A DNA stretch of 57,109 bases from Phycisphaerae bacterium (GTDB lineage Bacteria; Planctomycetota; Phycisphaerae; Sedimentisphaerales; Anaerohalosphaeraceae): NCBI GenBank assembly GCA_012729675.1, contig JAAYCR010000064.1, positions 1 to 57,109 of the forward strand, read 5' to 3'. Every line of letters begins with the position of its first letter. Within the stretch, counting starts at the first letter, position 1. The position numbers and the translations under genes were made by a program. Positions 1 through 57,109 of the stretch are shown piece by piece. The notes beneath the pieces are model-generated. The model saw only the letters and a program-made list of their open reading frames with translations. It searched no databases and was not told the DNA's origin.

Positions 1-23
1 CTTACCTGTTGATCCGTAACCAT
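1..23 (-). CDS. Start of IstA-like transposase (partial)
   Basis: Only the first residues, MVTDQQVR, are in the window. They follow an AGGAG Shine-Dalgarno seven bases upstream of ATG. MVTDQQVR is the common N-terminus of IS21-family IstA transposases, DDE enzymes acting with the ATPase IstB. An imperfect inverted repeat at 22-54 overlaps the ribosome-binding site and could limit expression. The family is recognised from so few residues that the call is tentative. Confidence 0.5.
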
Positions 24-128
24 CAGAAATCTCCTAACTTAAGGAAATTCTGATAGTCTATTGTCTTTTGCTAATGTCCGGAATCTTTATTTGTCGCTAA
101 AGGTAAGAATTATTGTCGCTGATCAGCA
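1..128 (-). mobile_element. End of an IS21-like insertion sequence
   Basis: The first 128 bases look like the 5' end of an IS21-family element running off the left edge. On the minus strand the region opens with TGCTGATCAGCGACAATAAT, and a related AGCGACAA word recurs about 22 bases further in, as in the multiple terminal repeats of IS21 elements. An SD-led start codon for a transposase-like protein follows at position 23. The outer boundary at 128 is a guess from the TG end; no target duplication can be checked because the other end is outside the window. Confidence 0.5.
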
Positions 129-177
129 ATACTGTTATTATAATTTTGGCCTTAGTTTTCATGATACAAATCTTTCT

Positions 178-312
178 TTAACAATTACCTGACTTAAATG
201 CAAAATACTTGGAAAAATAGGGACAGCTACGAATGGCACTGTCCCTATTTTTCCCGACCTCAATATCCGTCAGCCGGCCGAGGGCGTCGTATCGAATTAT
301 CGCTTTGGTCAT
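178..312 (-). pseudogene. RHS/YD-repeat protein remnant
   Basis: The minus strand encodes a 44-residue frame beginning MTKAIIRYDALGRLTDIEV. The YDALGRLT segment is the hallmark of RHS/YD-repeat cell-surface proteins, which normally have dozens of such repeats. Here one repeat survives and the frame then runs into the palindrome at 211-254 and stops. No Shine-Dalgarno is visible. This is a fragment cut off by a small inverted-repeat insertion, not a functional gene. Confidence 0.45.
211..254. repeat. REP-like perfect palindrome
   Basis: Two perfect 16-base arms (211-226 and 239-254, GGAAAAATAGGGACAG and its complement) enclose a 12-base loop. Similar GGGACAG hairpins are widespread as REP/RAYT-type dispersed palindromes. 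No RAYT transposase gene is in the window. It interrupts the RHS-like fragment. Confidence 0.6.
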
Positions 313-537
313 GTTCAATGTCATCAATTGTTCTGTTTGTCAAATAAAGCGTCTGACCTGCTCTGTAGAAAAGCTCTTTAAAAAGTAAAAAAAAGCTTAA
401 TTTTAGACTTGCACCATCTTTTATTAGTGTGTATATGCTGGATTATGAGCATAACATCCAAATCGCCAATTGAAGTGGCCAAGGCCGCCTGCGCGTTGGA
501 AAGCTCGTTGGCCTGCATATCCGTCAACGACTGATTG
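313..537. other. Gap with no convincing gene
   Basis: Between the RHS scrap and the next gene lies AT-rich sequence. A minus-strand frame (378-617) containing LTDMQANELSNAQAALATS is open here. It overlaps the end of the 538-1932 gene in another frame and starts inside it, so I treat it as a possible decayed fragment. Confidence 0.3.
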
Positions 538-1932
538 TCAATCTTCGTGGGCACGGCCAAACCTATCTGATTGATCATAAAAAAAATGGTTTGATTCCAA
601 ATAGAGCCAGTGCCCATTCTTTTTTTGAAAAGTCAACGTGGGAGGATTGCTATCCTTGAAAAAACAGCAAATCGTGACCTTGTTTACCCCCGGTATGTCC
701 ACGATCAAGTGATTTTTCTTTTCAAACCACTGGAACCGATGCATCATTCTGAAAACTTCTGCCCACTCTTTTTTTTCAAATTGGCGCCTTATGTCCTGCG
801 GTGTCTCTGACCAGGGATCCCATTTGATTTCATTAATCACGATGTTCTCGGTGGGCTGTTCGGCAACAAACAATTCACACCGCTTGTCATATTCATCACA
901 ATGTATCACGGACTGCATAAGCAGCCGCCATTGACCGTCTTTATACACACAGCGAAAATGTATCCGTGGCAGACCTAAATACGGACTTCCAAAAGGAAAT
1001 GCAGCGTCTCCCTGACCAAAATAAACGGAGGCATAATCTTCGCCGTAAAAATCAATACCTGAAATTCGACCGATGTCCTCAATTGATCCGAGAACATCCA
1101 GCACGGCCAATACGTCTTTTTCGATAAATTCCCCAAAGCAAACAAACGGCTCCGTAAACTCCCTGACTTTTTTACCTGCAAACCGAACATGCTCCGATAT
1201 TGCTTTCCAGTGGTTGTCTTCTCTGCGAAGTGTCAATTTATAAGGCTGATATTCGTCTGGCCGCAACCGGAAACCAGGGCCCAAAAATATATCAATGAGA
1301 GTTTCTTGTTGCATGACGGAACATATATTCAATGAAGGAAGAATTGTCTTCGTTACGTTTTTATTTTTGTCAACCGCCAGCGTATATATATTCACCGTTT
1401 CTTCGTCGTAATAACAGTACGTCCATTTGAACAAATCTTTGAGAGGAAATGTTTCGATGAATTGTATCTGTTGCACAGAATCGAGTTTTCCGGACAGCTC
1501 CGGGGCCAGTTTTCCAAGGCCGTCCAGCCTGTAATTTTCGAACGTTTTGATATAAACATTAAAGTATTTCGGACTTCTTTCCGACACGCTCCGATATTCA
1601 AAGACAGTGCAATTTTCAATTTCTGAATAGCTTTTCTTGCATTCGTAATCCGATAGGTCGCTCTTTCCACCAAAATATTCAACCCCCTCACGTTGATTGC
1701 ATTTTTCCAGGAAAAGGCCCGCGAGGTGATCCGCATCGGCTTGCACAATCTCCCTTGCTGCAGCCTGAGCCGTAAAACTCAATCCGGCCAAGACCAGAAA
1801 AATAATATTACAGATCGTTGGGGAAAACGAAACGGAGCTAGACACCTTGTTTGATCGAAACAGATATAACCTTCTTTTCAACAAGGCATTACAGACCACG
1901 CCATCCGGCCAAGTTTGTGGTAAAGCACTCAT
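538..1932 (-). CDS. Secreted protein of unknown function, 464 aa
   Basis: I do not recognise this protein. ATG at 1932 follows a good AGGAG site. The product has a long basic N-region (about 35 residues), a hydrophobic stretch and a likely signal-peptidase site after AQAAA near residue 60. The mature part is rich in aromatic and charged residues, with repeated sections that look like predicted beta structure around phrases such as KDGQWRLLMQ, EDNHWKAISE and KNGHWLYLES. These three similar 'GxW' phrases suggest an internally repeated fold. It stands alone on the minus strand, with IS and RHS debris downstream. Confidence 0.6.
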   Translation of the reverse strand: MSALPQTWPDGVVCNALLKRRLYLFRSNKVSSSVSFSPTICNIIFLVLAGLSFTAQAAAREIVQADADHLAGLFLEKCNQREGVEYFGGKSDLSDYECKKSYSEIENCTVFEYRSVSERSPKYFNVYIKTFENYRLDGLGKLAPELSGKLDSVQQIQFIETFPLKDLFKWTYCYYDEETVNIYTLAVDKNKNVTKTILPSLNICSVMQQETLIDIFLGPGFRLRPDEYQPYKLTLRREDNHWKAISEHVRFAGKKVREFTEPFVCFGEFIEKDVLAVLDVLGSIEDIGRISGIDFYGEDYASVYFGQGDAAFPFGSPYLGLPRIHFRCVYKDGQWRLLMQSVIHCDEYDKRCELFVAEQPTENIVINEIKWDPWSETPQDIRRQFEKKEWAEVFRMMHRFQWFEKKNHLIVDIPGVNKVTICCFFKDSNPPTLTFQKKNGHWLYLESNHFFYDQSDRFGRAHED

Positions 1933-2167
1933 TTTGTCTCCTGTTTAACCCTTCCGCACGGCCGCACGGGCCGCAATTTCCTATATTATACATCCCCTCT
2001 CAACTTAAGCCAAAATAATTCTACCCAAGTAATCAATACGCAATAATCATTGACCAAATAATTGCACTCTTTCCCCAAAACCCCACAACAATTATTTTCC
2101 CCCGGATAACATCCCGCGGCCGGATCGCCTCATTTCTTCCAATCCAAGTTACCTTGCTATGCTGTCT

Positions 2168-2932
2168 TTAATAGGGCGGCAGCGGATAGCTGATTGCGGC
2201 CAACAGGCTGGCACCGTAACGCGCCCAGAGGTCTTCGGGGCTTAACAGGTCGTCTTCTCTGGCGAATTCAAGCGTAATGACAGGGATGCCCAGTTCTTCT
2301 CCGGCAAACGAGCCGAAAGAGCCGGGGCGAGCGCCCAATTTCCGCACCGGCATGGGGGAAAACGCGGCCATAAAATGGGCCAGCGACTCGCCCGGGCCGT
2401 CGTAGTCGATGCACTTGAGCGGCTGGTGAATGCTGATAATGCGGATCGGCTTGTGAGTATTGATCAGGTCATATAACAATTGTGATTCCGGCTCCGACAA
2501 TGCGGAATATCCGGATGTGGTGTTATTTTCGCGGTTGGCCGCGGGAAAATTGCGATTCAAGTCGATGCCATTGGCGTTGCCGCGTGTATTGCGGACGACG
2601 CCGTCCGGATTGGCGTTGGGAATAATCAGGATTCTGCGTCCTGCCGTCAGGTCGCTGCGCTGGCGGAGTCGTTCCATCAGACGGTACGTCAGCGGGATGC
2701 CCGCCTGCTCATCGCCGTGAATCGTCGCAAAAACAAAGATCGTCTCCGGCCCATCTCCGGCCGAATACAGATCGATCGGTCGATTTTCAACCGAATACCC
2801 CGCCGTCTGTACGGTAAAATGCTGAGGCACAGCGGCGGTTGACCTTTTCCCCGGCCCGCAGCCCATCACGCCTACACATAAGACTGCGGCGGCTGCAATT
2901 ACGAATGCACTGCTGTTTGTCGATAATTTCAT
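2168..2932 (-). CDS. M14-family murein peptide amidase, lipoprotein
   Basis: This is a zinc carboxypeptidase-fold enzyme of the MpaA group, which cleaves the gamma-D-glutamyl-diaminopimelate bond in murein peptides. Zinc-binding HGDE is near residue 73, followed by the substrate-binding NPDG and DLNRNFP motifs typical of M14. SIHQP supplies the third zinc ligand, and TLEF near the C-terminus carries the catalytic glutamate. The N-terminus is a lipoprotein signal ending in GVMGC, so the enzyme is probably membrane-anchored outside the cytoplasm, unlike cytoplasmic E. coli MpaA. The gene lies about 50 bases after ftsI on the same strand, consistent with wall turnover. Confidence 0.8.
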   Translation of the reverse strand: MKLSTNSSAFVIAAAAVLCVGVMGCGPGKRSTAAVPQHFTVQTAGYSVENRPIDLYSAGDGPETIFVFATIHGDEQAGIPLTYRLMERLRQRSDLTAGRRILIIPNANPDGVVRNTRGNANGIDLNRNFPAANRENNTTSGYSALSEPESQLLYDLINTHKPIRIISIHQPLKCIDYDGPGESLAHFMAAFSPMPVRKLGARPGSFGSFAGEELGIPVITLEFAREDDLLSPEDLWARYGASLLAAISYPLPPY

Positions 2933-2982
2933 TTTTGTATTGTGGCAATAAAGTGTTTCATCGAAGGTTTAGATGTCGAAGA

Positions 2983-4734
2983 TCAGCGTTGCGCCGTGAC
3001 TTGATTGGGGCGCAGCGGTTTCGGCTCGGGATGGTCGATGACGCCGAGGTAAGGGAGAGTGTTTTCAAGAATCTCCTTGACCACCGGCGCTGCGACGCGA
3101 CCGCCGCTGTAGCCTTTGCCCAGATCCCGATTGGGTCGAATGATTGAGACCAGCACCACGACGGCGGGCTTATCGGCCGGGGCGCCGCCGACAAACGACG
3201 CTACATAGTTGCTCTCATCGTAGCCGCCGCCGGGAAGAGCCATGTTGGCGGTTCCGGTTTTACCCCAGACCTGGCAGTTTTTCAGTGCCGCCGGGGCGCC
3301 GGTTCCTTCGTTGACGACAGCGGTCAGGGCGTCCCGCACCATCCAGTGGGCGACTTCGGGCTTCAAAATATACCCCGCCCCCGCGCCGGGCTGTTTGTAT
3401 TCGGTGACTTTTCCGCTGCGATCCACCACGGCGCGGACGATATGCGGCCGCACGACGCTGCCGCCGTTGGCCAAAATGCAGTAGGCCCGCGCCATTTGCA
3501 GGGCGGTGACGGAGACCTCGTGACCGAACGGAATGCGGGTGATGCTCCAGCCGCTCCATCGGTTCAGCGGGTGCAAAATTCCCCCCTCTTCGCCGGGCAT
3601 ATCCACGCCGGTCGGTGTCCCGAAACCGAACAACTGCAAGCCGTTATAAAGCTTTTTGTCGCCCATCGTCAGGCCGATCTTGGCCATGCCCACGTTGCTG
3701 GAGTGAATCTGAATCTCGCGCATATCCAGCACGCCGTAGCGTTTGTTGCCGAACTCCCCGATGCGGTAGCGGGCAAAGTAGCCGTTTTCGCAATCAAACT
3801 TTTCATTATAGCCGACGGCCCCGCTGTCCAGTGCGATGGCCGCGACGATGGGTTTAAAGATGCTGCCCGGCTCATAGACATCGCCGATCGCGCGGTTCTT
3901 CATCCGCTCCGGCGGCGTGCGCGAAAAGGCGTCCGGATCATAATCCGGCAGCGAGACCATCGCCAGGATCGCACCGGTCCACGGGTTCATCATGATCCCG
4001 ACCGCCGCCTCGGCTTCATACTCGGTCATTTTTTTGTGCACTGCGGCCCGCACGAATTCCTGTATCGTCGTGTCTATCGTCAAGATCAGGCTTTGGCCGT
4101 CCACGCTTTCGACCCGGTCGGCCAGGGACGCGGCAATCGGGCGGCGCATCGCATCGACGACAAAGACGCTTCTTCCCTCACTGCCGCGCAACAGGGCGTC
4201 ATACCGCTGTTCAAGGCCCGCCAGCCCAATTTGATCGGTTCCGATAAAACCGATGATATGGCTGGTCAGCGTTCCGCCGGGATAATAGCGTTTCCATTGA
4301 GACTCGGCGCCGATACCGGGCAGGCGGGCGGCCAGAACCGCGTCGCGCGTCAGGGCGTCCACGTCGGATTTGAGCGGGAGATAGCCCGGATTGGTCGCAT
4401 CGAAAATCATCCCGCAAATCTCGTGTCCGGGTACGCCGAGCGTGTCGTGCAGTTCTGCGGCGACGATTTTGACGGCTTCGGGGTCTTCGAATCGCCGCGG
4501 CTCGGCAAAGACGGTGTAGCTGATGTTGCTGGCCGCCAGCAGCCGCCCGCGGCTATCGACGATAAAGCCGCGCTGCGCTTTTTCGGGGACAACAGCGTTC
4601 TGCTGGCGTCGGCTGGTCTGTTCAAACGATTCGGATTGGACGACCTGCAGATCGTACAGCCGCCAGGCCAGAAGTCCGAAGACAGCCGTCAGCAGGACAA
4701 GTCCGAGCATTAACGAGTAGGTCTGTCGTCTCAT
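2983..4734 (-). CDS. ftsI: Division transpeptidase FtsI (PBP3-like)
   Basis: This class B penicillin-binding protein (583 aa) cross-links septal peptidoglycan. One membrane segment lies at residues 7-26. The dimerisation domain (RGFIVDSRGRLLA) is followed by the transpeptidase domain, which has all three active-site motifs: SIFK near residue 290, SSN near 345 and KTGT near 492. The start overlaps the end of the ftsL-like gene by four bases, which implies translational coupling. Its place after mraZ, rsmH and ftsL identifies it as FtsI rather than an elongation PBP2. Confidence 0.95.
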   Translation of the reverse strand: MRRQTYSLMLGLVLLTAVFGLLAWRLYDLQVVQSESFEQTSRRQQNAVVPEKAQRGFIVDSRGRLLAASNISYTVFAEPRRFEDPEAVKIVAAELHDTLGVPGHEICGMIFDATNPGYLPLKSDVDALTRDAVLAARLPGIGAESQWKRYYPGGTLTSHIIGFIGTDQIGLAGLEQRYDALLRGSEGRSVFVVDAMRRPIAASLADRVESVDGQSLILTIDTTIQEFVRAAVHKKMTEYEAEAAVGIMMNPWTGAILAMVSLPDYDPDAFSRTPPERMKNRAIGDVYEPGSIFKPIVAAIALDSGAVGYNEKFDCENGYFARYRIGEFGNKRYGVLDMREIQIHSSNVGMAKIGLTMGDKKLYNGLQLFGFGTPTGVDMPGEEGGILHPLNRWSGWSITRIPFGHEVSVTALQMARAYCILANGGSVVRPHIVRAVVDRSGKVTEYKQPGAGAGYILKPEVAHWMVRDALTAVVNEGTGAPAALKNCQVWGKTGTANMALPGGGYDESNYVASFVGGAPADKPAVVVLVSIIRPNRDLGKGYSGGRVAAPVVKEILENTLPYLGVIDHPEPKPLRPNQVTAQR

Positions 4735-4955
4735 GGGGTTTGCTCCTGCAGCCGCGGCGTCAGGACGGTAGGGTTGATCAGGCTTTCAAATCGAAGCTGC
4801 TGCTGCCAAAGCTGTTGGGTAATGTGCTTTTGCTCGACCATCGCCGAGCGGTACTGGTTAAACAGACGAACAGAGCTGGCTCGCAGGTGCACTGTGAACA
4901 CCAGCGCGCCCGTCATAAAAAAGACAATATACACAAACCGTGCACGCGACATCAC
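4731..4955 (-). CDS. ftsL: FtsL-like division protein
   Basis: The 74-residue product has one membrane segment (about residues 6-24) followed by a Gln-rich coiled-coil region. This is the architecture of FtsL, the small bitopic partner of FtsB, FtsQ and FtsI. Sequence conservation in FtsL is low, so the call rests on size, topology and position immediately before ftsI, with a four-base overlap. A second ATG three bases in (4952) is an equally possible start. Confidence 0.65.
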   Translation of the reverse strand: MMSRARFVYIVFFMTGALVFTVHLRASSVRLFNQYRSAMVEQKHITQQLWQQQLRFESLINPTVLTPRLQEQTP

Positions 4956-4963
4956 ACTTCATT

Positions 4964-5821
4964 TCAGGGGACAGGGACGATCAGTTTCATCCCGACGATC
5001 ACGTCGTCGGGGCTTTTCAGACGGTCTTGATTCATCTCGACCAGCGTTTGGAACCGTCGGCCGTCGCCCAGCGTTTTTTCGGCGATTTTCCAGAGCGAAT
5101 CGCCGGGCTGAACGACATATTCCGTCGTTCGAGGTTGGGCGGCGCCGGGGGCGCGGGTGGTCTGAGGCGGCGAAGCAATCCGTTCAAACATATTGGAAAA
5201 CCGCTGGAGGAGCGTTCCAGTCGGGGTAGCGGCGGCGGGTGCGGCAGGAGCGGCCGACGATGTGCCGGGCAGCGGCGGAATGGTCAGCGTACTGCCGGCG
5301 ATGATCCTGTCCGGTGAGGACATCACGTCTTGATTGGCCTCGTAAAGAAACTGCACCACCGCCCGCCGGTTCCCCTCTTCGGGGCCGTAGTATTTTTGGG
5401 CGATGCTGGCCAGTGTTTCGCCGCGCTGAACCGTATGTTCGCGCACAGCCGCGGCGGCCGGCGTCGGCTGCGGAAGCTGGCGGGGCTGTTCGACAATGAC
5501 CGTCGGCGCCGGCTGCGGCACAGCGGGTGTTATGATATCAGGTGGAACGACCGTCGGCGTTGAACTGCCGCCCAGAATGATGACCTCCTGGGGCGCCTCG
5601 GTCACCCGAAGCGGCACCCCGTTGCCAAGACGCTGGGCTGTTTCCGTCACCCCATGATCAATCACCATCGCCGGCCCGCTCGGCGGGGTAAGCGAGGTCG
5701 TCTTGACGACGTCCTCGGCGGCGGCTGATTTCAGAAAAGGCGGAAACCCGTTGATCAAAAAAGCGATCAGGACAATAAACAACAATCCCAGCAGTAACCC
5801 CACCTTGGCGTCAGCAGTCAT
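4964..5821 (-). CDS. Membrane-anchored protein with two LysM domains
   Basis: An N-terminal membrane helix (about residues 5-25) is followed by a Pro/Ala-rich linker and two LysM domains, one in the middle (HTVQRGETLASIAQKYYG) and one at the C-terminus (YVVQPGDSLWKIAEKTLG). LysM binds peptidoglycan glycans, so the protein probably tethers the division machinery to the wall. ATG at 5821 is preferred because AAAAGGAG precedes it by eight bases; an upstream in-frame ATG at 5842 has no such site. It sits between rsmH and the ftsL-like gene, where many phyla have no LysM gene. Confidence 0.85.
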   Translation of the reverse strand: MTADAKVGLLLGLLFIVLIAFLINGFPPFLKSAAAEDVVKTTSLTPPSGPAMVIDHGVTETAQRLGNGVPLRVTEAPQEVIILGGSSTPTVVPPDIITPAVPQPAPTVIVEQPRQLPQPTPAAAAVREHTVQRGETLASIAQKYYGPEEGNRRAVVQFLYEANQDVMSSPDRIIAGSTLTIPPLPGTSSAAPAAPAAATPTGTLLQRFSNMFERIASPPQTTRAPGAAQPRTTEYVVQPGDSLWKIAEKTLGDGRRFQTLVEMNQDRLKSPDDVIVGMKLIVPVP

Positions 5822-5846
5822 TTGGACAACTCCTTTTTCCATACTC

Positions 5847-6779
5847 TTATAACCGTTTTGCTATTCGCAGTTTTGCGCTTCGACTGCGAGGGTTTCGGGT
5901 CGCTTCATCGCGCGTTGGCTGAATCGGTTTCTTCGTCAGCACCTCATAAACACCCTCTGATTTTTTTTGACGGAAGTCATTCTTGACCATACCGTCCTCA
6001 AGACTGTGAAAACTAATCACGGCGATCATCCCGCCGGGTTTGAGCAGATTCGGCGCCGCATCCAGCAGCGTTTGCAGGCGGCCCAGCTCGTCGTTGACTG
6101 CGATCCGCAGCGCCTGAAACGTTCGCGTCGCCGGATGGATGCGGTGTCCCCGCGCGGGGGCCTTCAGAGCACGGCAGATCAATCCCGCCAGCTCGGCGGT
6201 CGTGGTGATCTTTTGCCGCTGCCGCTGCTCGACAATAAACCGGGCAATCCTCCGTGATGCCCGGTCTTGTCCGTACCGGTAAATCAAATCCGCCAGTTCC
6301 GTCTGGCTCAGGCGATTTACCAAGTCCGCCGCAGTGGTCTTGAGCCGGTCGTCCAGCCGCATATCGAGCGGCATTGCCTTCTGAAAGCTCAGCCCGCGCT
6401 GCACGTCTTCCAGTTGACCGGAACAAAAGCCCAAATCCGCCAAAATACAATCTACTTTTTCAATGCCTCGTTCCGCCAGAAGGTCGGCCAAGCGGTCAAA
6501 ATTCGCTCGCACCAACTCGACCCGGCAAGAAAGGCCGCTTAAATGTTGAGAGGCCCTTTGGATACTGTTGTGATCGACATCCAATCCCAGAAGACGACCC
6601 TCAGGGCCTAACATTTGGCCGAACAATCCGCTGTGGCCTCCGTGCCCGACGGTTGCATCGACCATGATCCCATCCGTGGGAAGCTTGATCCATTCCATTA
6701 ACGGTTCAACAAGAACCGGTATATGCTGCGAGACGTCCGAGTCGTCCCTGATCGGGTCCGTATCCGCAGCGGTGTTCAT
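5847..6779 (-). CDS. rsmH: 16S rRNA m4C1402 methyltransferase RsmH
   Basis: The product methylates N4 of cytidine 1402 in the ribosomal P site using SAM. At 310 residues it matches the family length. Diagnostic segments are HIPVLVEPL near the start, the SAM-binding DATVGHGGHS, DLGFCSGQLED (usually DLGVSSxQLD) and QALRIAVNDEL in the C-terminal half. The gene is a standard second or third member of dcw clusters. Four bases separate it from the 72-residue gene upstream. Confidence 0.95.
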   Translation of the reverse strand: MNTAADTDPIRDDSDVSQHIPVLVEPLMEWIKLPTDGIMVDATVGHGGHSGLFGQMLGPEGRLLGLDVDHNSIQRASQHLSGLSCRVELVRANFDRLADLLAERGIEKVDCILADLGFCSGQLEDVQRGLSFQKAMPLDMRLDDRLKTTAADLVNRLSQTELADLIYRYGQDRASRRIARFIVEQRQRQKITTTAELAGLICRALKAPARGHRIHPATRTFQALRIAVNDELGRLQTLLDAAPNLLKPGGMIAVISFHSLEDGMVKNDFRQKKSEGVYEVLTKKPIQPTRDEATRNPRSRSAKLRIAKRL

Positions 6780-6782
6780 TTG

Positions 6783-7001
6783 TCAAACAGCGCACCCGGC
6801 TGTACCGACCAGATGGCCGGACAGCAACGCCTGCATTTGCGGGGAAAAGGAGACCTTCTCGAAAGCCCCGCCAAGTTGCTGGATTCTGCCCAGACGCTCG
6901 GCCAACGTCATCGCCGAGGACAGCGTTTGTTCGTCGCGCCCCCGCCCATCCAATCCCTGACGGACAAGAGCGACCGCATCGTGTTGTTCATAGCTAACCA
7001 T
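6783..7001 (-). CDS. Small dcw-operon protein of unknown function, 72 aa
   Basis: I do not recognise this protein. ATG at 7001 has AGGAGAG upstream, overlapping the mraZ stop region, and the stop is four bases before rsmH, so it is translated within the operon. The product (starting MVSYEQHDAVALVRQG) has no membrane segment and is probably helical, with TLAERLGRIQQLGGAFEKV as a likely amphipathic helix. It is not FtsL, which has its own candidate downstream. Confidence 0.6.
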   Translation of the reverse strand: MVSYEQHDAVALVRQGLDGRGRDEQTLSSAMTLAERLGRIQQLGGAFEKVSFSPQMQALLSGHLVGTAGCAV

Positions 7002-7011
7002 AGAGTCTCTC

Positions 7012-7491
7012 CTAATACTCGATTTCACGGCTTTGACGCTGGATTTGAGCCTGCCGCGCCTGGGTAATCTGGGTCTGATAAGAATTCAGATTATCGGATA
7101 AATAGTGCTCCCAATCCTCTGTATTCCAGACCTCAATGTGGTCGCGCACGCCCACCAGCGTCAGTGTCGCGCCCAGATGGGCGCGTTGTTTTAACTTTTC
7201 ATTAATCAGCAGCCGTCCCTGTCGATCCAGTTCGACCTTGCTGGCCAGGGCGAAGCTCAATCGCTCGTAGGCGACCGATTCGTCCGGGGCGCCAGAGCCG
7301 GGAGCACCGACTAAGGCGATCTGCTGAAAATATTTTTCGGGGTAAAGGCTCAAAATGCCGTTGGCTCCCATTGACAGGTAAAAGTCACTGCCGTATTGTT
7401 CGGTATCGATCTGACTGCGGAGTTTGTTCGATATGAAAAGTCGATTCTTTTCATCGATCGTGTGTTCGTATTCGCCTGTTAACATCAGCAT
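7012..7491 (-). CDS. mraZ: Transcriptional regulator MraZ
   Basis: MraZ is a double AbrB-like (swapped-hairpin) DNA-binding protein that controls the dcw operon. The N-terminal copy has GEYEHTIDEKNRLFI and the second has VELDRQGRLLI, both matching the DxxGR signature. ATG at 7491 is chosen because GTGGAG lies nine bases upstream; a GTG at 7506 would make that site coding. The C-terminus is extended by a Gln/Arg-rich tail. Direct repeats that fit MraZ boxes lie in its own promoter. Confidence 0.92.
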   Translation of the reverse strand: MLMLTGEYEHTIDEKNRLFISNKLRSQIDTEQYGSDFYLSMGANGILSLYPEKYFQQIALVGAPGSGAPDESVAYERLSFALASKVELDRQGRLLINEKLKQRAHLGATLTLVGVRDHIEVWNTEDWEHYLSDNLNSYQTQITQARQAQIQRQSREIEY

Positions 7492-7527
7492 GGCCAAATG
7501 CTCCACTTGGCAGTCATTTTGTGGGAT

Positions 7528-7555
7528 ATAGTACCACGCAGTCCCACTCTGTCAA
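7528..7555 (-). promoter_or_regulatory. mraZ promoter with MraZ-box repeats
   Basis: On the minus strand TTGACA (7550-7555) is followed by GTGGGA (7542-7547) and GTGGTA (7532-7537), two similar words exactly 10 bases apart, then a TACTAT -10 (7528-7533) at 16-base spacing. MraZ is known to bind GTGGG-type repeats with 10-base spacing. Placing them between -35 and -10 fits autorepression of the dcw operon. Confidence 0.6.
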
Positions 7556-7812
7556 ATGAAAATCGGCGTTTTATGAAAAATTATTGAGCTTTTCGCATAC
7601 AGATAATAAGACAAGCGGAGTGCCAAACATAGACCACCAACTACATATATTAAATAAACACCAAAGAACCACAAGATATTGTAAGCTTTTCAGTTTCTTT
7701 GAAATAAAGGCAAAGGCAAAAAAAACTGCAAATTTTCCCGGCCAACATGTTACCTTTTCACAGGGGATTCCCCTTCGTCACCGATGGGTCAAAGAAAAAA
7801 TATTCAAACCGG

Positions 7813-7841
7813 TTGACAGGTTGTGCCGAAGATGGTATAAG
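7813..7841 (+). promoter_or_regulatory. Sigma-70 promoter of ilvB
   Basis: TTGACA (7813-7818), a 17-base spacer and TATAAG (7836-7841) form a near-consensus promoter. Transcription from about 7848 would leave a leader of more than 400 bases before the preferred ilvB start. Confidence 0.75.
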
Positions 7842-7847
7842 TAATGT

Positions 7848-8055
7848 CTATGTTTCAGAACGATCGTCGGGATATCGGCGGTGTTTTGGCCTGAAACACG
7901 ACAATTAAAGAGTGTGGTTTTGGTTCTGCGGACGGGCTTTTTACCCCGGTCAGGCAGGTTTGTTCGCTCGGAGCGAGCAGACGGGTCGGCTGGAGAATGC
8001 CGTTATCCCGCGGACACCGGAATAACGAAATGTTTATCAGGAACAGGTACAATTT
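7848..8055 (+). promoter_or_regulatory. Long ilvB leader with hairpins
   Basis: This untranslated stretch contains a compact hairpin at 7961-7979 (arms around a CGG loop) and a second at 8001-8027 (CGTTATCC paired to GGAATAACG with one bulge). I see no run of branched-chain codons, no T-box sequence and no U-tract terminator, so no known attenuation type can be assigned. The length and pairing still suggest a regulatory RNA. Confidence 0.35.
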
Positions 8056-8271
8056 ATGGAATCGTCATTTCCCCCTCGCGGCGTGTGCGCGCCGTCTCCC
8101 CCCTATTGCCTCGGAAGTCAGGTCATTATTCATACACTGCTTGAACAGGGTGTTGAGGTGGTCTTCGGCTATCTGGGCGCGTCGGTTATGCCATTGTTTG
8201 ACGAATTCTGGCGGGTCGAAGCGGCTGCGCAGTTTGAGCGGAATAAACGTAACTTATTACAGGAGAATAAG
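8056..8271 (+). pseudogene. Degenerate duplicate of the ilvB 5' end, in frame with ilvB
   Basis: This frame is open straight into ilvB. It encodes a diverged copy of the ilvB N-terminus: GSQVIIHTLLEQGVEVVFGY at 8112 aligns without gaps with GSQVMVDMLVEQGVEVMFGY of ilvB, 210 bases downstream. Many differences are at third codon positions, so the copy evolved as coding sequence. The homology stops after about 33 residues. It could be the stub of a deleted second synthase gene, or be translated as a 72-residue extension from ATG 8056, which has only a weak ribosome-binding site. Confidence 0.6.
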
Positions 8272-9993
8272 ATGAGTACTAAACCACAAACCTCGCCCGA
8301 AGTCGGCACGGTCCACAAACCCGGCAGTCAAGTGATGGTCGATATGCTGGTCGAACAGGGCGTTGAAGTGATGTTCGGCTATCTGGGCGGCGTGGTGCTG
8401 CCGTTCTTTGATAAGCTGTATGACGCCCCGATCAAGTTTATTATCCCCCGGCACGAACAGGGCGGCTGTCACATGGCCGACGCCTATGCCCGCGCCACGG
8501 GCAAGGTGGGCGTGGTGGTTGCCACGTCCGGCCCCGGCGCGACCAATCTGACAACCGGGCTGGCGACGGCGATGATGGATTCGATCCCGCTGGTCGCGAT
8601 TACGGGGCAGGTGCGGACGGACTTGATCGGCAACGACGCTTTTCAGGAAGCCGACACGACCGGCATCACACGGCCGATTACCAAGCATAATGTGATCGTC
8701 AAAGACCCCAACCAACTGGCTCAGGCCATCCGTGAGGCGTTTTATATCGCCCAAACGGGCCGGCCGGGGCCGGTGCTGGTCGATGTGCCGGTGGACATAC
8801 AGTTTGCACAGTGCCCGATTCCGCCCAAGGGCGAGATTGAACTGCCCGGCTACAGAATCCGCCCGCAGGGACACGCCCGTCAGATCGAAATGGCGGCCGA
8901 GGCGATCAACGCCTCCAAGAAGCCGGTGCTGTATGCCGGCGGCGGGGTGATTATTTCCGGTGCCGCCGAGGTACTGTGTGCTCTGGCCCAAAAAGCCAAT
9001 ATCCCCGTGACGATGACGTTGATGGGGCTGGGGTCGTATGACCAGGCCCGTCCGGAATCGCTGGATATGCTCGGGATGCACGGCTCGGCGTACGCCAATT
9101 TCGCAGTGCAGAACTGTGATTTGCTGATCTCGGTCGGGGCGCGCTTTGACGACCGCGTCACCGGTGCGCTGAAGAACTTTGCCCCGTATGCCAAGATCGT
9201 CCATATTGATATGGACCCGGCCAGTATCTCCAAGAACGTGGCGGTGGATATTCCTGTCGTAGGCGACGCCCGGCTGGTGCTGGAGGCGATAATCGCTGAG
9301 GTCGAGTACCGGCCGCGCAAAGAATGGTTTGAACAGATCGCCGTCTGGAAGGCCAAGCATCCGTTGCGTTATGACCGCGACGCCGATGTCATCAAGCCCC
9401 AGTACGTCATTGAAGAGCTTTACCGACAGACGCACGGTGATGCGATTATCTGCACTGGCGTCGGCCAGCACCAGATGTGGTCGGCACAGTTCTATAAATA
9501 CAGCCGTCCGCGGCAGTTCATCACCTCCGGCGGACTGGGGACGATGGGCTTCGGGCTGCCGGCGGCGATTGGCGCTCAGTTGGCCTGCCCCGACCGGATG
9601 GTCATCGACATTGACGGGGACAGCAGCTTCAATATGACGCTGACGGAGCTTTCGACGGCGGTGATGTACGAGCTGCCGATCAAGGTCTGCCTGATCAACA
9701 ACGGCTTTATGGGCATGGTGCGTCAGTGGCAGGAGTTGTTCTACGGGCGGCGGTATTCGCAAAGTTCGTTGAAGAACCCGGATTTCGCCCGGCTGGCCGA
9801 GGCGTTCGGGGCGGTGGGCTTTACGGTGGACAAAAAAGACGATGTTCCCGCCGGGATTGAGCGGATGCTCAAGGAAACGCGTCCCGTCGTGGCCGATTTC
9901 CGCGTCGATCCGGAAGAGAACGTCTGGCCGATGGTGCCCACCGGCAAGAGCCTGCACGAAATGGACGGTTTGGATATTTTTGAAATGGCATAA
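8272..9993 (+). CDS. ilvB: Acetolactate synthase large subunit
   Basis: This thiamine-diphosphate enzyme condenses two pyruvates, or pyruvate and 2-oxobutyrate, in the first common step of Val, Leu and Ile synthesis. ATG at 8272 follows AGGAGAATAAG, giving 573 residues, the usual size. The catalytic glutamate is in RHEQGG near residue 60. The ThDP/Mg motif GDSSFNMTLTELSTA begins with GD near residue 450. FAD- and quinone-like binding regions typical of AHAS are present (VGARFDDRVTG). It is followed by ilvN on the same strand. Confidence 0.95.
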   Translation: MSTKPQTSPEVGTVHKPGSQVMVDMLVEQGVEVMFGYLGGVVLPFFDKLYDAPIKFIIPRHEQGGCHMADAYARATGKVGVVVATSGPGATNLTTGLATAMMDSIPLVAITGQVRTDLIGNDAFQEADTTGITRPITKHNVIVKDPNQLAQAIREAFYIAQTGRPGPVLVDVPVDIQFAQCPIPPKGEIELPGYRIRPQGHARQIEMAAEAINASKKPVLYAGGGVIISGAAEVLCALAQKANIPVTMTLMGLGSYDQARPESLDMLGMHGSAYANFAVQNCDLLISVGARFDDRVTGALKNFAPYAKIVHIDMDPASISKNVAVDIPVVGDARLVLEAIIAEVEYRPRKEWFEQIAVWKAKHPLRYDRDADVIKPQYVIEELYRQTHGDAIICTGVGQHQMWSAQFYKYSRPRQFITSGGLGTMGFGLPAAIGAQLACPDRMVIDIDGDSSFNMTLTELSTAVMYELPIKVCLINNGFMGMVRQWQELFYGRRYSQSSLKNPDFARLAEAFGAVGFTVDKKDDVPAGIERMLKETRPVVADFRVDPEENVWPMVPTGKSLHEMDGLDIFEMA

Positions 9994-10092
9994 GAAAAAA
10001 TCAAAGACCAAAAAGAAAAAAGAAAAAATCAGGAAGTCCGGTCTGAAAGGCCGTCCGCATTTTTGATTTTTAACTTTTGATATTTTATCTGG
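9994..10092. repeat. Heptad-word palindrome between ilvB and ilvN
   Basis: The left arm is made of A-rich 7-base words (AAAAATC, AAAGACC, AAAAAGA, AAAAAGA, AAAAATC) and the right arm of T-rich 7-base words (ATTTTTG, ATTTTTA, ACTTTTG). They form a long imperfect hairpin around a GC-rich loop. It belongs to the period-7 family seen at several other loci in the window. Confidence 0.6.
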
Positions 10093-10100
10093 AGTAAAAT

Positions 10101-10592
10101 ATGAAGCATATACTAAGTGCATTGGTGTTAAACAAGCCGGGTGTTTTGGCGCACGTGGCGGGGATGTTTGCGGCGCGGGCGTTTAATATCGACTCGCTGG
10201 CGGTGGGCCGCACGGACGACCCGACATTGAGCCGGATGACCATCGTCGTGGTCGGTGACGATAAGGTTGTCGAGCAGGTGCGCAAGCAGCTTGTCAAGAT
10301 CGTCTCCATCGTCAAGGTGCAGGACTACGTCGGGCAGGATGTCGTTGCCCGCGACCTGATGCTGATCAGCGTGTCGTGCCCGCCGGAAAAACGCCCGGAG
10401 ATGATGGCCTTGATCGAGATGTTCAACGGCAAGGTGGTGGAGATCGGTCAGAAATTCGTGATGGTTGAGATCACCGGCCCGGAAAACAAGATCGAGTCGT
10501 TTATCGACGCCTGCCGCCCTTACGGCATCAAAAGCATGGTCCGCACCGGCACCGTCGCCATGCCCCGTCAGGCCCGAACGCCCCAGACGTAA
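10101..10592 (+). CDS. ilvN: Acetolactate synthase regulatory subunit
   Basis: This small subunit (163 aa) confers activity and valine feedback inhibition on IlvB. An N-terminal ACT domain (LSALVLNKPGVLAHVAGMFA, residues 5-24) is followed by the conserved C-terminal domain with DLMLISVSCPPEKRPEMMAL. An SD-like GGAG lies 8 bases before ATG. It could equally be called ilvH; there is only one copy here. Confidence 0.93.
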   Translation: MKHILSALVLNKPGVLAHVAGMFAARAFNIDSLAVGRTDDPTLSRMTIVVVGDDKVVEQVRKQLVKIVSIVKVQDYVGQDVVARDLMLISVSCPPEKRPEMMALIEMFNGKVVEIGQKFVMVEITGPENKIESFIDACRPYGIKSMVRTGTVAMPRQARTPQT

Positions 10593-10635
10593 ACGTGCGT
10601 GCCGTCAGAAACCGGTGCGTTTCGGCAAAACAATG

Positions 10636-10717
10636 AACCACCGAGGCCGCCGAGGATACCGATTATATTAGGGTTAATAATCCGTGTCCTCGGTGTCTTC
10701 GGTGGTTTGTTTTTTTT
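10636..10717 (+). terminator. Intrinsic terminator after ilvN
   Basis: The arms AACCACCGAGG-CCGAGGA (10636-10655) and TCCTCGG-TCGGTGGTT (10687-10707) pair across a 30-base loop and are followed by a U-rich tract (10708-10717). It separates the convergent ilvBN and minus-strand ligase operons. Confidence 0.7.
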
Positions 10718-10763
10718 ACGGCTTTTCCATCGGTCTGCTGCGCAGAGCCGATGCCACCCAGGA

Positions 10764-11795
10764 TTAATTCGCTATCGCACCTTGCGGTGTGTCGGTGTTC
10801 TGGACCCCGCGGCTGACGCGGGCAAAGGCGCTGTCGAGGATGGCCTTGATGAGCATCGGGTACGGCATGCCTTCCTGCGTCGCGATCATCGGCAGATCCG
10901 AGTGCGTCGGGTGCAGCCCGGCCAGCGGGTTGACCTCAATAAAGCACGGCCGTCCATCCGCGTCGCAGCGAAGATCGACGCGCCCCCCGTCGCGACATTC
11001 CAGCTCGCGGAAGCTATCCAGTGCAAGCTGCTCGGCCTCGGCCTTGAGGGGCATATCGTCCGTAATCGGGTGATAGACAATTCGCGACGCGCACTCTTCC
11101 TTGTTCACATAAGAATAGATCGCCGGTTCATCTTTTTTTCGCATCTCGATCTCCATTGTGCCGATCACGCGGGCGTTTTCCGCCGTGCCGACAACGCCGA
11201 CAGTGAATTCGCGTCCCGGTAGATATTCTTCCACCAGCACGGGCTGGCGGTATCGGTCAAGCAACTCGGCGCAGACGGCCTTCAATTGTTCAGGGGCGTC
11301 GATTCTGGAATTTTGGTCGATGCCCTTGCCCGTCCCCTCGGCCAACGGTTTGGCGAACAGCGGATACCGCAGCGTGATGGCTTCGACATCCGCCATCGCC
11401 CGTACCACCGCAAACGGCGGCGTCCGCAACCCCGCCTGCGCGACCAGCCGCTTGGCGATGGCCTTATCCAGTGTGGCCGCACACACCAGCGGATCGGAGA
11501 AGGTATAGGGCACGCCGAATAATTCCAGCAGGGCCGGAACTTGTGCCTCGCGGCAGCGGCCGCCCAGGCCTTCGGCGATATTGAAGATCATGTCCCACCG
11601 CTCGCCCCGCACCAGGCGCTCGCACAGCCGTCGGGCATTGCCGATCCGCACGACCACGTAGCCCAGCGACATGATCGTCGCTTCCAGTGCGGTAATCGTC
11701 CCTTCGGAGTCAAACTCCGCGACATCCTCTTCGGTAAACCCTTCAGCCAGATAATCGCTGCGAAGGTCATAGACCAAACCAATTTTTTGGCTCAT
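10764..11795 (-). CDS. D-Ala-D-Ala-ligase-like ATP-grasp enzyme
   Basis: This ATP-grasp carboxylate-amine ligase has about 343 residues from ATG 11795. The central ATP-grasp fold shows LVEEYLPGREFTVGVVG and the metal-binding EVNPLAGLHPTHSDLP, close to the D-alanine-D-alanine ligase signature. It is not in a wall cluster. It is the last gene of an operon with lysine 2,3-aminomutase and an acetyltransferase-deacetylase, 16 bases after the latter. The likely substrate is therefore an amino acid such as beta-lysine or a derivative, which is an inference from context. An in-frame upstream extension would overlap the preceding gene and is rejected. Confidence 0.75.
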   Translation of the reverse strand: MSQKIGLVYDLRSDYLAEGFTEEDVAEFDSEGTITALEATIMSLGYVVVRIGNARRLCERLVRGERWDMIFNIAEGLGGRCREAQVPALLELFGVPYTFSDPLVCAATLDKAIAKRLVAQAGLRTPPFAVVRAMADVEAITLRYPLFAKPLAEGTGKGIDQNSRIDAPEQLKAVCAELLDRYRQPVLVEEYLPGREFTVGVVGTAENARVIGTMEIEMRKKDEPAIYSYVNKEECASRIVYHPITDDMPLKAEAEQLALDSFRELECRDGGRVDLRCDADGRPCFIEVNPLAGLHPTHSDLPMIATQEGMPYPMLIKAILDSAFARVSRGVQNTDTPQGAIAN

Positions 11796-11811
11796 TTTTA
11801 CTTTCCGTACA

Positions 11812-13599
11812 TTAAGGTTTTGAAGGTTTAATACCGTTTGGGGGTTGTCCATTGGTCTTTCGGGCGGCGGCTGCCGGCTTGAGTGTCTCGGCAAAGCCGT
11901 TAAACAATGCCGCGGCTCCTGTGCGGAGATTGCGCAGACTGTAACCGCCCTCCTGCACCGCCAACGTCGGCATATTCAGCCCGCCGACGGCCTGCCCGAT
12001 CTGCTTCATCGTCGCGCCATTCAACCCGAATGAGCCGGTCGGATCGCCCTTCATAATGTCAAACCCCACACACAGCACCAGGAACATCGGCGCAAACTTT
12101 CGCACCTGTTCCAGCGCCTTGTCCAGCGCCGCCAGATACTCCGCTGCGCCTGCGTTTTCCGGCAGCGCGAAATTATAATTGTATCCCTTGCCGTCGCCGT
12201 CGCCGGTCTCGTCGGAAAAGCCCGAAAAATACGGATACGCAAAATTCGGATGGCCATGGATCGACAAGGTCAGCACGTCCTTGCGTTTGTAAAAAATATT
12301 CTGAGCGCCGTTGCCGTGGTGAAAGTCAATGTCCAGCACAGCGACCTTGCCGTGTTTGGACAGATGCTGCGCCGCAATGGCGGCATTGTTGAAATAGCAA
12401 AATCCGCCGAACACCCGCCGCTCGGCGTGGTGGCCCGGCGGACGGCACAGGGCATACGCCAGCCGCCGTCCCCGCAGCACCGCCTCGGCCGCCGTGAGGG
12501 CGACATCGACTGCGGCCTTGGCCGCATCAAAGGCGTTGCGATCCAGCGGCGTGAACGTGTCGATGCAGTAATACCCCGCCCGCACGGCCAGCTCTTTTGG
12601 CCGGCGTTCGGGGCGGCGAATCGGAAACACATACGGATACACCGGTCGTTTGCCGTGCAGGTTCAGGCACACTGCCTTGAGATAGTTGACAAAATCCGTC
12701 TCGTGCACGGCCGTGATAAACTCCTGTCCGAAGTGCTTGACCGGGACGGCCTCGAACAGCCGCGTCGTCTCCAGCCCCTGCCGGATAAACCCCACCCGCG
12801 CAGGGCGCTCGACATAACCCCGCTCGTGGACGTGATGCACCTGATGCACGTCGCAACTGACCATCGCGAACGGCTTTTCCAGCCGCGGGACAGCATGGTT
12901 GGCGGGCGGTTCGGTCTTGATGTACTTCGGCGGGCGGATACGCACCGGGTCGTCGATGACGGACTCGACCACCCGTTCGATGTAATCCGGCGATACCAAA
13001 TGGCTGTACTTTTTGGTCAGAATCGTCCGCATCGCCGCCCGGCACTGCGAGCGGCTCAGCGGGGCATTGCGATCCAGCCCGTCGTACAGCAGATACGGCG
13101 CCGGCGAGGGGCCGATGGGGGTTTCGTATTCGGTGCCGACGATGGGACGCACGCCGTAACCTTCGTAGAAACGCAGCCGCCGCTGATTTTCTTTCAGCAG
13201 GGCCGCGTCCGTGACCACTTTCGGATCGTCCGGCAGTGCCTCCAGATACAGTCCCATCGCCCCGGTCTGTTTAAGATAATCGCGCGTCGCCTCGTACAGC
13301 ACGCCCCCCGTACCGCCGCCGTGAATGCCCCGCCGCACGGCCATAAAATCCAGCAACCCGCTGCGGATCGTCGGAAAATACAGCACCAGCGAAAACCCCG
13401 TCACCCGCCCCAGCGACGCTTCGGAGACCAAAAGCCCCGCCGTATAGCCGTAGGTGATGGGATTGTCCAGCAGGTCGGGGATTTTGTCCGCATAGTCGGC
13501 GACCGCCGCGAAGTTTTGCCGAAAGATATCCTGCACCTGAGCGATGCGCTCCTGCTCAATCGGCAATAACGTGCGATTTACCCGTACGATCCGTATCAT
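11812..13599 (-). CDS. GNAT acetyltransferase fused to HDAC-family deacetylase
   Basis: The N-terminal 190 residues resemble a GNAT acetyltransferase, with an acetyl-CoA loop near RRGIHGGGTGG. The C-terminal 350 residues are a class II HDAC/acetylpolyamine amidohydrolase domain with RPPGHHAER, the zinc ligands in DIDFHHGNGAQ, the later zinc-binding Asp in GFDIMKGD and the catalytic Tyr in GGYSL. Both active sites look intact. One chain thus carries opposing acetyl-transfer and acetyl-removal domains. ATG 13599 is preferred over TTG 13605. Its neighbours are lysine 2,3-aminomutase and an ATP-grasp ligase. GNAT enzymes next to KamA usually acetylate beta-lysine, so that is the likely substrate. 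Confidence 0.85.
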   Translation of the reverse strand: MIRIVRVNRTLLPIEQERIAQVQDIFRQNFAAVADYADKIPDLLDNPITYGYTAGLLVSEASLGRVTGFSLVLYFPTIRSGLLDFMAVRRGIHGGGTGGVLYEATRDYLKQTGAMGLYLEALPDDPKVVTDAALLKENQRRLRFYEGYGVRPIVGTEYETPIGPSPAPYLLYDGLDRNAPLSRSQCRAAMRTILTKKYSHLVSPDYIERVVESVIDDPVRIRPPKYIKTEPPANHAVPRLEKPFAMVSCDVHQVHHVHERGYVERPARVGFIRQGLETTRLFEAVPVKHFGQEFITAVHETDFVNYLKAVCLNLHGKRPVYPYVFPIRRPERRPKELAVRAGYYCIDTFTPLDRNAFDAAKAAVDVALTAAEAVLRGRRLAYALCRPPGHHAERRVFGGFCYFNNAAIAAQHLSKHGKVAVLDIDFHHGNGAQNIFYKRKDVLTLSIHGHPNFAYPYFSGFSDETGDGDGKGYNYNFALPENAGAAEYLAALDKALEQVRKFAPMFLVLCVGFDIMKGDPTGSFGLNGATMKQIGQAVGGLNMPTLAVQEGGYSLRNLRTGAAALFNGFAETLKPAAAARKTNGQPPNGIKPSKP

Positions 13600-13620
13600 T
13601 GTCAAACCTTACTTAGGAAA

Positions 13621-13793
13621 TTCTAAGCACTAAGCACTAAACTCTAAACAAATTCAAAAAAAGAAAAGAATGCAATTTTAAAAATGAATTACAACTCTAT
13701 GCCGCATTCTGTTGCGGTTAAAAGTTTTCTTATTTCGTATTTCAGATTTTCCTCTTTGTTTATGATTTAGTTCTTAATGCTTAGTGCTTTGTA
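13621..13793. repeat. Heptad-word palindrome inside the kamA operon
   Basis: The left arm is CTAAGCA CTAAGCA CTAAACT CTAAACA (from 13623). The right arm (13755-13791) is its imperfect complement in 7-base steps, ending TGCTTAG TGCTTTG. About 95 AT-rich bases separate them. It occupies the gap between kamA and the GNAT-HDAC gene. Confidence 0.7.
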
Positions 13794-13816
13794 TCCCAGT
13801 ACCGTTTTGGTTGCAG

Positions 13817-15217
13817 TTATTCGAACAAAGACCCGGTTTGTCCGCACGAACGGTTGCGCGAAGCGATTCTTTCCCGCCGCTTGATGCGTGTATTGCGTGC
13901 CGGCAGGATCACCGACGCCTGTCCGGACGCCAGTTCCCACACGCCCGGTTCGCCCGCCGCCGGCGTCATCGACGGCTCGGCCTCGGCCCCCGGTTCGGGG
14001 TAGTTGACCAGCATCCCCTCGTAGTTGCGCAGCACCGTATGCGTCGGACTCATCGAGACGACATAGGTGGGCAGCACGGGGATTTTTCCGCCGCCGTGCG
14101 GGGCATCGACCACGAATGTCGGGATCGCAATGCCGCTGACCCGGCCGCGGAGGTATTCCATAATCTCAATGCCCTTGCGGACGGACGTGCGGAAATGCTC
14201 GACCCCGCGCACCAGGTCGCACTGGTACAGGTAATACGGCCGCACCCGCATCGCGATCAGGCGGCGGCACAACTGTTCGATGGTCTGCGGGGTGTCGTTG
14301 ACGCCGCGCAGCAGCACCGTCTGGTTGCCCAGCGGAATCCCCGCGTCGGCCAGTTTGGCGCAGGCGGCCTTAGCCGACTCGCTCAGTTCGTTGGGGTGAT
14401 TGAAATGCGTGTTGATCCACAGCGGATGATAGTTCTTCAGGATGCTGACCAGTTCGTCAGTGATGCGCATCGGCAGGACCACCGGCACGCGCGTTCCGAT
14501 GCGGATGACCTGCACCGACGGCACCGACCGCAGCGCGACCAGCACCGCGTCGAGATTGGCGTCCGACATCGTCAAGGGGTCGCCGCCGGAGACGATCACG
14601 TCCGAAATCTCTGGATGCGCCGTCAGATACTCCACCACCTGACGCAGCCGACGCGCCGAAATGGCGCTTTCGCGCGTCCCGGCGATGCGTTTGCGTGTGC
14701 AGTGGCGGCAGTACATCGAGCACATCGTTGTCGCAATCAAGAGCGCCCGGTCGCGATAGCGATGCACCAATCCCGGCACCGGCATATCTTCGTGTTCTTC
14801 GAGGGGGTCGTCGCTCAGCGAGGACGGGTCGCACAGTTCCTGCACGCTCGGCACGCTCATGCGAAAGACCGGATCCGACAAGTCCGCCCGGCCGATCAGC
14901 GTCGCATAATACGGCGTGATTGCCATCGGGTACTTCTCGATGACCTTCTGCAATTCACCGCGACCGCTCAGGGACGGCACATACGCCGCCAACTGATCCA
15001 GTGACCGTACGCGATTGCGCACCTGCCACCGCCAGTCGTTCCACTGGACGGTTTTGGACGTGTGTTGAAGCTCCTTCCCGGAAGCGAGGGGGTGGGCAAC
15101 GCCCACGGTGTTAGCGGATACATCTGAGGGCGCACACTCGGCGGCCCTCAATGTACTTGGAGGCTCTGCGGCCTGCTCTTCGACGACCACGGTCTCAACC
15201 CGGTCAAACTGCTGCAT
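13817..15217 (-). CDS. kamA: Lysine 2,3-aminomutase
   Basis: This radical-SAM, PLP-dependent enzyme converts L-lysine to L-beta-lysine. The cluster-binding CSMYCRHC lies near residue 175. DAPHGGGKIP carries the PLP lysine, and the two aspartates that hold the lysine side chain in characterised aminomutases are present in YQCDLVRG and VVDAPHGG. These argue against EpmB and glutamate-specific relatives. ATG 15217 with AAGGA upstream gives 466 residues with an N-terminal extension of about 80. It lies 53 bases after the TetR gene and heads the enzyme genes of the operon. Confidence 0.88.
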   Translation of the reverse strand: MQQFDRVETVVVEEQAAEPPSTLRAAECAPSDVSANTVGVAHPLASGKELQHTSKTVQWNDWRWQVRNRVRSLDQLAAYVPSLSGRGELQKVIEKYPMAITPYYATLIGRADLSDPVFRMSVPSVQELCDPSSLSDDPLEEHEDMPVPGLVHRYRDRALLIATTMCSMYCRHCTRKRIAGTRESAISARRLRQVVEYLTAHPEISDVIVSGGDPLTMSDANLDAVLVALRSVPSVQVIRIGTRVPVVLPMRITDELVSILKNYHPLWINTHFNHPNELSESAKAACAKLADAGIPLGNQTVLLRGVNDTPQTIEQLCRRLIAMRVRPYYLYQCDLVRGVEHFRTSVRKGIEIMEYLRGRVSGIAIPTFVVDAPHGGGKIPVLPTYVVSMSPTHTVLRNYEGMLVNYPEPGAEAEPSMTPAAGEPGVWELASGQASVILPARNTRIKRRERIASRNRSCGQTGSLFE

Positions 15218-15270
15218 CGTCAACTTCCTTTCATGATCTGTGTAATCTGTGAAATCTGTGGTTTCTCTTT

Positions 15271-15948
15271 TTACTGCGTTAAAAACAACGACAAACTCTT
15301 GACAAAACTCTGCCGCAACGGCTTGATACTCGTGGCGATATCCTCCGGCTCCATTCCGATCATCGCGAATGAAAAGAAGCCGAACACAAAGCCCGCCACC
15401 GCACATGCCAACCGACGCACCCGCACCAGATCGACTTTCCGCTCGCCCAAGTACGGCGTTAACTGCGCCTCAATCTCCTCCAGATACTGCGCAAACGGCG
15501 CTTCCATCCGTTCGGTGGACTGCCGTTCCAACTTCAGCAGTAGCCGCCCCTGAAACAGCAACACAAACTCGTCCTGATGGTGGCGAAAAAAGGCGTAATG
15601 GGCATTCAAAAAATGCTCCAACACGTCCTCCAGCGACGCCATCGGGTCGTCTTCCATCTCCCGCAGTCGCCCGACCAGATGGTCGATGGCTTGCTCAACC
15701 AATTCGCCGGCAATGTCATATTTATCGCTAAAATGCCGATAGAACGTCCCTTTTCCAAGGTCCGCCCGCTCGGTGATCAAATCAATCGTCGCCGCATCAA
15801 CGCCCAACTCACTAAACACTGCCAACGCCGCATTCAAAAGCTTATTCCGGGTCTTGGCGGCCCGCTTTTCAGTCCGACTCGGCGGCGTTTCCTCTACCGA
15901 AACCTGATTATCAGTACTATTCGTTCGCTTTTGAACTTCAATGTCCAT
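15271..15948 (-). CDS. TetR-family repressor
   Basis: The 225-residue product has an N-terminal HTH (RNKLLNAALAVFSELGVDAATIDLITERADLGKGTFYRHF, about residues 33-72) and an alpha-helical C-terminal ligand domain. It is the first gene of the operon leading to kamA, the GNAT-HDAC gene and the ATP-grasp gene. A perfect palindrome sits two bases upstream of its start codon, so it probably represses its own operon and responds to a pathway metabolite. Confidence 0.88.
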   Translation of the reverse strand: MDIEVQKRTNSTDNQVSVEETPPSRTEKRAAKTRNKLLNAALAVFSELGVDAATIDLITERADLGKGTFYRHFSDKYDIAGELVEQAIDHLVGRLREMEDDPMASLEDVLEHFLNAHYAFFRHHQDEFVLLFQGRLLLKLERQSTERMEAPFAQYLEEIEAQLTPYLGERKVDLVRVRRLACAVAGFVFGFFSFAMIGMEPEDIATSIKPLRQSFVKSLSLFLTQ

Positions 15949-15949
15949 A

Positions 15950-15967
15950 AATGACTATTTAGTCATT
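15950..15967. promoter_or_regulatory. TetR operator
   Basis: AATGACTA-TT-TAGTCATT is a perfect 8+2+8 palindrome immediately upstream of the TetR start codon. A further TAGTCA half-site occurs at 15979-15984. Position and symmetry fit an autoregulatory operator that also controls the kamA operon. Confidence 0.7.
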
Positions 15968-16102
15968 TGTGACCACATAGTCAATACATTTTCGTTAATT
16001 TTTGGAAAAAGTTCGCAAATTTTTCTTTATTTTTGCATTTCTCTATAAATATTTTCGGGTGTACTATTTTTGAAATCTAATCGTATAAGTGTGCAAATTG
16101 AC

Positions 16103-16131
16103 TTGACAACAATCCGGTGTTTCGGTATCCT
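16103..16131 (+). promoter_or_regulatory. Promoter for the 16183 gene
   Basis: TTGACA (16103-16108), a 17-base spacer and TATCCT (16126-16131) precede the secreted-protein gene by about 50 bases. The -35 is perfect and the -10 matches four of six positions. Confidence 0.5.
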
Positions 16132-16182
16132 TATTTGGAATTCAAATGATGAACCATAATCTGATTTGACGGATATTGCAGT

Positions 16183-17286
16183 ATGAAAAAAACAGTCTTT
16201 CTTCTTTTCGTAGGATTGGTTTTAGGGGCAAATGGGTGGGCGGTTCCTGCCGACGAAGTGGCAAGTCTTCGGCAGCGTCTTGCAGGATCAGGGCAGGCCG
16301 TAACCGAATCGGATCGCGGTGTTATCGACCGTTTTTGGCGGATTGCCTTGGATGCGTTGTTGCTGAGCGAAGATCCCGCCGAGTTGGTCTCGATCCGTCT
16401 TCAACTGCAACAGGAAAAGGGAACCGAGCCGCTCAATCCTTATGCGACGGCTTATGTCCAGACTGCCAAGACGCATATCAATTCCGCCTTTGAGGCGGTC
16501 TCCCGATGGGCAGATTCCGAAAGAAAGTCGTTGATGGATCGCAATTTGATGATTCTGACGGCTCGATTGGAAAGCGTCCTATTGGCTGATATTGGGTTGG
16601 AGCGGCTGGAGCATTCCGATGTCGTGGTTCGTTACTGGGCTGCCAAGGCGGTTGCCAATGCGGGCGTTGCCCGACAGCTTCCGTCTGCGGACACGGCAAC
16701 GGCCGATGCGATCCTAAACGCGGTCGCCGCACGGGTCGCGGCAGAGACAAGTTCGGAGATTCTGCGGGTCATTGTCACCTTTGCGGGGATGGTTGATCAC
16801 GATCAGGCACGCGAGATACTGATGGCGGCCGCCCAACGGCGTATTGAAATCTATAGGAGTTGGCGGGTCGAGAATGAGTCGCTTGACACGGTATTGCTCA
16901 AGGTGATGGGGCAGCTTGTGATCGCTGAGCAGAATACGACGCGGCGTGCGGCGATGGCACAGCGATTTGCAGAGTTGTTTTCGATGGTGTTCCAGCGGTA
17001 TCTGGCCGACCCCAGTCCGCTTACTGACACGCAGAAACAGGCGCTGCTGAATGTGATTGTCGAAGTCGATAACCAGATTTTATCGCGTATGCTCGGACAG
17101 CAAACGGCTATCCTGCGTGCGATTCAGCGGCCGACCGGGGGCCTGGATCGGGAATACGAAGCGATTTTCGGCAGTGACGTTGGAGCGGGGCTGCTGGCGA
17201 TCCGGTTGGGGTTTGATTACGGCAAAACCCCGCAAGGCAGGGCGATTCATACACCACCTAAATTGCCGCCGCCGTCGAGGCCGTAG
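16183..17286 (+). CDS. Secreted helical protein of unknown function, 367 aa
   Basis: A clear signal peptide (MKKTVFLLFVGLVLGANGWA) precedes a mature domain that looks wholly alpha-helical. The segment SDVVVRYWAAKAVANAG resembles a HEAT repeat, and several neighbouring helical pairs could be further degenerate repeats, so a helical-repeat scaffold is likely. The C-terminus is Pro-rich (PPKLPPPSRP). It lies just upstream of the oligopeptide transporter operon and may be cotranscribed, but no function can be given. Confidence 0.65.
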   Translation: MKKTVFLLFVGLVLGANGWAVPADEVASLRQRLAGSGQAVTESDRGVIDRFWRIALDALLLSEDPAELVSIRLQLQQEKGTEPLNPYATAYVQTAKTHINSAFEAVSRWADSERKSLMDRNLMILTARLESVLLADIGLERLEHSDVVVRYWAAKAVANAGVARQLPSADTATADAILNAVAARVAAETSSEILRVIVTFAGMVDHDQAREILMAAAQRRIEIYRSWRVENESLDTVLLKVMGQLVIAEQNTTRRAAMAQRFAELFSMVFQRYLADPSPLTDTQKQALLNVIVEVDNQILSRMLGQQTAILRAIQRPTGGLDREYEAIFGSDVGAGLLAIRLGFDYGKTPQGRAIHTPPKLPPPSRP

Positions 17287-17340
17287 TGATTGTAAGGTTA
17301 CAGTCAAAAATATAATACCACGATTTAAAGTGTATAATTG

Positions 17341-19164
17341 ATGGGCAAACGCAAGCATTTCAGGAATCGCGTTGGAGAATGCTCTCGGATTTGCATTTTA
17401 AGTTTTGGTTATGCATTTTTAATTTCAAGCTTTACCCTCTTGGGGCTTAACGGCTGCCGTAAACGCGACCCGGCGACGGAAGGGCAGACTGTCATTCATC
17501 ACCGCTTGCGCGAAAAGGTGCAGACGCTTGATCCGGCCGAGGTGGGGGATACGATCTCGCACGCGGTGGCGGGCGATCTGTTCGAGTGCTTGTATGATTA
17601 TGATTACACCGTCCGGCCGTACAAAATGGTTCCGCTGCTGGCCGCGGCCATGCCCGAAATCAGCGACGATGGCACGGTGTATCGCATTCCCATTCGGCAG
17701 GACGTCTATTTTCACGACAATCCCTGTTTTCCTGATGGCAAGGGGCGCGCGCTGACGGCCGATGACTTTGTGTATGCCTGGAAGCGCATCGCCAACCTCA
17801 AAAATCGCTGCAAAAACTGGTGGATTTTTGACGGACGCATCGTCGGGCTGGACGCCTTTCGCGACTACACCGCAGACCTGACCGACGACGACGTGGACTA
17901 CGACCGTCCGGTGGAGGGGTTGTACGCCGAGGACGATCACACGCTGGTTATCAGGCTGACCCGCCCGTGGCCGCAACTGGTGCTGTGGCTGCAATACATC
18001 GCCACCGCGCCGATGGCGCGCGAGGCAGTGGACTACTACGGCAATCGCATCGGCAACAATCCCGTCGGGACGGGGGCGTATCGGCTGGTTCACTGGCAGC
18101 GAGGCAGCTTCGTCGAGGCCGAGCGGCACCCGCACTATCATCAGTTCGCCGAAGCGCCCGACGGCTCCGGCCTGCAGCGGCTGCCGTATATCGATCGCGT
18201 GTTCTGGCGAATCATCATCGAAGACCAACCGCGCTGGCTGCTGTTTATGCGAGGTGAGTTGGATATCAACAGCATCCCCAAGGACAATTTCGGACAGGTC
18301 ATCGCCTTCGGCACGGAAATGACCGAGGACATGCGGCAGCGAAACATCCAACTCAAGACCTTTGATGAGCCGTCGACGTACTGGATCGGCTTTAATATGT
18401 CCGACGACGTTGTCGGGGGCAACCCGGCTCTTCGCCGGGCGATCAGCTACAGTATTGACCGAGAGCGGTTTATCGAACTGTTTCAGAACGGCAGAGGACG
18501 TATCGCGCACGGCTATATCCCGCCGGTCATGGACGGGTACGACCCGGCCATCGCAGAGGTCTCGGCCTCGCGGCTGGAACTGACGCTGGCGCGGGAGCAG
18601 TTGCAGGAGGCCGAGCGGCTCAACGGCGGCCCGTTTGGCCGCTTGCGGTTGGCGCTGGGCGGTACGGATACGACCTACCGACAGATGGGGCAGTTTCTCC
18701 AGAGCGGTATGGCGCAGATCGGGCTTTCGGTGGAGATCGAGATGTTCGATTGGCCGACGTACCTGGAACGGATGCGCAACGGCGACCACCAGATGTTTTT
18801 TTCCGGCTGGATGGCCGATTAGCCCGATGCCGAGACGTTTATGCAGTTGTATTACAGCAAAAACATCCCCTGGCCCAACAGCACACAGTACCGCAATCCG
18901 GCATTTGACGCGATTTTTGAGCAAATCGTCGGGATGCCCGACAGCCCCGAGCGCACCGAACTCTACCGCCAGGCCGAGCGCATGGTCGTTGAGGATTTGC
19001 CGAATGCGTATATTTATCACCGTATTTCGTATCTTCTTCACCATGAATGGGTCAAAAATATTGTCCCGAATTCCTACCGCGCCGATACAAACGGAATGGG
19101 CCTGACGAAGTTTTTTCAATTGGATACAGACAAACGTGATGCGTATAAGGAAAATTTCCGATAA
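17341..19164 (+). pseudogene. Oligopeptide-binding lipoprotein with in-frame amber codon
   Basis: This family 5 extracellular solute-binding protein (OppA/DppA type) delivers peptides to the transporter encoded downstream. A lipoprotein signal ends LLGLNGC. The frame is interrupted by TAG at 18820-18822 and continues in the same frame to 19164. The break reads GWMAD-stop-PDAETF; most relatives have tyrosine there (GWxADYPDAE), so TAC or TAT to TAG is the simplest change. The paralogue at 19207 aligns on both sides. Translation stopping at the TAG would lose about 114 C-terminal residues. It is either a recent nonsense mutation, a sequence error or a suppressed codon. Confidence 0.85.
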
Positions 19165-19167
19165 AAT

Positions 19168-19206
19168 TTAAAGCTTAAAATCCAAAACCCAAAACCAGAA
19201 CTGAAA
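19168..19206. repeat. Single-arm heptad-word array
   Basis: The short gap between the two binding-protein genes consists of 7-base words (AAAATCC, AAAACCC, AAAACCA and degenerate neighbours). Only one arm is visible. It matches the period of the palindromic arrays elsewhere. Confidence 0.45.
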
Positions 19207-21027
19207 ATGCAAAAACTGAATTATAGCCTGCTGTTTGTGTTGTGTTGCGCTGCGTTGTATCTTACCGGCTGCGGGCGGCGGGCGCCTAAGGCCGACGAAG
19301 ACCAGATGGTGCTGCATCTGTCGCTGCCGACCAAGGCCCAGACGCTGGACAGCGGCAATATGCGCGACGTGTATGGGATGATGGTTGCCGGGAATATTTA
19401 TGAGACCCTCTATAAATACCATTATTTGAAGCGGCCTTATGAAGTCATCCCGGTACTGGCCGCAGATTTTCCCACCATCAGCGACGACAATCTGACCTAC
19501 ACCATTCCGATTAGGCAGGGCGTGTTCTTTCAGGACGATCCGTGTTTTCCGGACGGTAAGGGGCGCGAGTTGACAGCGCACGATTTTGTGTTTGCGATCA
19601 AACGCATCGCCAACGTCAAATACCGAAGCCAGAACTGGACGATTTTCAAGGACAGGATTCTTGGCTTGGATGAGTTTCGTGAATACACAACGGATTTTAA
19701 AGAAGAGTGGGCGGTGGATTACAGCTATGAAGTCGAAGGGCTAAAGGCGCTGGACGATTATACGCTGCAGATCATACTGGTGCGTCCGTGGCCGCAAATG
19801 CTTGAAATAGCGCTTGGCGATACGGCGTCGTCGCCGCTGCCGCGAGAAGCGGTGGATTATTACCACAGTGAGATTGGCCATCGTCCGGTCGGAACCGGGC
19901 CGTATCGACTCAACGTCTGGCGGCGAGGCAGCTATATCGAACTGGTCCGCAACGAAAACTGGCGGGGCGAACTGTACCCATCCGAAGGCGAAGAAAGCGA
20001 TGCGGAGGCGGGGCTATTGGACGACGCCGGAAAACCCATCCCGTTTGCCGACCGTGTCATTTTTCGCGTCATTGAGGAAGCTCAACCGCAATGGCTGCTG
20101 TTTATGCGGGGCGAGTTGGATTCGTCGGGCATTCCGAAGGATAATTTTAACGAGGCAATCGATGCGAGCGTGCAGACACTGACCGATGACATGCGGGCGC
20201 GTAATATAGAACTGCATACGTATGTCGATCCGTCAACGTTTTGGGTGGGCTTTAATCTGCGCGATCCGGTGCTGGGCAAGAACAAGCCGCTGCGGATGGC
20301 CATCTCCCGCGCAATCAATCGTCAGGAGTTTATCGACCTGTTCGCCAACGGACGAGGAATGGTCGCTCACGGGTTTGTCTCGCCGGGGATGAATTCGTAT
20401 GACCCGGATATCCACACCTACGGCTTTTCCCGATATGATCCGGCCGAGGCCAGAGAATTGCTCAAAGAGGCCGAGGCGGTTCACGGCGGGCCGATTCCGC
20501 CTCTGACGCTGGGGATGCCGGGGACGGACACCTTTGCCCGTCAGTACGGCCAGTTTCTGCAGAAATATTTCAGCCAAGTCGGCATGAGGCTGGACGTCAA
20601 TTATATGGACTGGCCGACGTATCTGGCAGAGTTGAACAACGGGCACTTGCAATTGTTCTCCAGCGGCGTCAGCGCCAGTGTTCCGGATGCGATTGATTTT
20701 CTGGAGATGTTCGCGACAAAATATTTTGCGCCGGGCGGAAATAAGTTTTACTATTCCAATCCCGAATATGATACACTGCTGGACCGGGTTCAGGTGATGT
20801 TTGACAGCCCGGAGCGGACGGAATTGTACCGAAAAATGGAACGGATGGTGATGGCCGACTATCCGGCGGTGTTCACAACGCATCAAGTGTCGTATGCACT
20901 GACGCACGGGTGGTACAAGAATTATAAGCCGCACACCTTTTCGTATGATGTGCTCAAGTACCGGCGCGTCGATGGGGAACAACGCGGTGAATATCGAGAC
21001 GTGCTGGCGGAATTGAAAAAGAAATGA
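19207..21027 (+). CDS. Oligopeptide-binding lipoprotein (family 5)
   Basis: This 606-residue solute-binding protein has lipobox LYLTGC, a first lobe with the family 5 signature region (RPYEVIPVLAADFP) and a second lobe ending in the helical C-terminus. It is paralogous to the amber-interrupted gene immediately upstream but has no internal stop (SASVPDAIDF where the other has the TAG). It probably supplies, or now wholly supplies, peptide capture for the transporter. Its stop overlaps the permease start (ATGA). Confidence 0.92.
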   Translation: MQKLNYSLLFVLCCAALYLTGCGRRAPKADEDQMVLHLSLPTKAQTLDSGNMRDVYGMMVAGNIYETLYKYHYLKRPYEVIPVLAADFPTISDDNLTYTIPIRQGVFFQDDPCFPDGKGRELTAHDFVFAIKRIANVKYRSQNWTIFKDRILGLDEFREYTTDFKEEWAVDYSYEVEGLKALDDYTLQIILVRPWPQMLEIALGDTASSPLPREAVDYYHSEIGHRPVGTGPYRLNVWRRGSYIELVRNENWRGELYPSEGEESDAEAGLLDDAGKPIPFADRVIFRVIEEAQPQWLLFMRGELDSSGIPKDNFNEAIDASVQTLTDDMRARNIELHTYVDPSTFWVGFNLRDPVLGKNKPLRMAISRAINRQEFIDLFANGRGMVAHGFVSPGMNSYDPDIHTYGFSRYDPAEARELLKEAEAVHGGPIPPLTLGMPGTDTFARQYGQFLQKYFSQVGMRLDVNYMDWPTYLAELNNGHLQLFSSGVSASVPDAIDFLEMFATKYFAPGGNKFYYSNPEYDTLLDRVQVMFDSPERTELYRKMERMVMADYPAVFTTHQVSYALTHGWYKNYKPHTFSYDVLKYRRVDGEQRGEYRDVLAELKKK

Positions 21028-21977
21028 CAGCCTTTATCATTAGACGATTGCTTTATACGGTCCCGATTGTGGTCGGTGTGCTGCTGGTGACGTTTGTGCT
21101 GTTCACGCTCGTCGGCGGGGACATCTCCTACCAGATCGCCGGGCGTGACGCTGACGCCGAGACGATTGCCGAGATTCGCCGCGAGTACGGCTTTGACAAG
21201 CCCCGGTTCATCGGCGAGGCGGGCGAACGCCTCAACAGCCAGTTTTTTGACCACTTCAAGAATGCCCTGACGTTTGATTTCGGCTATGACCTTAACCGTG
21301 AAAAGATTACCGAACGCATCTGGCGGGGCGTCGGGCCGTCGCTGGCGCTGACGGTACCGATGTTTATCGGAACGCTGGTCATCTCGATTAGTCTGTCCCT
21401 GTTCGTAGCGTTTGTGCGGGGATCGATCTGGGATGTGACGCTGGTGGTCATCTGCGTGGCGGGGATGAGCATTCCCTACCTGAGTTTTATCATCTTCGGG
21501 CAGTATTTTTTCGCCTATCAACTGGATTGGTTCCCGATCTTTTTTGTGCCGGATCAATCTATCTGGGTCAGCGTCGCGCTGCCGGTGTTGATCGGGATTG
21601 CCGCCGGGCTGGGCAACAGCCTGCGGTTTTACCGCACGGTGATGCTCGACGAGATGCGGTGCGACTATGTCCGCACGGCCTTTGCCAAGGGGCTATCGAC
21701 CCGCACGGTCTTGTTCAAGCACGTCCTCAAAAACGCGATGATCCCGATCTTGACCAACGTCGTGCTGTCGATTCCGTATCTGATCCTCGGCTCGCTGCTG
21801 CTGGAGCGGTTCTTCGGTATACCGGGGCTGGGCGATATGATGATTCAGGCGATCAACGCCCGCGACTTCTTCGTCCTCAACGCCATGACGTTTATGATGT
21901 CGCTGCTGATCGTCGTCTTTACCCTGCTGACCGATATCTGTTATGCGTGGGTCGATCCAAGAGTGTCTCTGGAGTAA
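21024..21977 (+). CDS. Oligopeptide ABC transporter permease, OppB/DppB type
   Basis: The 317-residue product has six predicted membrane segments. The cytoplasmic EAA loop is recognisable as EMRCDYVRTAFAKGLSTRTV, which contacts the ATPases. An N-terminal helix precedes a periplasmic loop, as in DppB. It overlaps the binding-protein gene by four bases. The partner permease normally follows directly, but here 431 bases with a four-helix-bundle gene intervene. Confidence 0.92.
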   Translation: MTAFIIRRLLYTVPIVVGVLLVTFVLFTLVGGDISYQIAGRDADAETIAEIRREYGFDKPRFIGEAGERLNSQFFDHFKNALTFDFGYDLNREKITERIWRGVGPSLALTVPMFIGTLVISISLSLFVAFVRGSIWDVTLVVICVAGMSIPYLSFIIFGQYFFAYQLDWFPIFFVPDQSIWVSVALPVLIGIAAGLGNSLRFYRTVMLDEMRCDYVRTAFAKGLSTRTVLFKHVLKNAMIPILTNVVLSIPYLILGSLLLERFFGIPGLGDMMIQAINARDFFVLNAMTFMMSLLIVVFTLLTDICYAWVDPRVSLE

Positions 21978-21985
21978 ATCCGGAA

Positions 21986-22404
21986 TTGACGATGGACGAT
22001 GGACGATGGACGATTGACGAAGGTATAAAATGGACAACAAAGAACTGAAAAAGCGAACCAAACAGTTTGCGTTAAGATGTATAAAGTTGAGCAATGCTCT
22101 GCCTGATACGTCGCTGGGACGACATGTCAAAGGGCAAATCGTCCGTTCTTCAACGTCGGTTGCGGCGAATTACCGAGCGGCCTGTCTGGCTCAGTCAAAG
22201 CCCGGTTTTGTTGCAAAATTAAGCATTGTTGTCGAAGAAGTCGATGAAACGTTGTTCTGGCTCGAAATAATTATTGAAGAGAAGTTGTTACCCAAGAGAA
22301 AGGTTGAGTCGCTGATGCAGGAAGCGAATGAATTAACTGCGATTTTTATCAGCGCGCGCAAAACCGCCAGAAATAATCGTCCATCGTCCATCGTCAATCG
22401 TCAA
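21986..22404. mobile_element. Heptad-flanked element carrying an S23 gene
   Basis: Five 7-base words (TTGACGA, TGGACGA x3, TTGACGA; 21986-22020) open the element. Four words in inverted orientation (TCGTCCA x2, TCGTCAA x2; 22377-22404) close it. Between them is one gene for a four-helix-bundle protein. The unit separates two permease genes that are normally adjacent, and the right array is read as the C-terminal codons of the gene. This is the pattern of an insertion with inverted termini. No transposase is encoded. Confidence 0.6.
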
Positions 22405-22437
22405 TCGGATGAATATGCTCATGCAAATGTCCAATAA
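22030..22437 (+). CDS. Four-helix-bundle protein, S23/IVP family
   Basis: The 135-residue product carries the S23 signature: LSNALPDTSLGRHVKGQIVRSSTSVAANYRAA, then KLSIVVEEVDETLFWLEIIIE. The family was first found in intervening sequences of 23S rRNA genes and includes Avd, the accessory protein of diversity-generating retroelements, which forms a basic pentameric ring that binds reverse transcriptase. Here the last 20 residues (from NRPSS) are encoded by the flanking heptad array and host sequence, so the native C-terminus probably lies near 22376. It lies inside an ABC transporter operon, which points to insertion rather than a transport role. Confidence 0.85.
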   Translation: MDNKELKKRTKQFALRCIKLSNALPDTSLGRHVKGQIVRSSTSVAANYRAACLAQSKPGFVAKLSIVVEEVDETLFWLEIIIEEKLLPKRKVESLMQEANELTAIFISARKTARNNRPSSIVNRQSDEYAHANVQ

Positions 22438-23392
22438 TACATCAGCCAAGCCCGCAAAGGGTCGCAGCCTCTGGGCGGACGGCATTCGTCGTCTGCGCAA
22501 GCGGCGGCTGGCGATGCTGTGCTTTTGGGTGACGATGGCGTACTTTGCCCTGGCGGCGGCGGTGTTTATCTCCGAGAGAACCGGCTGGGAAAACGTCCTG
22601 ACGCGCTGGAACGAAGACATCGGCCCGTCGTATCAGGCCCCGCTGGCGACGTATGAATGGACGCCGCAGGACGCCGAGCCGATGTCGGGCTGGTCGCTGT
22701 TCGGGACGGATTTTTTGGGCCGCTCGACCCTGCGCAAGACGCTCTACGGGGCCAAAACCTCCATCGCCGTGGCGCTGGGGGCCTCGATCATCAGCCTGCT
22801 GATCGGCATTCCGCTGGGTGCGGCGGCGGGGTATTTCCGCGGCTGGTTTGACGATATTGTGATTTGGCTGCTGACGACACTGAACACAATTCCCTATATC
22901 CTGCTGGTGATGGCGTTTGCGGTCGTTCTCCGGGACAAGTCACTGCTTGGGATTCCTCTGCGCGGGATGACGGGGGTGTATCTGGCGATGGGGTTGACCA
23001 GTTGGGTCGGCATCGCACGCCTCATCCGCGGCGAGATTATGAAACGCAAGGAAAGCGAGTATGTGCTAGCGGCCCGAGCGATGGGCTGCTCATCCGGGCG
23101 GATCATCTTTTTCCATCTCCTGCCGAACGTGTTCCATATCATCATCATTAACTTTTCGCTGCGGTTTGTCGGCTTTATCCATGCCGAGGTGATATTGAGC
23201 TTTCTCGGCCTGGGCGAGACGGACAAGCCCAGTTGGGGCGCGATGATCGACGCGGCCCGCGCCGAGCTGGCGCGGGATGTCTGGTGGGAGATGGCCGCGG
23301 CCACACTGGCGATCTTTGTCCTGTCGCTGGCCTTGAACCTGTTCGGCGACGCCCTGCGCGACTGCCTCGACCCGAAGCTGAGAACGGACTAA
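22409..23392 (+). CDS. Oligopeptide ABC transporter permease, OppC/DppC type
   Basis: This is the second permease of the heterodimeric channel, 327 residues. It has an N-terminal membrane helix, a periplasmic insertion with the FGTDFLGRS motif diagnostic of DppC/OppC, and an EAA loop near EYVLAARAMGCSSGRI. Four ATGs lie close together at the start (22409-22426); none has a strong ribosome-binding site, perhaps because the S23 element replaced the original upstream sequence. The coding start overlaps the end of the S23 frame. Confidence 0.9.
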   Translation: MNMLMQMSNNTSAKPAKGRSLWADGIRRLRKRRLAMLCFWVTMAYFALAAAVFISERTGWENVLTRWNEDIGPSYQAPLATYEWTPQDAEPMSGWSLFGTDFLGRSTLRKTLYGAKTSIAVALGASIISLLIGIPLGAAAGYFRGWFDDIVIWLLTTLNTIPYILLVMAFAVVLRDKSLLGIPLRGMTGVYLAMGLTSWVGIARLIRGEIMKRKESEYVLAARAMGCSSGRIIFFHLLPNVFHIIIINFSLRFVGFIHAEVILSFLGLGETDKPSWGAMIDAARAELARDVWWEMAAATLAIFVLSLALNLFGDALRDCLDPKLRTD

Positions 23393-23418
23393 ATTGTTTG
23401 CTGGAACTTTTTTTTATT

Positions 23419-23537
23419 AATTCGAAGCACGAAATCCGAAATACGAAACAAATACAAATGACAAAAATGGTTTGAAACATTTAGATTTCTGAAATTGGAA
23501 TTTGTTTCGAATTTCGATATTCGGATTTCGATATTTA
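23419..23537. repeat. Heptad-word palindrome, CGAAATC type
   Basis: The left arm has CGAAGCA, CGAAATC, CGAAATA and CGAAACA; the right arm has TCGAATT, TCGATAT, TCGGATT and TCGATAT, all in 7-base steps, with a pairing inner section around AAATG and CATTT. The same element type recurs in the phage part at 56318-56462, including related inner sequence. It separates the OppC and OppD genes. Confidence 0.75.
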
Positions 23538-23539
23538 AA

Positions 23540-24535
23540 ATGATGAAACAAGATAATGGCAATTTGTTGTCGATCCGGAAGCTCTCGACGCACTTCTTCA
23601 CCGAGCAGGGAGTTGTCAAGTCCGTGCAGGACGTCAGCTTCGACCTGCACGCCGGCAAGACGCTGGCGGTCGTCGGCGAAAGCGGCTGCGGCAAGAGCGT
23701 TACGGCACTGTCGGTGATGCGGCTGATCCCTTGGCCGCCGGGCAAGATCGTCGAAGGCGACATCCTGCTCAACGGAAAATCGCTGCTGAGGCTGTCCGAA
23801 GGCCGGATGCGGCAGATTCGCGGCAACGACATCGCGATGATCTTTCAGGAGCCGATGACCAGCCTCAACCCCGTCTTTACCGTCGGCAATCAGATTACCG
23901 AGGCGATTGTCCTGCATCGCAAGGTCAGCGTCCGCCAGGCACGGCAGCAGGCGATTGAAATGATGCGCAAAGTGGGCATCGCCGACCCGCATCGCCGCAT
24001 CGACGAATACCCGCACCAGATGAGCGGCGGCATGCGCCAGCGCGTGATGATCGCGATGGCATTGAGCTGCTCGCCCAAGCTGCTGATCGCCGACGAGCCG
24101 ACGACGGCGCTGGATGTGACCATCCAGGCCCAGATCCTCGAACTGCTGCGGCAGTTGCAGGCCGACGTCGGGATGAGCATCCTGCTGATTACGCACGATC
24201 TGGGCGTCGTCGCCGAAAACGCCGACGATGTGGTGGTGATGTATGCGTCCCGGATTGTGGAGTCCGCCGCCGTTCGGCCGCTGTTTGAAAAGCCGCTGCA
24301 TCCTTATACGCAGGGGCTGCTGCGGTCGCTGCCGATGCTGGGCGAGCGCAAAGAGCGGCTCGACGTCATCGGCGGGGCAGTGCCCAGCCCGCTACAGTTC
24401 CCGTCCGGCTGCAAGTTTCATCCGCGCTGCCCGGTCGGCAAAGACGACCGCCGCTGCCAAACCGTTGAGCCGCCGCTCAAGGAAGTCAGCCCCGGCCGCT
24501 GCGCCGCCTGCTGGTATGCGGAAGGATACGAATAA
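23540..24535 (+). CDS. Oligopeptide ABC transporter ATPase, OppD/DppD type
   Basis: This ATP-binding subunit (about 331 aa) has Walker A GESGCGKS, the signature MSGGMRQR, Walker [13 protein letters not shown] and the C-terminal oligopeptide-transporter extension with cysteine-containing CKFHPRCPV, which in some relatives binds an iron-sulphur cluster. ATG 23540 is chosen; the open frame extends 15 codons further upstream, but only through palindromic repeat sequence. No clear Shine-Dalgarno is seen. Confidence 0.93.
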
Positions 24536-24604
24536 TGTGAAATGTGAGATGTAAAATGTTAAATGTTTTTTTACATTTGACTTTTAACATTTAACATCTG
24601 TTCT
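24536..24604. repeat. Heptad-word palindrome, TGTGAAA type
   Basis: TGTGAAA, TGTGAGA, TGTAAAA, TGTTAAA and TGTTTTT are followed by TTACATT, TGACTTT, TAACATT and TAACATC, which pair back on the left arm. It fills the gap between the two ATPase genes. Confidence 0.7.
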
Positions 24605-24622
24605 TGTTTAGAATGATATGCA

Positions 24623-25612
24623 ATGACGAATAACAATAACTATCTCGTAGATGTCGCCGAATTAAAGACGTGGTTTTCGATTCGGGCCGGGGTGTTGCGA
24701 AAGACGGTCGGCCACGTCAAGGCGGTCGATGGCGTCAGCTTTCGCATCCGGCCGGGCAGGACGCTGGGGCTGGTCGGCGAAAGCGGCTGCGGCAAAACCA
24801 CCGTCGGCCGTACGCTTCTGCGGCTGATATCGCCGACGGCGGGGCGGTTCCTGTTCGACGGCGAAGACGTGTTCGCAGCGTCCTTCAAACGCCTCAAAGC
24901 GCTGCGGCGGGACATCCAGATGATGTTTCAGGACCCCTACGGCTCGCTGAATCCGCGGATGAATATCGAAGAGATCGTCAGCGAGCCGCTCTTGGTGCAT
25001 CGTCTGGACGGGCGCGCCAAACGCCGCGAAAAGGCCGCCGAACTGCTGGACAAAGTCGGCCTGTCCGCCGAGCATCTGGGGCGTTACCCGCACGAATTCT
25101 CCGGCGGCCAGCGGCAGCGCATCGGCATCGCCCGCGCCTTGGCGCTGGAGCCGAAGCTGCTGATCTGCGACGAGCCGGTCAGCGCCCTCGATGTCTCGAT
25201 CCAATCGCAGATCATCAACCTCCTCCAAGACCTGCAAAAGGAAATGGGCCTGACGTACCTGTTCATCGCCCACGACCTGGCCGTCGTCGAGCACATCAGC
25301 GAGGATGTGGCGGTGATGTATCTGGGGCGGATCGTCGAGTTCGCCTCGCGCGACGCCCTCTATGCCGACCCGCGGCATCCTTATACTCAGGCACTGCTCA
25401 GCGCCATCCCGGAGCCGACGCCGGTCAAGACCAAACATCGCATTGTCCTGGGCGGCGAAGTGCCCAGCCCGTCAAACCCGCCGAGCGGCTGCCCGTTTCA
25501 TCCCCGCTGCCCGCTGGCCGAGCAGCGCTGCCGCGAGGAAATCCAGTCGCTCGACCCCATAGACCCCTCCAGCCGCCACTTGGCCGCCTGCTGGAAGGCC
25601 AAAAAGGGCTAA
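24623..25612 (+). CDS. Oligopeptide ABC transporter ATPase, OppF/DppF type
   Basis: This second ATPase (329 aa) has Walker A GESGCGKT, signature FSGGQRQR, Walker [13 protein letters not shown] and the family C-terminus with CPFHPRCPL. With the OppD-type subunit it forms the heterodimer driving the OppBC channel. It is the last gene of the transporter operon. Confidence 0.93.
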
Positions 25613-25740
25613 ACGCTCCTGTACCGCCGCCGGCATCCCTGCCGGCAAATGTACGCAAAAAAACCGGCTGGAAGCCAGCAATACCGGTACGTCGCTATAT
25701 CGATGAAAAAGAACAACTTTTTTAGGGATATAAACAGGGC

Positions 25741-25769
25741 TTGACATCCCCTCGCCGTTATGGTAGTAT
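25741..25769 (+). promoter_or_regulatory. Promoter of the STAS gene
   Basis: TTGACA (25741-25746), a 17-base spacer and TAGTAT (25764-25769), 40 bases before the start codon. Confidence 0.6.
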
Positions 25770-25808
25770 CTGTATAAAGAAACACAGTTAAGAGGAAGCA
25801 CCCGGCTT

Positions 25809-26171
25809 ATGAGCGACAAGCAGCTTATGAATGTACGCTTCGAGGGCGACATTCTGATTCTTCAACTGGAGGCCGCTTCGATCAGCGCGGTCGATGAGGT
25901 GGAACACATCTCACGATCCCTGCGTCAGGCGGTGCAGGAACATCAGCCTCGGCACCTCGTCGTGGACTTTTCAGCCGTCCAGTTTTTTTCATCGCAGATG
26001 CTCGGTCTGCTGGTCGATGTCTGGCGTCGCCTGCGCGACCAAGGCGGTACGGTGGCCGTCAGCGGCATCAATCCCCAACTGACACGGGTGTTTCGCATCA
26101 CCAATCTGGATAAGCTTTTTGCCTTCTATGAAACCACAGATGAAGCTATCGCCGCCACGCAGGCCGTTTAG
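25809..26171 (+). CDS. STAS-domain anti-sigma factor antagonist
   Basis: The 120-residue STAS protein resembles SpoIIAA/RsbV. VVDFSAVQFFSSQMLGLLVD holds the serine normally phosphorylated by an anti-sigma kinase, so it probably acts by partner switching to release a sigma factor or in a related signalling module. No kinase or sigma gene adjoins it. It has its own promoter. Confidence 0.85.
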   Translation: MSDKQLMNVRFEGDILILQLEAASISAVDEVEHISRSLRQAVQEHQPRHLVVDFSAVQFFSSQMLGLLVDVWRRLRDQGGTVAVSGINPQLTRVFRITNLDKLFAFYETTDEAIAATQAV

Positions 26172-26267
26172 ATACGTCTGCGGGACTGTTCGTCATCCCG
26201 TCCGTTTTCGGACGAAGCGTTTGCATTCCCTAAACATTTTCCACATTTTTCACGAAAGGGATTGGCC

Positions 26268-26723
26268 ATGCATTTAGACACACAGTACTCAATTTATATG
26301 GTGAATAAACCCGGCGTTCTGGCACAGATTTTAACCGCACTGGCAGCGGCCAAAGTCAACATCGTCGCAATGACCATGATGGATTCGATGGAGCACGGCG
26401 TGATGCGGTTGGTGGGAAGCGGCTCGACCAAGATTCGCGACGTCTTGAATGGTCTGAACCTTCAGTACAGTGAGACCGATGTCCTCTGTGTGAACCTGCC
26501 CAACAAAGCCGGGGCGTTTGCGGATGTCACCGAAAAACTCTCTTCCGCCCATATCAATATCGCGTATGCCTACTGCACGGCCGGCGCCCGAGGCGGACGC
26601 ACCACCGGCATACTCAAGGTCGCCGACGTCCATAAAGCAATGAAAGTCCTTCAGGGACTCGCAAACATCCCCAAAGCCAAGACCGACAATACCGTCCGCC
26701 GATCCCTATCCACCCGCAAATAG
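26268..26723 (+). CDS. Tandem ACT-domain protein
   Basis: Two ACT domains make up this 151-residue protein. The first is YSIYMVNKPGVLAQILTALA and the second VLCVNLPNKAGAFADVTEKL. ACT pairs bind amino acids and usually act as sensors. ATG 26268 is preferred, with GAAAGGG seven bases upstream. It follows the STAS gene after about 100 bases. Stand-alone tandem ACT proteins of this length are common and mostly uncharacterised. Confidence 0.8.
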   Translation: MHLDTQYSIYMVNKPGVLAQILTALAAAKVNIVAMTMMDSMEHGVMRLVGSGSTKIRDVLNGLNLQYSETDVLCVNLPNKAGAFADVTEKLSSAHINIAYAYCTAGARGGRTTGILKVADVHKAMKVLQGLANIPKAKTDNTVRRSLSTRK

Positions 26724-26771
26724 GACAGGCGTTCGTCGCTCAAACGTTCATCATTCAAACGCTCGCTTGTT

Positions 26772-26888
26772 GAGCAAAACAACGTTAGATATGACCTGAG
26801 AGTGCTGTCGCAGGAATTTGGATTTAACGGAAGTCGTTTGACCGAAGCGATTAAAGCCACGTTTACTCGATGCGGCGCAGCACGCTAA
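26772..26888 (+). pseudogene. C-terminal remnant of an AbiEii-like nucleotidyltransferase
   Basis: A frame ending at 26888 reads YDLRVLSQEFGFNGSRLTEA followed by IKATFTRCG. This closely resembles the C-terminus of AbiEii/AbiGii-type nucleotidyltransferase toxins (YDLYxL...L..AI.ATF.RRG). No start codon or N-terminal domain is present, and the preceding 45 bases are repeats with a roughly 15-base period (GTTCGTC and GCTCAAAC words). It is a relic of a lost abortive-infection or toxin-antitoxin gene. Confidence 0.4.
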
Positions 26889-26927
26889 TGTAATCAGGTA
26901 ACTCAATAACACAATGAAGTCAACAAC

Positions 26928-26956
26928 AAACCCCGGACGACAGTGTCGCCGGGGTT
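26928..26956 (-). terminator. Bidirectional hairpin between the ACT gene and rho
   Basis: AAACCCCGGACGAC and GTCGCCGGGGTTT form a strong stem (26928-26941 and 26944-26956) with one mismatch. It stands between the convergent ACT and rho genes. The U-rich tract is weak on both strands, so it may act mainly as a barrier. Confidence 0.55.
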
Positions 26957-27014
26957 TGCGATTACTCTACGATCAGCCCAAGTCGCCATACTGCAACTCA
27001 AACTGAATTGGTAC

Positions 27015-28544
27015 TTAATCCAGTTTCAGGGTCATCAGGAATTCCGCATTGGTGCGGGTCTTGGCCAGACGATTCTTCAGCAATTCGACCGCTTCGACCA
27101 GATTCATCTCGCTGAGGACCTTGCGAAGCCGATATGAAAGATCTAGCTCTTTCGGATCCAGAAGCAGCTCTTCACGCCGCGTGCCGCTCTTGTTAATATT
27201 GATGGCCGGGAAGATGCGTCGATCCACGAGTTGGCGATCCAGATGGATTTCCATATTGCCGGTGGCCTTGAACTCCTCAAAGATCACTTCGTCCATCTTC
27301 GAGCCGGTATCGACCAGTGCGGTCGCCAGAATCGTCAGTGACCCGCCGAATTCGATATTACGGGCGGCCCCGAAGAACCGCTTGGGCATCTGCATCGCGT
27401 TGGCATCGACGCCGCCGGTGAGAATCTTGCCCGAATGCGGCATCTCGGTATTGTACGCCCGCGCCAGACGAGTAATCGAGTCCAGCAGAATCAGCACGTC
27501 CTCGCCGTATTCCACCATCCGCTTGGCCTTTTCGATGACCATCTCGGCCACCTGACAATGCCGCGACGTCGGCTCGTCGAATGTCGAACTGATGACCTCG
27601 ACATCCTTGGCCACTTTTCGCTGAAAGTCCGTCACTTCTTCCGGACGCTCGTCGATCAGCAGTACGATCATTTTGATATCGGGGTGATTGACGCTGATGG
27701 CGTTGGCAAATTTTTGCAGCAGCACCGTCTTGCCCGTGCGGGGCGGCGCGACGATGAGCCCACGCTGGCCCTTGCCGATGGGCGTCACCAGGTCCGTAAT
27801 CCGCATCCCCACCTCGTCCTGTGTGGTCTCCAGAATAATGCGCTCTTCGGCGTGCAGCGGCGTCAGGTCGCGGAATACCACCTTCTCGGCCAGCTTGTCC
27901 GGCTCCTGAAAATTGATCGCCTCGACCCGAAGCAGGGCGAAATATTTTTCGCTTTCCTTGGGCGGACGGATCTGGCCGGAGATGATGTTGCCGCTGCGCA
28001 GGCCGAACCGCCGAATCTGCGACGGCGAGACATACACATCGTCCGGGGAGGCGATATAGCTGTACTTGGGGCTTCGCAAAAAGCCGAAGCCGTCCGGCAG
28101 GATCTCCAGCACGCCTTCGCCGTACATCAGGCCATCTTGACGGACACGCTCTTTCAGGATGCGAAAGATCAACTCCTGCTTGGCAAGCCCCATATAATCA
28201 TTGATGCCTTCCTTGCGGGCGATGCTGTGCAGCTCCACCACGTCCAGGTTCTGCAAGTCGGTGATATGCAGGTTGCCCCGCTTGATCCGCTCATATTTGG
28301 CGTGGATGGATTCTTCGAGGGTTTGCTTATCGTTTTTTTCCTTGGGGGTCTCGGCCGATTCGGTTTTCTCGGCGGTCGTGGATGCCTCCACGGCCGCGCC
28401 GCCGTTATTGGTATCGTCTTCTTTCGGCGCCTCGGCCGATTCAACTATTTCCATCTGAGGTGTTTCTTTGGTTTTGTCTTTTTTGCGGTAGGCACGTTTT
28501 TTACGCACTTCAGGCGCGCCGTCTGTTGCCGTTTTCTTGGCCAT
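27015..28544 (-). CDS. rho: Transcription termination factor Rho
   Basis: This RNA-dependent hexameric ATPase ends transcription of untranslated RNA. The 509-residue product has a Lys/Glu-rich N-terminal extension of about 85 residues, the Rho N-domain ([20 protein letters not shown]), the cold-shock RNA-binding domain ([15 protein letters not shown]) and the ATPase core with APPRTGKT near residue 266 and [12 protein letters not shown]. The start follows AAGGAG. Such N-terminal extensions are found in several phyla and may add RNA-binding or disordered contacts. Confidence 0.97.
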
Positions 28545-28821
28545 GATGACTCCTTAATCCTAAAAAAGTCTTGCTGAAATTGATTGTCGTACTAAAAACC
28601 CCTATTTCAATACGTCAGCGAACGCCGCTGCCGCCTTATCGGGAAATTTGCCTCACGAAGGGCCGATGCACCGCCCTTCGTTATGTGGATTGTATCTGTC
28701 ACTACCCGTTTCGGCTCTCAATCCGAAACCTTATGTTAAACCCCATGCCCCGGACAATCACGCCGCACGCCCTACAAACAAGGAGCGTCATTAAACGCAG
28801 GATACACCGGGCAATCTTAAC

Positions 28822-29433
28822 TTAACCATGACTCATTATGCTTGAAAAGAGTTGAGCGACTTGCTCTGCCACATCTGAATTATCAGAATTGTTATAAATG
28901 ATATAATCCGCGATTTCCCGCTTCGTGTCCAGAGAAATTTGAAAATTTTCACGTTTTTTTAGCTCATTTTCATCAAATTTTCCATTTTCTTTCGCTCTTT
29001 GCCGCCGAATCGCCTCGTCCGCTTCGACAAACACCAGCACATCGCACAAGTCCGTCCGCCCCACCTCCGCCAGCAACGGCACATCCAGCACGATGGCCTG
29101 GACTGCCCCGTCGGCCTGATAAATTCCGATTTGCCGCTCCACCTCGGCCATCACCCGCGGATGAATCAGGGCGTTGAGTTTTTCCAGAGCCGCCGCATCG
29201 GAAAAGACCTTGCGCCCCAAGGCCGCACGATCTACCCGGCCGGATTTATCCAAAATACCGCCCCCGAACAATCGGACAATACTCTCTTTTACATCCGCTT
29301 CTTCAAGCAGCCCGTGTGCAATCCCGTCGGCCTCAACCACCGCGCACCCCAGCGGCGCAAAACACCCCGCCACCGTACTCTTGCCGGCCCCAATCCCCCC
29401 CAGCACACCGATTATTTTCTTCTGTTTAAGCAT
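28822..29433 (-). CDS. coaE: Dephospho-CoA kinase
   Basis: This enzyme performs the last step of coenzyme A synthesis, phosphorylating the 3'-OH of dephospho-CoA. The P-loop GGIGAGKST is at residues 12-20, and the family motifs EADGIAHGLL and LDVPLLAEVG are present. At 203 residues the length is typical. It is followed by rho after 277 bases that include a 9-base-arm hairpin (28655-28681) without a U-tract, which may belong to the rho leader. Confidence 0.93.
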   Translation of the reverse strand: MLKQKKIIGVLGGIGAGKSTVAGCFAPLGCAVVEADGIAHGLLEEADVKESIVRLFGGGILDKSGRVDRAALGRKVFSDAAALEKLNALIHPRVMAEVERQIGIYQADGAVQAIVLDVPLLAEVGRTDLCDVLVFVEADEAIRRQRAKENGKFDENELKKRENFQISLDTKREIADYIIYNNSDNSDVAEQVAQLFSSIMSHG

Positions 29434-29660
29434 TTTTCTACAACGGATACAGTTCTATTGTACAAACCCGTCAAAATACCTCAACAACCATTTTTCCGAT
29501 CCGAAGGTTTTCTATCGTTTCGGCCGGCGACCGATGGCCATGCCGCCGAGACACTTACATTTCACGCCAAAATCGGATGTTCCTTTCCCGAAATCAGGCA
29601 AATAAAAGACATCCAAAACGCCCATTTTTGAAAAGTCGTAAAAATTTTCCATCTTCCCCC

Positions 29661-29692
29661 TTGACATTTGCCCATTATTATCGCATTATAAT
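29661..29692 (+). promoter_or_regulatory. Promoter of tRNA-Asn
   Basis: TTGACA at 29661 and a perfect TATAAT at 29687-29692 precede the tRNA by 26 bases. Their spacing is 20 bases, longer than ideal; an overlapping CATTAT (29684-29689) would give 17. Confidence 0.5.
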
Positions 29693-29717
29693 TGTTTCGA
29701 GTTTGCTTAGATATCAA

Positions 29718-29790
29718 TCCCCGATAGCTCAATTGGTAGAGCGAGCGGCTGTTAACCGCTAGGTCGTAGGTTCGAGCCCTACTCGGGGAG
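29718..29790 (+). tRNA. tRNA-Asn (GTT)
   Basis: A 73-base tRNA with acceptor TCCCCGA/TCGGGGA, D-arm GCTCAATTGGTAGAGC, anticodon loop CTGTTAA (anticodon GTT), T-arm GTAGGTTCGAGCCCTAC and discriminator G. CCA is not encoded. Confidence 0.97.
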
Positions 29791-29796
29791 CTAAGT

Positions 29797-29827
29797 GCCC
29801 TCTACAAACCTGTAGAGGGCTTTTTTT
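29797..29827 (+). terminator. Intrinsic terminator of tRNA-Asn
   Basis: A perfect 10-base stem (GCCCTCTACA/TGTAGAGGGC) with an AACC loop is followed by seven T residues. Confidence 0.93.
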
Positions 29828-30141
29828 ATGCCCATTTTTGCCTTGTCGAATCGACCGGAATCCGCGTTATTTGTCCCCAAATCCAGTTCCAAACGACAGG
29901 TTTTTTCAAGGCAAACTCTGGTGTTGTTAACTCCAGAACAAGACGACGCGCAACTTTCAGGCCAAACTCTGAGACTCTGACACCCCTTTTCCTCTGTCGG
30001 TTAACAGCCAAAAAAGTTTCGGGGCGTCAATTGAATTCACAACCATAAAAACATCTATAGTGTCAGGAAGAAAAGAAATGCAGTAATAATAGAGGAGCTT
30101 CTTCTATAAACTGGTTACAACACTGTGTACCAAAAAATGCA
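29828..30141. other. Gap with no gene; inverted piece of the tRNA anticodon arm
   Basis: I see no convincing gene in these 314 bases. A minus-strand frame (29826-30011, containing RVSEFGLKVARRLVLELT) is open but starts with TTG and has no ribosome-binding site. CGGTTAACAGCC at 29998-30009 is the complement of the tRNA-Asn anticodon-arm segment 29747-29758, a 12-base match in inverted orientation that could be an old integration scar. Confidence 0.3.
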
Positions 30142-31347
30142 TCATGTGCAATTTAAGCCAAAAGATTTATGGAGCTTATTCCCTATTCTTCTCAAACACA
30201 AAAAGCCTCCGGATAGGAACAGTAAAGTGGATGGTTCAGGTATGGTGACTATATAATATCCTTGTTCGTGAAATGCTCCATCTATCCTTTCTGCCCAACC
30301 AATTATAGTTTTTCCGTCGTCGCTTATTCCTGATGCATCTCTCAATCTCCAACCCATGAGATCAAGGCCGTATTCGTTTTCAAGTAGATTTGTTAAATTG
30401 CGGATACCATTCACTTCATCCCAAATGAATGCCTCACTTAAATGACTGTCTACTATATGTCCCCAACCAACAATAATGTTTCCATCTGCAGACATACGGG
30501 ATGCCATTGTGGAACGGAACCCTTCGTTGGCGGGAATACCTAAGCCCGCTATTCCAGTTTCTTCTCGCCATATAAAGGCTTCTCTGCCCAGAAATGAACT
30601 GCTGTAACCAGCAATCAAAGAGCCATCAGAAGAAACGCAGGTTGCATACCCATCGGAATCACCTCCGGGTAGATGTCCCAAGCCGATCATTCCACGCTGT
30701 TCATTCCAAAGAAAAGGTTCTATATCTTTCCCGTTCAGCAAATTGTAATATCCGCTATATCCGACAACAGTTGAACCGTCAGCAGAAATTGCATAAGCCC
30801 CTGACTGGCGGCCAAGGGTTATATTTTTATCCAAGTGGCCTAATCCGACCATTCCCTCTGAGGCCGTCCATAGAAACGCTTCATTGCCATTGGATCCTGT
30901 GCTTCGTCCTACAATTATGGAACCATCGTAAGACGCCCCATATGAGGAAGACCAATAGCTTCCGGTTTGAGTTCCTAAATAGCCGAGCAGTATCAAGCCA
31001 TCCGCTTGTGTCCATTTGTAGGCTGAAGTCTCTTCTGTAATGACATTGGTAATTTGGCCGACAACAGTTGTACCATTTGGCGAGAGCCCATACGCAACTC
31101 CAGCGTAAGTTGTATTCCCCACATCTCGGAGTCCCACGTCTTTTGATAGCCAAAATGGCATTGGAAAATATCCATTGATGGTCCTTTGTCCAACTACAAT
31201 AGTTCCGTCTGCCGACAGATCGTTTACTCTATGACAGTAAGTGCCATCCGATAATTGACTGAAAAGGCTAAATTCAGGAAGCACCGAGAAGCATGATTGG
31301 CTACATAACACAACCGAAGCCATTATCAGATTTATTCTTTTCACCAC
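30142..31347 (-). CDS. HAF-repeat exported protein with PEP-CTERM signal
   Basis: The 401-residue product starts with a signal peptide and consists of about seven beta-rich repeats of the HAF type, with phrases such as SADGTIVVG, SPNGTTVVG and SADGSTVVGY alternating with EAFLWT-like segments. The C-terminus IPEPSTLLFLSGGFLCLRR is a PEP-CTERM exosortase sorting signal, with a further 14 residues after it. Such proteins are exported and processed by exosortase. It is the last host-like gene before the phage region and could mark the integration boundary. Confidence 0.85.
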   Translation of the reverse strand: MVKRINLIMASVVLCSQSCFSVLPEFSLFSQLSDGTYCHRVNDLSADGTIVVGQRTINGYFPMPFWLSKDVGLRDVGNTTYAGVAYGLSPNGTTVVGQITNVITEETSAYKWTQADGLILLGYLGTQTGSYWSSSYGASYDGSIIVGRSTGSNGNEAFLWTASEGMVGLGHLDKNITLGRQSGAYAISADGSTVVGYSGYYNLLNGKDIEPFLWNEQRGMIGLGHLPGGDSDGYATCVSSDGSLIAGYSSSFLGREAFIWREETGIAGLGIPANEGFRSTMASRMSADGNIIVGWGHIVDSHLSEAFIWDEVNGIRNLTNLLENEYGLDLMGWRLRDASGISDDGKTIIGWAERIDGAFHEQGYYIVTIPEPSTLLFLSGGFLCLRRIGNKLHKSFGLNCT

Positions 31348-31579
31348 AAGTATTATCCTTCAGACGATATCAAAGCAAAAAAACGACACTTTTCCCCTAG
31401 CCTGTCAAAAGAAACGAAACCTATCCGAATACTCTCAACAATGGTAATTATACATAAATTCAATCTCAGAGTCAAGAATATTAGGTTCCAACAAGTTCTA
31501 TCGCAATTCTTCTCCGAAATTGTGTGTCTCTACGTCCGGACATATACAGTCATCACTTATGCAAAAATATAGTCAATTC
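31348..31579. other. Gap at the presumed left phage boundary
   Basis: This AT-rich stretch lies between the host-type PEP-CTERM gene and the first phage promoter copy. The left attachment site is expected here or just beside it, but without the right end it cannot be located. Confidence 0.3.
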
Positions 31580-31617
31580 GCGCGACAAATCCGGACTGAC
31601 TGCAGATATAGAGGGTG
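31580..31617 (+). promoter_or_regulatory. Phage module promoter-like motif, copy 1
   Basis: GCGCGACA, 12 variable bases, then CTGCAGATATAGAGGGTG. Identical boxes with identical spacing occur at 38399 and 51917. This copy lies 45 bases before the small gene that opens the integration module. The spacing between GCGCGACA and GATATA is 17 bases, as between -35 and -10 elements. Confidence 0.6.
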
Positions 31618-31661
31618 AAGCAGTTAACACAATTCGGAATCCCCCAACAATGGAGGCTACC

Positions 31662-31811
31662 TTGGCAAAAAACAAGACGTGTTTTGACATAAATCCAAAC
31701 CAACGACGGCAGCAGATTATTGACCTGCTTTCGCAAACCCTGGCTGGACAATTAAAGCCCCGAAAAAAGCCGGAAAATCCGCAAAATTCCTCTCAAAAAG
31801 CCCTTGCTTAA
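31662..31811 (+). CDS. Small protein before DUF2924, 49 aa
   Basis: A GGAGG site five bases before TTG 31662 supports this start. The product has an INPNQRRQQIIDLLSQTLAG helix and a basic, Pro-rich tail. I do not recognise a domain. It precedes the DUF2924 and recombinase genes on the same strand. Confidence 0.5.
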   Translation: MAKNKTCFDINPNQRRQQIIDLLSQTLAGQLKPRKKPENPQNSSQKALA

Positions 31812-31841
31812 CAGTCACAAATCGGGCCTATGTGTGACTGT
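31811..31841. promoter_or_regulatory. Inverted repeat before the recombinase operon
   Basis: ACAGTCACA and TGTGACTGT are perfect 9-base arms separated by 13 bases, with flanking TTA and TTAA nearly extending the symmetry. It lies between the small gene and DUF2924 and could be an operator, possibly for the HTH protein downstream of the recombinase. Confidence 0.4.
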
Positions 31842-31886
31842 GTTAACCGAGAATAACTAATGTAACCATTTGTGAGTTATGGCTTT

Positions 31887-32399
31887 ATGGAATTTGAAAC
31901 CAAGCAAAAAATCGCTGACATTGAGCGGATGACGGCCGGGCAGATGCGGGACACCTATGCCGAGGTCTTTGGCGAGCCAACCCGGTCTGGCAACCGTCAA
32001 TGGATGTTCCGGCGGATTGCCTGGCGTCTGCAATCGCTGGATGAGGGCGGACTCTCGGAGCGTGCCTTGCGACGGGCACGGGAACTGGCGCGGGAGCAGG
32101 ACATTCGGGTCATTCCGCCGGCGAATTTGACGATGGCCCCGGCCGATTCGGTGGATGTGACCCTGCCGGTGCCGGATTTTATCAAAATCAACCGCGACCC
32201 GCGGCTGCCGTTCCCCGGTACGGTACTGTCCCGCAAATACAAGGGGCATCTGTACCAAGTCACGGTCTTACCCAACGGCTTTGAACATGATGGCCAGGTC
32301 TATCGCAGCCTCTCGGCCGTTGCCCGTGCCATTACAGGAAGCGGATGGAATGGCTATCTATTCTTCAATCTAACCGAACCCGGAAAGGTCAATGAATGA
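31887..32399 (+). CDS. DUF2924 protein, recombinase partner
   Basis: The DUF2924 signature is clear: IERMTAGQMRDTYAEVFGEP followed by TRSGNRQWMFRRIAWRLQ. Members are nearly always encoded directly before a large serine recombinase in prophages and integrative elements; their role is unknown. The stop overlaps the recombinase ATG (ATGA). ATG 31887 is chosen; an upstream GTG at 31872 is possible. Confidence 0.85.
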   Translation: MEFETKQKIADIERMTAGQMRDTYAEVFGEPTRSGNRQWMFRRIAWRLQSLDEGGLSERALRRARELAREQDIRVIPPANLTMAPADSVDVTLPVPDFIKINRDPRLPFPGTVLSRKYKGHLYQVTVLPNGFEHDGQVYRSLSAVARAITGSGWNGYLFFNLTEPGKVNE

Positions 32400-33925
32400 T
32401 TCAAGCTGCCCCCAAAACCATACGCTGTGCCATCTACACACGCAAAAGCACCGAAGAGAACCTTGGGCTGGATTACAACACGCTGGATGCCCAGCGGGAT
32501 GCGTGTGAAGCGTATATTAAAAGCCAAAAGTCGCTGGGATGGGTGTGCCTGCCGGACCAATATGACGATGGCGGCTACACGGGTGGCAACATGGACCGCC
32601 CGGCGTTCCAGCAATTGATGGCCGACGTCGAGGACGGGAAGATTGACTGTATTGCCATCTATAAAATAGATCGACTGAGTCGTTCCCTCATGGATTTTGC
32701 ACAAATCATGGAAGTTTTGGAACGCAAAAAGGTCTCGCTGGTTTCGGTGACACAACAGTTCAATACCACAACCTCGATGGGGCGGTTGACCTTAAACATT
32801 CTGCTGTCATTTGCTCAATTTGAGCGCGAGATTATTTCCGAACGCACACGAGACAAAATCGCCGCATCCCGACGTAAAGGAAAATGGACCGGGGGACATC
32901 AGGTGTTGGGCTACGACTTGCAGCAAAAGCCGGGCGGCAATTGTCTGCTGGTAAACCAGGAAGAATCATATCAGGTCCAGCAGATATTTAAGCTCTATCT
33001 GGAAAGCGGTTCAATTATGGACACCCTTCGAGCTTTGCGTGAAAAGGGAATCATGACCAAGCAGTATTCTACGAAAACCGGAAATTCTCGTGGAGGAGCG
33101 CCTTTTGATAAAACGACCCTGCATAGGACACTGACGAATGTGACCTATTTGGGTAAAGTCCGGCACAAGGATCAGGTTTACGAGGGCGAGCATGAGGCGA
33201 TTATTGATGCCGACACTTTCCATCAAGTTCAGGGTATGCTCAAGAGAAACCTGCGTTCCGGCGGCAAATATTCAAGCAATAAATACAATGCACTGCTCAA
33301 GGGATTGGTCCGCTGTAAACATTGCGGAAGTGCGATGATACACCATTTTGTGCAGAAGCCCAACAAGCGGTATCGTTACTATGTTTGTTTGAAAGCGCAA
33401 AAACAAGGGTGGGATACCTGTCCCAGTCCTGCATTGCCTGCGGCGGAATTGGAGCAGTTCATTGTCGACCAAATCAAGGTTATCGGAAAAGACCTTGCTG
33501 TCTTGGAGGACTGTATCAAAAAAACGCAGGCCCACATGCAGGAACAAATTGAGCGATTGAAAGACGCCCGTAGTGAAAAACAGAAGCTTATACAGGAATT
33601 GAGTCAGCAGATTGGAGAGGCGGCCGCACAGGTTGGATTTGACGGGACGGCGGCCGGTCGGATAGAGCTGTGTCAGCAACAAATCAAAGATATCCAGGTA
33701 GAAATGGCATCGCTAAATTCGGAAATCGTTTCGATTCAGCGGCAGATGCTCAATCCGGACGAACTGGTGGGCAACCTGGAATCCTTCGAACCGCTCTGGG
33801 ACGCCATGCGTCCCAGACAAAAAGAAAAGCTGATTCATTTACTCATCAAACAGATTGAATGGGATAGCGAGACGGACAACATCTTCATCGCTTTCCATCA
33901 GACCAACATTGAGGTTTTAAATTAA
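32396..33925 (+). CDS. Large serine recombinase (integrase)
   Basis: This is the site-specific recombinase that integrates and excises the phage. The catalytic resolvase domain starts with IYTRKSTEEN (nucleophile Ser18) and includes YKIDRLSRSL and FEREIISERTRDKI. It is followed by the recombinase domain (VLGYDL...LHRTLTNVTYLGKV), a zinc ribbon with CKHCGS and a coiled-coil C-terminus of about 130 residues, which controls synapsis direction in this class. At 509 residues the length is typical. Confidence 0.95.
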   Translation: MIQAAPKTIRCAIYTRKSTEENLGLDYNTLDAQRDACEAYIKSQKSLGWVCLPDQYDDGGYTGGNMDRPAFQQLMADVEDGKIDCIAIYKIDRLSRSLMDFAQIMEVLERKKVSLVSVTQQFNTTTSMGRLTLNILLSFAQFEREIISERTRDKIAASRRKGKWTGGHQVLGYDLQQKPGGNCLLVNQEESYQVQQIFKLYLESGSIMDTLRALREKGIMTKQYSTKTGNSRGGAPFDKTTLHRTLTNVTYLGKVRHKDQVYEGEHEAIIDADTFHQVQGMLKRNLRSGGKYSSNKYNALLKGLVRCKHCGSAMIHHFVQKPNKRYRYYVCLKAQKQGWDTCPSPALPAAELEQFIVDQIKVIGKDLAVLEDCIKKTQAHMQEQIERLKDARSEKQKLIQELSQQIGEAAAQVGFDGTAAGRIELCQQQIKDIQVEMASLNSEIVSIQRQMLNPDELVGNLESFEPLWDAMRPRQKEKLIHLLIKQIEWDSETDNIFIAFHQTNIEVLN

Positions 33926-33941
33926 TCGGAGGTTTCCAATC

Positions 33942-34337
33942 ATGGAGATAACCAAAGGCATCAAGGTTCATTTTACGCACGCCAACCGCGGCCGAAAACA
34001 GATTAAGGCCGGTCCGGCACCTGTTGTCGATACCCCAGAGGGTAGGGTTCCTCGTCTTTCGCGGTTGATGGCCCTGGCCATCCATTTCGACAACCTGATC
34101 CGGCAAGGCGGGATATGTAACCAAGCGGATTTGGCTCAGTTGGGTCACGTCAGCCGGGCACGGGTGACCCAGATCATGAACCTCTTATATTTGGCTCCGG
34201 ACATTCAGGAGCACATTCTATTTCTGCCGCCTGTGACCGAGGGACGCGACCCAGTTCCGGAGACGAAACTGCGGAAACTTGTCAAAGAGACCTGCTGGGA
34301 AAAGCAGCGTCAAATGTGGGAGAGGATATCACAATGA
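33942..34337 (+). CDS. HTH protein downstream of the recombinase
   Basis: The 131-residue protein has an HTH segment, QADLAQLGHVSRARVTQIMN, around residues 65-85. GGAGG precedes ATG. Similar proteins often follow DUF2924 and serine recombinase genes. It could be a recombination directionality factor or a local regulator; context suggests one of these and the sequence does not decide. It converges on the reverse-transcriptase gene with a nine-base overlap. Confidence 0.7.
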   Translation: MEITKGIKVHFTHANRGRKQIKAGPAPVVDTPEGRVPRLSRLMALAIHFDNLIRQGGICNQADLAQLGHVSRARVTQIMNLLYLAPDIQEHILFLPPVTEGRDPVPETKLRKLVKETCWEKQRQMWERISQ

Positions 34338-35291
34338 AGTTTTCTGTGGAGACTTATTCCTTTCATAGAGGATCCATTCAAGGTGCCTCCACTTAACTTT
34401 TCTATAGAGCGACAACAGCTTAAGACCCTCTGGACGGTCCAGCCACATAACAAATCCTATACGACCTCGGTATTGATTTCTCGTGTCAAAGTCACCAGAG
34501 ATATCTCTGTGTTGGCTTTGCTGTATTGCTTTTAGTAATTCTCCGCGTAATGTTTTTATATAATCAGTGGAGGCAGACACTTTCCCATTCTGGACTCGAA
34601 CGCCACAAATAATGCGTTCCTTCCCATCACCAGGTGCATACACATCTATTTTACTTTGCTTGACTTTGAAGCCGTTTTGGCGAATGATCTCAATTACCAA
34701 GTCAGTAAATTGCTCAACAGGATAGCTCCCTGAGATGGTAATATCATCAACATAGCGTGTGTATTTGAGACCGGCTTTTGCAGCCATTCCGCATATTCGT
34801 TTGTCAAGAGGTTGAATGACCTGATCTGCTAACATTGGACTTGTTGACGTACCAAGTGGCAATGAATATTTTCTTGTTGTAAGCAATGTCAAAATCCTGG
34901 AAACATCAGGCGCACATTCCTGCCCCATAAAAAAATCATATATCTTCTGATAACGTACACTTGGATAAAAGGATTTCACATCAAACTTCGCAATGAATAA
35001 TGAGTTTGAATGTTTTTTTGCATTATCAAGGATACTGCGCCCCTTGATTGCCCCATACGCGTAATCAGAAATAGGAAGTCGATGCAATATTCGATCAAGA
35101 ATTCGGCGTTGAAGCATTGCCAAGGGGTTAATGCTCATGACTAGATCGCGATCTTTTCCCTTAACATTACGTTTAAAATCACGATAATACCTTTCAGTAT
35201 TTTCTGCTACATCAATGAGACCGTTTTCGTGAATACCGAGCTGATTGGCTAAATGTGGTATGGTTCTTATGCGAAGAGTTTTACAATTCAT
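34329..35291 (-). CDS. Retron-type reverse transcriptase
   Basis: All RT motifs are visible: IAKFDVKSFYPS (motif A), LPLGTSTSPMLADQVIQPLD (motif B), TRYVDDITISG (motif C with the catalytic YVDD), GFKVKQSKID (motif D) and RIICGVRVQNGKV, in the place of the VTGLVVN segment of retron enzymes. The N-terminal part (RYYRDFK...LQRRILDRILHRL) and the C-terminal thumb also align by eye with Ec86-type retron RTs. ATG 35291, just after the XRE stop, gives 320 residues; in-frame ATGs at 35315 and 35348 would overlap the XRE gene. Retron RTs make msDNA from a structured RNA and act in anti-phage defence. No maturase or endonuclease domain is present. Confidence 0.88.
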   Translation of the reverse strand: MNCKTLRIRTIPHLANQLGIHENGLIDVAENTERYYRDFKRNVKGKDRDLVMSINPLAMLQRRILDRILHRLPISDYAYGAIKGRSILDNAKKHSNSLFIAKFDVKSFYPSVRYQKIYDFFMGQECAPDVSRILTLLTTRKYSLPLGTSTSPMLADQVIQPLDKRICGMAAKAGLKYTRYVDDITISGSYPVEQFTDLVIEIIRQNGFKVKQSKIDVYAPGDGKERIICGVRVQNGKVSASTDYIKTLRGELLKAIQQSQHRDISGDFDTRNQYRGRIGFVMWLDRPEGLKLLSLYRKVKWRHLEWILYERNKSPQKTSL

Positions 35292-35301
35292 CGCTTGGAG
35301 A

Positions 35302-35610
35302 TTACTTGATTCCATTACTCTCTGCAATTCGATTCTTTTGCAATTCATGCATTAGCTCTTGAAGATGCTTATAAATAGCATCTACTTCAGGTTTATCAGA
35401 CTTGAAATCAACAGTTCCTTCAACCAATAGAAAGCTGATCGGAACATTAAATTCTTCTGAAATTTTCTTAAGCAAACTTAAACTTGGCTCTGACTTATTG
35501 TTTTCTAACAACGACAGATAATTCTGTGAAACGCCAAGTTTCTTGGCCATTTCACCTTGTCTTAAGTTTGCCGCGACCCTTACAAATTTAATGCTTTTTC
35601 CTATATTCAC
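35302..35610 (-). CDS. XRE-family HTH regulator of the retron locus
   Basis: The N-terminal Cro/C1 HTH (EMAKKLGVSQNYLSLLENNK) is followed by a region that specifies dimerisation (SFLLVEGTVDF) and a helical tail of about 40 residues. GTG 35610 is preferred because GGTGG lies five bases upstream; GTG 35619 is the alternative. It lies between a 79-residue gene and the RT gene. HTH proteins are accessory components of some retron types and could be effector-controlling or regulatory. The palindrome at 36208 is a candidate binding site. Confidence 0.85.
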   Translation of the reverse strand: MNIGKSIKFVRVAANLRQGEMAKKLGVSQNYLSLLENNKSEPSLSLLKKISEEFNVPISFLLVEGTVDFKSDKPEVDAIYKHLQELMHELQKNRIAESNGIK

Positions 35611-35648
35611 GGTATCCACCGATTTAACTCAGAGTTTTGGAAGTTCTA

Positions 35649-35888
35649 CTATCTCGCAATCTGACTATCATCTCTCGCTTTTCCCGAAAACTTGTTCAAT
35701 TCCAGAAGAATTGCATACGCCATTTCTTCTGCGTCTCTGAACCTGTGTTTTTCTAGCGAGCCTTTCATCTGATTTTTAAGATGCTGCAGAACTTCCGTTT
35801 TTGCAGCTTCAGGGTCCATCTGTAACAATGACTCCACGTGAGTACATATTTGACGGACCAGTTCTTTTGAACGACAACTTTGCTTCAT
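35649..35888 (-). CDS. Small helical protein of the retron locus, 79 aa
   Basis: ATG 35888 follows an optimal AAAGGAGGTGACC, so this is a well-translated gene. The product (MKQSCRSKELVRQICTHVES) appears fully alpha-helical, with RFRDAEEMAYAILLELNKFS near the end. I recognise no domain. It is the first gene after the structured leader and is followed by XRE and RT, so it could be the toxin or an RNA-binding helper of the retron. Confidence 0.6.
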   Translation of the reverse strand: MKQSCRSKELVRQICTHVESLLQMDPEAAKTEVLQHLKNQMKGSLEKHRFRDAEEMAYAILLELNKFSGKARDDSQIAR

Positions 35889-35889
35889 G

Positions 35890-36150
35890 GTCACCTCCTT
35901 TCTGGGTAATGAAGCTGACAAATAATTGATGGCCAACCGTTGACCACCGCTCTGTTACAAAAGCAACAGCTTTTGTGAAGGTATGCCATGGGCAAGAGAA
36001 CGGAGAGGCAAAGAGACAATGCCCCAATGTACTCTGCGCGGCGACATAAACCATAGGCGAGTAACTATCGCCTTTCAGGCCCGCCTCGAAGGCAGGCAAC
36101 ACCAAACGGTGTGGCCCAGAAAGAAGAAACACAAAGTTGTCAAAGAGCTA
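35890..36150 (-). ncRNA. Candidate retron msr-msd RNA / structured leader
   Basis: On the minus strand, from the predicted start near 36150, there are three short perfect stem-loops in a row: ACACC/GGTGT with loop GTTT, GCCTGCC/GGCGGGC with loop TTCGA, and AGGCGA/TCGCCT with a 7-base loop. A more distant hairpin is CAAAAGC/GCTTTTG (7 bp). TGGGCCACACCG near the 5' side can pair with CGGTTGGCCA near 35925-35940 with two bulges, a possible a1/a2 closing stem. This layout resembles retron msr hairpins plus an msd region, but a long msd hairpin and the branching guanosine cannot be fixed by eye. Confidence 0.4.
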
Positions 36151-36156
36151 ATTGTC

Positions 36157-36185
36157 AATTTAGCACCGAATGACATCTCTGTCAA
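36157..36185 (-). promoter_or_regulatory. Promoter of the retron transcript
   Basis: On the minus strand TTGACA (36180-36185) is followed after 17 bases by TAAATT (36157-36162). This places the transcript start near 36150, just ahead of the stem-loop series. Confidence 0.5.
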
Positions 36186-36207
36186 TGAATTTTTCCAGAA
36201 AAATTAA

Positions 36208-36232
36208 ATTTTCTAACCAAAAGTTAGAAAAT
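36208..36232. promoter_or_regulatory. Perfect 10-base inverted repeat, candidate XRE operator
   Basis: ATTTTCTAAC-CAAAA-GTTAGAAAAT lies between the divergent retron transcript and the 36313 gene. Symmetry and position suit a binding site for the XRE protein encoded at 35302, controlling both directions. Confidence 0.55.
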
Positions 36233-36312
36233 ATGGTATTTTATTCAATAAAGTTTCTGTTAATAAACCCATGAAAAAATCTTAAAGTCTTTCATAAAAG
36301 GAGTTTATGGAT

Positions 36313-37656
36313 ATGTCTACAGTAATTAAACGACAAATAGAATCAATCCGCCAAGCGACATTGCAACTTCTGTGTACGCATGGAAACGCACATTTTGCTG
36401 AGGCCGGAATCCGCGGTGACATTGCAAAAATGTATTATGGTGGCGACAGTTCTGTACCATCTCGACAGGAAATCGAGTCATTTTTTGCAGACATGCTTTG
36501 TCGAGAAGACAAGGGCGAGAATTTTCTGGTCGATGCATATAGTTCGCCTGGATTTTCATTTGAAGCCGCAACCCATGTTGGCATTCCACCAAGAAATGTT
36601 GGAAGCAGGCTTGAAGGAAATGCTATCTTGTTCTTTTATGGAAATGAAGCTCAGATTTCCACATTGACCCGAATCATCGCCGCCCCAACACTCAAATACC
36701 TTCGCTTTTTATCCGGTATTGGTAATACTCGTTTAGACTCATATTACGATGATGTTATCACTCTGAGCGAATGGATTACTTTCATCCTTGATGTCGGCAA
36801 TAAAACAGCCGATCCGAATCTTCAGCGATGTTACCGATTAATAACCCCTTTTGAGATGCCTCAAAATCCAACGGGATTGAGTCGTTTTATTATGGGGTAT
36901 TCCGATACAAATCAAATCACAGTTGACAACTGCCCCAGTTCCGACCATTGGGACATTTATTGGAGTGCCGCTCAACAGAATGAAATTGCATATAGCAAAT
37001 TAGGCACTGACCTGTTTGTGGCATCACGGATAGCGTTGGATCACCTACTGGAGTTGGATATCCCTGGAGTATCAAATGAATTTTACACAAATCATGGAGG
37101 TTATTCATTTGAATGGTTTGGGGCTACATGGAAATTGGTGTTTGATGGCACACTAACAACAGTCCGGAACCTTACGGGAGCCCGTCTGTTAGCCACATTG
37201 CTGTGTAACCCGCGTAAGGATTTACATTGTCTGGATTTGCAGGCACAAGAGAATGTTAATCCAATATTGAAAGCGGCTGAGTTTCAAGATGTTGTCGCAG
37301 ACGACGAAGCGATTGAATCCTACCGAGAAAGGTTACGTGATTATGAAAAAGAGATTGAAGATGCAAAAAAGTGCCAGGATTTAGCCAAACAGGACGCGAT
37401 ACAGCAGAAAATTGATTTCATAGAAACACACCTAAAACGACTATATGGGCTTCATGGCGAAACAAGATTGTTTTCAACTGAGGCAGAAAATGCACGGATA
37501 GCCGTCCGAAACAATATAATGCGAGTTATAGATTCTGAAGACATGTCAAAAATCCCCCAGGCACAACAGCACTTTAAAAACAGTATTTCATTCGGCAAAA
37601 CGATTAGCTATTGCCCAGAAATGGATATTGACTGGAAAATTGTGAAAAACTTTTGA
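36313..37656 (+). CDS. Cargo protein with regulator-type C-terminal domain, 447 aa
   Basis: The N-terminal 270 residues are unfamiliar. The C-terminus matches a domain I know from the ends of multidomain signalling proteins such as LuxR/AAA regulators: GATWKLVFDGTLTTVRNLTG and ARLLATLLCNPRKDLHCLDL, then a coiled-coil hairpin (YRERLRDYEKEIEDAKKCQD), a GLHGETR loop and RIAVRNNIMRVI. It probably has a winged-helix-like part. ATG 36313 is nine bases after AAGGAG; ATG 36307 is only three bases away from it. It diverges from the retron operon across a shared operator-like palindrome and may be part of the same defence cargo. Confidence 0.65.
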   Translation: MSTVIKRQIESIRQATLQLLCTHGNAHFAEAGIRGDIAKMYYGGDSSVPSRQEIESFFADMLCREDKGENFLVDAYSSPGFSFEAATHVGIPPRNVGSRLEGNAILFFYGNEAQISTLTRIIAAPTLKYLRFLSGIGNTRLDSYYDDVITLSEWITFILDVGNKTADPNLQRCYRLITPFEMPQNPTGLSRFIMGYSDTNQITVDNCPSSDHWDIYWSAAQQNEIAYSKLGTDLFVASRIALDHLLELDIPGVSNEFYTNHGGYSFEWFGATWKLVFDGTLTTVRNLTGARLLATLLCNPRKDLHCLDLQAQENVNPILKAAEFQDVVADDEAIESYRERLRDYEKEIEDAKKCQDLAKQDAIQQKIDFIETHLKRLYGLHGETRLFSTEAENARIAVRNNIMRVIDSEDMSKIPQAQQHFKNSISFGKTISYCPEMDIDWKIVKNF

Positions 37657-37657
37657 T

Positions 37658-37694
37658 GTTACCCCATAAGTAACAATGTTACGCCAAAAGTAAC
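37658..37694. promoter_or_regulatory. Paired GTTAC/GTAAC operators
   Basis: GTTAC-N7-GTAAC occurs at 37658-37674 and again at 37678-37694, with centres 20 bases apart (two helical turns), suggesting cooperative binding. A third copy, GTTAC-N6-GTAAC, covers the start codon of the sigma-like gene (37812-37827). Confidence 0.55.
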
Positions 37695-37741
37695 GCCTTG
37701 CCGGTGAAGAGCGAAAGCCGGCGAGACAAATACTTTTAATA

Positions 37742-37790
37742 AGGCTCGCTGAAACGCTCCCGCCGGTGTTCTTCAGCGAGCCTTTTTTTT
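37742..37790 (+). terminator. Intrinsic terminator before the sigma-like gene
   Basis: AGGCTCGCTGAA (37742-37753) pairs perfectly with TTCAGCGAGCCT (37772-37783), followed by T-rich sequence to 37790. It ends transcription from the cargo gene upstream. Confidence 0.88.
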
Positions 37791-37811
37791 CGTGCTTTGC
37801 ACGAGAAAGGC

Positions 37812-37827
37812 GTTACTCATGGGTAAC
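37812..37827. promoter_or_regulatory. GTTAC/GTAAC palindrome over a start codon
   Basis: GTTAC-TCATGG-GTAAC spans the ATG at 37819. A protein or RNA-level regulator bound here would block expression of the sigma-like gene directly. Confidence 0.5.
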
Positions 37828-38430
37828 ACACAAGTAAGTCGGCGGGAAACCACATGCAACGAAAACACATCTCTCATTGATAGCTACGTCCTGGATCGGA
37901 TTGATTACCGCTCCAGGCGGCTGACCATCCAGTTTGGATTCACCGATGAACAGCGGGACGATTTGTCCCAGGACATGGTCGTCGAGGTGCTGGCCGCCAT
38001 GCCCAAGTTTGACCCCGCCCAGTCCAACCGTAAGACGTTTATCAGCCGCGTCTTGGACAACTTTGTCAAGAATGCCATCCGCTCTGAAATCCATCGTCGT
38101 CGTCGCGAATGCGACAGCCCTATTTCACTGGATGATATTCTTGAAGGCTGCACCCCGGTGGTCAATGATCCCCGTCAAGGCCAATTGAGTGAAGCAGAGC
38201 AACTGGACATGCAAATGGATGTCGCCCACATACTGTCGCAGATGCCGCGCCACCTTCAGAAGATTTGCTCCCTCCTGAAAACTCATTCGATTACCGAGAC
38301 AGCGAAAAAACTCAGAATTAATCGAACCGCCATTTATCGTCAATTGGCCGAGATTCGGGAACATTTTCAGCGGAGCGGCTATGACTATTCTGATTTTTGC
38401 GCGACAGAATCGGGCCAGCTGCAGATATAG
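37819..38430 (+). CDS. Phage sigma-70-like factor
   Basis: The 203-residue product has region 2 (QRDDLSQDMVVEVLAAMPKF...VKNAIRSEIHRRR) and a region 4 HTH (HSITETAKKLRINRTAIYRQ). ATG 37819 follows GAAAGG. It may direct polymerase to the repeated phage promoter motif, one copy of which overlaps its own 3' end (38399-38436) and faces the replication genes. Alternatively it is an RNA-polymerase-associated activator of the ArpU type. Confidence 0.75.
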   Translation: MGNTQVSRRETTCNENTSLIDSYVLDRIDYRSRRLTIQFGFTDEQRDDLSQDMVVEVLAAMPKFDPAQSNRKTFISRVLDNFVKNAIRSEIHRRRRECDSPISLDDILEGCTPVVNDPRQGQLSEAEQLDMQMDVAHILSQMPRHLQKICSLLKTHSITETAKKLRINRTAIYRQLAEIREHFQRSGYDYSDFCATESGQLQI

Positions 38431-38436
38431 AGGGTG
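38399..38436 (+). promoter_or_regulatory. Phage module promoter-like motif, copy 2
   Basis: GCGCGACA-N12-CTGCAGATATAGAGGGTG, with the same two boxes and spacing as the copies at 31580 and 51917. It overlaps the last codons of the sigma-like gene and would start transcription near 38437, ahead of a structured leader and the replication module. Confidence 0.65.
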
Positions 38437-38695
38437 GACAAGCGGTACGAAGTGATTCGATTGCTGGACATTTTCTGATTTCTCCATTCGCCTCGGACGG
38501 GTCATGTGGCCGGAGTGGGTACCCACCTTCCTTCGATAAAGTGACCTTGACTCCCTGCCGCCGTCCGAGGCCCTTCCGGCTGGAAACTGTTTTTCATCGG
38601 GTGTGTATCGACGATGATGCGGGTTCGACTCCCGCACCGGCCTGTGTGACTGGCCAGTCCTGAACGGAATATCACTTAGCATAAGGAATACAACA
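38437..38695 (+). ncRNA. Structured leader with a tRNA-like T-arm
   Basis: A perfect 11-base stem (GCCTCGGACGG at 38490-38500 with CCGTCCGAGGC at 38561-38571) encloses a GTGGGTACCCAC palindrome. It is followed by TCATCG/CGATGA and by GCGGG-TTCGACT-CCCGC, which has the exact T-loop consensus of tRNAs. CCGGCC right after it can pair with GGCCGG at 38508-38513, as an acceptor stem would. No D-arm or anticodon arm fits, so it is not an ordinary tRNA; it could be a phage regulatory RNA or a tRNA mimic. Confidence 0.45.
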
Positions 38696-39430
38696 ATGAG
38701 TTTACTGGAATTTGTACTGAATCACTCTCATCAACGTGCGCCCAAAGGCATCGTGTACGGGCCTCCGGGCGTGGGCAAGACGCACTTCGGTGCAGAAACG
38801 GACAAACCGATTCTGATTGACTGTGAAAATGGCGCCGCCTATGTCACCTGCGACCGCACACCGTACCTGACCGACTGGGAGAGCATCAAGCTCTGGCTGG
38901 ATATGCTCGCCCATGACGAGCACCCGTACCAGACTGCCGTGGTCGATTCGATTGACTGGTTATTGCGCCGCTTGGAAGAGCGGGTGGCCGGCGTCAGTGC
39001 GGGCAAGAATATGGACAACACGCTCAATCGCTCTCATGGCGGCTATGGCAACGGCAAGCTGGTACTGCGCAATTATGTCTACCAGTATCTTTTGCCGACA
39101 CTCGATGCCATCGTCAATCGTGGGATTTCGGTTGTGCTGCTGGCGCACGCCTCTCGTCGGAGTATGACCTCGCTTGAAGGCATCACGATTGAAAAGTCCG
39201 CTCCGGAAATCCACCCCGACCTGATGAACACGATGATTGAATGGTCGGACTTTGTCGGCGCAGCCCAGATTGAAGGGGATGTCCGGACGCTGACCCTGAC
39301 CGAGACCAATCAAGTCCTGGCCAAAAACCGTTATGGCATTAAGCACAAAATCGCCCTGCGATGGGATGCGTTTACCGCAGAAATGAACACCACCCACCCC
39401 TCTGTCAATGGAGATTTGAACCATGGCTAA
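38696..39430 (+). CDS. Sak4-like phage recombination ATPase
   Basis: This 244-residue RecA-fold ATPase belongs to the AAA_24 phage group. Walker A is YGPPGVGKT (residues 21-29), Walker B is in TAVVDSIDWL, and ISVVLLAHA follows the strand order of RecA-like proteins. Sak4 proteins anneal single strands with the help of a single-strand-binding partner, and the next gene (DUF669) fits that role. The genes overlap by eight bases. Confidence 0.8.
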   Translation: MSLLEFVLNHSHQRAPKGIVYGPPGVGKTHFGAETDKPILIDCENGAAYVTCDRTPYLTDWESIKLWLDMLAHDEHPYQTAVVDSIDWLLRRLEERVAGVSAGKNMDNTLNRSHGGYGNGKLVLRNYVYQYLLPTLDAIVNRGISVVLLAHASRRSMTSLEGITIEKSAPEIHPDLMNTMIEWSDFVGAAQIEGDVRTLTLTETNQVLAKNRYGIKHKIALRWDAFTAEMNTTHPSVNGDLNHG

Positions 39431-39878
39431 TCTGAATTTCGATGCAAATCAAGTGGAACCCAACGCCGGATTTGACCCGATTCCGGCCGATAAGTACATC
39501 GCGATGGTGACCGGCTCCGAGATGAAGCCGACCAAAAACGGCGACGGCAGTTACCTGGAACTGGAGTTTACGGTACTGGAAGGTCAATACAAAGATCGTA
39601 AGGTCTGGGACCGGCTGTGTCTGAGTCACCCCAACCCACAAACGGTCAAGATTGCCCGCGGCAATCTGTCAGCGCTGTGTCGGGCAGTGGGCGTCATGCA
39701 GCCCAAAGACAGCGTCGATCTGCATAATCTGCCGTTGGTCATCACGGTACGGCTGAAAAAACGGGATGACAATGGTGATTTGTCCAACGAGATCAAGGGC
39801 TATGCGGCAAAAAAGAGTTCTATTGCTCAGTCGCCGCAGGCTCCGCAAACCAATGCCACACCGCCGTGGAGACGCTGA
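39423..39878 (+). CDS. DUF669 phage protein, probable ssDNA-binding partner
   Basis: The DUF669 pattern is present: FDPIPADKYIAMVTGSEMKP, GDGSYLELEFTVLEGQYKDR and WDRLCL. The family is found beside phage recombination ATPases and is thought to bind single-stranded DNA. The 151-residue product ends in a flexible PQAPQTNATPPWRR tail, as in SSB proteins, where the tail recruits partners. Confidence 0.8.
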   Translation: MANLNFDANQVEPNAGFDPIPADKYIAMVTGSEMKPTKNGDGSYLELEFTVLEGQYKDRKVWDRLCLSHPNPQTVKIARGNLSALCRAVGVMQPKDSVDLHNLPLVITVRLKKRDDNGDLSNEIKGYAAKKSSIAQSPQAPQTNATPPWRR

Positions 39879-40177
39879 TGAACTGCAAACGTAAAGGCAC
39901 ACGATTAGAGCACAAGACCATCGCTCAGCTTAAGGCCGCCGGATACACCTGTATCCGGTCGGCCGCCTCGTTGGGACCGTTTGACATCATCGCCATCAAT
40001 CCGCTGGGACTTCGCTGTATTCAAGTCAAATCGAATACATGGCCCCGGCCGGAGGAGCGCGAGAGCCTGCGGAATGCGGCCAAGACGATGCCGCCGAATG
40101 CCTTTGTCGAATGCTGGCGGTGGGATGACGGGGCGAGAAAACCGCTGATTAAATCAATTGACGAACTGCCGCTATGA
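39878..40177 (+). CDS. PD-(D/E)XK nuclease-like protein
   Basis: The 99-residue product resembles small archaeal Hjc/VRR-type nucleases: KGTRLEHKTIAQLKAAGYTC, then GPFDIIAI and CIQVKSN supply the E, D and QxK positions of the PD-(D/E)XK core. It probably cuts branched or recombining phage DNA. ATG 39878 overlaps the previous stop (TGATG-like junction), with GGAG upstream. Confidence 0.7.
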   Translation: MNCKRKGTRLEHKTIAQLKAAGYTCIRSAASLGPFDIIAINPLGLRCIQVKSNTWPRPEERESLRNAAKTMPPNAFVECWRWDDGARKPLIKSIDELPL

Positions 40178-40314
40178 AATACGAAAAACTGTTTCCGACG
40201 CTATTGATTATTTTGGACATCTGTGCGGCGGTGGGCTACATCCCGGTCGGTGACTGGCGAAAGGTCGTTTATTGGCTGGCGGCGGCCATTTTAACCACGT
40301 GTGTGACGTACTGA
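40174..40314 (+). CDS. Small two-helix membrane protein, 46 aa
   Basis: The frame is tightly packed: its ATG overlaps the nuclease stop and its stop overlaps the helicase ATG. The product MKYEKLFPTLLIILDICAAV continues through a polar turn (VGDWRKV) to a second hydrophobic segment, so two membrane helices are likely. Function unknown; such proteins recur in phage replication operons. Confidence 0.65.
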   Translation: MKYEKLFPTLLIILDICAAVGYIPVGDWRKVVYWLAAAILTTCVTY

Positions 40315-42002
40315 TGATACAATTACGTGATTACCAACAAGACGCCGTCAACGCGGTCTATGATTATCTCCGGCATCGGGATGGCAATCCGTGCGTTGTC
40401 ATCCCGACCGGAGGGGGCAAAACCCCGGTGATGGCAACGATCTGCAGCGATGCGGTCAATCTGTGGGACGGCCGGGTGCTGGTACTGGCGCATGTAAAAG
40501 AGCTGCTGGAGCAGACGGCCGGAACGTTAAGCCGCGTAGCGCCGGATTTGGATATCGGCGTCTATTCGGCAGGACTGAATCGGCGGGATACCGACCACAG
40601 TGTCATTGTGGCCGGTATCCAGTCAGTGTATAAGCGCGCGTGTGACCTCGGTGCCTTCGATTTGATTATCGTCGACGAAGCCCATACCTTACCCCCTGAC
40701 GGTGAAGGTCGATATCGATCCTTTTTGAAAGAGGCGATGGTGGTCAACCCCAACGTTCGGTTGATTGGCCTGACGGCCACGCCCTATCGCATGACAACAG
40801 GGATGATTTGTACACCGGACAATCTGCTCAATGAAATTTGCTTTGAGGTTGGTGTACGAGAACTGATCGCACAGGGTTATTTGTGTCCTCTGCGAAGCAA
40901 AGCCAGCAAACACAAAGTCGACATGTCCGGTTTGCATATCCGCGGGGGTGAATTTATTGCCTCAGAGGTTGAGGCGCTGATGGATAATGAACCGATGGTG
41001 CTGGCCGCCTGTCGGGAAATAGTAGAATTGACCCAAGACCGCAAGAAGGTGTTAATCTTTGCTGCTGGAGTCGAGCATGGTCTGCATATCCAACATGTCC
41101 TCGAGTCGCATTATCGCGCGGAGTGTGGGTTTGTCTGCGGCGAGACACTGCCCTTTGAGCGAGCCGAAACACTGCAACGATTTCGAGACGGCCAACTCAA
41201 ATTCCTGTGTAACGTCAATGTGTTGACAACGGGATTTGATGCGCCGAATATTGACTGTGTGGCTTTGGTCCGGCCAACCAACTCCCCTGGACTTTATTAC
41301 CAGATGATCGGTCGGGGATTCCGGATTCATCCTTCCAAAGAAGACTGCTTGGTTTTGGATTTTGGCGGTAATATTATGCGGCATGGTCCGGTGGATGCCA
41401 TAAAGATAAAACCCCGAGAGAATGGATTTGACGGTCAGGCGCCGGTTAAGGAATGTCCAAATTGCCATGAATTGATACATGCGGGCTATTCGGAATGTCC
41501 TCAGTGCGAGTTTGTATTTGAGTCAGACCGTGAAATCTCTCACGAAAAAAATGCCAGCACTCAAAATGTACTCTCGGGCAAGGTTGAGCTTCATGAGTAC
41601 GACGTTCACGATGTACTCTATCACTACCATGTCAAGCGAAACGCCAAACCCGCTGACCCGCCGACACTGCGGGTTGAATATTTGTTGGGCTTTAACCATT
41701 ATCAGTCCGAATGGTTCTGTTTTGAGCATACCGGCTATGCGCGTGCAAAAGCCGAGGCGTGGTGGCGAGAGCGAAGCAACGAGCCGATTCCCAATACGGT
41801 AAACGAGGCGATTGCACTGGCCGAGGCGGGAGCGCTTGCTGAAACCACGAAAATCACCGTCCGCAGCGTTTCCGGAGAGTCCTTTGACCGCATCATCAAT
41901 TACCAATTAGGCCCAAAACCGCCGCGCCTGGACGGTAGCGATGAGCGGGACGATGCCTATTTGCCCGAACATGCCTGGCCGGGAGATGAGATACCTTTTT
42001 AG
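40314..42002 (+). CDS. SF2 DEAD/DEAH-type helicase
   Basis: This 562-residue superfamily 2 helicase has Walker A PTGGGKT, DEAH in IVDEAHTL, motif III-like LTATPYRM and motif VI QMIGRGFRIHPSKED. After the two RecA lobes comes a zinc knuckle, CPNCHELIHAGYSECPQC, and a C-terminal domain with YHVKRNAKP and FEHTGYARAKAEAWW, as in phage replicative helicases related to UvsW/RecQ-like proteins. It lies directly upstream of the prim-pol gene. Confidence 0.9.
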   Translation: MIQLRDYQQDAVNAVYDYLRHRDGNPCVVIPTGGGKTPVMATICSDAVNLWDGRVLVLAHVKELLEQTAGTLSRVAPDLDIGVYSAGLNRRDTDHSVIVAGIQSVYKRACDLGAFDLIIVDEAHTLPPDGEGRYRSFLKEAMVVNPNVRLIGLTATPYRMTTGMICTPDNLLNEICFEVGVRELIAQGYLCPLRSKASKHKVDMSGLHIRGGEFIASEVEALMDNEPMVLAACREIVELTQDRKKVLIFAAGVEHGLHIQHVLESHYRAECGFVCGETLPFERAETLQRFRDGQLKFLCNVNVLTTGFDAPNIDCVALVRPTNSPGLYYQMIGRGFRIHPSKEDCLVLDFGGNIMRHGPVDAIKIKPRENGFDGQAPVKECPNCHELIHAGYSECPQCEFVFESDREISHEKNASTQNVLSGKVELHEYDVHDVLYHYHVKRNAKPADPPTLRVEYLLGFNHYQSEWFCFEHTGYARAKAEAWWRERSNEPIPNTVNEAIALAEAGALAETTKITVRSVSGESFDRIINYQLGPKPPRLDGSDERDDAYLPEHAWPGDEIPF

Positions 42003-42013
42003 TGGGATAATAA

Positions 42014-44056
42014 ATGACGATACCCCCCAATGACATTCTGCAAGAAGCTATACACTATGCCCAACAGGGCTTGCCGGTCTTTCCCTGTGAGGTTGACAGC
42101 AAAGCGCCGTTGACCCGAAACGGGTTCAAGGATGCTTCTGTAAACATCGAGCACATCAAGTGCTGGTGGGCCAACCATCCGACGGCAAATATCGGAATGC
42201 CCACCGGGGCAACATCACACCTTATCGTGATGGACATTGACCCGCGCCACGGCGGCGACCATGCCCTGCAGGGGCTGCTCGACCATTACGGCCCGTTGCC
42301 TGATACGCTGACGGCCATCACCGGTGGTGGCGGCACACATTATTATTTCCGCTATCCCGGCCATTTTGTCAAGTGCAGCATGGGAAAAATCGGCCCCGGC
42401 ATCGATATCAAAGGCGATGGCGGGTACGTCATCATCCCGCCCAGCGGGCATGAAAGCGGCAGCAACTATTACTGGGATGGTGAGTTTGACTTGGAAACTG
42501 TCGCCGACATCCCGGAATGGCTGTTGAGCCTCATTCATGCCGACAACACCTCAATCGCCCCGGAGGCCGAGTCCACCGAAAATTCGATTCCCCAAGGTCA
42601 GCGCAACAATACCCTGGCCTCGCTGGCCGGCACCATGCGCCGAGTCGGGATGTCGTATGATGAGATTTTGGCCGCCATCCTGAAAGTCAACGAGAATCGC
42701 TGCCAGCCACCGCTTGCAGAGAGCGAGGTCTGCCAAATCTCCCGCAGCGTCTGTCGCTACGAACCGGATACCGTAGCGGTAGCTGTCGCTGAAAACCACT
42801 ATGACCAAATGTTCAGCCCTGAACCTGGGATTGCTGATCCGGGGCCGATTCCAGAAACGCTATTGCACGTTCCCGGATTTGTCCAGAAAGTCATGGCGTA
42901 TAATCTGGACAACGCCATCCGCCCGCAGCCGGTACTGGCCTTGGCCGGAGCCATTCAGTTGCAGGCTGTTCTGGCCGCCCGCAAGGTTTGCGATGCGCGG
43001 GAGAACCGAACCAATCTGTATGTCATCGGAGTTGCCGGTTCCGGTGCGGGCAAGGAGTTTGCCCGAAAAATCAATCGGCGGATTCTCAATACGGCCGGGC
43101 TGAATCATCTTGACGGGCACGACGAGTTGGCCAGCGATGCCGGACTCGTCAAGGCCATCGAGAATAACCCTGCCATTTTGTTTCAGATTGACGAGTTTGG
43201 GCGGTATCTGCGGACGATGGGCGACCCCAAACGGGCACCGCACCTGTACAACGTCATCACCGCCTTTATGAAACTGTTCAGCTGTGCCGACAGTACCTAC
43301 AAAGGAAAAGCGTATGCCGACCCCAAACGGAATGTGGAAATCCATCACCCCTGCGTCGGACTGTATGCGACCACCGTACCGGACAATCTGTATCAGGGTA
43401 TCACACTGGAAAGCCTCAAAGATGGCTTTTATGCCCGATTGCTGCTGTTTGAAACCGACCACTTCCCCTCGCGACAACAAAAGGCGGCCGCCAAAGTGCC
43501 GCAGGAGGTTCTTGATATTGCCAAGTGGTGGGACGCATTCAATCCGACAGGAAATCTGCATGACCAATTCCCCGAGCCTGTTGAAATTCCAACCCTGCCC
43601 GCAGCACGGGATATCTTTGATGATTTGGCCGCTCGGGTAGATGATGAGCTGGCTAAGAAAAATCTCTATTCATCTATCTGGGCACGCGTTGAGGAAAAAG
43701 CCTGCCGGTTAGCCCTTATCTATGCCTGCAGCGCCAATCGGGAATGTCCGGTCATTGATGAAGCCGCTACTCAATGGGCCTGTCAATTGTCCGAGCATAT
43801 CACCCGCAAGATGATCTTTATTGCCGACCAGTGGGTCTCGGATGGATATTTTGATGAAAAGCAGAAAAAAGTGTTGCGCGTTATCAGGGATGCAGGTGGG
43901 CGCATTTCGCAATCATATCTCGGGGAAAAAACTCGGTCGCTTCAAAAGAAAGAGAGAGCTGAAATTATTGATAATCTCGAGGAGACTGGGGCCATAAAAA
44001 AAGAGCTGGTTAAGAATACCACCAAGACCGTGACCTACTATGTCCTTTTACAATAA
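42014..44056 (+). CDS. Primase-polymerase with DUF3987 domain
   Basis: The N-terminal prim-pol domain (about 1-170) shows FPCEVDSKAPLTRNGFKDAS, the catalytic VMDIDPRHGG and GGGGTHYYFRYPG. A primase C-terminal helical region follows (EILAAILKVNENRCQPPLAE). The DUF3987 ATPase-like domain has VIGVAGSGAGKE near residue 340 and FQIDEFGRYL. This is the phage's replication-initiating primase/helicase-like protein. Its stop lies inside the first of the 9-base repeats of the origin-like region. Confidence 0.9.
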   Translation: MTIPPNDILQEAIHYAQQGLPVFPCEVDSKAPLTRNGFKDASVNIEHIKCWWANHPTANIGMPTGATSHLIVMDIDPRHGGDHALQGLLDHYGPLPDTLTAITGGGGTHYYFRYPGHFVKCSMGKIGPGIDIKGDGGYVIIPPSGHESGSNYYWDGEFDLETVADIPEWLLSLIHADNTSIAPEAESTENSIPQGQRNNTLASLAGTMRRVGMSYDEILAAILKVNENRCQPPLAESEVCQISRSVCRYEPDTVAVAVAENHYDQMFSPEPGIADPGPIPETLLHVPGFVQKVMAYNLDNAIRPQPVLALAGAIQLQAVLAARKVCDARENRTNLYVIGVAGSGAGKEFARKINRRILNTAGLNHLDGHDELASDAGLVKAIENNPAILFQIDEFGRYLRTMGDPKRAPHLYNVITAFMKLFSCADSTYKGKAYADPKRNVEIHHPCVGLYATTVPDNLYQGITLESLKDGFYARLLLFETDHFPSRQQKAAAKVPQEVLDIAKWWDAFNPTGNLHDQFPEPVEIPTLPAARDIFDDLAARVDDELAKKNLYSSIWARVEEKACRLALIYACSANRECPVIDEAATQWACQLSEHITRKMIFIADQWVSDGYFDEKQKKVLRVIRDAGGRISQSYLGEKTRSLQKKERAEIIDNLEETGAIKKELVKNTTKTVTYYVLLQ

Positions 44057-44222
44057 TCGTAATAATCGTAATAATCGCATAGGTATTTATATAAGAAGGT
44101 CCCCCTATATCTACATGAATAAAATATATATACATATATTACGATTATTACGATTATTTCATAAATATATTAAATATAATAACTTACAGAACTCTCTTCT
44201 CTACGAATATTCGGAATATTCG
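44052..44222. other. Origin-like iteron region
   Basis: Three direct copies of AATAATCG(T/C) (44052-44078) face two inverted copies, ACGATTATT (44141-44158), across about 60 very AT-rich bases. Two tandem GAATATTCG words follow at 44205-44222. Iterons flanking an AT-rich unwinding region next to the prim-pol gene are what a phage replication origin would look like. No gene is seen from 44057 to 44381. Confidence 0.5.
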
Positions 44223-44381
44223 GAGCTTTATGGTTCCTTCCGGCGCAATAAAAGAGGTGACTCCGACGGGAACAATCACCTTGTTATACACACGTTATTT
44301 TTCGCGGCGCAGAAACTGAAAACCCAAAGAAACAGCGTTTTTCGCATAAAGACGCACTTTTACAGAAAGGATACACGATGC

Positions 44382-44741
44382 ATGAGCAAAAGAACACACG
44401 ATTGGCAGAAAAGTGCCGCACCGCTTGTGTCGCGGCTAAAAACCGACCGTCGCAACGCACTGATACTGGAGGACCCGTGGAGCCGGGCGATTCACTCAAT
44501 GGTCAATGGGTGGCGAATCCGACTCAGTCGGCCGCCTGCGAAGGGCAATGCCAAGGAATCGCCACGCCCCACATGGCTGGTATTTGCCCGACGCGGTGTA
44601 GGCATTCTGATCAGCAAGAAAAACCATGCCAATCAGAGCGATTGGAAGCTATGGGCGACGCGCCGGATGACAGCCGGGAGCCGCTACATTCCGAAGGCAA
44701 AGCGGAGTTGGCAATCGTCTCCCGGCCGAACGGCGAGGTGA
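44382..44741 (+). CDS. Basic protein of unknown function, 119 aa
   Basis: From ATG 44382 (GAAAGG eleven bases upstream) the frame reads MSKRTHDWQKSAAPLVSRLK, then WSRAIHSMVNGWRIRLSRPP and WLVFARRGVGILISKKNHAN. Trp, Arg and Lys are abundant, which suggests nucleic-acid binding. The same DNA is also open in another frame from ATG 44378. This frame looks more protein-like, but the choice is not certain. Confidence 0.5.
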   Translation: MSKRTHDWQKSAAPLVSRLKTDRRNALILEDPWSRAIHSMVNGWRIRLSRPPAKGNAKESPRPTWLVFARRGVGILISKKNHANQSDWKLWATRRMTAGSRYIPKAKRSWQSSPGRTAR

Positions 44742-45028
44742 ACGCAGAAAATGTGATGCATTTACTGGAATACCAGCAATACCGCTGCGCGTTGACGGGT
44801 CGGAAGCTGACACCCCAGGTGGCAGCCTTGGACCATATTGTTCCGATTCGCTTCGATGGTAAACACATCATTGCCAATGTTCAGGTGCTGCATAAAGATG
44901 TCAATCGCGCCAAAGGGTCGTTAACCAGCGCCGAATTTATCCACCTGTGCGAGGAGGTTGTCAGCTTTCTGAAAACAACGAAAATCCACCCAGGTTCGCC
45001 CGTGTGCGGCGATCCGGCGACCATCTGA
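44651..45028 (+). CDS. HNH endonuclease-like protein
   Basis: The C-terminal part is an HNH nuclease fold: YRCALTGRKLTPQVAALDHI followed by VPIRFDGKHIIANVQVLHKD and VNRAKGSLTSAEF. Catalytic histidine and asparagine are present; the zinc-ligand cysteines are mostly absent. The start is uncertain: ATG 44651 overlaps the preceding gene by 91 bases, ATG 44756 would leave about 90 residues, and the frame is open back to 44378. HNH proteins in phages act in packaging or as homing nucleases. Confidence 0.65.
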   Translation: MGDAPDDSREPLHSEGKAELAIVSRPNGEVNAENVMHLLEYQQYRCALTGRKLTPQVAALDHIVPIRFDGKHIIANVQVLHKDVNRAKGSLTSAEFIHLCEEVVSFLKTTKIHPGSPVCGDPATI

Positions 45029-45119
45029 GCGGTTGACCGGATTGAAACGGCCGCCAACCAGCGCAAACCCTCAGCGGTGTTATGAAATTTAACCGTTTTT
45101 TACTACTGGAGATTTTTCC

Positions 45120-45713
45120 ATGAGCAAGAGCAAAGAGTATCAGATTGAGATTCGGGACATTGGCAGCATCCGTCCCTACGAGAAAAACCCACGGCAAAAC
45201 GACGATGCGGTGGATGCGGTGGCGTCGTCTTTGAAGGAGTTCGGCTTTCGCCAGCCGATTGTCGTGGATGGTGACGGTGTGATCATCTGCGGCCACACGC
45301 GTCTGAAGGCCGCCCAGAAGCTGGGGTTGGCCAAGGTGCCCGTTCACGTCGCCAAAGACCTGACGCCCGATCAGGTCAAGGCGCTGCGGATTGCCGACAA
45401 CAAGACGTCGGACCTATCGGATTGGGATTATGACATTTTGCCGATTGAGTTGGCCGAGCTTCAGGAGGCCGGGTTTGATTTGGGGCTGCTGGCGTTCGAT
45501 GAGGATGAATTGAGCAAACTCCTGTCCGCCGAGCCGACTGAGGGGCTGACCGACGATGACGCGGTACCGGAGCCGCCGAAGGAGGCGATTACCCAGCCGG
45601 GCGACCTGTGGCTCTTGGGCGCGTATTGGGAATGCGACGCATGCGGCAAGCGGTACGACTACGATGAGGGCAAGGCGATGGTCGATGCCGGGAAGGAGTG
45701 TGTCTGTGGGTAA
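45120..45713 (+). CDS. ParB-like N-terminal domain protein
   Basis: The ParB/Srx nuclease-like domain is clear: IRPYEKNPRQNDDAVDAVAS, IVVDGDGVIICGHTRLKAAQ and VKALRIADNKTSDLSDWD. In many phages this domain is fused to a DNA methyltransferase through ITQPGDLWLLG. Here that junction is followed by a small zinc-finger-like piece (CDACGKRYDY...CVCG) and a stop, and the methyltransferase is a separate, overlapping gene. Confidence 0.85.
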   Translation: MSKSKEYQIEIRDIGSIRPYEKNPRQNDDAVDAVASSLKEFGFRQPIVVDGDGVIICGHTRLKAAQKLGLAKVPVHVAKDLTPDQVKALRIADNKTSDLSDWDYDILPIELAELQEAGFDLGLLAFDEDELSKLLSAEPTEGLTDDDAVPEPPKEAITQPGDLWLLGAYWECDACGKRYDYDEGKAMVDAGKECVCG

Positions 45714-46479
45714 ATTGCAACTGAAATCAATGCACCGGATTCTCTGCGGCGATAGCACCAAGGCCGAGGATGTCGAGCGGCTGATGGACGGGCAGACGGC
45801 GGCGATGTGTTTCACATCGCCGCCCTACAATGCCGGAAACAACAGCTTGGGCGGCAACAAGAGCCGTGTCGATTCGAAATATCTTCACGACGATGACGAC
45901 CGACCGCAGGATGAATACCGGCAGTTCCTGGAGGCGTTTACCAATCTGGCCCTCAAGACGGCCCGGACGGTGGCGGTCAATCTTCAGTCGCTGGCGGGCA
46001 ACAAGGTGGCGATTCTGGAGTGGATTTACGTTTTTCGGACGCACTTTGTCGACCGGCTGGTCTGGTACAAGGGCGGCGGTCAACCGGCCATCGCCGCCAA
46101 TGTGATGAACAGTCGGTTCGAGGATGTGTGGATTCTGTCACCGGAAAAGAATCCTAAACGCTGCATCCCGACCGGGAAGTTCCAATCGACCGTGCCGAAT
46201 GTGTACGAAGGTCGCGGCAACTCCGGCGAGAACACCGAAAAAGCCGTCCATGCGGCGACGATGCCGATGCATTTTGCGGTTCACGTCCTTCAGTCGTTCG
46301 ACGGGACGGCGGGAATCGTCTATGAGCCGTTCTGCGGCTCGGGTACGACGGTCATCGCCGCTGAAAAACTCGGTCGGCGGTGTTTTGCGATGGAGCTGGA
46401 CGGGGTTTATTGTGATGTGGTCATAAAACGATACGAGGACTTTACGGGAATAAAGGCGGTGCGTTATGGGAAAGCTTAG
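45706..46479 (+). CDS. DNA methyltransferase with SPPY motif
   Basis: This 257-residue beta-class methyltransferase begins with GTG 45706 (AAGGAG seven bases upstream), overlapping the ParB-like gene. The catalytic motif is TSPPYN, the form usual for N4-cytosine enzymes. The SAM-binding FCGSGTTVIAAEKLGRRCFA lies near the C-terminus. It starts with the same 'HRILCGDST' segment as the next gene, its paralogue. No restriction partner is adjacent, so it probably protects phage DNA or modifies host DNA. Confidence 0.88.
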   Translation: MGKLQLKSMHRILCGDSTKAEDVERLMDGQTAAMCFTSPPYNAGNNSLGGNKSRVDSKYLHDDDDRPQDEYRQFLEAFTNLALKTARTVAVNLQSLAGNKVAILEWIYVFRTHFVDRLVWYKGGGQPAIAANVMNSRFEDVWILSPEKNPKRCIPTGKFQSTVPNVYEGRGNSGENTEKAVHAATMPMHFAVHVLQSFDGTAGIVYEPFCGSGTTVIAAEKLGRRCFAMELDGVYCDVVIKRYEDFTGIKAVRYGKA

Positions 46480-47233
46480 ATTGAAATCAGACCATCGGCT
46501 GTTGTGCGGTGATTCGACGAATGTCAACGATGTGTCACGGCTGATGAATGGCGACAAAGCCGACTTGGTATTTTCAGATCCCCCCTATAATGTGGCCTAC
46601 CAGGGCGGCACTGAAGATAAACTGACGATTCAGAATGACGCGATGGACGCCGACGATTATATCGCCTTCATGGACGCCTTCTTCAAACGGTTCCGCGAAA
46701 GCGTAAAGGAGTCGGCCTCGCTGTACATATGCCACGCCTCACAATGGCAATTGGAGACGGAGCTGGCGCTGCGCCGGGCGGGATTTGAGATTCGCAACCC
46801 CATCATCTGGGCAAAAAACTGCGGCGCGTTCGGATTTGCCCGGTACAAGTTCCAGCACGAGCCGATTTTTTATGCCCATGTCAAGGGCCAGTCGGACAAG
46901 TGGTACGGCGATTTGACGCAGACGACCGTCTGGCATGAAAAGAAGCCCGCTGCCAACCGCCTGCACCCGACCATGAAGCCGGTGGAGATCGTCCAGCGTG
47001 CCCTGGTCAACAGTTCCAAACGCAACGACATCGTTCTGGATTTGTTTATGGGGTCGGGCACGACCCTGATTGCGGCCCAGACCTTGGGACGACGCTGCTA
47101 TGGGATGGAGCTTGACCCGGTTTATGCCGATGTCGTGGTGATACGGTGGGAGCAGTTTACGGGCAAGAAGGCTGTGCGGATCACTGACAAAACCCCGGAC
47201 AATGCCGAGGTCTGTCAGAAGGTGGAGGTGTAA
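46466..47233 (+). CDS. DNA methyltransferase with DPPY motif
   Basis: This second beta-class methyltransferase (255 aa) has catalytic SDPPYN, the form usual for N6-adenine enzymes, and FMGSGTTLIAAQTLGRRCYG for SAM binding. It overlaps the SPPY paralogue by 14 bases. The pair arose by duplication and probably methylates two different bases or sites. Confidence 0.88.
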   Translation: MGKLRLKSDHRLLCGDSTNVNDVSRLMNGDKADLVFSDPPYNVAYQGGTEDKLTIQNDAMDADDYIAFMDAFFKRFRESVKESASLYICHASQWQLETELALRRAGFEIRNPIIWAKNCGAFGFARYKFQHEPIFYAHVKGQSDKWYGDLTQTTVWHEKKPAANRLHPTMKPVEIVQRALVNSSKRNDIVLDLFMGSGTTLIAAQTLGRRCYGMELDPVYADVVVIRWEQFTGKKAVRITDKTPDNAEVCQKVEV

Positions 47234-47241
47234 CCGTGGTG

Positions 47242-47724
47242 TTATTTTCCGGAACGGAGTCCAAACTGCCCGCGTCCGACCTTTTCGAAACGGGCGGCAG
47301 CGCCCTTCTTTTTGATCTCGGTGCCAATGGCGGCGTGCAGGGTGTTGGCCGGGGTCTTACCGCCTTGGGACGGTTGCCAATACCCCTGTGCCGTCATCGC
47401 CTCAATCATCTGCTTGCAGTTGAGCGGCGTTTTGGCCTCGGCCAGGACTTTGGCGGCTGCATCCAGCGCCGAGAGGGGCTTGGCACCGGACGGCGCTGGG
47501 TCGGCCGTGGCGGGCGTTTTCGTGGGCTTGGGCTGTTTATCCGCCTTGGGGTTGTGCGGTCCCACGATGCGGTCGGCGGACTTGATGACCACCGTCTTGC
47601 TGGTTGCCAGCGTGACCGCCTCAAATCCGCCGGTGGCGATGGGCTTGGTGATGCGTACTGCCGAGGTGTTTTTGCCGACCTTGATGTCATAGACGTTTCC
47701 GATTTTGATGTTTTCCAGCTTCAT
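47242..47724 (-). CDS. HARE-HTH domain protein
   Basis: A short N-terminal beta domain (IKIGNVYDIKVGKNTSAVRI) and a Pro/Lys linker lead to a C-terminal HARE-HTH winged helix: LSALDAAAKVLAEAKTPLNC, QMIEAMTAQGYWQPSQGGKT and FEKVGRGQFGL. HARE-HTH has been proposed to link transcription and modified-DNA recognition. Placed tail-to-tail with two methyltransferases, it may read the mark they write. It is the last gene of a minus-strand operon. Confidence 0.8.
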   Translation of the reverse strand: MKLENIKIGNVYDIKVGKNTSAVRITKPIATGGFEAVTLATSKTVVIKSADRIVGPHNPKADKQPKPTKTPATADPAPSGAKPLSALDAAAKVLAEAKTPLNCKQMIEAMTAQGYWQPSQGGKTPANTLHAAIGTEIKKKGAAARFEKVGRGQFGLRSGK

Positions 47725-47748
47725 TGTGATTTTCCTTTCAAAAAAAAG

Positions 47749-48033
47749 TTAGTCCATAAAATGTTGCAGCAAACGGTAATAGTCGTGAACCATCGAGTTG
47801 GTGCCGCGGCATCCGTCCAGGCATTCCTGCAAAATCTCGGCCATCGAGAAGACGTCCGTCTCGTCGTCGGCCTGCACCTTGTGCTCCCGGTCGTTGGGCA
47901 GCAATTCGGTTCCGGTGTGAAGGATCACGGTGATGGTGTCGCTGTTGTGGTACCGGGACACTGTCGCCTTGGCGTAGGGGTTGCCGGTCTTTCGGTTGGT
48001 CTGGCCTTCCAATTTCATTTCATAAATCTTCAT
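47749..48033 (-). CDS. Hypothetical phage protein, 94 aa
   Basis: Not recognised. A GAAAGGACGACGACC leader supports ATG 48033. The N-terminal half is beta-rich (MKIYEMKLEGQTNRKTGNPY, then ATVSRYHNSDTITVILH), and the C-terminal half is an acidic helix (MAEILQECLDGC). It is the middle gene of a three-gene minus-strand operon. Confidence 0.55.
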   Translation of the reverse strand: MKIYEMKLEGQTNRKTGNPYAKATVSRYHNSDTITVILHTGTELLPNDREHKVQADDETDVFSMAEILQECLDGCRGTNSMVHDYYRLLQHFMD

Positions 48034-48050
48034 GGTCGTCGTCCTTTCGG

Positions 48051-48317
48051 TTATGCGTTATTCTGTTCATTTAAAATCTGGGCATCCTCTCGAATCTCTT
48101 CCAGCGCCTCGCGGAGCGTAGCCACCGACCTGCCGGTCAGATGCGAGACCAATTCGAGCAGCTCGCCTTGCACATGCCGCATCGTTCCGACGTGCCCCCA
48201 ATTGGGATTATCCTGGGTTTTGGCCAATTCCATCTCCATCAGGTTCATCAGGCTGTCGATGTCGAACCGGGCGTTGTCGTATGCGGTTTTGATTTCGGTT
48301 TTGCTTGTCTTTCTCAT
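48051..48317 (-). CDS. Hypothetical helical phage protein, 88 aa
   Basis: Not recognised. ATG 48317 has GAAAGG at proper distance. The helical sequence SLMNLMEMELAKTQDNPNWG and a SHLTGRSVATLREALEEIRE tail suggest a small helical-bundle protein. It is the first gene of the minus-strand operon ending with the HARE-HTH protein, and its promoter region is duplicated at 49265. Confidence 0.55.
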   Translation of the reverse strand: MRKTSKTEIKTAYDNARFDIDSLMNLMEMELAKTQDNPNWGHVGTMRHVQGELLELVSHLTGRSVATLREALEEIREDAQILNEQNNA

Positions 48318-48370
48318 CGTTTTATCCTTTCGTTTTGCGTTTGTTGCGTCTTTAATTTTCAATGCCATTA

Positions 48371-48484
48371 CTGATCATATGCGGTATCTTTCAAATAAAG
48401 CCAAGGCAATAAATGCATTAATTATTGAATATTTGCAGTATTTCCCAATATGTTTGAAAGTGGTCGCCAATAACACTGGACAGG
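48371..48484 (-). repeat. Duplicated control region, copy A
   Basis: This 114-base stretch is roughly three-quarters identical to 49265-49379. Both lie just upstream of minus-strand genes. On that strand both copies share TTGGCT-N19-TATGAT as a likely promoter and an invariant CCAGTGTTATTGG block further upstream, a probable regulator site. Confidence 0.7.
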
Positions 48485-48682
48485 TCTTGGCGGCTATTGG
48501 CAAAATCGGCGACTATCGCACCCAACCGCACACGTTTGCACCTGTTGCAAAAGGCGGCAAATCCGGATGGATGATTGGTCTGGGCACTGATCGCCGCACC
48601 TGCGCCAACGTGTGCGGTGGATACTTCAGGATTGCGTGTGAACGAAGGGATAAAAACAAAGGGTCCGCTTGGATCACCGACC

Positions 48683-48707
48683 AAAACCCCGGTCGTCGAT
48701 GCCGGGG
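48683..48707 (-). terminator. Intrinsic terminator of the 48730 gene
   Basis: On the minus strand CCCCGG-N9-CCGGGG is followed by TTTT (48683-48686). It ends the sigma-like transcript before the next minus-strand operon. Confidence 0.7.
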
Positions 48708-48729
48708 TGGATGGCTGGAGCTGATGATG

Positions 48730-49212
48730 TTAGGCCGCATCGGCCAGAATTGTTTTGACGGTGATTCGGGCCTTCTTTTGAATCTCATAGACCGCCTGTG
48801 TGCTGGTGCCGCGCATCTTGGCAATCTCCGGCACCGTCATCCCGTCCAGCATCAACATCAGGATTTCGCATTGGGAGGGCTGCCCTTGGTGGACAATCTT
48901 CATCGCCCAAAGAAATGCGTCTACGGCGGTTATTGTGTCCGGGTCATACGTTTCCATCTCAAATTCGGCGTGAACCGCATCCAGCATTACGTTGTGCTTG
49001 CGGGTGGTCTTATTGGTGTAATGGTCGCGGAAGGCCGTCAGCACGATCATTCGAATTTTGTTTTCGCGGTGTTCGGCCGGCGGCTCTTTGCAGGTGGCCA
49101 TCTTGACGATGGCGTCATGCGCCAAATCGTTCGGGTCAATGTCGCGTCGGCTCTTCAGAAGGATGCGTGCGTGTTTGTAAGCGAGGCCCGTGGTTTCGTG
49201 CGTCAGTTCCAT
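48730..49212 (-). CDS. Second sigma-70-like phage protein
   Basis: The 160-residue protein has a region 2-like part (DPNDLAHDAIVKM...RMIVLTAFRDHYTNKTTRKH) and a C-terminal HTH of sigma region 4 type, QCEILMLMLDGMTVPEIAKM then STQAVYEIQKKA. ATG 49212 follows GAAAGGAC. It is transcribed against the head genes from its own copy of the duplicated control region and may regulate late genes or packaging. Confidence 0.7.
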   Translation of the reverse strand: MELTHETTGLAYKHARILLKSRRDIDPNDLAHDAIVKMATCKEPPAEHRENKIRMIVLTAFRDHYTNKTTRKHNVMLDAVHAEFEMETYDPDTITAVDAFLWAMKIVHQGQPSQCEILMLMLDGMTVPEIAKMRGTSTQAVYEIQKKARITVKTILADAA

Positions 49213-49264
49213 TTTTTTGTCCTTTCGGTTTTGCGTTTTCGATTATCAATGTTCAAACCCATGA

Positions 49265-49379
49265 CTGATCATAGGCGGTATGTTTCGCATAAAGCCAAGT
49301 TGATTAATCCATTAATTCCGCAGTATTTGCAGTATTTTCGAATACATCCGAGAGTGCTGGCCAATAACACTGGACAAGG
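49265..49379 (-). repeat. Duplicated control region, copy B
   Basis: This is the partner of 48371-48484, upstream of the sigma-like gene. Besides the shared promoter-like words it has GCAGTATTT twice in tandem (49320-49334). Sharing one control region would coordinate the two minus-strand transcripts. Confidence 0.7.
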
Positions 49380-49389
49380 AAGGTAAGCA

Positions 49390-49590
49390 ATGGAGAAGCC
49401 CCTCAAAATCACGGCGCTGACGCCGGAGGAACTGGTGTTAATATTAAGCCGGGCCAGCCGTCGCACGATATCCGGACAAGATGTACTGGCTATTGCTGAA
49501 ACGGCCGGCATCGTCTCGGCGGATTGCACCATCAACCTGATTGAATACACCGCGTTTTTGGTCAGGGAGGTTTCTGTTGGCGAAAATTAA
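49390..49590 (+). CDS. Small protein before terminase, 66 aa
   Basis: Starts MEKPLKITALTPEELVLILS with an AAGGAAGG leader. Residues 25-50 (ISGQDVLAIAETAGIVSADC) look like an HTH or a helical hairpin. It overlaps the terminase start by 14 bases and may serve as a small terminase or packaging helper, though it is shorter than typical TerS proteins. Confidence 0.5.
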   Translation: MEKPLKITALTPEELVLILSRASRRTISGQDVLAIAETAGIVSADCTINLIEYTAFLVREVSVGEN

Positions 49591-51844
49591 TCCCACCCAT
49601 TTGAAACCGGCCGATTTGATTCGGCTCTTGAACTCCGCTGGATTTGGCACGGTATTGACCGATAGCACGCTGCGCCGCCATCGTAATAGCGCCGGATACA
49701 CCATCGGCGACGCCAAAACGGTGGACTTATTGCGGTATGCGGCGTGGCTGATGCAGATTTATCTGGCACCGCCCAAACCGGAGCGGTCGTATGAACAGAT
49801 GCGTGAGGCATCGCGGCTGCGGAATGCGGAATTGGCCCGTGCCGGTCAGGACATCGGCGAAATTCCCGAAGTCGTCAATCCGGAACGCAAGGCGCATGCG
49901 ATGGCCAGCTTTCGGTTTTTCTGTGAGCGTTATTTTCCCGATGTGTTTTATCTGGCGTGGTCGGACGACCATTTGAAGGTCATTGGTAAGATTGAGCAGG
50001 CGGTCTTGAAGGGGGGATTGTTTGCCTTGGCAATGCCTCGCGGGTCAGGGAAGACCGTGATGATGCAGATGGCGTGTTTGTGGTCGGCACTGATCGGGGC
50101 GACACCGTTTGTCTGTCTGATTGCCGCCTCCGCCGACCGGGCACAGCATCTCTTGGAGACGATTAAAGTCTGGCTGGAGACCAATGAGCTGCTGGGTGAG
50201 GATTTTCCGGAGGTGACGTTCCCGATACGTGCCCTGGAGCGGATTACCAATCGCCAGCGAGGGCAAAAGTACCGGGGGACTGCGACACGGGTTGAATGGC
50301 TTACCGACAAGGTTGTCCTGCCGACGATTGCAGGCAGTGTCGCCTCCGGCGTGGTGATTTCCTGTTCGGGAATGAAGGGGTCGGACATCCGCGGCCAAAA
50401 CCACGCCCGTGCCGATGGCAAGGTGGTAAGGCCGCAATTGGCGATGGTCGATGACCCCCAGACGACCGAATCGGCGTGGAGTCCGTCGCAGTCGCAGCGT
50501 CGCGAGGCGATTTTGGCCGGGGATGTGCTCGGTATGGCCGGGCCGGGCAAGAAGATTTCCGGCCTGATGGCCTGCACCGTCATTCGGCCGGGGGATATGG
50601 CCGATAATATCCTCGACCGGGAAAAGCACCCAGAATGGCAAGGCGAGAGGACCAAGATGGTCTATGCCTTCCCCACCAACGAGAAGCTCTGGCAGCAATA
50701 CGCCGAAATCCGTGCTGATTCGCTTCGGAACGACGGGGACGGGTCGGAGGCGACGGAGTTTTATCGTCAAAACCGCCATGCGATGGACGCCGGTTCCATT
50801 GTTGCCTGGCCCCAGCGCCATAATCCGGATGAACTGTCGGCGATTCAGCATGCGATGAATCTCAAGCTCCGGGACGAAGATGCGTTCTTTGCCGAGTACC
50901 AAAATGAACCTGTCGCCGAAAAAGAAGGCGAGGGAATGCTGACGGCTGATGAGATGGTCCAAAAGCTCAATGGTCACCCGCGTGGGCTTGTACCCCTGGG
51001 CTGTTCGGCCTTGACGTTATTTATCGATGTCCAGCAAAAGGCGCTCTTCTGGATGCTGTGCGCCTGGGAGCCGGATTTTACCGGGTATGTGATAGACTAT
51101 GGCACCTGGCCCGACCAGAAACGGACGTTTTTCACGCTGCGGGACATTCGCCGCACGCTGGCGCAGCAAAAACCCGAAGCCGGACTGGAAGGTGCGATTT
51201 ACAACGGTCTTGAAAAAGTCTGCGAAGAGCGGTTGGGACGCGTATATCGGCGTGAGGATAATCTGGAGATACGGATTGAACGGTGTCTCATTGATGCCAA
51301 CTGGGGGCAAAGTACCGACGTGATTTACCAATTCTGTCGGCAGTCGCGGTTTTCCGGGATTGTTTTGCCCTCGCATGGTAAGTATGTCGGCGCATCCAGT
51401 ATCCCATTTTCCGACTATAAACGCAAAAAAGGCGACCGGGTCGGGGTACACTGGCGGATTCCGGGGATTATCGGAAAACGTGCAGTGCGACACGTTCTCA
51501 TCGATACGAACTATTGGAAGAGCTTTGTCCAGGCACGCTTGGCGGTGGCGATGGGTGATCCGGGGGCGCTGTCGCTGTTTGGGCGAGATGAGGTCACTCA
51601 TCGCCTCTTGGCCGAACATCTGACGGCCGAGTACTGCGTCCGTACCGAGGCCCGCGGGCGCGTGGTCGATGAATGGAAGCTCAAGGCCCTGCGTCCGGAC
51701 AACCATTGGCTGGACGGCCTGGTCGGCTGTGCGGTCGCCGCCTCGATGCAAGGGGTAAAAATCTTCGGCACCGGACACTGCGAGAATAACACACAAAAAC
51801 GAATTAAACTGTCTAAAATCCAATCCGATAGAATGAAGTTTTAA
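49577..51844 (+). CDS. Phage terminase large subunit
   Basis: This packaging ATPase-nuclease (755 aa) has Walker A PRGSGKT near residue 160 and a Walker B-like LAMVDDPQTTES. The C-terminal nuclease domain begins with LFIDVQQKALFWMLCAW and contains CLIDANWGQSTDV, consistent with the gpA-like TerL group. TTG 49577 is chosen because GGGAGG lies six bases upstream; the N-terminal 60 residues include a wHTH-like LRRHRNSAGYTIGD segment that may replace a separate small subunit. Confidence 0.85.
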   Translation: MAKINPTHLKPADLIRLLNSAGFGTVLTDSTLRRHRNSAGYTIGDAKTVDLLRYAAWLMQIYLAPPKPERSYEQMREASRLRNAELARAGQDIGEIPEVVNPERKAHAMASFRFFCERYFPDVFYLAWSDDHLKVIGKIEQAVLKGGLFALAMPRGSGKTVMMQMACLWSALIGATPFVCLIAASADRAQHLLETIKVWLETNELLGEDFPEVTFPIRALERITNRQRGQKYRGTATRVEWLTDKVVLPTIAGSVASGVVISCSGMKGSDIRGQNHARADGKVVRPQLAMVDDPQTTESAWSPSQSQRREAILAGDVLGMAGPGKKISGLMACTVIRPGDMADNILDREKHPEWQGERTKMVYAFPTNEKLWQQYAEIRADSLRNDGDGSEATEFYRQNRHAMDAGSIVAWPQRHNPDELSAIQHAMNLKLRDEDAFFAEYQNEPVAEKEGEGMLTADEMVQKLNGHPRGLVPLGCSALTLFIDVQQKALFWMLCAWEPDFTGYVIDYGTWPDQKRTFFTLRDIRRTLAQQKPEAGLEGAIYNGLEKVCEERLGRVYRREDNLEIRIERCLIDANWGQSTDVIYQFCRQSRFSGIVLPSHGKYVGASSIPFSDYKRKKGDRVGVHWRIPGIIGKRAVRHVLIDTNYWKSFVQARLAVAMGDPGALSLFGRDEVTHRLLAEHLTAEYCVRTEARGRVVDEWKLKALRPDNHWLDGLVGCAVAASMQGVKIFGTGHCENNTQKRIKLSKIQSDRMKF

Positions 51845-51916
51845 GCATTCACCGTTTCCACACAAACAATACTGCTTCACAAAGATAACGACTCATAGAC
51901 GAATCTCTTTATTTTT

Positions 51917-51954
51917 GCGCGACAAAATTGCTTCAGCTGCAGATATAGAGGGTG
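51917..51954 (+). promoter_or_regulatory. Phage module promoter-like motif, copy 3
   Basis: GCGCGACA-N12-CTGCAGATATAGAGGGTG between terminase and the head genes, matching copies at 31580 and 38399. Copies 2 and 3 also share a TTTTT run before the first box. Confidence 0.65.
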
Positions 51955-51970
51955 AAGGGAAAACACTTTT

Positions 51971-52171
51971 ATGTCAGAGACACCTATTGAACATTCAATT
52001 CAAGATAACGCCGCTGGCCCCCGCAAGGCCAGCGGCGACGCCGGTTCGGTTGAGCAGCACGCGCTGACCGATCAGATTGCGGCCGACAAGCATCTGGCCT
52101 CAAAACAGGCGATGCGCACCAAGGGCCTGGGTGTTAAGCTCGTTAAGCTCTCTCCTTCCGGTACGGTATAG
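51971..52171 (+). CDS. Small pre-portal protein, 66 aa
   Basis: The product has NAAGPRKASGDAGSVEQHAL and a C-terminus rich in basic and hydrophobic residues (GLGVKLVKLSPSGTV). Its place between terminase and portal matches small head-assembly genes that often lie before lambda-type portal genes. It resembles proteins I have seen annotated only as hypothetical. Confidence 0.6.
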   Translation: MSETPIEHSIQDNAAGPRKASGDAGSVEQHALTDQIAADKHLASKQAMRTKGLGVKLVKLSPSGTV

Positions 52172-52179
52172 ACGCCTCT

Positions 52180-53589
52180 ATGAAATGGTTTAAACGTAAA
52201 AAACAGGTTCCCCGCCCCACCGCACTGCCGGTGACGCTGCGTGCTCGCTATGACGCCGCCCAGACGACCCGCGAGAACATCCGGCATTGGGCGATGGCCG
52301 ATGCACTCTCCGCCGATGCGGCCGCCAGCAGCGAGGTCCGTAAAAAGATTCGGGAGCGGGCGCGGTATGAGGTGGCCAACAACTCCTACGCCAAGGGGAT
52401 TACCCTGACGCTGGCCGACTACTGTGTGGGCACCGGCCCGCGGCTTCAGGTCTTGACCGAGGACAATGCGTTTAACAATGCGATTGAAGAGGCGTTTTTA
52501 CAGTGGTCGCATCAGATTGGACTTCCTGCAAAGCTGCGGACGATGCGGATGGCCAAATCGACTGACGGCGAGGCATTCGCGCTGTTGATCGGCAATCCGC
52601 GCTTAAGCGGACCGGTCAAGCTGGATGTGGCCCTGGTCGAGGCCGACCGGGTGACCACACCCTGGACGGGGTCGCCGATGGCGCAGACGGACGTCGACGG
52701 CATCCGCCTGGATCGGCACGGCAACCCGGTCGAATATACGATTCTCAATCACCACCCCGGCGATGTCGGCAACACCAGCGGCGACTTTCGGCATGTCAGT
52801 GCCGAGTCGGTTGTCCACTGGTTCCGGGCCGACCGGCCCGGCCAGCATCGGGGGATTTCGGAGATTACGCCCGCCCTGCCGCTGTTTGCCCAACTACGTC
52901 GGTATACATTGGCCGTCTTGGGCGCGGCCGAGACAGCGGCGGATTTTGCGGCGGTCTTGTTTACCGATGCCCCGGCCAACGGGGAAGCGGCCGCCGTCGA
53001 GCCGATGGATGTGGTTGAGCTGGAAAAACGCATGGCCACCGTCCTTCCGGACGGCTGGAAGCTCGGCCAGATCAAGGCCGAACAACCGGCGACCGCCTAT
53101 GCAGAGTTTAAGCGGGAACTGCTCAACGAAATCGCCCGGTGCCTGAACATCCCTTTGAACATCGCGCTGTGTAATTCGGCAGGATACAACTATGCCAGCG
53201 GGCGTCTTGACCACCAAACGTTCTTTCGCGCTATTCGTGTGGAGCAGGCGGATATGGCGGCGGCAGTCCTGGATAAGATTCTGGCCGCCTGGGTTCACGA
53301 GGCGATGCTGACGACGGAGTTTTCGCTGCTTCGGTCGCTGAAGCACCTGCCGCACCAGTGGTTCTTTGACGGCAACGAACATGTGGACCCGGCCAAAGAG
53401 GCCAACGCCCAGAAGATTCGGCTTGAATCCAACACAACGACCCTGGCGACGGAGTTTGCCCGCCAGGGTAAAGACTGGGAATCGGAGCTGCACCAGCGGG
53501 CCAAGGAAAAACAGCTCATGACCGATCTGGGGCTGTTAGGACAAGAGACGGCAACATCTGTTTTAATCGAGGATGAGGATGAAGAATAG
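52180..53589 (+). CDS. Phage portal protein, lambda family
   Basis: The portal forms the dodecameric DNA channel at one capsid vertex. The 469-residue product has the lambda-family features RKKIRERARYEVANNSYAKG near the N-terminus, HWFRADRPGQHRGISEITPA in the middle and PLNIALCNSAGYNYASGRLD in the C-terminal half, where this family is most conserved. It overlaps the next gene by a few bases. Confidence 0.92.
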   Translation: MKWFKRKKQVPRPTALPVTLRARYDAAQTTRENIRHWAMADALSADAAASSEVRKKIRERARYEVANNSYAKGITLTLADYCVGTGPRLQVLTEDNAFNNAIEEAFLQWSHQIGLPAKLRTMRMAKSTDGEAFALLIGNPRLSGPVKLDVALVEADRVTTPWTGSPMAQTDVDGIRLDRHGNPVEYTILNHHPGDVGNTSGDFRHVSAESVVHWFRADRPGQHRGISEITPALPLFAQLRRYTLAVLGAAETAADFAAVLFTDAPANGEAAAVEPMDVVELEKRMATVLPDGWKLGQIKAEQPATAYAEFKRELLNEIARCLNIPLNIALCNSAGYNYASGRLDHQTFFRAIRVEQADMAAAVLDKILAAWVHEAMLTTEFSLLRSLKHLPHQWFFDGNEHVDPAKEANAQKIRLESNTTTLATEFARQGKDWESELHQRAKEKQLMTDLGLLGQETATSVLIEDEDEE

Positions 53590-55567
53590 CTCACAGCTTC
53601 CCGCTTCCAGCGGCCAGCAGCAAACACACTTTCGGTTTGAATGTCCGATCAGCATTGAGGCGGCCGGTGACGAAAAGGCTGTACCGCATTTTTCGATGGT
53701 CGCCTATACCGGCGGGATGATGAAGATCGCCGGGTTTATGCACCCGGTGGTCGTTGACCTGGAGGGCATCTCCATTGACCGCCAGAACATCCCCATTCGC
53801 CTGGACCACAACCCCAAGCAAGGCGTTGGACACACCGACCGGGTGGTGATTGAGAACGGGCAGATTCTGGCCGATGGCCTGATCTCCCGCGACACCAGCT
53901 GGGCGCGGGATGTGGCCAAAAGCGGCTCTCGCGGTTTTCCCTGGCAGGCCAGTATCGGGGCTGACATCTTAGCCGCTGAGTTTATTCCCAATGGCTCGAC
54001 GGTCACCGTCAACGGCCGGTCGTTCGATGGGCCGCTGTATGTGATTCGGCAGTCAATCCTCAAAGAAATCAGCTTTGTCGATAATGGCGCAGACACCCAG
54101 ACGACGGCGACCGTCGCCGCGCATCAGGCAGCGCCTGACCAACAACCTGTAACCTCTTTTTCTGAAAAGGAACCCCAAATGGATGAAGCAGCAGAAAAAA
54201 CCACACCCGAAACACCGGCAGGCCAACCGCAGACCCCTCAAAAAATCGAGGCAGCTGCTGGCGTGGATGACCCGGTTCTTCAGATGCGTCAGCGGGTGGC
54301 TGACGAGACCCGACGCATTCAGGCGATTCGAACGGTCTGTGATGGCAAGCACACCGACATTGAGGCCAAGGCCATTGTCGAAGGCTGGGACGTCACCCGC
54401 TGCGAACTGGAAGTGCTGCGGGCCTCACGTCCGGCGGCCCCGGCGGCGCACGTTCGTCATCAGTCCGGCGATCCGAAGGTCTTTGAGGCCGTCGCCCTGA
54501 TGGCCGCCGGCGTATCCGACACCCGGATGCAGGCGGCCTATGACGCGGCGACCCTCGAGGCAGCCGACCGCCTGCGGGGCATCGGTATCCAGGAGTATTG
54601 CGAACGCATTTCGGGCGCGACGCATTTTCCGCGGTTTCGGCGGGATGCCTCCGGCTGGCTTCAGGCGGCCTTCAGCACGGCCAGCTTGCCGGGAATCCTC
54701 TCCAATGTCGCCAACAAGATGCTCCTGGAAGGCTACAATTATATCGAGGATGCCTGGCGCAGGGTCTGCAAGATCGCCAGCGTCAACGATTTCAAGGAGC
54801 ATACCCGCTACCGGATGACCGGCAGCTTTACCTTCGAGAAGGTCGGTGCCGATGGCGAGCTTAAGCACGGTAAGCTCGACGAGATGAAGTTTGGCCAGAA
54901 GGCCGACACCCACGGCATTATGTTTGCCCTGACCCGTCAGATGATTATCAACGACGACCTGGGTGCGTTTGCCGACATCCCCCGCTCGATTGGGATGGGG
55001 GCGGCCGAGGCCATCGCCGATGCGGTGTGGGGGCTCCTTCTGTCCAATCCGAACGATTTCTTCTCGCTGGCGCACAAGAACTACAAAGACGGGGCCGACA
55101 CCATCCTGAGCGTTGATGGTCTGACGCTGGCGGAAATCCTGTTCAGCGAGCAGACCAAGCCCAACGGGCGTCCGTTGGGGATTACGCCCTCACTGCTGCT
55201 GGTGCCGACGGCCCTGAAGGTCGCCGCGCAACTCCTGATGACCTCGGTGCTCCTGAACGAGACGACCACGGCCAACAAGGGCAAACCGGCCAACAATCCG
55301 CACGTCGGCAAATTCGAGGTCGTCTCCAGTGCGTACCTGTCCAACCCATCGTTTGCCGGGGCCAGCTCCAAGGCGTGGTATTTGCTGGCCGACCCCAACC
55401 GGATACCGGCGATTGAGGTAGCGTTCCTCAATGGTGTCGACCGTCCCACCGTCGAAAAGACCGATGCGGACTTTAACACGCTGGGCATTCAGTTCCGCGG
55501 GTACATCGATTTCGGTGTGCGTGAGCAGGATTGGCGGGCCTGCGCGAAGATGAAAGGCGAAGTGTAA
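53579..55567 (+). CDS. Prohead protease fused to major capsid protein
   Basis: The first 190 residues look like a prohead maturation protease, with conserved H in RLDHNPKQGVGHTD and serine-containing SRGFPWQASIGAD, ending LKEISFVDNGAD. A Pro/Glu/Thr-rich linker of about 60 residues, probably a scaffold, leads to a Mu/lambda-type major capsid domain of about 350 residues ending YIDFGVREQDWRACAKMKG. Protease, scaffold and coat are usually separate or two genes. Self-cleavage would release the shell protein. ATG 53579 is chosen because GAGG lies six bases upstream; ATG 53573 is the alternative. Confidence 0.85.
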   Translation: MKNSSQLPASSGQQQTHFRFECPISIEAAGDEKAVPHFSMVAYTGGMMKIAGFMHPVVVDLEGISIDRQNIPIRLDHNPKQGVGHTDRVVIENGQILADGLISRDTSWARDVAKSGSRGFPWQASIGADILAAEFIPNGSTVTVNGRSFDGPLYVIRQSILKEISFVDNGADTQTTATVAAHQAAPDQQPVTSFSEKEPQMDEAAEKTTPETPAGQPQTPQKIEAAAGVDDPVLQMRQRVADETRRIQAIRTVCDGKHTDIEAKAIVEGWDVTRCELEVLRASRPAAPAAHVRHQSGDPKVFEAVALMAAGVSDTRMQAAYDAATLEAADRLRGIGIQEYCERISGATHFPRFRRDASGWLQAAFSTASLPGILSNVANKMLLEGYNYIEDAWRRVCKIASVNDFKEHTRYRMTGSFTFEKVGADGELKHGKLDEMKFGQKADTHGIMFALTRQMIINDDLGAFADIPRSIGMGAAEAIADAVWGLLLSNPNDFFSLAHKNYKDGADTILSVDGLTLAEILFSEQTKPNGRPLGITPSLLLVPTALKVAAQLLMTSVLLNETTTANKGKPANNPHVGKFEVVSSAYLSNPSFAGASSKAWYLLADPNRIPAIEVAFLNGVDRPTVEKTDADFNTLGIQFRGYIDFGVREQDWRACAKMKGEV

Positions 55568-55569
55568 CA

Positions 55570-55612
55570 AAGAATTTTGAATTCATAATTATGAATTTTG
55601 AATTGACAACAA
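55570..55612. repeat. Heptad-word array inside the phage head operon
   Basis: GAATTTT, GAATTCA, TAATTAT, GAATTTT and GAATTGA follow one another in 7-base steps and are partly self-complementary. It fills the gap between capsid and DUF2190 genes. Confidence 0.55.
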
Positions 55613-55635
55613 CTTGAACATGAAAGGTGTCTCTT

Positions 55636-55977
55636 ATGGCAACAGCACGATTTATTCATGACGGCGATGCGGTGGATTTTACGCCCGGCTCGGCCGTTAA
55701 CGCAGGCGATGTGGTGGTTCAGGGCGATCTGATCGGGATTGCCAAGCTGGACATGGTCGCCGGTCAACTGGGGGCGCTGGCGGTAACGGGCGTCTTTGAC
55801 ATCACCAAAGCCACCGGCACGGGCACCGACATCACCGCCGGGGCCAAGCTGTGGTGGAACGCCACCAACAGTCGCGTTGAAAAGACCGATGGCAGCGGTG
55901 CCCACAAGTATCTGGGCAAGGCGGTGCGTGCGGCGCTGACAACCGATGCGACGGTGCGCATCCGACTGGAACAATGA
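55636..55977 (+). CDS. DUF2190 head decoration-like protein
   Basis: The beta-rich 113-residue protein (FIHDGDAVDFTPGSAVNAGD and VVQGDLIGIAKLDMVAGQLG) fits the DUF2190/recA-like-fold family found just after major capsid genes and thought to decorate or stabilise the head. ATG 55636 is preferred over GTG 55627. Its stop overlaps the next start (ATGA). Confidence 0.78.
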   Translation: MATARFIHDGDAVDFTPGSAVNAGDVVVQGDLIGIAKLDMVAGQLGALAVTGVFDITKATGTGTDITAGAKLWWNATNSRVEKTDGSGAHKYLGKAVRAALTTDATVRIRLEQ

Positions 55978-56315
55978 CCAACCTCTTAAACAATGGCCTT
56001 AACTGGCTGGAGCAGAAGCTCCTGGGCTTCTGCTCCAGTCCGGTCCAGTATCGGCGGGATAACCAAACTGTAACCGTTAACGCCGTCTTCGGCAAAACCG
56101 ACTATGAGGTGGACAATGAGTCTGGTCTGCGTGTTGGCAGTTTTGTGTGGGATTTTCTGATCGATGCTGAGGCATTGGCCATGACGCCGGAAGTCGGTGA
56201 CATTGTGGTGGTTAATGAAAAGCCGTTTGAAGTGATGGCTCTCTCCGGCCAGGGCTGCTGGCGCTGGACGGGACCGAACCAAAAAACCTATCGCATCCAC
56301 ACCAGGCAAGTATAA
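55974..56315 (+). CDS. Head-tail joining-like protein
   Basis: The 113-residue product contains VRDY-like beta strands (VNAVFGKTDYEVDNESGLRV) and ends CWRWTGPNQKTYRIHTRQV. Size, beta content and place after DUF2190 suit a head-completion or head-tail connector protein. No strong family motif is visible. Confidence 0.55.
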   Translation: MTNLLNNGLNWLEQKLLGFCSSPVQYRRDNQTVTVNAVFGKTDYEVDNESGLRVGSFVWDFLIDAEALAMTPEVGDIVVVNEKPFEVMALSGQGCWRWTGPNQKTYRIHTRQV

Positions 56316-56317
56316 AT

Positions 56318-56462
56318 CCGAAATTCGAAGCGCGAAATCCGAAACAAATTCAAAATCCAAATGACCCAATATCAAAACAGGGACTCCTGGTCGTTTTGAA
56401 CATTTGGAATTCTGTCATTGGATATTGTTTCGTATTTCGATATTCGTGCTTCGTATTTACTT
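56318..56462. repeat. Heptad-word palindrome in the phage, CGAAATC type
   Basis: Left arm CGAAATT, CGAAGCG, CGAAATC, CGAAACA; right arm TTCGTAT, TTCGATA, TTCGTGC, TTCGTAT, with an inner section (CAAATGACCC ... TGTCATTGG) related to the host copy at 23419. One family thus occurs in both host operon and phage genes. Confidence 0.75.
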
Positions 56463-56477
56463 CTAAAGGAAGTGACA

Positions 56478-56696
56478 ATGACCTGTAAAGAACAATACGA
56501 AAATGTCTGCAAGGACGAGTTTGCCGGACTGCACGACAAGCTCGACAAGATGGACGAGGCGATTCGCGGCAACGGCAAGCCGGGCATTCAGGTCAGGCTG
56601 GACCGGCTCGAACAGGACAAGCTGTCCCGCAGCAAGGTGGTCTGGTTCCTGTTGGGGATTGCCGGGGCGCTGCTGACGCGATGGGTGATGCGATAA
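56478..56696 (+). CDS. XhlA-like coiled-coil membrane protein, 72 aa
   Basis: A coiled coil (LHDKLDKMDEAIRGNGKPGI then RLDRLEQDKLSR) precedes one C-terminal membrane segment (VVWFLLGIAGALLTRWVMR), the architecture of XhlA-type phage proteins. An AGGA site lies seven bases upstream of ATG. Its place in the head-tail region is unusual for a lysis helper, so another role is possible. Confidence 0.6.
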   Translation: MTCKEQYENVCKDEFAGLHDKLDKMDEAIRGNGKPGIQVRLDRLEQDKLSRSKVVWFLLGIAGALLTRWVMR

Positions 56697-56697
56697 G

Positions 56698-57109
56698 ATG
56701 AGACTTGCCCTGAACATGGCCGACGCGATTGTCGCCGACCTGAAGACCGGCACCTTTTCAGAACCTTTGACGGTCCATCGCCGCGTCCTGCCCGAATATG
56801 AACTGGCGGAACTGAAGACCCTGACGATCACCGTGGTGCCCAAGTCGGTTGTGATTGCCAATGTGACCCGCCAAGCCACCAGTTTTGAAGTGGCCATTGA
56901 CTTCGGCATCCAGCAGAAGATCGGTAAAGACACGGATGACGAGGTGCTGCGGTTATCTGGAGTGGTTTCTGAAATCGTCACCTTTCTGAATCGACGTTCG
57001 TTACCGACGCTCAAGGCACAGTTTAAAACAATCGCCAACGAGCCGGTCTATGCCCCGGAGATGCTCAGTGAAAAACGCCTGTTTTTATCCGTCCTTACCG
57101 TGACCTATA
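56698..57109 (+). CDS. Phage structural protein (partial)
   Basis: The frame opens with ATG 56698 (MRLALNMADAIVADLKTGTF) right after the previous gene and is still open at the window end, 137 residues later. Segments LTITVVPKSVVIANVTRQAT and FEVAIDFGIQQKIG alternate beta strands with helices, as in tail-completion or minor tail proteins. The order of genes supports a tail-terminator-type role, which is an inference. Confidence 0.6.
   Translation, partial: MRLALNMADAIVADLKTGTFSEPLTVHRRVLPEYELAELKTLTITVVPKSVVIANVTRQATSFEVAIDFGIQQKIGKDTDDEVLRLSGVVSEIVTFLNRRSLPTLKAQFKTIANEPVYAPEMLSEKRLFLSVLTVTY

Follow-up and report, generated by a model that had tools for sequence, protein, structure and literature searches.

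Inverted heptad arrays around an S23 gene between oppB and oppC: a probable small mobile element related to rRNA IVSs

S23 proteins are common and their structures have been solved (2006-2007), while a function for them has been lacking, and both the origin of the rRNA intervening sequences (IVSs) and the source of bacterial heptamer repeats were previously unexplained. Cyanobacterial STRR are heptanucleotide repeats of this kind. In Coxiella, the rRNA IVS holds an S23 ORF, has a 28-bp terminal stem and is excised by RNase III; GACAGAT heptamers stand upstream of the S23 ATG in a copy number that varies between strains, the S23 protein is probably not expressed there, and a mobile origin of the IVS had already been proposed by older authors (PMC4990558). 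23S_rRNA_IVP (S23) ORFs also occur in rRNA insertions of CPR (PMC11270868), and PF05635 resembles Avd (PMC10053308). TAACTGA heptamer arrays have been described in Beggiatoaceae, cyanobacteria and Bacteroidetes, without a source, and were proposed to be translational regulators (PMC4679880). None of the papers we found links S23 genes in general to inverted arrays of heptads, in a search that left subscription journals and preprints mostly outside.

The DNA analysed here, a stretch of 57,109 nt (the window), carries an S23 gene that lies not in rRNA but between oppB and oppC, in a host operon of the dipeptide/oligopeptide ABC type (SBP, OppB-like, S23, OppC-like). The insert and its host genes are laid out as follows.

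21024..21977, + strand: OppB-like permease, the left host gene; its TAA abuts the element
21978..21987, + strand: outer edge of the element, ATCCGG beside the left array, with CGGAT as its mirror at the right end
21988..22022, + strand: left array, five heptads GACGATG/T, period 7
22030..22437, + strand: S23 / four-helix-bundle gene (PF05635, TIGR02436), 135 aa, assigned by profiles and a structure model
22375..22407, - strand: right array, the same heptad inverted (AATCGTC/CATCGTC), four words and a partial one
22409..23392, + strand: OppC-like permease, the right host gene; its ATG comes right after the element

The left array consists of three GACGATG heptads, one GACGATT and one GACGAAG, and the arms (21985-22015 and 22375-22405, 31 nt each with 359 nt between them) are 97% complementary. 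A 26-nt array pattern with up to three mismatches matched three times in the window, compared with 0.00 times in shuffles. In the congener G003 the outer edges of the element read CCGG...CCGG. The C-terminal tail of the S23 protein (NNRPSSIVNRQS..., about 20 aa) is the translated right array, and its stop codon falls 29 nt within oppC. A sequence-only reading of this DNA had described five left words and four inverted right words around one S23 gene, with the right array translated as the protein's tail, and had held that oppB and oppC normally touch. The arrays and the ORF at 22030-22437 agree with this description. In the congener G001, which lacks the S23 insert, oppB and oppC touch, stop codon against start codon (TAAATG), and elsewhere in the family and the order the two genes lie -5 to 89 nt apart without S23.

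The protein belongs to the four-helix S23 proteins both by the curated cut-offs of PF05635 (56.0 bits, cut-off 33.8, E 5e-15) and TIGR02436 (80.1 bits, cut-off 24, E 1e-22) and by its 2RLD/2GSC fold. It is modelled as a four-helix bundle (pLDDT 90) whose best PDB matches are 2RLD and 2GSC, with five chains each, followed by Avd (4DWL), and the model reaches a TM of about 0.68 both to 4DWL and to Avd in the DGR RNP 8UB7. S23 has no recombinase fold, and phage records gave no S23 match. Within the family of the window protein, dN/dS values of 0.05-0.22 indicate purifying selection, so the protein matters while it lasts.

Comparison with congeners bears directly on mobility. The opp site is occupied in the window genome (G000) and in G003, where the insert has the same word in a different unit order, and other relatives with an opp operon carry no S23 between oppB and oppC. 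Since the empty opp site of G001 has no array either, arms and gene came together. G001 has a relative of this S23, 84% identical in aa and with the same word, at an unrelated site flanked by gspE- and gspF-like genes, and DNA similarity between the opp and gspEF copies is confined to window positions 21988-22405, that is, from array to array. G003 has S23 copies at both the opp and the gspEF sites. In G002, the S23 gene at the gspEF site is more distant (57%) and its word is different. At the site of a further element of the window genome, L006, the element has decayed to a remnant in G003, and G002 has a short spacer there with no such remnant. As judged from these alignments, array, gene and array form a unit that has moved between sites within the genus. 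The orthologous opp operons without insert that the sequence-only reading had called for thus exist (G001), so that the insert is not fixed in all relatives. No clear target duplication, for which it had proposed a check, was found: none longer than 2 bp was seen at the opp site, where there is at most an AT at both junctions, as compared with TAAATG in G001.

An autoregulated host gene would not need mobility at all. A resident RNA-binding S23 might use the 5' array as its own regulatory site and the 3' array as the partner of a terminator or attenuator, and the position of the left array (median 17.5 nt upstream of an in-frame ATG, G-rich in the S23 sense), the purifying selection on S23 and the operon location would all suit such a gene. 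However, the presence/absence polymorphism at the opp site contradicts it, and the decayed copy at another G003 site, the copies at unrelated sites and the gene-less derivatives across genomes argue in the same direction, which makes autoregulation very unlikely as the explanation.

The arrangement around the window S23 gene proved to be general. The window genome (2.80 Mb, 96 contigs) has 11 PF05635 genes, ten of them between inverted arrays of period 7 or 8; at the remaining gene, L003, a small heptad palindrome stands on the left and there is none on the right. In a matrix of each left flank against each inverted right flank, own pairs scored 39-68 in 10 of the 11 genes and mismatched pairs at most 28. 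Every one of these genes has a different word: GACGATG, AAGAACTC, TAGTTCG, CAGTTAN, AAATGTN, AAATTTG, AAAAGGN, ATTGATT and others. The comparison was widened to 175 S23 loci from the window genome, 40 relatives and 77 named genomes (Planctomycetota, Acidobacteriota, Nitrospirota, Chloroflexota, Bacteroidota, Proteobacteria, CPR and one archaeon), with the two flanks counted as matching inverted repeats at a score of at least 28. Own flanks matched at 121 of these loci (69%). For mismatched pairs the figure was 2.3%, and random intervals gave 0.7% in the window and 0-0.9% in three genomes. S23 genes thus do not generally lack such arrays, which the sequence-only reading had named as a refutation. 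Period 7 is dominant in the arms, with periods 8, 9 and 10 found as well, and the period of the left arm agrees with that of the right. Five cyanobacterial plasmid loci were examined and likewise have S23 in inverted arrays, with the plasmid S23 genes of Nostoc, Trichormus and Calothrix inside inverted heptads. None of 18 S23 loci tested with Rfam was located in rRNA.

Among 160 clearly scored loci, 39 (about a quarter) are without matching arrays, although in 27 of the 39 one flank or both carry a periodic array. The array-less genes do not form one domesticated subfamily (nearest-neighbour concordance 0.68, 0.63 expected). Some elements depart from the usual dimensions: at L119 and L146 the S23 gene sits within very long arrays (over 130-200 nt per side, words GGACGGT and TCGGTGAG) rather than the usual 30-40 nt. 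The Bacteroidales elements L078, L081, L082, L083 and L086 have periods of 9-10 nt, a GAAGTTA/GGAGTTA core and variable spacers, and may help in defining the recognised core.

Both the rules of the word and its association with the protein emerged from the elements with arms. The match was no lower after the unit order of one arm had been permuted (mean z 0.09, n=61); the arms therefore share words and not unit order, and a strict mirror or perfect-palindrome model is wrong. A single universal core motif also failed, at 2.89 bits compared with 2.69 (max 2.81) for letter-shuffled words; what was left is a polarity of G over C, the arms being G-rich in the S23 sense (2395 G, 1059 C; 92 of 117 loci, p 3e-10). 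The number of units at period 7 has a median of 4.3-4.6 with a wide spread, and periods 9-10 have too few, so that the idea of exactly five array units per pentamer is suggestive but falls short of being established. Across 120 elements with arms, the word is common to 65% of the protein pairs with at least 70% identity and to at most 1% of those below 50%, and it is shared almost only in the same strand sense (opposite strand, 3%). Sharing extended to 10 of the 19 pairs with at least 70% identity at sites without homologous outer flanks, and related words track related proteins, as with CGAAATN and CTAAATN in the group of L188, L199, L201 and L202. The word travels with the S23 protein and is kept while unit order changes.

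Slippage in A+T-rich intergenic DNA could in principle place inverted arrays by chance, since in many bacterial genomes no long tandem period is more frequent than the heptad (PMC4679880). With mismatched flanks and random intervals at 0-2.3% against 69%, and with G-rich polarity relative to the gene (p 3e-10), we give this explanation practically no credence.

Arrays of the same kind also occur in the window without an S23 gene between them; strand is given where one applies.

9985..10092: gene-less inverted arrays, ATCAAAA-like, matching the S23 elements L182 and L185
13615..13660, + strand: lone array CTAAGCA/CTAAACA, matching the genome's own S23 element L009
23418..23545: gene-less palindrome with CGAAATN arrays, about 90% identical over 49 nt to the S23 element L195 at its left end
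24530..24602: gene-less palindrome with the word AAATGTN, matching the genome's own S23 element L006
56308..56462: gene-less palindrome with CGAAATN arrays, matching the S23 element L188 at both ends, with a short loop in place of the gene

For two of these, 23418-23545 and 56308-56462, the match is to the ends of S23 elements in relatives and extends over 49-65 nt, including the non-periodic AAACAAATNCNAATGACAAAA part. In 1.33 Mb of the window genome there are 186 period-7 arrays, compared with none in a local shuffle. Of the 167 arrays away from S23, 109 are explained by the S23 words of the genome itself, whereas ten random foreign words explain a mean of 21.5 (max 45; 500 draws) and ten words from relatives a mean of 43.8 (max 84). 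Short hairpins with GACGATK arms recur in this genome as well. The view that gene-less palindromes are internally deleted derivatives of S23 elements is well supported by these alignments and counts, and the earlier suggestion that the short palindromes are the same family without cargo fits both the end matches and the 109 of 167 arrays.

Array load also varies with S23 content. There are 100 arrays per Mb in the window genome (11 S23 genes) and 35 in G026 (8 S23 genes), and none in 400 kb of G009, which has no S23, or in 100 kb of E. coli K-12. Across 39 relatives, genomes with more S23 genes also have higher counts of three heptad words (rho 0.64, p 1e-5, kinship ignored), with a median of 1.5 per Mb in S23-free genomes and 12.6 in the others, although such correlations are open to confounding by phylogeny, A+T content and draft assemblies. 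The sequence-only proposal that S23 could be a mobility or maintenance factor is supported by this trend and by the co-travel of word and protein, which are both correlations.

The abundance of arrays invites the opposite order of events, in which the heptad palindromes would form a repeat class of their own, mobile or born of slippage and moved by other enzymes, and S23 would be a passenger, entering arrays of the same word by recombination. The arrays do far outnumber S23 (186 in 1.33 Mb against 11 genes per genome), one inverted pair, between lemA and htpX, holds a non-S23 gene, and S23 lacks a recombinase fold. However, the empty G001 opp site is without an array, 8 of 9 gene-sized inverted pairs in a sampled genome contain S23, S23-free genomes have few arrays and the word tracks the lineage of the S23 protein, and we regard arrays coming first as unlikely.

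Several other repeats were observed. The lemA-htpX locus (L264, G000:C26, 14467-15233) has inverted TAGTTTTGAGT arrays around a 164-aa membrane/TPR-like gene and is either the only gene-sized non-S23 cargo in the sampled inverted pairs or two unrelated arrays. Window positions 44052-44224 contain 9-nt tandem repeats (AATAATCGT, inverted TATTACGAT, GAATATTCG) with no gene inside, and look like another inverted array pair, of period 9. A dispersed repeat of about 83 nt, unrelated to the heptads, is found at L009:3188-3272 and in many places of the window genome; in G026:C1 it occurs over 20 times among the matches listed, most of them at 2.98-3.65 Mb, a part of the chromosome.

S23 elements mostly follow the sense of the transcripts in which they lie. 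In co-directional gene pairs, with neighbours scored by longest open frame, 69 elements are sense and 6 antisense (p 1e-14), and for elements with clear arms the counts are 48 and 5. The arms are predicted to form the terminal stem of the folded element RNA (z -6.7), and a simple consensus scan of the element found no convincing promoter.

This bias also weighs on a DNA route, in which an unlinked hairpin-recognising HUH or DDE transposase would move the element with S23 as an accessory DNA-binding factor. Inverted termini, MITE-like gene-less derivatives and the possible AT at both opp junctions are what such transposition might leave. Against it stand the sense bias in operons, termini that vary freely between lineages, unlike transposase sites, and the genome's own Y1 (RAYT-like) transposases, whose flanking repeats are different and GC-rich, or which have no heptad-bearing repeats; on balance the DNA route seems rather unlikely. 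A link of S23 elements to RAYTs was rejected, as RAYT repeats differ and no RAYT of this genome is flanked by the same palindromes. The RAYT-type gene at L056 (G000:C60, 982-1842) has around it several copies of GC-rich REP-like palindromes, which form another family, unrelated to the heptad palindromes.

No RT lies beside the window S23 gene, nor do the template and variable repeats that stand by Avd in a DGR. The association with Avd and an RT drawn in the sequence-only reading holds for the fold and goes no further. The window genome has two other RTs and one retron-like RT, none of them with a link to the S23 elements. The retron-like RT, at 34329-35348 (- strand), has RT_VI as its best PADLOC match (2e-63) and lies directly downstream of an Xre-type HTH gene (35302-35619, - strand), with a serine recombinase (32396-33925) nearby; the RT and Xre gene are probably a type VI retron on an integrated element.

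We consider it likely that a small mobile element, related to the rRNA IVSs but intergenic, has left one of its copies in the opp operon, with the hairpin as its mobile form and the Avd-like S23 protein as a word-specific factor. Such an element consists of an S23 gene inside inverted tandem arrays of a 7-nt word (8-10 nt in other copies), inserted in sense between operon genes, and the rRNA IVS would be built on the same kind of unit. Each element lineage has its own word in both arms, staying with the protein during movement, and gene-less palindromes are internal deletions that spread or persist alongside. Lacking an obvious promoter, the element would be read from the host operon. Pairing of its arms may then give a long hairpin that RNase III would probably cleave, as it does in the rRNA IVS, so that the host message would tolerate the element. 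The S23 ring, a pentamer in solved relatives, may bind the periodic word and act in trans on the hairpin RNA or its cDNA, perhaps with an RT supplied in trans as for its fold relative Avd.

A bolder version, which we put forward as tentative and on the doubtful side, is that of a recombinase-free, RNA-borne class of elements across bacteria and at one archaeal locus, in which a ring-forming S23 reads the word at one unit per subunit. Word and protein would co-diverge, so that each genome would hold many mutually insulated lineages with their own gene-less followers, and rRNA IVSs and cyanobacterial STRR would be members or relics.

The reading of the insert as a mobile S23 element ties orphan S23 genes, rRNA IVSs and heptamer repeats together as one element family, with the rule that each S23 lineage has its own word. 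It offers a reason why S23 genes are scattered and expendable, yet under purifying selection. A freely drifting word with a matched protein and repeats would be a new natural system in which to study how a protein and its nucleic-acid target diverge together, and many independent protein-word pairs are available for decoding.

Among known systems, rRNA IVSs are the closest described relatives, and S23 elements are placed beside them. Like the IVSs of 23S/16S rRNA genes in Leptospira, Coxiella and CPR, the opp insert has an S23 ORF in complementary termini, in the sense of the host transcript and over about 430 nt, with heptameric repeats next to the S23 start. Unlike them, elements of the window type are intergenic in protein operons, occur many to a genome, and have element-specific words in both arms as well as gene-less derivatives. 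The TAACTGA and STRR heptamers share period 7, an intergenic position near start codons and several words per genome, but in the papers we found they had not been tied to S23 or to inverted pairs. As with Avd of diversity-generating retroelements, S23 has the four-helix fold, in this case without an adjacent RT, template repeat or variable repeat. REPIN/RAYT systems and MITEs resemble S23 elements in combining dispersed gene-less palindromes with rarer gene-bearing relatives. In contrast to those systems and to IS elements, S23 is the only gene inside, with no encoded or linked transposase, and the word differs between elements. The termini are conserved within a lineage and variable between lineages.
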